DNA from: Butyrivibrio sp.
Lineage (GTDB): Bacteria > Bacillota_A > Clostridia > Lachnospirales > Lachnospiraceae
Length of the DNA: 31,062 nucleotides
Direction: 5' to 3'
NCBI GenBank assembly: GCA_024690635.1
Contig: JAILOW010000039.1
Coordinates: forward strand, 1-31,062
In this document: positions 1 to 31,062 of the stretch, piece after piece
Layout: the number at the start of each line of letters is the position of its first letter
How positions within the stretch are numbered: position 1 is the first letter of the stretch
The notes under the pieces: model-generated
Database searches by the model: none
Seen by the model: the letters and a program-made list of their open reading frames with translations, nothing else
What the model was told of the DNA's origin: nothing
Program-made: the position numbers and the translations under genes

Positions 1-378
1 CCCAAGATCGCTATGACGGTCAAGATGCTTAGAGGAAGCCTTATCGACGAAGCGGCCAAGGACTATACAAGAACTGCTTACAGCAGAGGTAATGATACAG
101 ACGGCGTGCTTTACAGACATGTGCTTAAAAACGCCATGATACCCGTTATCACCTTCCTTGGAATGCTGCTGGCGGACATGGTTGCAGGCAGTATAGTTAT
201 AGAGCAGGTTTTCAGCATTCCCGGTATTTCAAGGATTCTTTTATCAAGCATCAGCAACAGGGATTATCCCGTTGTAGAAGCCATAATCATGGGAATTGCC
301 ATAATAGTTATCCTTATAAACCTGATGGTTGACATTATTTACAGGATCATAGATCCCAGAATCGAGATAGACGACTAA
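1..378 (+). CDS. ABC transporter permease, Opp/Dpp/NikB type (3' part)
   Basis: This is the C-terminal part of an inner-membrane permease of the peptide/nickel ABC importer family. The frame is open from base 1, so the gene begins upstream of the window. The visible part contains the coupling-helix region (an RGN-type segment followed by HVLKNAMIPVITFLG, typical of the EAA motif of these permeases). Two further hydrophobic segments follow, around MLLADMVAGSIVIEQVF and AIIMGIAIIVILINLMVDIIY, ending in the usual short YRxxDPR tail. Its stop codon directly abuts the ATG of the next permease, so the two are co-transcribed. Substrate cannot be told from the permease fragment. Confidence 0.9.
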   Translation, partial: PKIAMTVKMLRGSLIDEAAKDYTRTAYSRGNDTDGVLYRHVLKNAMIPVITFLGMLLADMVAGSIVIEQVFSIPGISRILLSSISNRDYPVVEAIIMGIAIIVILINLMVDIIYRIIDPRIEIDD

Positions 379-1200
379 ATGAAAGATTACAAGAGTGTAC
401 TTAAAAAGGTCAGAAAAGACCCATATCTGATGGCAGGACTTATCATCACGGGGCTTATCCTTCTTATGGTGGTGGTAGGACTGTTCTGGATGCCTCATGA
501 GCCCACCAAAATGAATGCCGCTGAAAAGCTTCAGGGTATTTCTTTTAGACATATTATGGGAACCGACAACATGGGACGTGATGTGTTCAGCAGAGTCATG
601 TACGGAAGCAGGGTTACACTTTTTATTGCCCTTGGAACCGTAGTGATCGGTGCAGGAGTCGGAACTATAATCGGAGCGGTTACAGGCTACTACGGCGGAA
701 CACTCGATGAAGTAGTTATGAGGATCATCGATGCCCTTTTTGCTTTTCCAAGCATTTTACTTGCACTTGTCATCGTATCTCTTTTCGGAACAGGCTGGTC
801 GCAGCTTCTGATCTCTCTGGGAATAGCTTTTGTGCCCAGTTTTGCCAGGATCGTTCGAGGCGAAGTCCTTCACTGCAAGAACATGGACTATGTGGAGAGC
901 GCCAAGCTGCAGGGCGTTTCTGATTTCAGAATGATATTTGTGCACATACTTCCCAATATAAAGGGAGTGCTTGCTTCATCCATACTCATCGGATTTAACA
1001 ATGCTGTGCTGGCTGAGGCGGGACTTAGTTATCTGGGGGTTGGCTCACAGCCGCCCTATGCAAGCCTTGGCAGAATGCTTTCGGATGCGCAGCAGTACAT
1101 GTTTGCTAACCCAAGTTATGTTTTGTGTCCCGGTATTGTCATTGTTCTTATGGTGCTGGGATTTGCATTTCTGGGAGAAGGGATCAGAAGATGGAAATAA
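379..1200 (+). CDS. ABC transporter permease, Opp/Dpp/NikC type
   Basis: The second permease of the importer, 273 residues. An N-terminal membrane helix (about residues 18-37) is followed by the family signature GTDNMGRDVFSRVMYGSR near residues 61-78. Several more membrane segments follow, then the EAA-type coupling loop (SAKLQGVSDFRMIFVHILPN) and a C-terminal LNFLGEGIRR-like end (FAFLGEGIRRWK). The length is close to NikC and a little short for OppC. The start ATG immediately follows the stop of the upstream permease, and the 3' end overlaps the ATPase gene by 10 bases. It would form the transmembrane pore with the upstream partner. Confidence 0.93.
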   Translation: MKDYKSVLKKVRKDPYLMAGLIITGLILLMVVVGLFWMPHEPTKMNAAEKLQGISFRHIMGTDNMGRDVFSRVMYGSRVTLFIALGTVVIGAGVGTIIGAVTGYYGGTLDEVVMRIIDALFAFPSILLALVIVSLFGTGWSQLLISLGIAFVPSFARIVRGEVLHCKNMDYVESAKLQGVSDFRMIFVHILPNIKGVLASSILIGFNNAVLAEAGLSYLGVGSQPPYASLGRMLSDAQQYMFANPSYVLCPGIVIVLMVLGFAFLGEGIRRWK

Positions 1201-2000
1201 TCCTTGATGTTACTGATCTTCATATAGAGTTCCATGACCATGATCTTCCTGAGGTTGCTGTGGAGGATTTTGATCTGATGCTTGAAAAAGGCGAGATCGT
1301 CGGGATCGTAGGAGAGTCGGGATCCGGCAAGAGTATGAGTGCCCTTGCGATAGCAGGTCTTTTAAACAGAAAGTCTCTTACAAAAAGCGGCAGGATCATG
1401 TTTGACGGAAATGACCTTTTAACCTGCGACAGAAAGACCCTTCGAGGCTATCAGGGAGATGAGATATCCATTATTTTCCAGGAGCCCATGACAAGCCTTA
1501 ATCCTGTAAAGAGGATCGGATGGCAGGTGGAGGAGCCTCTTTTTATCCATCATCCCGAGATCGACAAAAAGACCAGAAAAGAAAAGGCTATAGCAATGCT
1601 AAAGGATGTGGGCCTTGAAAACGCCGAGGATGTTTATTATATGTATCCTCATGAGCTTTCCGGCGGAATGAGGCAGAGAGTTATGATAGCATCTGCCATG
1701 ATAGGTAATCCCAAGATCCTCATTGCGGATGAGCCTACGACAGCTCTTGATGTGACAGTTCAGGCGCAGATCGTGGAGCTTTTAAAAAAGCTTAATAAAG
1801 AGACGCAGACTTCTATAATATTTATCTCCCATGACCTTAGCCTTGTAAGTCAGCTCTGCAAGAGAGTTATAGTCATGCAAAAGGGAAATATTGTGGAATC
1901 GGGAAAGACGGCGGAAGTTTTTGCTCATCCAAGAGACATATATACCAAAAAGCTCATAGCCGCCATTCCAAAGATAGATCTTAGAGAGGAAGGACGCTGA
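1191..2000 (+). CDS. ABC transporter ATP-binding protein, OppD/DppD/NikD type
   Basis: The first ATPase of the importer, 269 residues from the ATG at 1191, which is preceded by GGAGAAGGG. I prefer this start to an upstream in-frame ATG at 1125, which lies deep in the permease gene. Walker A is GESGSGKS, the ABC signature is LSGGMRQR, Walker B is ILIADEPTTALD, and an H-loop follows in FISHDLSLV. The protein stops shortly after the H-loop region, so it lacks the C-terminal oligopeptide/dipeptide (oligo_HPY) extension with its cysteine motif seen in most OppD/DppD proteins. In length it resembles NikD. Peptide or nickel specificity therefore remains open. Confidence 0.92.
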   Translation: MEIILDVTDLHIEFHDHDLPEVAVEDFDLMLEKGEIVGIVGESGSGKSMSALAIAGLLNRKSLTKSGRIMFDGNDLLTCDRKTLRGYQGDEISIIFQEPMTSLNPVKRIGWQVEEPLFIHHPEIDKKTRKEKAIAMLKDVGLENAEDVYYMYPHELSGGMRQRVMIASAMIGNPKILIADEPTTALDVTVQAQIVELLKKLNKETQTSIIFISHDLSLVSQLCKRVIVMQKGNIVESGKTAEVFAHPRDIYTKKLIAAIPKIDLREEGR

Positions 2001-2001
2001 T

Positions 2002-2754
2002 ATGGAAGAATCCAAAGTACTTAAGGTGTCCGGCCTTAATGTCTTTTATAAAAACAGAAAAAGAAAGCTCTTTTCAAAAAAGAACAAGATACAGGCCCTT
2101 CACGACGTATCCTTTGATATGGAAGAGGGAGAAGTTCTGGCTATAGCGGGAGAGTCAGGATGCGGCAAATCCACTCTTGCAAGGGCTATTGTGGGTATCA
2201 ACAAGGACTACACAGGTGAGATTCTGCAAAAGTACAAAAGCCCCCAGATGGTTTTCCAGGATCCTTACAATTCCCTTAATCCTGCCAAAAAAATAGGATG
2301 GCTTTTGGAAGAGCCCCTTAAAGTGGACAAGGAAAAAGTCTGGACTAAAGAGGAGCGAAGAGCAAGAGTTGAAGAGATCATGAAAGAGATCGAGCTTCCT
2401 CTTAATATGCTGGAGAGATATCCCTCTCAGCTTTCCGGCGGACAGAGGCAGAGAGTGTGCATCGGTATCGCGCTTATGAAATCGCCCAAGCTTCTTATTG
2501 CAGACGAGCCCGTATCTGCCCTTGATGTTACCATTCAGGCTCAGATCATGGAGCTTTTGGACAATCTACATAAAAGACTTGGCATATCCATTATCTTTAT
2601 CTCCCATGACCTTCGCGTGGTTTACAAGATAAGCGACCACGTAATGATCATGAAGGACGGAAGAGTTGTGGAATACGGAAAGACAAAGGAGGTCTACAGA
2701 GACCCTCAGCATGAATATACTAAACAACTTCTTAAGGCTGCGGGTATAGTATGA
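2002..2754 (+). CDS. ABC transporter ATP-binding protein, OppF/DppF/NikE type
   Basis: The second ATPase, 250 residues, starting one base after the stop of the first. Walker A is GESGCGKS, the family's PYNSLNP motif is present, the signature is LSGGQRQR, Walker B is LLIADEPVSALD, and the H-loop lies in FISHDLRVV. As with its partner, the chain ends right after the nucleotide-binding domain (EYTKQLLKAAG) without the C-terminal oligo_HPY extension. It would pair with the upstream ATPase as a heterodimer that powers import. It is the last gene of the operon; no convincing intrinsic terminator follows before the next promoter region. Confidence 0.92.
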   Translation: MEESKVLKVSGLNVFYKNRKRKLFSKKNKIQALHDVSFDMEEGEVLAIAGESGCGKSTLARAIVGINKDYTGEILQKYKSPQMVFQDPYNSLNPAKKIGWLLEEPLKVDKEKVWTKEERRARVEEIMKEIELPLNMLERYPSQLSGGQRQRVCIGIALMKSPKLLIADEPVSALDVTIQAQIMELLDNLHKRLGISIIFISHDLRVVYKISDHVMIMKDGRVVEYGKTKEVYRDPQHEYTKQLLKAAGIV

Positions 2755-2801
2755 TCTAATTCTAATGAAAGTATGAAGAAAATTGTATGAAAATATAAAA
2801 T

Positions 2802-2888
2802 TTGACTAAAATCATAACAATATATAGTATATATTCGTATAATGGTGTAAAGACTTGGGAATTAATAACCGATATTATTATTGTCGGT
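2802..2888 (+). promoter_or_regulatory. Putative promoter and small leader hairpin of the 143-aa gene
   Basis: TTGACT at 2802-2807 is a good -35 match. The AT-rich stretch after it offers TAGTAT at 2825-2830 (17-base spacer) as a -10, while a perfect TATAAT lies further on at 2838-2843 without a well-placed -35. A hairpin ACCGATA (2868-2874) with TGTCGGT (2882-2888) lies between promoter and gene and could be an operator or leader structure. The exact start of transcription is uncertain. Confidence 0.45.
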
Positions 2889-2925
2889 AACGGCAGAATA
2901 AAAAATGAGAGAGGAGGTATAGAAT

Positions 2926-3357
2926 ATGGCTTTGGACAGATTAAACGGTTATATATCTGGTTACAACGCATATAATATACCCTCAGTATCAGATCCCAAG
3001 TTTAAACCCGCAGAAGAAGCTGCAGCTGCAGCGCAAAACGGGATAGCACAGCAGAACGAAACTCCCAATCAGGAAGAAAAGAAACAGCAGTTTGATCTCA
3101 CAGTAGAAGTACCCGCGAGAGAAAATGCTTCTATAGAAAATATAGCCATATCTTTCGGACAGTATGACAGCTCCTCCATTGATCTTTTTGGAGAGAACGG
3201 TCTTGCTTCCACGGATATGAGACAGGCTATTTCAGGTATGAAAAAGGATCACATCCTTCATGAATACCAGTATTTCGTTGGCGGCAAGGATCTAACCGGA
3301 AAGGACAGCAACATCATTGCCGGAACTGAGGATGGACTTGTAATCAAGCTCAGATAA
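2926..3357 (+). CDS. Hypothetical protein, 143 aa, unknown family
   Basis: I do not recognise this protein. It starts at an ATG with a strong ribosome site (GAGAGGAGG, about 8 bases upstream). There is no signal peptide and no membrane segment. The N-terminal 20 residues are rich in Tyr, Asn and Gly (LNGYISGYNAYNIPSVSDPK). Residues about 26-60 form an Ala/Gln/Glu-rich linker, and the C-terminal 90 residues look folded (VEVPARENASIENIAISFGQ and DHILHEYQYFVGG). It appears to be a single-gene unit with its own promoter region and a strong terminator. A soluble cytoplasmic or cell-surface-associated role are both possible. Confidence 0.75.
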   Translation: MALDRLNGYISGYNAYNIPSVSDPKFKPAEEAAAAAQNGIAQQNETPNQEEKKQQFDLTVEVPARENASIENIAISFGQYDSSSIDLFGENGLASTDMRQAISGMKKDHILHEYQYFVGGKDLTGKDSNIIAGTEDGLVIKLR

Positions 3358-3385
3358 ATATTCACCTATTTATCATAAATTTTAG

Positions 3386-3420
3386 AAAACCCGCAGGCTT
3401 TTGTGTCTGCGGGTTTTCTT
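3386..3420 (+). terminator. Intrinsic terminator after the 143-aa gene
   Basis: An 11-base perfect stem, AAAACCCGCAG (3386-3396) with CTGCGGGTTTT (3407-3417), closed by a 10-base loop. The T-run is the end of the 3' arm plus CTT. It separates this unit from aroEK. Confidence 0.9.
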
Positions 3421-3483
3421 GCGTTTGGGGAAGATTCAAGGTAGAATTTGAAAGAAAACAACTAAAAATATCGGGGGATAGCA

Positions 3484-4884
3484 ATGGCAAATTATTCTGA
3501 CGGGCATACAATAACATGCGGCATCATAGGAAATCCGGTGAAACACACCATGTCACCTTTGATCCATAATTCTTTTGCTCAGAGCCTTTCCGAGAACCTT
3601 GTTTACGTTCCTTTTGAGGTATCCGGGCAGGGGCTTGAAAGTGCTGTAAAAGGCGCCTATGAGCTTGGAATAAGGGGAATTAATGTTACAGTGCCATATA
3701 AGAGCGATGTGATCCCCTTTTTAAATGATATCGATCCCATGGCTAAAAAGATTGGAGCGGTAAACACTCTTGTAAGGGATGAGACTTTGGGTGGCTATAA
3801 AGGCTACAATACCGATGCCACAGGTCTTTTCCATGCTATGCAGGATGAAGGCATAGAACTTGCGGACAAGACGGTGATAATCCTTGGCGCGGGGGGAGTT
3901 GCAAGGCCTGTTGCTCATCTGTGCGTTGAAAAAGGCGCAGCATGTGTCTTTATCCTTAACAGGACTGTGGAAAAAGCCTATGCCATAGCTGAGGAATTTA
4001 CTGACGGAAAAGTCCAGGCCAAGAGCCTTTCCTCATATCTGGATGTGCTGGCATCACTTGCTCCGGGAGAGAAGTTTTTTGCCATACAGTGCACTTCCGT
4101 TGGACTTTATCCTGATGTGGACAGTGTTGTCATTGACGATCCTGTTTTTTACAAAAGAATGTATGCAGCCCTTGACGTAATATACAGGCCTTTGGAGACG
4201 AAGTTTCTTGCCATGGCAAAAGAAGCCGGAGCAAAGACCTTCTCTGGCCTTAAAATGCTGCTGTATCAGGCAGTTGATGCTTTTGAACTGTGGTTTGAAG
4301 ATAAAGGACTTAAGATAGATAAAGACCTGGCTGATGAGGTATATCTTTCCCTGATGCATGAGGTCATGGGAGCCAAGAACATCACCCTTGTGGGATTCAT
4401 GGGATCCGGCAAGACTACAGTATCCGAGCTTCTGGCCGAGGCCCTTGATATGGAGCTTGTTGATACGGACGAAGCCATCACCGATTCCGAGAAGATGACT
4501 GTAAATGAGATATTTGCGGAGTTTGGCGAAGATGGCTTTAGGAATATGGAGACGGAGCTTTTGGATTTCTTTGATGCTGAGCACCTTCGAGATACGGTCA
4601 TATCTTCAGGCGGCGGCCTTCCTATTAGGGAAAAGAACCGCGAATACCTTAAAAAGCTTGGAAAGACCGTTTATTTGAGAACAAGTGCCGAGGCCGTATA
4701 CGAGAGACTAAAAGATGACGATACAAGGCCTTTATTAAAGAGTGAGGATCCCATGGCGAGGATAAAAGAGCTGTTGGATTCACGAAAAGATATATATGAG
4801 GGCTGCGCCGATATCATTGTGGATACCGACGGCAGGACCCCTGTGGAAATAGCGGAGTACATAATCAAAAAGATCTATGAATAA
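3484..4884 (+). CDS. aroEK: Bifunctional shikimate dehydrogenase-shikimate kinase (AroE-AroK fusion)
   Basis: Two consecutive steps of the shikimate pathway in one chain of 466 residues. Residues about 10-290 are shikimate dehydrogenase: MSPLIHN (23-29) binds shikimate, NVTVPYK (67-73) carries the catalytic Lys73, NTD (109-111) the catalytic Asp111, GAGGVARP (135-142) is the NADP loop, and LKMLLYQA lies near 256. Residues about 298-466 are shikimate kinase: Walker A GFMGSGKTT (304-312), VDTD (326-329), Arg353 in GFRNME, a GGG loop (376-378), lid Arg415 and Arg434. The dehydrogenase reduces 3-dehydroshikimate and the kinase phosphorylates the shikimate produced. The end overlaps queH by 8 bases. 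All key residues of both domains are present, so both activities are expected. Confidence 0.95.
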   Translation: MANYSDGHTITCGIIGNPVKHTMSPLIHNSFAQSLSENLVYVPFEVSGQGLESAVKGAYELGIRGINVTVPYKSDVIPFLNDIDPMAKKIGAVNTLVRDETLGGYKGYNTDATGLFHAMQDEGIELADKTVIILGAGGVARPVAHLCVEKGAACVFILNRTVEKAYAIAEEFTDGKVQAKSLSSYLDVLASLAPGEKFFAIQCTSVGLYPDVDSVVIDDPVFYKRMYAALDVIYRPLETKFLAMAKEAGAKTFSGLKMLLYQAVDAFELWFEDKGLKIDKDLADEVYLSLMHEVMGAKNITLVGFMGSGKTTVSELLAEALDMELVDTDEAITDSEKMTVNEIFAEFGEDGFRNMETELLDFFDAEHLRDTVISSGGGLPIREKNREYLKKLGKTVYLRTSAEAVYERLKDDDTRPLLKSEDPMARIKELLDSRKDIYEGCADIIVDTDGRTPVEIAEYIIKKIYE

Positions 4885-5548
4885 AAGAAATTACGCCAGA
4901 GAGCTGGATGAAAAAATAGCATTATACAGAGAAAACGGCGAGCGGCCAAGGCTTCTTTTGCATGCCTGCTGCGCACCCTGTTCTTCTCACTGCCTTGAAT
5001 ATCTGAGGGAATACTTTGATATCACGGTATTTTTCTATAACCCCAATATTACCGAGGAGCCGGAATATTACAAAAGGGTGGAAGAGGAAAAGCGCCTTAT
5101 AGCGGAATATAACAGACAGGTTGAGGAAAAGAACTTTGATGGCATGAAAAGTACCGGGGCTGCGGGAAAGATTGAGATCATTGAAGGAAGATATGATCCA
5201 AAGGAGTTTTTTGAAGCGGCAAAGGGCCTTGAAACCTGCAAAGAAGGCGGAGAAAGGTGCAGAAAATGCTTTGAACTAAGACTCCTTGAAACCGCCCGCA
5301 TTGCAAAGGAAAAGTGCTTTGACCTTTTCACCACGACGCTTACCATAAGCCCTCTTAAAAATGCGGATGTTTTAAATGAAGTGGGAGAGCAGGCGGCTTT
5401 GGAAACAGGCACATGCTTTCTTCCTTCGGACTTTAAAAAGAAAGAAGGCTATAAAAGATCTATAGAGCTTTCGGCGAGGTTTGGCCTTTACAGGCAGGAC
5501 TACTGCGGATGTGGGTTTTCCAAGGCTGAGCGAGATAAAAGGCTTTAA
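4877..5548 (+). CDS. queH: Epoxyqueuosine reductase QueH
   Basis: QueH carries out the last step of queuosine synthesis in tRNA, reducing epoxyqueuosine to queuosine. It is the non-orthologous replacement of the cobalamin enzyme QueG. The 223-residue chain has the family's cysteine pattern: CC-x2-C at 31-35 (ACCAPCSS), Cys121, C-x2-C at 128-131 (RCRKC), and CGC at 210-212 near the C-terminus (DYCGCGFS). These are expected to hold the iron-sulfur cluster and the second metal site. FFYNPNI (52-58) is also typical. The ATG overlaps the end of aroEK (ATGAATAA), so the two are probably translationally coupled; no metabolic link between them is obvious. Confidence 0.93.
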   Translation: MNKRNYARELDEKIALYRENGERPRLLLHACCAPCSSHCLEYLREYFDITVFFYNPNITEEPEYYKRVEEEKRLIAEYNRQVEEKNFDGMKSTGAAGKIEIIEGRYDPKEFFEAAKGLETCKEGGERCRKCFELRLLETARIAKEKCFDLFTTTLTISPLKNADVLNEVGEQAALETGTCFLPSDFKKKEGYKRSIELSARFGLYRQDYCGCGFSKAERDKRL

Positions 5549-5572
5549 ACAAAAGTTTATTTATTATATAAT
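5544..5572 (+). promoter_or_regulatory. Possible promoter for the zinc-ribbon gene
   Basis: A perfect TATAAT at 5567-5572 lies about 50 bases before the next start codon. The matching -35 position (5544-5549, TTTAAA, 17-base spacer) is weak. An AT-rich TAAAC/GTTTA hairpin overlaps this stretch and might act as a weak terminator for the upstream operon. Confidence 0.4.
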
Positions 5573-5620
5573 ATGTTAGTTTGAGGAAGAGTTTCTTTTA
5601 TAAAAAGAAAGGGTATGAGA

Positions 5621-6505
5621 ATGTTTTGTACGAATTGCGGAGCTCCGATAGCACCGGGGCAGAAGTTTTGCAATAAATGCGGAACACCGTTTTCACCGGA
5701 TCTTGTGAATGTCAGATATCCGGCAGGCCCGGGATATATGCAATATCCGCCAAAGAAAAAGTCAAAAACCTGGCTGATCGCACTTATCAGCATCTTTGTG
5801 GTAGCTCTTTTACTTACATTTTCAGTGATGACTGCCAGAGCTTTGGTGAAGGGCTATTTGGCCAAGCACAAGCCTGAAAGCGCACCTGAGCCTCCTGAAG
5901 AATTAACTCAGAACTTCGATATCGAGGACTTCTTTGACGACGATATTTTCGGAGAAGAAGAGGAACAGGAAGACTTCGGGGAAGATTATATAAGCTACGA
6001 CTACGCAGATGTTTATACCTACGATGACAGCGTGCTGATCTACGGAAACGGCACAGTTGACGGATCTACGGTTTTATATAAGGGCAAGACTCTTGATGAG
6101 TTCTGCGATTACATTGATGACTTTGTGCTTGGAAACGGTATTACCGTAAACAGAGATATGCTGGCGGATCTAATAGAGCTTCATCTTGTGGATCCGGGGC
6201 TGGTTGAAAATGACGAAGACTTTGCCAACATCATGATGTGCACACTGGTCATAGCAGGAGAATTCGGATCCCAGGATCTTGGATTTAATACCTGTAGTGT
6301 ATATTATGACGAACCTGAGACCTATTATTACTCGGTGGAACTTGATGAAGAGACGGATGAATGGTTGATCGATTTTAAGAACCGCGAGTGTTACTTTAAT
6401 TATGGCGAAACCGAATACACTTCAGCCGGCGAGTACGGCATGTTCTCGGAAAAGACCTACGCACTCTGGCTTTCGGCTGTAAACGAGTTTTTTGGAATAA
6501 ACTAA
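5621..6505 (+). CDS. Zinc-ribbon membrane protein of unknown function
   Basis: The 294-residue protein begins with a double-cysteine zinc ribbon (MFCTNCG then FCNKCG, four cysteines in the first 20 residues). A Pro/Lys linker follows, then one transmembrane helix at about residues 50-74 (WLIALISIFVVALLLTFSV). Next come a very acidic segment (about 95-125, rich in Asp, Glu and Phe) and a C-terminal domain of about 170 residues. The ribbon should be cytoplasmic and the rest outside. I chose the ATG at 5621 because AAAGGG (5608-5613) is 7 bases from it but only 1 base from the ATG at 5615. The family is common in Firmicutes but its function is not known to me. Confidence 0.82.
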   Translation: MFCTNCGAPIAPGQKFCNKCGTPFSPDLVNVRYPAGPGYMQYPPKKKSKTWLIALISIFVVALLLTFSVMTARALVKGYLAKHKPESAPEPPEELTQNFDIEDFFDDDIFGEEEEQEDFGEDYISYDYADVYTYDDSVLIYGNGTVDGSTVLYKGKTLDEFCDYIDDFVLGNGITVNRDMLADLIELHLVDPGLVENDEDFANIMMCTLVIAGEFGSQDLGFNTCSVYYDEPETYYYSVELDEETDEWLIDFKNRECYFNYGETEYTSAGEYGMFSEKTYALWLSAVNEFFGIN

Positions 6506-6533
6506 AGAAATACAGGAAAAGGAAGGATTTATT

Positions 6534-8336
6534 TTGGAAAAGATACTTGAACTTATATCAAAAGAGATCGGCGATGCCTTTGAGGCTGCCGGATATGACA
6601 GGGAACTTGGAAGGGCTACCATATCCAACAGGCCTGACCTTTGCGAATATCAGTGTAACGGTGCCATGGCAGGAGCTAAAAAGTACGGCAAGGCTCCTTT
6701 CATGATCGCAGATGATGTTGCTGCAAAGCTTGAAGGCAATGAGCTTTTTGAAAAGGTTGAATCTGTTAAGCCCGGATTTTTGAATATCACATTAAAGGGC
6801 AGCGCAGTCAGAAACTATATCGTAAAGATGCTCCATGAAAAACACCTTGGAGTAACTCTTCCCGGGCATGCGCCTACCGTCATCCTTGACTACGGCGGAG
6901 CCAATGTTGCAAAGCCTTTGCATGTTGGACATCTTCGTCCCGCCATCATCGGAGAAGCTGTAAAGAGGATCCTTAAGTACGCAGGAAACAACGTTATCGG
7001 TGATATCCACATGGGCGACTGGGGGCTTCAGATGGGACTTATCATCACAGAGCTTAAGTGCCGCCATCCCGAGCTTCCTTATTTTGATCCCGAGTTTGCA
7101 GGTCCTTTCCCCAAGGAGCCTCCCTTCACTATTCAGGAGCTCGCTGAGATCTACCCTGTAGCCAGTGGCAAGACCAAGGTTTCCGATGATGCAAGCGAAG
7201 AGGAAAAGCAGGCAGCTGCAGCCTTCAAGGCAGAGGCTCTTGAAGCTACCAAGCGCATGCAGGACGGAGACAAGGCTTACAGAGCGATCTGGCATCACAT
7301 TATGAATGTTTCCATTCCTGATCTTAAAAAGAACTACAACAGCCTTAATGTGCACTTTGACCTGTGGAAGGGTGAGTCTGATGTTCATGACATCATCCCC
7401 GGCATGGTTGATTATATGAAAGCTCACGACTACGCTCACGAGAGCCAGGGAGCGCTGGTTGTTGATGTAGCTGAAAAGTCCGATACAAAAGAGATGCCTC
7501 CCTGCATCATCCTTAAGTCAGACGGTGCGGCTCTTTATGCCACAACCGATCTTGCAACCATTCAGGAGAGAATGAAGGAATACCGTCCCGACGCTATTTA
7601 CTACTTTACAGACAAGAGGCAGGCTCTTCATTTTGAGCAGGTATTCAGAACAGCCAAAAAGACAAAGCTCGTTCTTCCCGAGACAGACCTTAGGTTTGTC
7701 GGAAACGGAACCATGAACGGACCTGACGGCAAGCCCTTCAAGACCAGAGAGGGCGGCGTAATGCACCTTGAGAGCCTTGTTCAGGAAATCAACGACAAGA
7801 TGTATGCAAGGGTAAAAGAAAGTAATCCTGATATGCCTGACGATGAGGCAAAGAGCACAGCCGAGAAGATAGCTCTTTCAGCGCTTAAGTACGGAGATCT
7901 ATCCAATCAGCCTTCCAAGGATTACATCTTTGACATTGACAAGTTCACTTCATTTGAAGGTGACACAGGCCCATATATTCTTTACACTATAGTCAGGATC
8001 AAATCCATACTTAAAAAGTATGAGACAGAGGGCGGCTTAGTAAAGGATGCCAAGCTTGACGATCCCGACAGCCCTGCAATGAAAGACCTTATGCTGGGAC
8101 TTACAAGATTTGCCGATGCTGTTGAGGGCGCTGCAAGAGACCTTGCACCCAACAGGATCTGCGCATATATTTATGAACTCAGCAACAGCTTTAACAGTTT
8201 TTACCACGGAACCAAGATTTTGTCAGAAACCGACGAAAATAAGAAGAGCAGCTACATAGCACTTCTTTCCACGACCCTCAAGGTTCTTGAGACCGGCATT
8301 GATCTGCTTGGTTTCTCTGCACCCGAGAGGATGTAA
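6534..8336 (+). CDS. argS: Arginyl-tRNA synthetase
   Basis: A class I aminoacyl-tRNA synthetase that charges tRNA-Arg with arginine; 600 residues, the usual length. The N-terminal tRNA-binding (Add-1) domain covers about 1-110. The HIGH-type motif is HVGH at 130-133, inside GGANVAKPLHVGHLR. The KMSKS region is the degenerate form common in this enzyme (GPDGKPFKTREGG). The anticodon-binding DALR domain at the C-terminus contains YIYELSNSFNSFYH. The start is TTG at 6534, placed by GGAAGGA about 6 bases upstream and the usual N-terminal sequence; no ATG fits. The next gene starts 14 bases after the stop. Confidence 0.96.
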   Translation: MEKILELISKEIGDAFEAAGYDRELGRATISNRPDLCEYQCNGAMAGAKKYGKAPFMIADDVAAKLEGNELFEKVESVKPGFLNITLKGSAVRNYIVKMLHEKHLGVTLPGHAPTVILDYGGANVAKPLHVGHLRPAIIGEAVKRILKYAGNNVIGDIHMGDWGLQMGLIITELKCRHPELPYFDPEFAGPFPKEPPFTIQELAEIYPVASGKTKVSDDASEEEKQAAAAFKAEALEATKRMQDGDKAYRAIWHHIMNVSIPDLKKNYNSLNVHFDLWKGESDVHDIIPGMVDYMKAHDYAHESQGALVVDVAEKSDTKEMPPCIILKSDGAALYATTDLATIQERMKEYRPDAIYYFTDKRQALHFEQVFRTAKKTKLVLPETDLRFVGNGTMNGPDGKPFKTREGGVMHLESLVQEINDKMYARVKESNPDMPDDEAKSTAEKIALSALKYGDLSNQPSKDYIFDIDKFTSFEGDTGPYILYTIVRIKSILKKYETEGGLVKDAKLDDPDSPAMKDLMLGLTRFADAVEGAARDLAPNRICAYIYELSNSFNSFYHGTKILSETDENKKSSYIALLSTTLKVLETGIDLLGFSAPERM

Positions 8337-8350
8337 AAAAGGAAAAAGCT

Positions 8351-9526
8351 ATGAAAACAGAGATTGTAAACGATCGTCTTATTATCTTTCTGGAAGGCAG
8401 GATAGATTCAGGCAATGCGCCTGATATTGAGGCAGAGATCCTGGGAGCTCTTGATGAAAACAAGGAAAGGGACCTTACCTTTGATGCTTCGGGACTGTCC
8501 TACATTTCAAGCGCAGGACTCAGGATCCTTATGAAGGTGAAAAAAACTGTTTCCGGCGATGTTGAGATAACGGAGGTTGGTCAGGATATCTATGAGATCT
8601 TCGAAACCACGGGATTTACCGATATCTTTGACATCAAAAAGAAGATCAAAACAATGTCTGTTGAAGGGTGCGAGATCATTGGACAGGGCGCGGTAGGCGA
8701 TGTTTACAGAGTCGATGCCGACACTATAGTTAAGGTGTACAATACCCCCAATGCAGTACCCATGATACGCAATGAACAAAAGATGGCAAAGGCAGCCTTT
8801 ATTGCAGGCGTGCCCACAGCCATATCCTACGATATCGTCAAAGCAGGGGATAAATACGGCTCTGTTTTTGAACTTTTAAAAGCCAAGACCTTCAATGACC
8901 TTATTATTGAGAGCCCTGAAACAGCGGCTGATACGGTCAGGAAATATTCTGATTTCATTAAGTCCATTCATGAGATCGAGATGACACCCGGAATAGCTCC
9001 TTACTCCAAGGATGTTTTCCTGGGATATCTTGATTCCATCGGACGTTTTATAGACCCTGAGGTCCTTCCAAGGCTCAGACAGCTTATTTCGGAGATTCCT
9101 GATGAGGATCACTTCGTTCACGGCGATCTTCAGATGAAGAATGTGATGCTGGCGGGAGATGAGCCCATGCTCATAGATATGGACACTCTAAGCCTTGGTC
9201 ACAGGATATTTGATCTGCAGGCTCTTTTCGTTACATACGTTGAGTTTGGCGAGGACAATCCCGGAGAGAGCATGTCCTTTAAGGGCTACTCCGATGAGAT
9301 GAGTTTATTTATCTTTGACAGATTTATGGAGGACTATTTTGATACCACCGACAGGGCGGTGCTTGATCCTATTCTGGATAAAGTAAGGATCCTTGCGGGT
9401 GTCAGATTTATCTTTATCCTTGATCTTCTTGGTATTACCGGAGGGGAGCTTGGAGAAAAGAGGATCCGCCATACCAACGAGCATTTCAGGGAGCTTTTGC
9501 CCAAAGTTGATAAATTATATTTTTAG
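8351..9526 (+). CDS. STAS domain fused to APH/choline-kinase-like phosphotransferase
   Basis: A 391-residue two-domain protein. Residues 1-95 form a STAS (anti-sigma-factor antagonist) domain with the motif YISSAGLRIL at 51-60. Ser54 is two residues before the Gly, the position phosphorylated in SpoIIAA/RsbV-type proteins. Residues about 105-391 form an aminoglycoside-phosphotransferase-like kinase fold: glycine-rich loop GQGAVGDVY (111-119), likely ATP lysine Lys128, catalytic loop HGDLQMKN (257-264) and metal-binding DMD (276-278). All catalytic positions are kept, so it is probably active. The substrate is unknown: a small molecule, or the attached STAS serine. It probably shares a transcript with argS, 14 bases upstream. 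Confidence 0.85.
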   Translation: MKTEIVNDRLIIFLEGRIDSGNAPDIEAEILGALDENKERDLTFDASGLSYISSAGLRILMKVKKTVSGDVEITEVGQDIYEIFETTGFTDIFDIKKKIKTMSVEGCEIIGQGAVGDVYRVDADTIVKVYNTPNAVPMIRNEQKMAKAAFIAGVPTAISYDIVKAGDKYGSVFELLKAKTFNDLIIESPETAADTVRKYSDFIKSIHEIEMTPGIAPYSKDVFLGYLDSIGRFIDPEVLPRLRQLISEIPDEDHFVHGDLQMKNVMLAGDEPMLIDMDTLSLGHRIFDLQALFVTYVEFGEDNPGESMSFKGYSDEMSLFIFDRFMEDYFDTTDRAVLDPILDKVRILAGVRFIFILDLLGITGGELGEKRIRHTNEHFRELLPKVDKLYF

Positions 9527-9552
9527 TCCTTTAAAGTGCTAAAAAATAATCA

Positions 9553-9581
9553 TTGACAGACAATACAAATTATGGAATAAT
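9553..9581 (+). promoter_or_regulatory. Sigma-A promoter of the trp operon
   Basis: A perfect -35 TTGACA (9553-9558), a 17-base spacer and -10 AATAAT (9576-9581), placed immediately before the T-box leader. Confidence 0.75.
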
Positions 9582-9602
9582 TGCATAAAAATAAATAGAA
9601 AA

Positions 9603-9868
9603 CCTGTGAAGCGGAAGAAAAAGCATTTTGGCGCCGAGAGATCTTTCTCTCCAGAGAGTCCGGGACGGTGGGAGCCGGATGGTATGCGGAGTGCGTGGAT
9701 GAACATCCTTATATGGGCCGCGGAGGGCATGGGGAACAGGCTTAAGTCTTAGTATCTGTGACGTGAGGCATACGTTAGTTGCCGGGGGTATGAAGGTATC
9801 CCGCAAGCGCACGAGTCATATCGTGAACCAAGGTGGCACCGCGGATAGTGAATAATATTCGTCCTTGG
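9603..9868 (+). promoter_or_regulatory. T-box leader, probably tRNA-Trp responsive
   Basis: The conserved T-box sequence AAGGTGGCACCGCGG lies at 9830-9844. Stem I appears to close with CCTGT (9603-9607) and ACAGG (9736-9740), with an AGAGAG element and the distal GGTGGGAGCC loop in between. A TGG triplet followed by A (9696-9698) is the best candidate specifier for tryptophan; another TGG at 9714-9716 is possible. The antiterminator pairs CCAAGG (9828-9833) with CCTTGG (9863-9868), and the latter is also part of the terminator's 5' arm, so the two structures exclude one another. Uncharged tRNA-Trp should allow read-through into trpDCFBA. The T-box identity is certain; the specifier is inferred mainly from the downstream genes. 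Confidence 0.9.
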
Positions 9869-9904
9869 CAGAAACAGAAGTTTCTGTCAGGGGCGTTTTC
9901 TTTT
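9860..9904 (+). terminator. Regulated terminator of the T-box leader
   Basis: A 16-pair stem with some G-U pairs joins 9860-9875 and 9880-9895 through an AGAA loop, followed by TTTTCTTTT. Its 5' arm shares CCTTGG with the antiterminator. Confidence 0.9.
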
Positions 9905-9943
9905 GCAAAAAAACCTGACAGAGCCAAAAGGAGGATGCAAAAG

Positions 9944-10966
9944 ATGATCAAAGAAGCAATCGTAAAAATCGTAAACAAAGAGGACCTTTCCTACGACGAA
10001 GCCTACGCCGTTATGAATGAGATAATGAGCGGCGAGACCACGCCTACCCAGAATGCGGCTTTTCTTGCAGCTCTTTCCACAAAGAGCGCCAGAGCCGAAA
10101 CCACTGACGAGATCGCAGGCTGCGCAGCTGCCATGAGAGATCATGCCACCAAGGTTGATACAGGCATGGACATCCTTGAGATCGTCGGAACAGGAGGAGA
10201 CAACGCAGGAAGCTTTAACATCTCCACCACAACAGCCATTGTCACTGCAGCAGCCGGCATCAAGGTTGCCAAGCACGGCAACAGGGCAGCGTCATCCCTC
10301 TGCGGAACAGCAGACTGCCTTGAAGCTCTCGGAGTAAATATAGACCAGAGCCCCGAGATGTGCAAAAAGCTCCTTGAGGAAGTCGGAATGTGCTTCTTCT
10401 TTGCACAGAAATATCACAGCTCAATGAAGTACGTGGGAGCCATCAGAAAAGAGCTGGGATTCAGGACAGTGTTTAATATCCTGGGACCTCTTACAAACCC
10501 GGCATCGCCCAATATGCAGCTTCTTGGGGTGTATGATGACTACCTTGTTGAGCCCCTTGCGCAGGTTCTTGCAAGCCTTGGAATAGAAAGAGGAATGGTG
10601 GTTTACGGAACAGACAAGCTTGATGAGATATCTCTTTCAGCTCCCACAAAGATCTGCGAGATAAAGGACGGATGGTACAAAACTTCCACCATAGCTCCCG
10701 AGGACTTCGGCTTTGAAAGATGCAGTAAGGACGATCTAAAGGGCGGAACTCCCGCAGAGAATGCACAGATCACCCTGAGTATCTTAAACGGAGAAAAAGG
10801 CCATAAGAGAAATGCTGTTTTGTTAAATGCAGGTGCAGCTCTTTACATCGGAGGTAAGGCCGGAAGCATGAAAGAAGGCGTTGAGCTTGCAGCAGAGATC
10901 ATCGACTCCGGCAAAGCAAAGGCTACACTTGATAAGCTTGTTGAGGTCAGCAATAAAGCCCTTTAA
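9944..10966 (+). CDS. trpD: Anthranilate phosphoribosyltransferase
   Basis: Second step of tryptophan synthesis: transfers phosphoribose from PRPP to anthranilate. 340 residues, usual length. The PRPP-binding loop GTGGD is at 82-86, and NISTTT and KHGNRAASS follow (the latter about 110-118), all typical. I chose the ATG at 9944 because AGGAGG (9929-9934) is 9 bases upstream. The in-frame ATG at 9935 is too close to that site, and starts further upstream lie inside the leader terminator. It is the first gene of trpDCFBA; trpE and trpG, which make anthranilate, are not next to it and must be elsewhere if synthesis is complete. Confidence 0.96.
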
Positions 10967-10976
10967 GGAGTGATAT

Positions 10977-11756
10977 ATGAATATCCTTGAAACAATAGCA
11001 GAGTATGCAAAAGAAAGAGTAAGTATAGATAAAGAAAACGTTCCTTTTGAGGAAATAAAAAAACAAGCCCTTGCCCTTCCAAGGGGAGACCTTCCTTTTG
11101 AAAAAGCCCTTAAAAAAGACGGGATGTCTTTTATCTGCGAGTGTAAAAAGGCATCCCCTTCAAAGGGTATCATCGCAGAGGAGTTTCCCTATCTGGAGAT
11201 AGCCATAGAATATGAAAAAGCCGGCGCCGATGCCATATCGGTGCTGACAGAGCCCAAGTGGTTTCTTGGAGATAAAAGATATCTTGAGGAAATTGCAGGG
11301 GCGGTAAAGATTCCGGTCCTTCGAAAAGATTTTACCGTTGATGAATACATGATCTATGAGGCAAAAGTTCTTGGGGCATCGGCAGTTCTTTTGATCGTTG
11401 CGATCCTGGACATTGAAAGTCTTAAGAGATATCTGAAGATATGCGATGAACTTGGACTATCTGCTCTTGTTGAGTGTCATGATGAAAAAGAGATAGAGAC
11501 TGCGGTTAGCGCCGGAGCAAGGACCATAGGCGTAAACAACAGAAACCTCAAGGACTTTTCGGTGGATATCGGACTTGGAGAAAAGCTCCTGGACTGCATC
11601 CCCGAGGATGTGATCTTTGTTTCGGAAAGCGGAGTAAAGGGACCTGAGGATACCGCCAGAATGAGGCAGATGGGCGCTGATGCAGCTCTTGTGGGAGAAG
11701 CTCTTATGAGAGCAGAGGACAAAAAAGAAATGCTGAAAAGCCTTCGCGGAATGTGA
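10977..11756 (+). CDS. trpC: Indole-3-glycerol-phosphate synthase
   Basis: Fourth step of tryptophan synthesis: ring closure of carboxyphenylaminodeoxyribulose phosphate to indole glycerol phosphate. A stand-alone 259-residue TIM barrel. Visible family motifs are ECKKASPSKG (about 55-64), VLRKDF with the catalytic lysine, LVECHDEKE, GVNNRNL and FVSESGV near the phosphate-binding end. It starts 10 bases after trpD with AAGGAG upstream, so it is within the same operon. Here it is separate from the isomerase TrpF, unlike the fused enzyme of enteric bacteria. Confidence 0.96.
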   Translation: MNILETIAEYAKERVSIDKENVPFEEIKKQALALPRGDLPFEKALKKDGMSFICECKKASPSKGIIAEEFPYLEIAIEYEKAGADAISVLTEPKWFLGDKRYLEEIAGAVKIPVLRKDFTVDEYMIYEAKVLGASAVLLIVAILDIESLKRYLKICDELGLSALVECHDEKEIETAVSAGARTIGVNNRNLKDFSVDIGLGEKLLDCIPEDVIFVSESGVKGPEDTARMRQMGADAALVGEALMRAEDKKEMLKSLRGM

Positions 11757-11769
11757 GAAAGGACAGGCT

Positions 11770-12384
11770 ATGCGTGTTAAATTTTGCGGACTTACAAAAG
11801 CGGAAGATATCGCTACTGCCAATGAGCTTGAGCCTGACTATGTGGGATTTGTCTTTTATAAAAAAAGTAAAAGGTATTTATCTCCGGAAAAAGCCCTTGA
11901 GCTAAGGCAGAGACTATCGGAAAAAATTAAAGTCGTGGGAGTATTCGTTGACGAAGAACTTGATACGGTTGCAAAGCTCCTTGAAGAGAACGTCATAGAC
12001 ATAGCTCAGCTCCACGGCGCAGAGGATGAGGAATATATAGCTTCTTTGAAAAGTCTTTCAAAAAAGCCTGTTATCAAAGCCTTTTGCATAAAAGAAAAGG
12101 CCGATCTTGATAAGGCGGAAAACTCCGGTGCAGACGGGATCTTACTTGATGCCGGAATGGGAGACGGGATACTTTTTAACTGGGAGCTTTTAAAAGGCTT
12201 TATAAGACCGTATTTTCTTGCAGGTGGCCTTGACTGCGAAAACGTAAGAGCTGCAGCGGGATTAAAGCCCTTTGCGGTTGATGTAAGTTCCGGGATTGAA
12301 ACGGATAACAGGAAAGACCCCGAAAAGATGAGAAGGTTCATGAAGGCAGTCAGAGAAATAAATGGAGGAACAAAGGATGAGTGA
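11770..12384 (+). CDS. trpF: Phosphoribosylanthranilate isomerase
   Basis: Third step of tryptophan synthesis: Amadori rearrangement of phosphoribosylanthranilate. A 204-residue TIM barrel with KFCGLT at 4-9 (Cys6 the likely catalytic base), YVGFVFY, and the DG-LLDAG segment that supplies the catalytic aspartate. [10 protein letters not shown] and the C-terminal VDVSSGIE are typical phosphate-site sequences. It begins 13 bases after trpC and its end overlaps the trpB start by 8 bases. Confidence 0.95.
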
Positions 12385-13567
12385 AAAGAAAGGCAGATTT
12401 GGCGTACATGGCGGGCAGTACATCCCCGAAACATTGATGAATGCCACCATCGAGCTGGAAAAAGCTTATGACAAATATAAAAACGATCCTGAATTTAAAA
12501 AAGAGCTGTCAGAGCTCTTAAATGAATATGCAGGAAGACCTTCAAGGCTCTACTACGCTGAGAAGATGACAAAGGACCTGGGCGGGGCCAGGATCTATCT
12601 TAAAAGAGAGGATCTTAATCACACAGGTGCCCACAAGATAAACAATGTTCTCGGTCAGGCTCTTCTTGCTAAAAAGATGGGGAAGACAAGACTTATAGCA
12701 GAGACGGGAGCAGGTCAGCACGGCGTTGCAACTGCAACCGCAGCGGCGCTTCTTGGAATGGAGTGCGTGGTGTTCATGGGAGAAGAGGATACAAAGAGAC
12801 AGGCCCTTAACGTTTACAAGATGAAGCTTCTTGGTGCTGAGGTTGTGCCTGTTACCACTGGAACAGCAACTTTAAAGGATGCTGTATCGGAGACCATGAG
12901 AGAGTGGACCAGAAGGATAGAAGATACTCATTACTGCCTTGGTTCTGCCATGGGACCTCACCCGTTCCCCACTATCGTAAGGGATTTCCAGGCTGTGATA
13001 TCAGCTGAGATAAAAGAGCAGATCCTTGAAAAAGAAGGAAGGCTCCCTGATGCGGTACTTGCCTGTGTTGGTGGTGGCTCCAATGCCATCGGTACTTTCT
13101 ACAATTTCATTGAAGACAAGGATGTAAGGCTCATAGGCTGCGAAGCTGCGGGAAGAGGTGTTGATACTTTGGAGACTGCGGCAACCATCGCAACCGGCAA
13201 AAAAGGAATCTTCCACGGCATGAAATCCTATTTCTGCCAGGATGAATTCGGACAGATTGCTCCTGTTTATTCTATTTCCGCAGGCCTTGATTATCCGGGC
13301 ATCGGACCTGAACATGCCTATCTTCATGACATAGGAAGAGCTGAGTATGTGGCTGTTACGGATGATGAAGCTGTAGAAGCGTTTGAATATCTTTCAAGGA
13401 CTGAGGGCATCATCCCTGCCATAGAGTCGTCCCACGCCATATCCTATGCGATGAAGCTTGCAAAAGAGATGACAAAGGACCAGATAATCGTTATCACGGT
13501 TTCCGGAAGAGGAGATAAGGACTGTGCGGCTATCGCCCGCTACAGAGGGGAGGAAATCTATGAGTAA
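12377..13567 (+). CDS. trpB: Tryptophan synthase beta chain
   Basis: PLP enzyme that joins indole and serine to make tryptophan; 396 residues. The PLP lysine is Lys87 in [10 protein letters not shown], the phosphate loop is GGGSNAIG, and [10 protein letters not shown] lines the active site (conserved E in AETGAGQH). I chose the ATG at 12377 because GGAGG (12364-12368) is 8 bases upstream. The ATG at 12362 overlaps that site and adds only five unusual residues. It works as an alpha2-beta2 complex with TrpA, encoded next with an 8-base overlap. Confidence 0.97.
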
Positions 13568-14336
13568 TATAAAGAGTGCATTTGAAAATAAAAAGGCCTT
13601 TATCCCTTTCATAACCTGCGGGGATCCAAGCCTTGATATGACAAAGAAATGTGTTTTGGAGATGGCCCGGGCAGGTGCAGACCTTATTGAGCTGGGCATT
13701 CCTTTTGCAGATCCCACGGCGGAGGGACCGGTCATTCAGGAAGCCAACGAAAGAGCGCTTAAAGGCGGGGTTACTACAGACAAGATTTTTGACATGGTTA
13801 GGGACCTTAGAAAAGAAGTAAAGATCCCCATGGTATTTATGACCTATGCAAATGTGGTTTATTCCTACGGCCCCGAGAGGTTTATCTCTACCTGCAGGGA
13901 TATAGGCATAGACGGACTTATCCTTCCCGATATTCCCTTTGAGGAAAAGGATGAGTTTTTGCCTGTTTGTAAAAAATACGGCCTTGACCTTATATCTTTT
14001 GTGGCACCTACATCTCTTGATCGAATCGAGATGATAGCAAAAGAGGCTGAAGGCTTTTTGTATATCGTATCAAGCCTTGGAGTTACGGGAACAAGAAGCG
14101 AGATATCAACGGACCTTCAGTCCATTGTTGATGTTGTAAAGAAAAATACGGATACTCCCTGCGCTATAGGATTTGGAATATCAAGTCCCCAGCAGGCTAA
14201 AAAGATGTCTGACATTGCAGACGGTGCTATTGTGGGCTCTGCCATAATAAAACTCATAAATGCAAGTGGGGAAGATGCTCCACAGAAAGTGGGAGAGTTT
14301 GTAAAGGAAATGAAAAATGCCATGAGGACTGCATGA
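13560..14336 (+). CDS. trpA: Tryptophan synthase alpha chain
   Basis: Cleaves indole glycerol phosphate to indole for TrpB; 258 residues. The catalytic Glu44 is in [11 protein letters not shown]. The residue matching Asp60 of the E. coli enzyme is Glu55 (TAEGP instead of LADGP), a conservative change that I believe occurs in clostridial enzymes. [13 protein letters not shown] and the GFGISSP phosphate loop are also seen. The start at 13560 has GGGGAGG about 8 bases upstream and overlaps trpB. The last codons form one arm of a hairpin that probably serves the convergent gene. Confidence 0.96.
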
Positions 14337-14353
14337 TCTGCAGTTCTCACGGC
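14319..14353 (-). terminator. Terminator of the serine acetyltransferase gene, inside the trpA 3' end
   Basis: A 15-pair stem (14319-14333 with 14339-14353, one mismatch, one G-T pair) with a five-base loop. Read on the minus strand it is followed by ATTTTTCATTT, a proper U-run, so it fits as a terminator of the minus-strand gene ending at 14363. Read on the plus strand no U-run follows, so it may only partly stop trp transcription. Confidence 0.75.
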
Positions 14354-14362
14354 ACATAATTA

Positions 14363-15271
14363 TCAGTTATCATTACATCTTTTCATGCTGATGCGGCTGC
14401 CCGGTTCAACAGAGGATGTGATAAATGCGTTGGCTCCAACAACAGAGCCTTCACCGATGACTGTTTCTCCTCCGAGAATTGACGCCCCGGAATAGATGGT
14501 TACGTTATCCTCTATGGTGGGGTGTCTTTTTACGCCCTTAAGAGCCTGTCCGCCTTTGGTGGAAAGACCACCTATGGTAACGCCCTGATATATCTTTACA
14601 TGATCGCCTATAACCGATGTCTCACCGATAACAATACCTGTTCCGTGGTCTATCATAAGGTATTTGCCGATGGTGGCTCCGGGATGGATGTCTATTCCTG
14701 TTTTTGCGTGGGCATATTCCGTCATCATCCTGGGGATCAGCGGTACCTTTAAAAGATACAGCTCATGGGAGATCCTGTTGATGGTGGTTGCCAAAAGACC
14801 GGGATAGGAGAGGATGATCTCGCCCTTACTGTAGGCTGCGGGATCACCGTCGTAGCAGGCCTGAAGGTCTGTGTCTACGTATTCCCTGATCTTGGGGATC
14901 TGTTTAAAGAACTCGTGAGTGATGCATCTGGCACCGCATTCAAGAGTTTCATCAGCGGCGTCCTTGTATTCGGGGCTGTGATGAAATGCGATGGCAACCT
15001 GCTTTTGCATATTGTAGATAACATCTTCTATTACTACGGAGATCCTGTTGTTGTCATTGTAGCTCTTATAAACCTTATCTCTGTAGTAGCCCGGGTAAAT
15101 GATGCGTATGAGCTTTATCACGATATCTTTTACAGCGTCCCTGTCAGGCTGGTTGTATACGTCCATTTGGTCGACGTCGCGGCCTTTTTCATAATCCGCA
15201 AGGATCAGATTAACTATATCGCTTATCTCGTTTTTTAATTCGGTACTTCCGTTTTTCTTGTTATAGTCCAT
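14363..15271 (-). CDS. Serine O-acetyltransferase (EpsC/SatA-like)
   Basis: Makes O-acetylserine from serine and acetyl-CoA, the first step of cysteine synthesis. 302 residues: a longer helical N-terminal region (about 1-185), then a left-handed beta-helix of hexapeptide repeats (about 190-295). Catalytic residues are visible in IDHGTGIVIGET (Asp208, His209), and His250 in KRHPTI lies after the GGLSTKGGQ loop, matching the active-site histidines of CysE. The long N-terminal form is typical of the EpsC/SatA group of anaerobes. The minus-strand ribosome site is GAGGTGACC before the ATG at 15271. It converges with trpA. Confidence 0.93.
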   Translation of the reverse strand: MDYNKKNGSTELKNEISDIVNLILADYEKGRDVDQMDVYNQPDRDAVKDIVIKLIRIIYPGYYRDKVYKSYNDNNRISVVIEDVIYNMQKQVAIAFHHSPEYKDAADETLECGARCITHEFFKQIPKIREYVDTDLQACYDGDPAAYSKGEIILSYPGLLATTINRISHELYLLKVPLIPRMMTEYAHAKTGIDIHPGATIGKYLMIDHGTGIVIGETSVIGDHVKIYQGVTIGGLSTKGGQALKGVKRHPTIEDNVTIYSGASILGGETVIGEGSVVGANAFITSSVEPGSRISMKRCNDN

Positions 15272-15295
15272 GTTTTGGTCACCTCATACTTCATA

Positions 15296-15301
15296 ATTAT
15301 A
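15296..15301 (-). promoter_or_regulatory. Possible -10 element of the serine acetyltransferase gene
   Basis: A perfect TATAAT reading on the minus strand, about 25 bases before the start codon. No good -35 is visible at the usual distance, so the leader would be very short and the assignment is weak. Confidence 0.4.
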
Positions 15302-15341
15302 CATGAAAACAGGGCTTGTAGAAATTTTTTTTCGATAAAGC

Positions 15342-15369
15342 TAAAGTTTTTTATATCACCCTCCGATAA
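15342..15369 (+). promoter_or_regulatory. Sigma-D/sigma-28 flagellar promoter
   Basis: TAAAGTTT (15342-15349), 12 bases, then TCCGATAA (15362-15369). This is very close to the sigma-28 consensus TAAAGTTT-N11-GCCGATAA and fits the TAAA-N15/16-GCCGATA form of sigma-D. It lies about 110 bases before a flagellar hook gene, which supports it. Confidence 0.85.
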
Positions 15370-15479
15370 AAGATGTAGCAGGTATAATTACGTTCTTTTT
15401 TCGGCAAAGGGATTGCCATTTCAGTACACGGATGTACAACATAAAAAGGACAACCGCCTTATTTGGAGGTACGTGTACT

Positions 15480-16811
15480 ATGATGAGATCGCTTTGGTCC
15501 GGAGTCACCGGTCTTAAAACCCATCAGTTAGAGATGGATGTCATTGGTAACAATATCGCCAATGTAAATACCACAGCATACAAAGGTCAGGCCACAGGTT
15601 TTTCGGATGTTCTTTATCAGACGGTAAAGAACGGAACCGGCGCGGGCAATAACAGAGCAACCACCAATACTTCACAGGTAGGTCTTGGTGCAAGGGTTGG
15701 CTCCATATATACCAGCATTTCCACTCAGGGATCTGCCATCGGTACAGGTAACGTACTTGATCTTATGATAAACGGAGATTCTTTCTTTGTTGCCGAGGTT
15801 GACGGTTACAACAGATTTACAAGAGACGGATCTCTTACAATAGATGAGGATGGCTTCCTTGTAACACAGAACAACGGTTACTACATCAAGGGTGTTCAGA
15901 ACGGAGAGGTTACAAACGCAGCTCCCGACAGACTTCAGGTCATCAACAGAAGAGCCATTGACTGGGACGGCGACGGAACCAATGAAAACCTTGATTATGT
16001 TCTTGGAGAAGCTACTTCCGAAGCATACTTCAAAGGAAACATAGATAAAGAAGATCCCAACCTCGAAGAGGGAAAGAACCTTAGCATCAGCGTTTTCGGA
16101 AGCGACGGAAATTCCTACACTCTCAAATTCCAGCTTACCGATGCGGGAGATGACGAGGACAATACTTACAAACTTTCACTTTCGGCTATCTATGACAAGG
16201 ATAATAATGAGGTTAAAAACGGAGCCGATATCGATATAGATCTTGTGTATGACAAGCACACAGGAAAGCTTACAAGTGCAGACGGAAATACAGACGGATT
16301 TGTGAAACTGAATTTCACAGGCGATGCAAAAAACATCGGACCTATAAATGTGAATTTCGGTCACACCACTAACTATGCGGGTTCAAGCTCAACTCATTCT
16401 TCATCCATCTACGGATACAAAGGAAATGAGGAAGGCCTTAACCAGGGATATGCAAGAGGAACACTTACCGGAATTTCGATAGATTCCAATGGAACAATCC
16501 ACGGAACATATTCCAACGGACAGACCATTGTAAAAGGACAGCTTGCGGTTGCGGAATTCAACAATGCAATGGGACTTGAGAAGATAGGTGATAACATGTA
16601 CGCGGCATCTCTTAACTCAGGAGAGCCTATCTATCAGGATGTATACAGAACCGGCGGATCCATTTCTTCAGGAGTTCTTGAGGGAAGTAACGTAAACCTT
16701 GCAAAAGAGTTTACCGATATGATTACAACACAGCGTGGTTTCCAGGCAAACAGTAAGGTTATCACAACCTCTGATGAAATGCTTCAATTACTCAAGGGAT
16801 TGAAACGCTAG
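15480..16811 (+). CDS. flgE: Flagellar hook protein FlgE
   Basis: Structural protein of the flagellar hook, exported through the flagellar secretion channel. 443 residues. The N-terminus has the rod/hook signature (RSLWSGVTGLKTHQLEMDV, then GNNIANVNTTAYKGQ). The C-terminus has the matching coiled segment (SGVLEGSNVNLAKEFTDMI, then QRGFQANSKVITTSDEML). The long variable middle (about 150-330) is surface-exposed in hooks and exceeds what a rod protein such as FlgG would have. The start is ATG at 15480, 9 bases after GGAGGT; an ATG at 15483 is possible. No other flagellar gene is adjacent, so it is a single-gene unit with its own sigma-D promoter and terminator. Confidence 0.92.
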   Translation: MMRSLWSGVTGLKTHQLEMDVIGNNIANVNTTAYKGQATGFSDVLYQTVKNGTGAGNNRATTNTSQVGLGARVGSIYTSISTQGSAIGTGNVLDLMINGDSFFVAEVDGYNRFTRDGSLTIDEDGFLVTQNNGYYIKGVQNGEVTNAAPDRLQVINRRAIDWDGDGTNENLDYVLGEATSEAYFKGNIDKEDPNLEEGKNLSISVFGSDGNSYTLKFQLTDAGDDEDNTYKLSLSAIYDKDNNEVKNGADIDIDLVYDKHTGKLTSADGNTDGFVKLNFTGDAKNIGPINVNFGHTTNYAGSSSTHSSSIYGYKGNEEGLNQGYARGTLTGISIDSNGTIHGTYSNGQTIVKGQLAVAEFNNAMGLEKIGDNMYAASLNSGEPIYQDVYRTGGSISSGVLEGSNVNLAKEFTDMITTQRGFQANSKVITTSDEMLQLLKGLKR

Positions 16812-16865
16812 TAATATTTTACGGAAACCAAAATTTTTTTAATAAAAATTGAAATTTTGTATCAC

Positions 16866-16893
16866 AGAGCTGGAGCGGTCTCCGGCTCTTTTT
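16866..16893 (+). terminator. Intrinsic terminator after flgE
   Basis: Ten-pair stem AGAGCTGGAG (16866-16875) with CTCCGGCTCT (16880-16889), a CGGT loop, then four further T residues. It ends the hook unit about 55 bases after its stop. Confidence 0.92.
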
Positions 16894-16927
16894 AATTGGA
16901 AACTAATTTTTAATTGTAAAAAAACTA

Positions 16928-16956
16928 TTGTAATATCGTTCGCTGTGTTATATATT
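16928..16956 (+). promoter_or_regulatory. Probable sigma-A promoter of the pilus operon leader
   Basis: TTGTAA (16928-16933), a 17-base spacer and TATATT (16951-16956). Transcription would start near 16963 and give a leader of about 430 nt before the first gene. Confidence 0.6.
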
Positions 16957-17038
16957 TAACTCACATTAAAGAAAGATTAAACTAAGAATTTTTTTAGGGG
17001 TTATTTTTTCATCTTGCTTTAACTAGCGAGTACTTTTT

Positions 17039-17124
17039 CAGCAGAATAAGGGCAAAGCCATTGGAAAATGGTGACGCAAAACTAAAGGGTCTTAATCACA
17101 TAAGTGACAGACAGCCAGTTGCTG
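17039..17124 (+). promoter_or_regulatory. Cyclic-di-GMP-I (GEMM) riboswitch aptamer
   Basis: The hallmark GGGCAAAGCC...GACGCAAA arrangement is present (GACGCAAA at 17073-17080). P1 pairs CAGCA (17039-17043) with TGCTG (17120-17124). P2 is CCATT (17058-17062) with AATGG (17067-17071), capped by a GGAA tetraloop of the GNRA type. P3 pairs GTCT/AGAC (17089-17092 with 17109-17112) and TCAC/GTGA (17096-17099 with 17104-17107). The conserved AGCCAG follows. This class binds the second messenger c-di-GMP. It lies in the leader of the pilus operon. Whether ligand turns expression on or off is not clear from the sequence. Confidence 0.88.
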
Positions 17125-17149
17125 GTGCTGGACGAACGGCACCATAAGG

Positions 17150-17187
17150 GACCGAGGCTGTAAACTCAAGCGACGGTCTATTTTTTT
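17150..17187 (+). terminator. Candidate expression-platform terminator after the riboswitch
   Basis: GACCG (17150-17154) pairs with CGGTC (17174-17178). An internal AG/GA (tandem sheared G-A type) step and a GCT/AGC extension continue the stem, which is followed by TATTTTTTT. A further hairpin GGTGC/GCACC (17124-17128 with 17139-17143) lies between it and the aptamer and shares base 17124 with P1. It is well placed to be the switching terminator. Confidence 0.65.
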
Positions 17188-17312
17188 GGAATTACGGTAC
17201 AGAATGTTCATGGATGAACAACAGGGCATTGAAAAATGTCAGTAGTACAAGGACAGTAATTTACAGCAACACAATTTTGCGTTTTCTTTTTCGGGGATGG
17301 TTGATATCTTAA
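17188..17312 (+). other. Structured leader stretch without a gene
   Basis: No gene is seen here. It contains TGTTCAT (17205-17211) paired with ATGAACA (17214-17220) and a GGCATT-GAAA-AATGTC tetraloop hairpin just after. It also holds a tiny reading frame (ATG at 17211) of 11 codons without a clear ribosome site. No known aptamer class was recognised in it. Confidence 0.4.
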
Positions 17313-17313
17313 G

Positions 17314-17355
17314 GCGATATCTTACGCAGGATTGTGTGAAGATATCGCTTTTTTT
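17314..17355 (+). terminator. Second terminator-like hairpin just before the first pilus-operon gene
   Basis: GCGATATCTT (17314-17323) pairs perfectly with AAGATATCGC (17339-17348). A CGCA/TGTG inner stem continues it, and seven T residues follow. It lies about 40 bases upstream of the coding start, so a transcript must pass it to reach the pilus genes. That makes it a second control point in the c-di-GMP leader. Confidence 0.8.
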
Positions 17356-17396
17356 GTAGATTTTTTAACATAAAAAGACATCAGGAAGTTGCACAC

Positions 17397-17840
17397 ATGG
17401 CAGACGTAAACTTAAAGAAACTCAGTAGAGCAGAGCTTTTGGAGATGATGATCTCATTTTCCGAAGAAGCAGACAGAGCCAGAAAACATGAAGAAGAGCT
17501 GAAAGAAGAACTTGAAAAAGAAAAGCAGCAGCTTCAGAAAGACATGGCTGAGGAAAGAGCACAGATGCTCAAGGCCTTTGATGACGAGAAGGCCGAGATG
17601 AGAGAAAAATTCGGTGCTCAGAAAAGCGAGATGCAGGCCAAGTTCGACAAGGACATAACAGGACTTAAGGCCAGACATGCAAGAGAGATGGCAGCCAAGG
17701 ACGAAGAAGTAACAAAAAAGCTTCGCGCCATCGAAAAATCGGGAACACTTGCCGAAGCGGTACTTGCCATCACAGGAATGATGGACGATGCTCAAAAGGC
17801 AATTGATCTGTATAAAGAAGAAATGAAAGAAAGACTTTGA
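17397..17840 (+). CDS. Coiled-coil protein of unknown function, first gene of pilus operon
   Basis: 147 residues, highly charged, no signal peptide or membrane segment. The N-terminus has a short motif (NLKKLSRAELLEMMISFSEE). Residues about 25-112 form a nearly continuous coiled coil rich in Glu, Lys and Gln. The C-terminal 35 residues form a less charged helical end (GTLAEAVLAITGMMDDAQKA). My recollection, not checked, is that small proteins with similar ends and a variable coil occur near signal peptidase and sortase genes in Lachnospiraceae. The start has AGGAAG 8 bases upstream. Its stop overlaps the start of the signal peptidase gene. A cytoplasmic scaffold or regulatory role is possible; no function is known to me. 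Confidence 0.8.
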   Translation: MADVNLKKLSRAELLEMMISFSEEADRARKHEEELKEELEKEKQQLQKDMAEERAQMLKAFDDEKAEMREKFGAQKSEMQAKFDKDITGLKARHAREMAAKDEEVTKKLRAIEKSGTLAEAVLAITGMMDDAQKAIDLYKEEMKERL

Positions 17841-18436
17841 TAAAGGTCATGGCAGAAGAAACAGTAAACAGCGTGGACAGACCTTCCATCGAGCAGCTTA
17901 GGAAAGAGCTCAAGAGGGTAAACAATAAAAAAGAATACAGGAAAGTCCTTAGAAACACACTGATAGTTGTGGTTGTGGTGGCGGCCCTGGCGGTTCTGGT
18001 CTCAAGCTTTTTCGTAACGGTACTAAAGGTTACGGGAGACTCAATGACTCCCACTCTTGAAACGGGAGACATAGTCATAGCACAGAACCAGAGCACATTT
18101 GAACCGGGCGATCTGCTTGCTTTCTACTACAACAACAAGGTCCTTGTTAAGAGGGTTCTGGGATCTCCGGGTGACTGGGTGAACATAGATTCCGAGGGTG
18201 ATGTATATGTAAACGGCGTTCTTGTGGAAGAGCCTTATGCTTCCGAGAAAAGCCTTGATCCCACGGATATCGAGTTTCCTTTCCAGGTTCCCGAAAACAG
18301 GTTCTTCGTTTTGGGAGACCACAGAAATGTTTCCATTGATTCAAGATCCAGCGTCGTAGGCTGTGTAACAAGAGAGCAGCTCATCGGCAAGGTGATCTTC
18401 AGGGTATATCCCTTCAATTGCTTTGGAGGTCTTTGA
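17837..18436 (+). CDS. lepB: Signal peptidase I, pilus-operon copy
   Basis: Membrane serine protease that removes signal peptides from exported proteins. 199 residues with one N-terminal transmembrane helix (about 41-62). The catalytic serine is Ser69 in TGDSMTPTL and the general-base lysine is Lys105 in LVKRVLGSPGD. The third conserved box is FVLGDHRNVSIDSRSSVVG. The start may be TTG at 17837, overlapping the upstream stop, or ATG at 17849; the site before the ATG (AAAGG) is only 2 bases away, so I favour the coupled TTG. Its place in the operon suggests it processes the pilins, as dedicated signal peptidases do in other pilus loci. Confidence 0.9.
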   Translation: MIKVMAEETVNSVDRPSIEQLRKELKRVNNKKEYRKVLRNTLIVVVVVAALAVLVSSFFVTVLKVTGDSMTPTLETGDIVIAQNQSTFEPGDLLAFYYNNKVLVKRVLGSPGDWVNIDSEGDVYVNGVLVEEPYASEKSLDPTDIEFPFQVPENRFFVLGDHRNVSIDSRSSVVGCVTREQLIGKVIFRVYPFNCFGGL

Positions 18437-18500
18437 TTTTTCAGGCCCCTTTGTGCATTGTTTTTTTGGCTTCTTTGCGCGGACATAACTTAAACGTTTT

Positions 18501-18606
18501 CGTAAATCACAATTCAAAATTGTTTTTGATTTACGGTTTCACGCTTATGATGGGTAAACGGTGTTTTACTAAAATAGAGGGTGACTTTAGAGAAGTTTTC
18601 TAAAGT
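18501..18606 (+). repeat. Two inverted repeats between lepB and the giant adhesin gene
   Basis: First hairpin: CGTAAATCACAATT (18501-18514) pairs with AATTG and TGATTTACG (18518-18522 and 18527-18535), with a four-T bulge. Second: ACTTTAGA (18584-18591) with TCTAAAGT (18599-18606). Neither is followed by a T-run, so they are not ordinary terminators. They could be processing or stability elements that set different levels for the genes on either side. Confidence 0.6.
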
Positions 18607-18642
18607 TTATGGATATTTTAGATTTAAACAGGGGAAAAAGGA

Positions 18643-21600
18643 ATGCGAAAAGTAGATGAGAATCGCGCCGAAAACTTTATAAGGAGACACAGCAATTACA
18701 AGAAATGGCTTGCTTTTGCACTGTGCGTTTCCTTACTGACAGGCACATTGACGCTGTATATGATGAATAAGCCTGCAACAGCCATGACAGAGGATGGAGC
18801 CAAGTCCGTGGGACTGGTTCTGGAAACTGCAGACGATGATTTTGAGCAGGACCTCATTGAAAAGACTATGGACAATCAGGATGATGAAGATTCAGATGAG
18901 GACTACGAGGACTCTGAGGACTACGAGGATTCCGATGAGGACAGCGATGAGGACTCAGATGACGAGGATTCCGATGAGGCGGATGACGAGGATTCTGAGG
19001 AAGCTGACGAGGCTGATTCCGAGGATTCTGAGGAAGCTGACGAGGCTGATTCCGAGGATTCCGAAGCTACAGAAGATTCTTCAGAGGATGCATCTTCTGA
19101 GATGTCTTCAGCAGCAGAAGAAAAGCTTCTTACAATGAATGTTCCCGACGCCGTAGATGTTTCCGAGTATGTTACTTCTATTGTATATGAGAGAAAGCTC
19201 CTTGACGGCAGCTGGGAGGTTATAGAAAAAGAAGATATCTGTGAGGGCGACTGGATCAGGATCACATATATGTACGATATGCCTGACACAGCAAAACTCT
19301 CCGGTGATATCAGACTGAGCGTTCCCGATGATCTTGAAATGCTCAATGTACAGAAGGCATCACTTCTTGATGGTTCAGGAAGCGCAGAGATCATAGACGG
19401 AAGCGACATTAAGATCGAATATAGGGAGGATATAAGGCAGGAGATCATAGACGATGCATCGGAAGGTTCTGACCTTCATGCATCTCTACCTGCCCGGGGA
19501 ATCTTTTCTTTTTTTAAACTTCTCTCCCCTCTGAAAGTTCATGCAGCAGGGGAAGGACTTGTGGTTGAGGGTGAAGCTCTTGTGGGAGCAAGCTCCGAAG
19601 CCGGCAGCACCACTCTTGATGCTTCATGGATCAACAAGGTTGACGGAAGATACGGCGTAGAAGAGGAGTGGAGCTCCAACGGCGGTTTTGTAGGATTCAA
19701 GGATGGCAGTGGTCAGCCTCTTACTGACGGAGCTCAGATTCCTGAAGATACTTATGTATATTTTGGTATCGACTGCACGATCCCTGCAGGAACACTTGCA
19801 GATAAGCACGGTGTAAAATATGACACCCTGGTTTACAACATAAAAGACAAGCTGGGACTTATCCCCGGACAGGATCAGTGGAATGATCTAAATGCTGCGG
19901 TATTTAGCAGATCCGAGGGTAAGAGAGTAGGAACTCTTACTATAAGTAACGGAATCGCTACTATAAAGTTTGATGAAGATTTCGTAAAGAAAAACGCCAA
20001 CAAAGAGATCGATGCAGACTTCTTCTTTGCAGGAAAAGCAAAGAAAGTAAGCAATAACGAGGGTGAAGAAAAAACCTTCTACTTTAACGATCAGATCCAG
20101 TTTGATGTAAGGATCGTAAAGGGTAAGGAATACAACCTCAAGATTGAAAAGACCAACACAGGCGTACTTGGAGAATATTCAAATCAGGTAAATTACACGA
20201 TCAAGGTTTGGTCGGATGGAAGAGACGGTTCGGGCGGACCTATCACTTTGGATGATAACTTCTCTTTCAGCAATGATGATGCAGCAAAGCTGTTCAATAA
20301 TGCTCAGATAAAAGAGATAAAGGTGGTAAGAGAAAATGGTAAGCTTGTCGGCAATGTAAATGTCCAGAAGACCGGTACCGGATACACTCTTACATTACCT
20401 GAACTTAAAAAGGGCGAATCTTATGAGATAACTTACTCTTATAAGTTTGATCAGAAGTTAAAGAATTCCGACTATGATACAGTAGTAACCAACACTGCCA
20501 GAGCTACTACCGAAAAGTTCGGAAAGGTAGAAATGCCTTCTGATTTTACTATAGAAGGTAAGCTCAAGAAGGAAACACCCGACATCAAAAAGACTTTTCT
20601 GGGTGTTGATAAAGACAAAAAGACAGTTACCTGGCAAATCGTAATAAATGAAAAGAAAGTCCAGCTCAAGGGATATACTTTAAGAGATATTCTGACAACC
20701 TGGGATAAAAACAAAGCTCAGCTCCTAGAAAATTATAAGGGAACAGCAACTATAGATCCCGCTATCAAAATAGGCGGAAAAACCACCAAAAATATTACGC
20801 TTGATGGTGATAAGGGATTTGTATTCCCGGCTACTAAAGAGAAATACACTATCACCATCACCACACCTTACGATGAGTACGAGCTTGTTGATGGAAAGTA
20901 TGTTTACAACAAAGTAACCATTACAGACGGTAAGCACTACAACGAAGATGAAGCCAAGACCGGGGACATAGGCGGAGACATCGACAAGACCAAGAAAGAA
21001 GATAAAACTGCAGAAGGATACACATTCGAAAACGGAACTATCCTCTTTAAGTGGAAGGTCGTAGCTTCAAAAGATATAACCTGTGACAGAAAAGACGAAA
21101 AAGGAAATGCCTACTTTGAATACATCGATGAGATGTCAGGCGGACAGGTTATAACAGACGCTCAGCTTAATGCTCTTAAGAAAGAGCTTGACGGCAAGGG
21201 CGTAAGATACAAGATCGAAACCGGAAACGAAGTTGTTTTAACAGGAGAAGTCAGCGTAAAAGGATATACAGACTTTAGCATCTTCTTCTACGACAAGGTA
21301 AACCAAGGCTTTACCTATTCCTATGAAACAACCGGAACCGTAAAGGGCGGCGGAGATCCCATTACTTTCAAAAATGATTCTTACATCAACAGTAAGACCT
21401 TTGAGGGATCTTCAGACAGCGTAGAGTACAAGCCAATGCTCAGCAAGTTCGACGGTAACATGCTGACGGCAGGCACTTACAACTACACAGATGATTATCT
21501 TGAAGGAGAGGGAATCCTCACCTGGATCATCAAACTTGAAATGCCCGGAGATGAAAGGGCAAATTACGGAACCTTGACAATTAAAGAGCATCTTCCCGAT

Positions 21601-23742
21601 TCTGTGACAGCTCTTTCAGAGGAAGAGGGAGGACTTGCAGTTTCCACATCCTCCGATATGTCAGGAGCAGTAAGCTTCAGCGGAGGATCCGCAAGCATAG
21701 CGGGTGCAACCTTCAGCCATGACAGCTCATCACAGGAGATCACCTTTGACGGAGATGCTATAAAGGGTCAGACACTTTACTTCAGAGTAAAGGCCAAGAT
21801 CAACGAAGACGAGATAGACGGCGGTCTTTGGAAGGATGGCTCCTACAAGAAAGTCTTTGAAAACGGAGCAGTACTTCTTGATAAAGACGGAAAAGAGATC
21901 CAGTGGGCTAAAGAAACAACAGAGATCAACCTTGTGGGCGATCTTGTTGAGAAAGATAACCTTAAGCTTAACGATCCCGAAACCATGCAGCAGGAAGTTC
22001 AGTACACTCTTGAAATTAACAAGGGCGCAGATGACCTTCTTGAGGGCGGCGATGTTCTTACACTGAAGGATACCCTGAGAGCATCCTTCGTAAAAGAAAA
22101 CTTTGATGCAAGACTCAAAGCCGACAGCATAGCCATCTACGAAGTAAACAACGAGACAAAAGAAAAGACGCCTCTTGATCCTAAAGAGTACAAGATAGCG
22201 ATCAGCGATGCTGACATAATCCTCGCAGAAGGAAATGATTACGAAGAACGCTACGTAAAGTATTGCAACATAGAGTTCAGCCTTCCCGATAAAAAGCATC
22301 TTGTTATCGAGTATACCTATGAGTTTGAAAGACTTGAAATAGCAGGCGAGATAGCAGATAAGAACAATCTTGGAAGCATTCATGTACACAACGTTGCTGT
22401 ACTTGAGGGCGTAAGCAAAGGAAAAACCTCTGACGAGACAGATGATGTGATCGTTATCTACAAGGCAGGTGCAAGCGCCGAGGTTGTTGGTGCAAACTTT
22501 GCCAAGGTAGATTCAGAGGATATTTCAAAGCTTCTTAAAGGCGGTAAGTTTGCTCTTTACAAGTATGAGGCAGGCGCAGGTGATGCTGCGGCCGATGCTT
22601 ACGGAGATATGAACTATAGACCTGTACCTCTTTTAAAGCTTGAGGATGATTCCTACAAGCCATTAGAGGAAGGAGAAGGGGACAACACCTTTACAACCAC
22701 CGCAGGAAGCTGCTCCTTTACAAGGATTCAGACTGATGTGGCATACAGGATCGTAGAGCTTGAGCATCCTGAAGGATACAAGCTTGGAGCTCCCATCTAC
22801 TTCGTATTTGAGAGTAAGGTTGGTTCTGAAAAGACACTTCCCGGGAACTTTAAGGAAAAGGGAGGAAAGACTCTTTCCCTTGGAGACAGGATTGTATATA
22901 CCAACGAAAAGAACGACACCACCAGGATACTTGTTAAGAAGGAATGGATAAATGCCGACGGTTCAAAAGAACCCATCAGCGTAAAGATATCCAGAAGAAA
23001 GTCACACATAACAAGTACCTACAAGTACTACTCGGTAAATATCTATTATCTTAAAGATAATAAGCTTGTTGAATACAAGGGATATCCTTCAGTGAGAGAC
23101 GGATCAACTGTAACGTACAACATCCCTCACTGCCTATATCAGGCAACTTACGAAAAGATCAACGGAAGCTCCAAAGAGTATGCAGGACTAAGCGGAAGCC
23201 AGAGTCCTTACGCCGAGGAAAGATCCGTAACAGTAAGTTCGGATATGAATATCATCATCACCCAGAACTGGGGAGAGTGCCCCGGATTTTCACTTGATCC
23301 GAAACTCAGATCTTCAGGAACAGTCAGCAGAGATGACGTTGAGGGTGAAGAGGATGTAGAGGAGCTTCCCGATACCTATACTCTTTCCGATGAAAACAAA
23401 TGGATGATCGAGATTAACGGCCTTCCCAAGCACTACGAAGTGGAAACAGAAGAAGAGGGAGTAAAGGTTAAGAAGAACTACGAATGGCTCTATTCTGTAA
23501 CAGAGGTTTCAACCAATGCCTTCTACGAAGTAAGCTATTCGGATAACAACGATCTGGGAATCAACTCCGGAACACTTGTTATCACCAACAAGAGAAACGA
23601 GAACATCAGCTTTACACTTCCCAAGACCGGCGGATTCGGCACACTTCCGTTTGCCTGCCTGGGACTTGGACTTACAACATCAGCAGTTCTCGGAAACGGT
23701 ATTTACAAACGCAGGAAAAAAGAGGAAGATCCTGCAGACTAA
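18643..23742 (+). CDS. Giant LPKTG surface adhesin / tip pilin with SpaA/Cna-type domains
   Basis: 1699 residues. A secretion signal has its hydrophobic core at about 22-42. Residues about 60-155 are an extreme Asp/Glu/Ser stretch. A long array of beta-sandwich (collagen-adhesin/SpaA-like) domains follows, marked by recurring segments such as KKTFLGVDKDKKTVTWQIVI and GILTWIIKLEMPGDERANYG. Near the C-terminus are a SpaA prealbumin-like domain (about 1285-1420, with YRIVELEHPEGYKLG carrying an E-box glutamate) and a Cna-B domain beginning near 1428 (RILVKKEWINADG). The sorting signal is LPKTG at 1659-1663, followed by a hydrophobic helix and KRRKK. It is probably the adhesive tip subunit of the pilus. 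GGGG lies 8 bases before the ATG. Confidence 0.9.
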   Translation: MRKVDENRAENFIRRHSNYKKWLAFALCVSLLTGTLTLYMMNKPATAMTEDGAKSVGLVLETADDDFEQDLIEKTMDNQDDEDSDEDYEDSEDYEDSDEDSDEDSDDEDSDEADDEDSEEADEADSEDSEEADEADSEDSEATEDSSEDASSEMSSAAEEKLLTMNVPDAVDVSEYVTSIVYERKLLDGSWEVIEKEDICEGDWIRITYMYDMPDTAKLSGDIRLSVPDDLEMLNVQKASLLDGSGSAEIIDGSDIKIEYREDIRQEIIDDASEGSDLHASLPARGIFSFFKLLSPLKVHAAGEGLVVEGEALVGASSEAGSTTLDASWINKVDGRYGVEEEWSSNGGFVGFKDGSGQPLTDGAQIPEDTYVYFGIDCTIPAGTLADKHGVKYDTLVYNIKDKLGLIPGQDQWNDLNAAVFSRSEGKRVGTLTISNGIATIKFDEDFVKKNANKEIDADFFFAGKAKKVSNNEGEEKTFYFNDQIQFDVRIVKGKEYNLKIEKTNTGVLGEYSNQVNYTIKVWSDGRDGSGGPITLDDNFSFSNDDAAKLFNNAQIKEIKVVRENGKLVGNVNVQKTGTGYTLTLPELKKGESYEITYSYKFDQKLKNSDYDTVVTNTARATTEKFGKVEMPSDFTIEGKLKKETPDIKKTFLGVDKDKKTVTWQIVINEKKVQLKGYTLRDILTTWDKNKAQLLENYKGTATIDPAIKIGGKTTKNITLDGDKGFVFPATKEKYTITITTPYDEYELVDGKYVYNKVTITDGKHYNEDEAKTGDIGGDIDKTKKEDKTAEGYTFENGTILFKWKVVASKDITCDRKDEKGNAYFEYIDEMSGGQVITDAQLNALKKELDGKGVRYKIETGNEVVLTGEVSVKGYTDFSIFFYDKVNQGFTYSYETTGTVKGGGDPITFKNDSYINSKTFEGSSDSVEYKPMLSKFDGNMLTAGTYNYTDDYLEGEGILTWIIKLEMPGDERANYGTLTIKEHLPDSVTALSEEEGGLAVSTSSDMSGAVSFSGGSASIAGATFSHDSSSQEITFDGDAIKGQTLYFRVKAKINEDEIDGGLWKDGSYKKVFENGAVLLDKDGKEIQWAKETTEINLVGDLVEKDNLKLNDPETMQQEVQYTLEINKGADDLLEGGDVLTLKDTLRASFVKENFDARLKADSIAIYEVNNETKEKTPLDPKEYKIAISDADIILAEGNDYEERYVKYCNIEFSLPDKKHLVIEYTYEFERLEIAGEIADKNNLGSIHVHNVAVLEGVSKGKTSDETDDVIVIYKAGASAEVVGANFAKVDSEDISKLLKGGKFALYKYEAGAGDAAADAYGDMNYRPVPLLKLEDDSYKPLEEGEGDNTFTTTAGSCSFTRIQTDVAYRIVELEHPEGYKLGAPIYFVFESKVGSEKTLPGNFKEKGGKTLSLGDRIVYTNEKNDTTRILVKKEWINADGSKEPISVKISRRKSHITSTYKYYSVNIYYLKDNKLVEYKGYPSVRDGSTVTYNIPHCLYQATYEKINGSSKEYAGLSGSQSPYAEERSVTVSSDMNIIITQNWGECPGFSLDPKLRSSGTVSRDDVEGEEDVEELPDTYTLSDENKWMIEINGLPKHYEVETEEEGVKVKKNYEWLYSVTEVSTNAFYEVSYSDNNDLGINSGTLVITNKRNENISFTLPKTGGFGTLPFACLGLGLTTSAVLGNGIYKRRKKEEDPAD
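18988..19053 (+). repeat. Perfect 33-bp tandem duplication in the acidic region
   Basis: Bases 18988-19020 and 19021-19053 are identical and encode EDSEEADEADS twice; a third, diverging partial copy follows. The frame is preserved, so copy-number change would lengthen or shorten the acidic stalk without a frameshift. Confidence 0.92.
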
Positions 23743-23750
23743 GGTTTAAG

Positions 23751-23767
23751 ATGCCAATGGCATTTTA
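23751..23767 (+). other. Short hairpin between adhesin and major pilin genes
   Basis: ATGCC-AAT-GGCAT followed by TTTAT. The five-pair stem is too short for a convincing terminator but could weaken transcription or mark a processing site. No clear promoter was seen in the 70-base gap. Confidence 0.3.
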
Positions 23768-23812
23768 TAAACAAACATACAACAAGATTCAACTTAAGGA
23801 GAGGAAAGAAAA

Positions 23813-25363
23813 ATGAAGGGAATTAAGAAACTATTAACAGGTATCCTTGCAGCAACCCTTATCATGGGCATGAGCGTAACAGCTTATGCAACTGATGACA
23901 CAAACACAACAGTTAGCCAGGATCAGACTTACACACTTACTATCAACGATACAAGGACAAACCGTTCTTACGAGGCTTATCAGATCATCGTTGGTGACCT
24001 TTCAGTAAAAGGTGATGTAAAGACTCTTTCAAACATTAAGTGGGGCTCAGGTGTTGCCAAGACAGACAAGACAGTAACTGACGAAGAGATGGCAGAGCTT
24101 GAGGCACTTACAGCAGACAACGTTAGAGAGTATGCTGAGAATCTCGTACTTAGCGATACCAAGTACACAACACAGGGTGCAAGCGGCCCTTACACATTCA
24201 CAGTACCTGCAGGTTGGTACCTCGTAAAAGAGACTACAGTAACTGAGGGCGAGGATGATTTCAAGTCAGCTTTCATGATGGAAGTTGTTGGTGATGCTAC
24301 AGCATCTCCCAAGGGATCAAAGACAACAGTTGAAAAGAAGGTTCAGGATATCAACGATTCCAACACAGAGGGATATTCAGATCTTCAGGATTCAGCTGAC
24401 TACGATATCGGCGATGAGATTCCTTACACACTTACAGCTACAATCGGAAGTGACCTTACATATTTTGATGAGTACTACATCCAGTTCGTGGATGAAATGT
24501 CAGCTGGTCTTACATATGTTGATATCGACAAGCTCACTGTTGACGGAGCAGAGAAGTCAACAGACAACGTAGCAGTTGAGACAACCGGAAACATAACAAC
24601 ATTTACAATTGCAAACATTCTTGATCCTGCAGTAGGAGCAGGCGAGGGCAGCACAATCGTTATCAATTACAGAGCAAAGCTCAACGAGAATGCTATCATC
24701 GGTAAGGCTGGTAACCCCAACACAGTATATCTTGAGTACTCCAACAACCCTCACACAGATGAGAGAGGAAAGACTCCTGAAGATAAGAACATCGTATTTA
24801 CTTACAAAGTAGTAGTTAACAAGGTCGATGGCGATCTGAATCCTCTTGCAGGCGCAGGATTTACTCTTTACAAGCAGGTTACAGAAGATTACGACGGAGA
24901 CAAGGAAGTTAAGACAGGTGCAGCTATAAAGGCAGCTATCACAAATCCTTCAGTAAAGGCTGATGAACTTAAGGACGATGCTCTTTACATCGAGCTTACA
25001 ACTGTAGTACTTAACGCAAACGGCGACAGCTTCGGAATGAACGGTGTTGACGATGGCACATACGTACTTGTAGAGACAACTATCCCTGAGGGATATAACG
25101 CTTGGGATTCCAAGGAGTTCATCGTAAGCGCAGAGCACAGCCAGGATCCTGCAGAGCTTACTCTTACATCACTTGATGGCGGCGACCTCTTTACAGGAAG
25201 CATCGACGAAGGATCACTTACAACAGACATCATCAACACATCAGGTCTTGTTCTTCCTTCAACAGGTGGTATCGGAACAACAATCTTTTACATCATCGGT
25301 GCGGTTCTTATCGTAGCTGGTGTAGCTTACTTCATCGTTCGCAGAAAGGCTAACGCTGAGTAA
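23813..25363 (+). CDS. Major pilin, SpaA isopeptide-forming type, LPSTG-anchored
   Basis: 516 residues. The signal peptide (about 1-26) ends with TAYA. Two or three beta-sandwich domains of the SpaA/isopeptide kind follow. The pilin region reads SPKGSK near 165-170 followed by TVEKKV; Lys167 or the following EKK lysines would be the polymerisation site, since the classical YPKN motif is absent. An E-box is present in YVLVETTIPEGYN. The sorting signal LPSTG is at 481-485, followed by a membrane helix and RRKANAE. The ribosome site (AAGGAGAGG) is strong, fitting a highly made subunit. The adjacent class C sortase is expected to polymerise it. Confidence 0.92.
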   Translation: MKGIKKLLTGILAATLIMGMSVTAYATDDTNTTVSQDQTYTLTINDTRTNRSYEAYQIIVGDLSVKGDVKTLSNIKWGSGVAKTDKTVTDEEMAELEALTADNVREYAENLVLSDTKYTTQGASGPYTFTVPAGWYLVKETTVTEGEDDFKSAFMMEVVGDATASPKGSKTTVEKKVQDINDSNTEGYSDLQDSADYDIGDEIPYTLTATIGSDLTYFDEYYIQFVDEMSAGLTYVDIDKLTVDGAEKSTDNVAVETTGNITTFTIANILDPAVGAGEGSTIVINYRAKLNENAIIGKAGNPNTVYLEYSNNPHTDERGKTPEDKNIVFTYKVVVNKVDGDLNPLAGAGFTLYKQVTEDYDGDKEVKTGAAIKAAITNPSVKADELKDDALYIELTTVVLNANGDSFGMNGVDDGTYVLVETTIPEGYNAWDSKEFIVSAEHSQDPAELTLTSLDGGDLFTGSIDEGSLTTDIINTSGLVLPSTGGIGTTIFYIIGAVLIVAGVAYFIVRRKANAE

Positions 25364-25401
25364 GACCCGGGGTGAAAAAAGTTTTTTGGAAATAAATATT
25401 T

Positions 25402-25465
25402 GAATCTTGTTATTATAGAAACAGATCTGCATCCCCGGTTAGTCCCGGGGATGCGGATAAGATTC
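25402..25465 (+). repeat. Long nested hairpin between major pilin and sortase genes
   Basis: Outer stem GAATCTT (25402-25408) with AAGATTC (25459-25465). Inner stem GCATCCCCGG (25429-25438) with CCGGGGATGC (25445-25454), perfect and GC-rich. No T-run follows, so it is not a standard terminator. It may protect the pilin message or partly stop read-through to the sortase. Confidence 0.75.
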
Positions 25466-25498
25466 AAAAATAAAAACACAGGTACTTTGGTCTAGAGC

Positions 25499-26347
25499 AT
25501 GAAGAAAAAAAGCGGGCTGATAAAACAGCTCCCCAATATAATATTTGGACTGATATTTCTGGCAGGACTTGCGATATTTCTTTATCCGTCGGTCAGCAAT
25601 TATATCAACTCCAAAAATCAAAGCAGGACCATCACATCCTATACAGACAGTCTTGCAAAACTGACTCCCGAAGACTACACGGCTCTTTGGGATGCAGCAA
25701 AAGAATTTAACGATGATCTTTATCACTCTTCGAACTTTATGCATCTTAATGATGAGCAGAAGAGTAAATACTATAAAGCCATGGATCCCACCGGAAACGG
25801 TGTCATGGGCTATATTGAAATCGAAAATATCGGAGTAAGCCTTCCTATTTATCACGGAACGGACGAATCGGTGCTTCAGGTGGGGATCGGACATCTTGAA
25901 GGTTCATCATTTCCTACGGGAACACCAAACTCTCATGCGATACTCTCGGGTCACAGAGGTCTTCCCTCTGCCAAGCTCTTTTCAGACCTGGATCAGATGA
26001 TCGTGGGAGATACATTTTTACTGCACATACTGGATCAGACCTTTGCTTATCAGGTGGATGATATAAATATCGTTCTTCCGGAGCAGACCGGTTCACTTAT
26101 GATCCATAATGGAGAAGACTATGTCACGCTTGTAACATGTACGCCTTATGGTGTAAATACCCACAGGCTTCTTGTCAGGGCAAAGCGTGTTGACTATAAC
26201 GCAGAAACGAGGCTTATCGTACCTGCTGATGCGATCAGGTACAGCCCCATGGTGGTAGCTCCTTTTATCGGAGCACCTCTACTTCTTTTAGCATTTATCA
26301 TTTTCCTTTATCTCACCAAGAGACCCAAGAAGGAAAAAGTTAAATAA
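25499..26347 (+). CDS. Class C (pilin-polymerising) sortase
   Basis: Membrane transpeptidase that joins pilin subunits. 282 residues: N-terminal membrane helix (about 10-30), catalytic domain, and a C-terminal membrane helix (about 248-272), the two-helix layout of class C. Catalytic residues are His152 in LSGHRG, Cys214 in TLVTCTPYG and Arg223 in NTHRLLVR. The lid region includes DPTGNG near 96-101, a variant of the DPW/DPF lid. The ribosome site is weak (only AGAG before the ATG), so it is probably made at a much lower level than the pilin upstream. Confidence 0.95.
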   Translation: MKKKSGLIKQLPNIIFGLIFLAGLAIFLYPSVSNYINSKNQSRTITSYTDSLAKLTPEDYTALWDAAKEFNDDLYHSSNFMHLNDEQKSKYYKAMDPTGNGVMGYIEIENIGVSLPIYHGTDESVLQVGIGHLEGSSFPTGTPNSHAILSGHRGLPSAKLFSDLDQMIVGDTFLLHILDQTFAYQVDDINIVLPEQTGSLMIHNGEDYVTLVTCTPYGVNTHRLLVRAKRVDYNAETRLIVPADAIRYSPMVVAPFIGAPLLLLAFIIFLYLTKRPKKEKVK

Positions 26348-26360
26348 TGAGGGAAAGTTT

Positions 26361-27440
26361 ATGAACAAGGTTAGAAAGTTACTAAACCGCATATGGGCTT
26401 TGGCGACGGTAGTACTGCTCACCTTAGGATGTATGTCTTTTACATCCCAGGCAAGGCAGCCCATCGACCTTAGTCAGAAAGGCAAGATGACCATACTCTA
26501 CAGCTTTGACGGAGCGCCTCTTAAGGGCATGCAGGTGCACGCATACAGAGTTGCAAGTATATCGGAGTCAGGCAGGTTCACACTTCTTGATCCTTATGCA
26601 GGCATCATCGATACCGATATCAACAAGATCAAAGAGCAGAGCCAGTGGGATCCCGTTACGGAAAAGCTTGAGTCATACGTATACACCAAGAAAGTGTCAT
26701 CAACAGCTGATACTGCAACCAATGACGACGGAGAAGCACTTTTTGATGGTATTGAACTTGGTCTTTACCTGATTATCTCGGATCCTCTTGAGGACAAAGA
26801 GAATGCCTGTGTTTATACGGTTAAGACATTCCTTATATGCGTACCGGGACTTGATGAAAACGACGAGTGGGTAAATCCCGTTTATTCTGTGGTTGCCAAG
26901 GTAAAATGCGAAAAGAATCCTCTTGAGACCGATTACAAGATCCGCAAGGTTTGGAAGGATTCGGGCTATACCAAGTACAGACCCGGAAACATAACCGTTG
27001 AGATCTTCTGCGACGGCGAGCATTTTGAGACAGTAACACTTGGAAGAGACAATGACTGGTCCTACTCCTGGACATATATGCCGGGACACAAGTGGACCTT
27101 CAAGGAAACAGTAGATTCAAAGATCAAATACAAGGTTAAGGTAACTGCCAACGGAAGAGAGTACACCATGACCAACGGATACAATCCTCCGCCCGACAAT
27201 CCACCTGACAACCCGCCGGATAATCCACCTGATAACCCGCCGGAAAATCCCCCCGGAACTCCCAATATCTTTTCGGAGCTTCCTGAGGTACTCGGAGCTG
27301 TAAGAAATCTTCCCGCAGTACTTGGTGCAAGAAGACTTCCTCAGACTGGTCAGCTCTGGTGGCCGCTTCCGATCCTTGTGATCGCAGGAGTATTCTTTAT
27401 CATAAAGGGTGTTAGAAAAAACAGTAAGAATAAAGCGTAA
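26361..27440 (+). CDS. Minor/base pilin with Cna-B domain and proline-rich tail, LPQTG-anchored
   Basis: 359 residues. The signal peptide (about 1-31, ending TSQA) precedes a beta domain of about 150 residues and a Cna-B-type domain at about 193-262 (RKVWKDSGY... FKETVD with the E-box glutamate). Residues about 275-301 are a DNPP repeat, then come a spacer and LPQTG at 326-330 with a hydrophobic tail. A proline-rich segment before the sorting signal is typical of base pilins that are attached last and link the fibre to the cell wall. The gene starts 14 bases after the sortase gene and is the last of the operon. Confidence 0.9.
   Translation: MNKVRKLLNRIWALATVVLLTLGCMSFTSQARQPIDLSQKGKMTILYSFDGAPLKGMQVHAYRVASISESGRFTLLDPYAGIIDTDINKIKEQSQWDPVTEKLESYVYTKKVSSTADTATNDDGEALFDGIELGLYLIISDPLEDKENACVYTVKTFLICVPGLDENDEWVNPVYSVVAKVKCEKNPLETDYKIRKVWKDSGYTKYRPGNITVEIFCDGEHFETVTLGRDNDWSYSWTYMPGHKWTFKETVDSKIKYKVKVTANGREYTMTNGYNPPPDNPPDNPPDNPPDNPPENPPGTPNIFSELPEVLGAVRNLPAVLGARRLPQTGQLWWPLPILVIAGVFFIIKGVRKNSKNKA
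27195..27242 (+). repeat. 24-bp tandem repeat encoding DNPPDNPP
   Basis: Unit 27195-27218 is repeated at 27219-27242 with two C-to-T differences, both silent (GAC/GAT). It builds the proline-rich stalk of the base pilin. Confidence 0.9.
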
Positions 27441-27443
27441 ATT

Positions 27444-27485
27444 AATAAGAGAACTGCACTTTTGGTGTATGTTCTCTTATTTTCT
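27444..27485 (+). terminator. Terminator of the pilus operon
   Basis: Eleven-pair perfect stem AATAAGAGAAC (27444-27454) with GTTCTCTTATT (27471-27481), with a T-rich continuation. It lies directly after the last pilin gene. Confidence 0.9.
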
Positions 27486-27498
27486 AAAAAAAGCGCAG

Positions 27499-27527
27499 TT
27501 TCAAGGCGGGTTCCGAGGTAGTATAAT
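27499..27527 (+). promoter_or_regulatory. Probable promoter of the TSCPD-sortase unit
   Basis: A perfect TATAAT at 27522-27527; the -35 position at 27499-27504 (TTTCAA, 17-base spacer) is weak. It lies about 30 bases before the gene's ribosome site AAAAGGAG. Confidence 0.55.
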
Positions 27528-27559
27528 AAAGCCATAATAAGATATAAAAGGAGATAATT

Positions 27560-27802
27560 ATGATCTACAAAACAAAGGGAACCTGCTCGACACAAATCGA
27601 CATAGAGCTTGAGGGAGATGTTATAAAGAGCGTTGCGTTTACAAACGGCTGCAACGGCAATCTTCAGGGCATCTCAAAGCTCGTTGAGGGCATGAAGTGC
27701 GATGATGCCATTAGTAAGCTTCGCGGCATCAAATGCGGATTTAAGAGTACTTCCTGTCCCGATCAGCTGTCCTATGCTATCGAGGCAGCCATGAACCAGT
27801 AA
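27560..27802 (+). CDS. TSCPD-domain protein (TIGR03905-like)
   Basis: A small 80-residue protein made almost entirely of the TSCPD domain, which is otherwise found at the end of some B12-dependent ribonucleotide reductases. The signature TSCPDQL is near residues 62-68, and other cysteines (TKGTCSTQ, NGCNGNL, KCGF) are spaced as in the stand-alone family. It may bind a metal; its function is unknown. It has a good ribosome site and is followed after 17 bases by a sortase gene. Confidence 0.9.
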   Translation: MIYKTKGTCSTQIDIELEGDVIKSVAFTNGCNGNLQGISKLVEGMKCDDAISKLRGIKCGFKSTSCPDQLSYAIEAAMNQ

Positions 27803-27819
27803 AAGGCAGGTACATTCTT

Positions 27820-28470
27820 TTGAAAAAGATATCAGGATACATTTATATCGTAATAGGTGTAGCACTTATAGTTATTGCAGCTCTTATAGTAAAGAACAAT
27901 ATGGATGAAAATTCTTCTGCAGGAAAGGCTTCAGATGAGTTCCTGGCGGAGGTTATTTCCCAGATGCCGGATACTGTGGCGGCCTTTGATGAATCAGGCC
28001 CCATGCCCATAGTGGATGTTGACGGCAGGAGTTTTGTGGGTACCGTGCAGATCCCTTCTCTGGGACTTCTTTTACCCATCCAGGATGAGTGGAGCAAGGA
28101 CAATGCCAGAGTATCTGTCTGCAGATACATGGGATCCGTTTATGACAATGACCTTATAGTCTGCGGGCATAACTATGTGGAGCACTTCGGCACCTTAAAA
28201 GATCTTGAGACCGGAGCGGAAGTCATAGTAACCGACATGAACGGCAAGAGCTTTTACTTTGAGGTTGCCAATATCGAGACCCTCGGAGCTTACGATTCAG
28301 AGGAAATGGAAGCGGGAGAATGGGATTTTACCATGTTTACCTGCACCGTTGGTGGAGCAAACCGTGTGACCGTCAGATGTGAATCCACAGGCAAGGTAAG
28401 CGAGACAGGAACCCAGCCCGACGTTATAAAAGCCGCAAAGGAGAGCAAGCACATCAGAAAGCAAAACTAA
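27820..28470 (+). CDS. Second sortase, single membrane anchor (possible housekeeping/anchoring sortase)
   Basis: 216 residues. One N-terminal membrane helix (about 6-25) and no C-terminal one, unlike the class C enzyme upstream. Catalytic residues are His117 in VCGHNY, Cys175 in MFTCTVGG and Arg182 in GANRVTV. The size and the single anchor fit a class B/D/E-like or housekeeping enzyme; I cannot assign the class. The start is TTG at 27820, with AAGGCAGG about 9 bases upstream and MKKISGYIYI following. Next to a pilus locus it could attach finished pili, through the base pilin's LPQTG, to the cell wall. Confidence 0.9.
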   Translation: MKKISGYIYIVIGVALIVIAALIVKNNMDENSSAGKASDEFLAEVISQMPDTVAAFDESGPMPIVDVDGRSFVGTVQIPSLGLLLPIQDEWSKDNARVSVCRYMGSVYDNDLIVCGHNYVEHFGTLKDLETGAEVIVTDMNGKSFYFEVANIETLGAYDSEEMEAGEWDFTMFTCTVGGANRVTVRCESTGKVSETGTQPDVIKAAKESKHIRKQN

Positions 28471-28493
28471 ATAACTATTATTCTCCGTATTTT

Positions 28494-28524
28494 TTGACGA
28501 TATAAATAGTACAGTAAGTATTAA
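28494..28524 (+). promoter_or_regulatory. Possible upstream promoter of the mecA unit
   Basis: TTGACG at 28494-28499 with TATTAA at 28519-28524 (19-base spacer). Weaker than the promoter that overlaps the CIRCE element. Confidence 0.35.
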
Positions 28525-28532
28525 TAGAATTT

Positions 28533-28559
28533 TTAGCACTCTCGAATGGACAGTGCTAA
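28533..28559 (+). promoter_or_regulatory. CIRCE element (HrcA operator)
   Basis: TTAGCACTC (28533-28541), nine bases, then CAGTGCTAA (28551-28559). This matches the CIRCE consensus TTAGCACTC-N9-GAGTGCTAA at 17 of 18 positions. It should bind the heat-shock repressor HrcA. The usual targets are groESL and hrcA-dnaK; here it stands before mecA. Confidence 0.93.
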
Positions 28560-28575
28560 TGTAACGTATTATAAT
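28547..28575 (+). promoter_or_regulatory. Sigma-A promoter overlapping CIRCE
   Basis: TGGACA (28547-28552), exactly 17 bases, then a perfect TATAAT (28570-28575). The -35 sits on the 3' half of CIRCE, so HrcA binding would block polymerase directly. Confidence 0.8.
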
Positions 28576-28621
28576 TACAGTACCCAAAGAGTAAGATCAA
28601 AAAGGAAGGAGATGATGCTAA

Positions 28622-29392
28622 GTGATCATAATCAAAATGAATGAAACAACAGTAGAATGCAGTATCGCGGCATCAGAACTCCACGAGATCGGCCTTACTC
28701 CGGAGGCTGTACTTAATGGTGCGGAAAATACCACATCATTTTTTGCCCAGCTCAACAAAGAGGTGGGACAGCAGCTTGATTATGACCCTGAAACAGAGGT
28801 TATGATGATGAGCAAGAATATGATGATGGACGGAAGCATCCGTATTTTTGCCGTCAAGATGAGCAATGAAGACATCCAAAAGGCTACCGACCGCATACGC
28901 GGCGCAGCAGAGACCATCCTGCAGATGCTGACTCAGGAAAGAGTCAATGAGATCAAGGAAAAGACCGGCAGGGACAAGGGCGTTGCTCTCAATGAAGTCA
29001 TTACCAATGTGACGGAGACCATAAACAGGATCTATGCAAGGGACGTGGCAGAAGAAAAGCCCGAAGACAATGTGGCAAGCTATCAGCCTCTGTCAGAGTA
29101 TTCCAGATACATGATGGAGTTCTCCGACATGGAAATGATCGAGAGATTCAGTAAGGTGGTCCAGAGACTTCCCATCGTGGATTCCACCCTCTACAAATAT
29201 AAAGACAGATTCTATCTGCTGGCAGGACTTATGTCAGCCAGTGAAGGGATCATCTATGAGATGCGAAGAGCAGGAGTTGAGTATTCGGAGCTTCTGACCG
29301 TCAATTCTCCCGAGGCTATGTTCATTGAGGAACATGCGGATGTTATCATAAAAGATGACGCAGTTGTAAGGCTGGCCGATCTGGCAAGGTGA
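28622..29392 (+). CDS. mecA: MecA-type adaptor protein for ClpC
   Basis: 256 residues. The N-terminal domain (about 1-80; IIIKMNETTVECSIAASEL) resembles the MecA substrate-binding domain. A linker (about 120-165) leads to a C-terminal domain (about 166-256; LYKYKDRFYLLAGL, then EYSELLTVNSPEAMFIEEHA) that in the family binds ClpC. MecA adaptors deliver proteins to the ClpC-ClpP protease and regulate competence and proteostasis. The start is GTG at 28622, about 10 bases after AAGGAAGGAG; it gives the normal MecA N-terminus, while the nearby ATGs at 28612 and 28615 are out of frame. A CIRCE element upstream points to heat-shock control. Confidence 0.85.
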   Translation: MIIIKMNETTVECSIAASELHEIGLTPEAVLNGAENTTSFFAQLNKEVGQQLDYDPETEVMMMSKNMMMDGSIRIFAVKMSNEDIQKATDRIRGAAETILQMLTQERVNEIKEKTGRDKGVALNEVITNVTETINRIYARDVAEEKPEDNVASYQPLSEYSRYMMEFSDMEMIERFSKVVQRLPIVDSTLYKYKDRFYLLAGLMSASEGIIYEMRRAGVEYSELLTVNSPEAMFIEEHADVIIKDDAVVRLADLAR

Positions 29393-30150
29393 ACTGCGAT
29401 ACTGCAAAGGAAAAGGATTTGTTTGACGTAACTGTTTACAATTTTTCAGGAATATACGAACTAGAGAGCTTTTATCTGTCGGATAAAAGCTCTCGTTTTA
29501 TTGATTTAAAAGAGCTGCCGGGCTGCAACTGCATGTGCGATGATGAGGCGAGAAAAGAGATTATGGACAGGATCATTGACTATAGAGGCCTTCATTTTAT
29601 TGATTCCGGCAATTACCACTATATGTCGGCTCTTTTCTTAAGTCTTGTAAAAGAGCCTTTTTCTCTGGTTGTTCTTGATCATCACCCTGATATGCAAAGG
29701 CCTATGTTTGACATTTTATCCTGCGGCGGATGGGTAATGGATGTTCTTGATAATAACCCCTTTGTCAGGGATGTGCACATTATAGGTGCTGATAAAAAGC
29801 TTATCTCTCAGATGGAAAAAGACGACAGAGTGAGGTTTTATGAGCTTTCTGAAGTATTTGGGCAGGAGGAAGTTCTTTTGCCGGATACCGGGTATCCCGT
29901 GTATTTGTCGGTGGATAAGGACGTCATGTCAAAAGATGAGATCATAACGAACTGGGATCAGGGGGAAGCTCTTAGAAGTCAGGTCCTTTCTTTCATAAAA
30001 AAAACAGCCTCTTTTGCAGGTTCGGATCAGGCGCTTCTTGGCGTTGATATCTGTGGAGAATGCGCCGCAGATCAGGAAGACTGCAATGTTGATGAGGCTG
30101 TTTGGGGTAATGACTTATTTAATAAAGAGGTGATGGCTATCTTTAGATAG
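29389..30150 (+). CDS. Arginase/ureohydrolase-fold metallohydrolase
   Basis: 253 residues. The metal-binding motifs of the arginase-agmatinase-formimidoglutamase family can be matched: GNYHY (74-78) in place of GGDHS, LDHHPD (96-101) in place of DAHxD, and SVDKDVMS (174-181) in place of SxDxDxxDP. An acidic residue lies in GVDICGE (Glu224). All metal ligands are therefore present (His77, Asp97, His99, Asp101, Asp176, Asp178), but the surroundings are divergent, so the substrate cannot be named. The start is GTG overlapping the mecA stop (GTGA). A strong hairpin lies within its first 110 bases. Its end overlaps the convergent transporter gene by 8 bases. Confidence 0.8.
   Translation: MNCDTAKEKDLFDVTVYNFSGIYELESFYLSDKSSRFIDLKELPGCNCMCDDEARKEIMDRIIDYRGLHFIDSGNYHYMSALFLSLVKEPFSLVVLDHHPDMQRPMFDILSCGGWVMDVLDNNPFVRDVHIIGADKKLISQMEKDDRVRFYELSEVFGQEEVLLPDTGYPVYLSVDKDVMSKDEIITNWDQGEALRSQVLSFIKKTASFAGSDQALLGVDICGECAADQEDCNVDEAVWGNDLFNKEVMAIFR
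29464..29500 (+). terminator. Terminator-like hairpin inside the arginase-like gene
   Basis: A perfect 13-pair stem, GAGAGCTTTTATC (29464-29476) with GATAAAAGCTCTC (29482-29494), a five-base loop, then GTTTTATTGATTT. It begins 72 bases after the mecA stop and lies in codons about 26-37 of the next gene, so it could end most mecA transcripts. Confidence 0.7.
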
Positions 30151-31062
30151 TATCGCTTCCTTTAAGCTCTTTTATTTTCTCAAGTATCTTTTTCTCATTA
30201 AAAGCAAAGAAGAGAATGGCTCCCGCTGTGCAGCAGATAAATGCGATAAGTGCTGTCATGCGGTAGCTGTTTTTTGTCTGGGATACGGTGACAGATGTAA
30301 AGATCACCAGCGCAAGGGCCTGTCCCATCTTGAAAGCAAAGGTGCGGGCTGCAAAGAACATTCCGCTTCTGTCTTCGCCGGTTTCAAGTCTTGTAAGCTC
30401 AGCAACGTCCGCAACGCAGGCCTGAGGCAGGATTCCAAGGATTGCCATGGGAACAGCCGCTGTCACTGCTATGATAAAGCCCCAGTGAAGGCCTTTTCCG
30501 CAGAAGGTTGTGATGGCAAATACCAGTGAATAAGCAAAAAATCCGATGATGATAAGAGGCTTTTTGCCGATCTTTTTTGCAAGGATATTAACAACAGGAT
30601 AGAGAAGGACGCTGATGGCTGTCATGGTGGCTGTCAGCACAAATGTCCAGGTGTCCTCGATCTCCATAAGCTTGGTCTCATAGAAGGCAAGTCCTGTCTG
30701 GAAAAGAGTCAGTGCAAAGAAGTAGATAACATCACTGTAAACAAATCTTCTGAACTGCGTGTTTGAGAAGGTCTTTGCCAGAGATTTGAAGGGCTTGGTA
30801 TTGCTTGGCTTGGAATCGATGTAATCTCTTTCTTTGATATAAAAAGCAGGGATCAGCATGGCGATGCAGGCTATGGTTGCCATGATGGCAACAGAGAGCC
30901 TTATGGAGCCTTTCTGACCAACAGAGCCTTCAAGAGCACCTGCCACATTTGGAAGAAGGAAAGAGATGCTCTGACCGAGGATAAATGTAAATGAAATAAA
31001 GGTAGAGACGTTTATCCTGTGCTGCTGCGTATTCGCTATCACAGTATTCTGCGGAAAAGGTC
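30143..31062 (-). CDS. MFS/GPH-type sugar or cation symporter (5' part missing)
   Basis: A membrane transporter of the major facilitator superfamily, closest by eye to the glycoside-pentoside-hexuronide (MelB-like) group. On the minus strand the frame stays open to the window edge, so the N-terminal half begins outside. At least eight hydrophobic segments are visible, among them FISFTFILGQSISFLLPNV, VAIMATIACIAMLIPAFYI, FVLTATMTAISVLLYPVV and ALALVIFTSV. The family-like segments NTQQHRINVSTF and SGMFFAARTFAFKMGQA are present. Substrate unknown. The 3' end overlaps the convergent arginase-like gene by 8 bases. Confidence 0.88.
   Translation of the reverse strand, partial: PFPQNTVIANTQQHRINVSTFISFTFILGQSISFLLPNVAGALEGSVGQKGSIRLSVAIMATIACIAMLIPAFYIKERDYIDSKPSNTKPFKSLAKTFSNTQFRRFVYSDVIYFFALTLFQTGLAFYETKLMEIEDTWTFVLTATMTAISVLLYPVVNILAKKIGKKPLIIIGFFAYSLVFAITTFCGKGLHWGFIIAVTAAVPMAILGILPQACVADVAELTRLETGEDRSGMFFAARTFAFKMGQALALVIFTSVTVSQTKNSYRMTALIAFICCTAGAILFFAFNEKKILEKIKELKGSDTI

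Follow-up and report, generated by a model that had tools for sequence, protein, structure and literature searches.

The locus analyzed computationally here, a stretch of 31,062 nucleotides from a Butyrivibrio sp. contig (hereafter the window), raises the question of whether the assembly of covalent surface fibres is placed under c-di-GMP control by a riboswitch in a long operon leader and, if so, in which direction such a switch would act. The leader, which like the operon is read on the + strand, contains a c-di-GMP-I (GEMM-I) aptamer, two intrinsic terminators, a covarying element with AnGGA sites and a stretch complementary to the aptamer; it is followed by a pilus operon, and the arrangement is conserved. 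The feature is real and richer than first noted: the initial annotation recognized the aptamer and the terminators, which stand, and missed the CsrA-like module and the anti-aptamer stretch. On balance, the leader is probably a two-input transcription-attenuation region that combines the c-di-GMP aptamer, the two terminators and the CsrA-like element and that would be ON at the second terminator.

Promoter, Aptamer, and Terminators of the Leader

A terminator-like hairpin (16866-16889) follows a flagellar hook/rod-type gene and precedes the putative leader promoter (16928-16956), which consists of a -35-like TTGTAA, a 17-nt spacer and a -10 TATATT and on whose 3' side the transcript is expected to start, near position 16963. 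In the consensus scan by which it was found, this promoter is by itself not above chance (1 promoter-like match on 16790-18700 vs. 2.8 expected); its TTG and TATATATT, with variants, are in register across 33 aligned leaders. Further 5' of the -35 (16895-16935 in the window), relatives have a common GGAAACTGTG...TGTGAAAAA that is degenerate in the window. This region is made up of direct TGTG repeats spaced by about one helical turn, as for an unknown activator site or an UP element.

The covariance-model search with RF01051, which had been proposed as a check of the aptamer, bears it out at positions 17041-17126, 2 nt off from the 17039-17124 given earlier. The match covers the full model (1-87) with 67.7 bits, against a gathering score of 35, and an E-value of 2e-11. 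It is the sole Rfam match above gathering within the window, and nothing credible besides GEMM-I was found on the leader at lax E-values. As read from the RF01051 structure line, the P1 strands are placed in the segments X1 (17073-17087) and X2 (17113-17125). The predicted aptamer would be expected to bind c-di-GMP. Another hairpin, H4, is predicted by folding 3' of the aptamer (17123-17144); the sequence of its stem varies among the leaders while, by eye, complementarity is kept. The fold of 16960-17400 as a whole is stabler than those of 100 out of 100 dinucleotide shuffles (z = -4.85).

Where one or two terminators had been noted, two hairpins with T-runs are found downstream of the aptamer, the position expected for the expression platform of a GEMM-I riboswitch: T1 (17149-17187; GGACCG...CGGTCT followed by seven Ts, hairpin of -13.3 kcal) and T2 (17311-17355; hairpin of -21.0 kcal). 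Both come from the sequence and a hairpin search, and a simple terminator scan lists neither of them.

The Pilus Operon

The operon comprises eight genes rather than the six first counted. The first gene (17397-17840) encodes a 147-aa coiled-coil protein with no Pfam or NCBIfam match and is followed by genes for a signal peptidase I (17837-18436; PF10502, 6e-34; TIGR02227), an LPKTG-anchored adhesin of 1699 aa whose collagen-binding-domain match is under its cut-off (18643-23742), a backbone pilin of the SpaH/EbpB family with LPSTG (23813-25363; PF16569; NF033902, 97.2 bits vs. 95), a class C (pilin) sortase (25499-26347; PF04203; NF033745, 2.2e-76, 256.4 bits vs. 160), a Cna-B minor pilin with LPQTG (26361-27440; PF05738), a TSCPD-domain protein (27560-27802; PF12637) and a second sortase (27820-28470; PF04203, 5.7e-12), after which mecA comes next. 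From these genes, which include both an LPXTG backbone pilin and a class C sortase, a sortase-assembled pilus is predicted. The TSCPD gene is present in the equivalent place in 3 of 51 relatives (L014, L017, and L020). For both the signal peptidase and the coiled-coil protein, wherever an organism is named among the 120 relatives listed, it is Butyrivibrio.

Several other features were observed at the operon. The N-terminus of the coiled-coil protein is strongly conserved around LKKLSRAELLEMMI, and its relatives, found by tblastn, lie beside pilus signal peptidases outside Butyrivibrio too (L058, L061, L069, and L077). Between the backbone pilin and sortase genes is a strong hairpin, GCATCCCCGG..CCGGGGATGC (25429-25454), which has no T-run on the + strand and may protect or tune the pilin mRNA. 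A CIRCE-like inverted repeat, TTAGCACTC...AGTGCTAA (28533-28559), which we take to be an HrcA operator, lies just 5' of mecA and overlaps a strong promoter-like pair (28547-28575), an overlap that suggests putative heat-shock control of MecA.

As an alternative, the leader might be a small RNA that terminates at T1 or T2, the pilus genes having another promoter. The two strong terminators fit this alternative, as do two weak terminator-like sites within the signal peptidase gene (on 16790-18700, 4 such sites were found vs. 1.2 expected), but the simple consensus scan gave no second promoter-like match on 16957-18700, the operon itself shows no excess over chance of promoter-like matches (17 vs. 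16.3 expected) or of terminator-like ones (8 vs. 7.9), and the switch features would be without a target. We regard a free-standing small RNA as very improbable.

Conservation of the Aptamer-Operon Arrangement

Loci were collected by a scan with a signal peptidase alignment, the best 80 of at least 493 matches being used (L001-L080); 51 of these are Butyrivibrio-like (L001-L051), two of them named just Lachnospiraceae. Among these best 80 loci, 41 of the 51 Butyrivibrio-like relatives carry the aptamer core 192-598 nt 5' of the coiled-coil gene, a core being counted if its distance to this gene did not exceed 900 nt. RF01051 scores above gathering were confirmed by script for 40 of the 41 and by hand for the other (L013), for which the script had picked a wrong core. 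The search for the same aptamer before pilus operons of related genomes, also proposed earlier, thus turned out positive, and the pairing of a GEMM-I aptamer with a sortase-pilus operon that carries a signal peptidase gene is conserved in Butyrivibrio. A chance GEMM match is ruled out by the 67.7 bits in the window together with this recurrence.

In four of the 41 (L038, L046, L049, and L050), the aptamer is found at two places, the second being that at which three further relatives (L040, L042, and L051) have their sole aptamer, about 6.5 kb upstream and before a giant LPXTG-type adhesin gene. The adhesins encoded behind these distal GEMM cores, which sit some 6-6.6 kb ahead of the pilus operon, are 1.8-2.1 thousand residues long. 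Seven of the 51 relatives are without the aptamer (L011, L037, L041, L044, L045, L047, and L048, with L041 cut by a contig end). The aptamer-less leaders of L011 and L037 (9300-9550) retain, by eye, T2 and an antiterminator, with other hairpins upstream; neither has an Rfam match above gathering, and L037 also has nothing credible at a lax E-value.

A pattern scan of the other 29 loci (L052-L080), many of them short-flanked, gave one aptamer, in a Blautia MAG (L077:6535-6628; RF01051, 53.6 bits), which directly precedes an operon of sortase, FctA-type pilin, sortase and signal peptidase. It is possibly an independent recruitment of GEMM-I to another sortase-pilus operon. More widely, GEMM-I is present in 58 of 150 genomes drawn from the same family. 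From 40 GEMM neighbourhoods of relatives, ten first genes were scanned with a crude picking rule (the core pattern missed in 11 of the 40 stretches), and they include those for a chemotaxis receptor, a glycosyltransferase/cellulose synthase with PilZ, a protein with a type IV pilin-like N-terminus, a BspA-type repeat protein and the upstream adhesin of L042. All ten genomes searched for GGDEF gave between 29 and 59 matches each.

A Conserved Element with CsrA-Like Sites between the Terminators

Between T1 and T2 lies a conserved element, motif 2 (17186-17266). It is composed of an outer stem (17186-17195/17256-17266), GUAC segments (17197-17200/17245-17248), a variable hairpin (17225-17240) and two CsrA-like sites, of which site 1 is the hairpin GUUC-AUGGAU-GAAC with an AnGGAn hexaloop (17206-17219) and site 2, located 39 nt after site 1, is UAC-AAGGA (17246-17253). 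The site rule, an AnGGAn hexaloop hairpin after T1 and then UAC(n)GGA within about 60 nt, is passed by 31 of 42 leaders (41 relatives and the window) and failed by 11, among which L038, L046, L049, and L050 are also without a convincing T2. AnGGAn hexaloop hairpins occur in 32 of the 42 leaders and dual sites in 30, where dinucleotide shuffles of the same leaders would give 1.4 and 0.5, respectively. One CsrA dimer can reach between GGA sites 10-63 nt apart, and the second GGA of the window lies within this reach.

Twenty-four of the 31 leaders were aligned over motif 2 (L007 and six whose site 2 carries an additional base were left out), and GU.C of GUAC, UCAnGGAnGA and UACAnGGA are invariant among them. 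Compensatory changes are found in 2 of the 4 stem pairs of site 1, and RNAalifold, given a MAFFT alignment of the element, recovered just this 4-pair stem. The outer stem was tested by partner swapping because the 3' flank of motif 2 aligns poorly, and it covaries across the 31 leaders (own partners -6.63 vs. swapped -4.14 kcal on average, permutation p = 0.0002). No Rfam family matches motif 2. A model built from the alignment retrieved all seven leaders held out of it; in 21 genomes, with scoring applied to 150 out of 950-1865 first-look candidates in each, all ten matches at E <= 1e-6 were the pilus leader, and the next match (E = 0.004, in G030) resembles, by eye, a gene end.

CsrA-family sites are described with an ANGGAN hexaloop, and the hag leader carries two of them (PMC7652899, available part). 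The relatives have the corresponding protein: csrA was found in 47 of 50 genomes, and in all 20 genomes searched for fliW this gene lies next to csrA (45-202 bases between the domain matches). The one CsrA read through, from L081, is extended at its C-terminus and has L4 and R44, residues with roles in CsrA. A correlation of csrA absence with motif 2 loss was considered and set aside: the three genomes without a match (G006, G019, and G044) are MAG records and decide nothing, and a gene this nearly universal in the set offers no contrast against which motif 2 could be compared.

Flagellin leaders of the same group provide a comparison. Of 30 flagellin loci, 16 matched a flagellin-start pattern, with 22 entries that reduce to 20 distinct starts after removal of two repeats (L095/L109); 12 of these starts (7 genomes) begin MVVQHN. 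All 12 MVVQHN leaders have an AnGGA over the Shine-Dalgarno sequence, 14-16 nt before the ATG, and another at 33-38 nt. The upstream one is in a fully paired AnGGAn hexaloop in six leaders and has 2 or 3 of 4 stem pairs in the other six. No such AnGGA pair was found before the other eight flagellin starts, six having one AnGGA hairpin 87-106 nt upstream (L090 with a further one at -4) and two none. The GGA spacing is 30-42 nt in the pilus leaders vs. about 21 nt in the flagellin leaders, a difference that counts against the CsrA reading.

Motif 2 may instead be an unrecognized aptamer, be bound by some other protein or serve in RNA processing. Its outer stem and invariant GUAC exceed the needs of two CsrA hairpins, site 2 is in an asymmetric bulge of the proposed structure rather than in a hexaloop, and in L035 and L039, both outside the 24-leader alignment, site 2 is UGGGA. 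Set against these points, the AnGGAn loop, the free N positions and the covarying stem reproduce the published CsrA grammar (PMC7652899, as far as the available part gives it), and the same form is seen in the flagellin leaders of seven of these genomes. A motif 2 that is not a CsrA target is in our judgement unlikely. Sequence grammar, covariation and the flagellin comparison all argue that CsrA would bind the predicted motif 2 sites; this candidate link to CsrA is the strongest new idea on the leader.

Possible Alternative Pairings at the Two Terminators

The 50-80 nt between motif 2 and T2 contain a stretch (17264-17282 in the window) with complementarity in two directions. Its first part, Y (CAGCAAC, 17264-17270), complements GUUGCUG in X2, and its second part, A (CACAAUUUUGCGU, 17270-17282), complements ACGCAAAA in X1 and also, in 13 bp with G-U pairs, the segment B (17324-17336), which is common to T2 and to the antiterminator A:B. 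The arms of T2, whose position was set by hand for L008 and L023, covary (p = 0.0002). A compensatory change in L043, with CCAGCUGC in the aptamer and GCAGUUGG downstream, supports the X2 pairing.

Because the leaders are related by descent, the tests on this stretch are not independent and their p values overstate independence: compared with shuffles, its complementarity is at p <= 0.05 to X1 in 23, to X2 in 11 and to the left arm of T2 in 15 of 35 leaders (the 42 less L004, L016, L030, L038, L046, L049, and L050), and own against swapped partners, in the 31 leaders passing the site rule, give p = 0.0014 for X1 and p = 0.048 for X2, with no covariation beyond the common sequence for A:B (p = 0.22). 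Under the same restriction, in pairing ensembles of transcripts ending before the right arm of T2 (the same 31 leaders), aptamer-to-stretch pairs number 15.7 with the real vs. 5.2 with the shuffled stretch (Wilcoxon p = 4.7e-9), the p values of single leaders being modest (<= 0.05 in 9 of 31), and antiterminator pairs 6.7 vs. 4.3 (p = 0.004; single leaders, 4 of 31). When the aptamer is forced to form, 18 of 30 leaders gain more than one A:B pair and 5 lose A:B pairing; in the window, antiterminator pairs rise from 4.2 to 7.4, and 28.9 aptamer-to-stretch pairs are present when the aptamer is free. The row for L013 used the wrong GGCGCAAA as core in the complementarity, swap and ensemble tests and is absent from the forced-aptamer test. 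As the ligand-bound aptamer would free the antiterminator, T2 is read as ON.

T1 has a possible alternative pairing of its own, since GGCUGU in its left arm (17156-17161) is complementary to ACAGCC in X2. T1 can also form alongside the folded aptamer and is present in the predicted ligand-free fold, so that the ON model leaves T1 unexplained. A plain OFF riboswitch at T1 is one rival explanation: the bound aptamer would hold X2 so that T1 forms, free X2 would permit read-through, and T2 and motif 2 would be separate matters. Consistent with such a switch, the GGCUGU segment is by eye retained in the close relatives of the window while its partner in T1 is not, the X2:T1 duplexes of 20 leaders range between -7.5 and -16.7 kcal (own vs. 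swapped p = 0.043), the forced T1 antiterminator with X2 is the stabler state in 7 of 38 leaders, and the C. difficile switches of class I are reportedly OFF (PMC6200980, available part). However, the duplex is at p <= 0.05 vs. shuffles in just 4 of those 20 leaders (20 of 35 were kept, T1 having been missed by the pattern in the other 15), the forced antiterminator is less stable than T1 by 2.1-24.4 kcal in 31 of the 38 (3.7 in the window), and the anti-aptamer stretch after T1 would be left unexplained. These forced-fold energies cover 38 of the 42 leaders, with no value for L031, L032, L034, and L035, and for these four and L015 the T1 hairpin finder returned other hairpins. The T1 antiterminator was rejected as the main switch, being weak by energies, shuffles and swaps, and we consider a plain OFF riboswitch at T1 rather unlikely.

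Both terminators could also respond, T1 being OFF and T2 ON with c-di-GMP, which would yield maximal output at an intermediate level of the ligand. Both alternative pairings use X2, and the Bc1 GEMM-I leader, with two terminators, is described as showing incoherent regulation (PMC11218506, available part), but such a band-pass depends on the weak T1 antiterminator, and we hold it to be improbable.

Proposed Mechanism

Based on these results, we propose a model of attenuation chiefly at T2, in which the GEMM-I aptamer would sense c-di-GMP and T1 and T2 would guard the pilus operon. The segment A may pair with the left arm of T2 (B), forming the antiterminator, or, together with Y, with both P1 strands of the aptamer. 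With c-di-GMP bound, P1 would be shut, A would be free and T2 would be blocked (ON); with the aptamer empty, Y and A would invade P1, B would pair with the right arm of T2 and T2 would stop the transcript (OFF). Motif 2 would offer a CsrA dimer two AnGGA sites, through which the flagellar FliW-CsrA partner switch could also act on the leader. For T2 the ON sign, like the part played by T1, is inferred, and because T1 is possibly OFF while T2 would be ON, we do not claim a net sign for the effect of c-di-GMP. The earlier suggestion of a GEMM riboswitch in the leader of a sortase-pilus operon is supported; as to its sign (more pili at high c-di-GMP), the anatomy of T2 points to ON and T1 weakly to OFF.

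A bolder version, which we regard as possible but somewhat unlikely, is that the nascent RNA itself computes the decision to swim or settle: the aptamer and the FliW-CsrA element between the terminators, connected by the anti-aptamer wiring, would jointly license the covalent pilus, perhaps only within a window of c-di-GMP levels and when flagellin is not backing up. If the proposed model is true, the leader would be a compact natural two-input RNA gate that brings two well-known motility signals, c-di-GMP and the flagellar FliW-CsrA checkpoint, to bear on an adhesion operon of a rumen genus; CsrA in Gram-positive bacteria would reach past flagellin homeostasis to surface fibres, and the attachment decision of rumen bacteria would gain testable sequence handles.

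Comparison with Known Systems

The initial annotation knew of no GEMM riboswitch described before a sortase-assembled pilus operon that includes a signal peptidase. For a pilus operon as the target, no case was found in open-access titles and abstract openings, a range that leaves most subscription journals outside, and the same search gave none in which a c-di-GMP riboswitch is joined to CsrA sites. The novelty is nevertheless weaker than first claimed, since sortase-dependent surface proteins are in print as targets: class II c-di-GMP riboswitches of C. difficile precede genes of such proteins (PMC6200980), and the class I switch Bc2 of B. thuringiensis precedes the LPXTG collagen adhesin gene cap (PMC4933901), according to the available parts of both reports.

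Bc2 is similar to the leader described here in that a GEMM-I aptamer precedes a gene for a sortase-anchored LPXTG adhesin and the bound RNA forms an antiterminator (ON), but in the available part of the report it controls a single adhesin gene with one terminator, and no CsrA element is mentioned (PMC4933901). Bc1 of the B. cereus group likewise has a long expression platform with two intrinsic terminators; these are 28 bp apart as given in the available part, whereas 123 nt, with a structured element between, separate the end of T1 from the start of T2 in the window (PMC11218506). In C. difficile, c-di-GMP riboswitches govern flagella, type IV pili and sortase-dependent adhesins, but there class II controls both the adhesins and the type IV pili and class I is reported as OFF, and the accessible portion of that report mentions no sortase-assembled pilus operon (PMC6200980).

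The CsrA-like element resembles hag of B. subtilis in that the leader has two CsrA sites, the ANGGAN hexaloop is a CsrA-family site and FliW antagonizes CsrA; at hag the ribosome is blocked, whereas in the pilus leader the sites lie between two terminators and far from the start codon (PMC7652899, available part). In moaA of E. coli, a riboswitch aptamer and CsrA also meet on one leader, but the aptamer is that for Moco, the CsrA sites are within the aptamer and control is translational (PMC7652899, available part). The pilus leader, if the proposed model is true, would join moaA as a further leader under both a riboswitch and CsrA; its riboswitch belongs to a known class, but stands in a new architecture and before a target that we have not found described.
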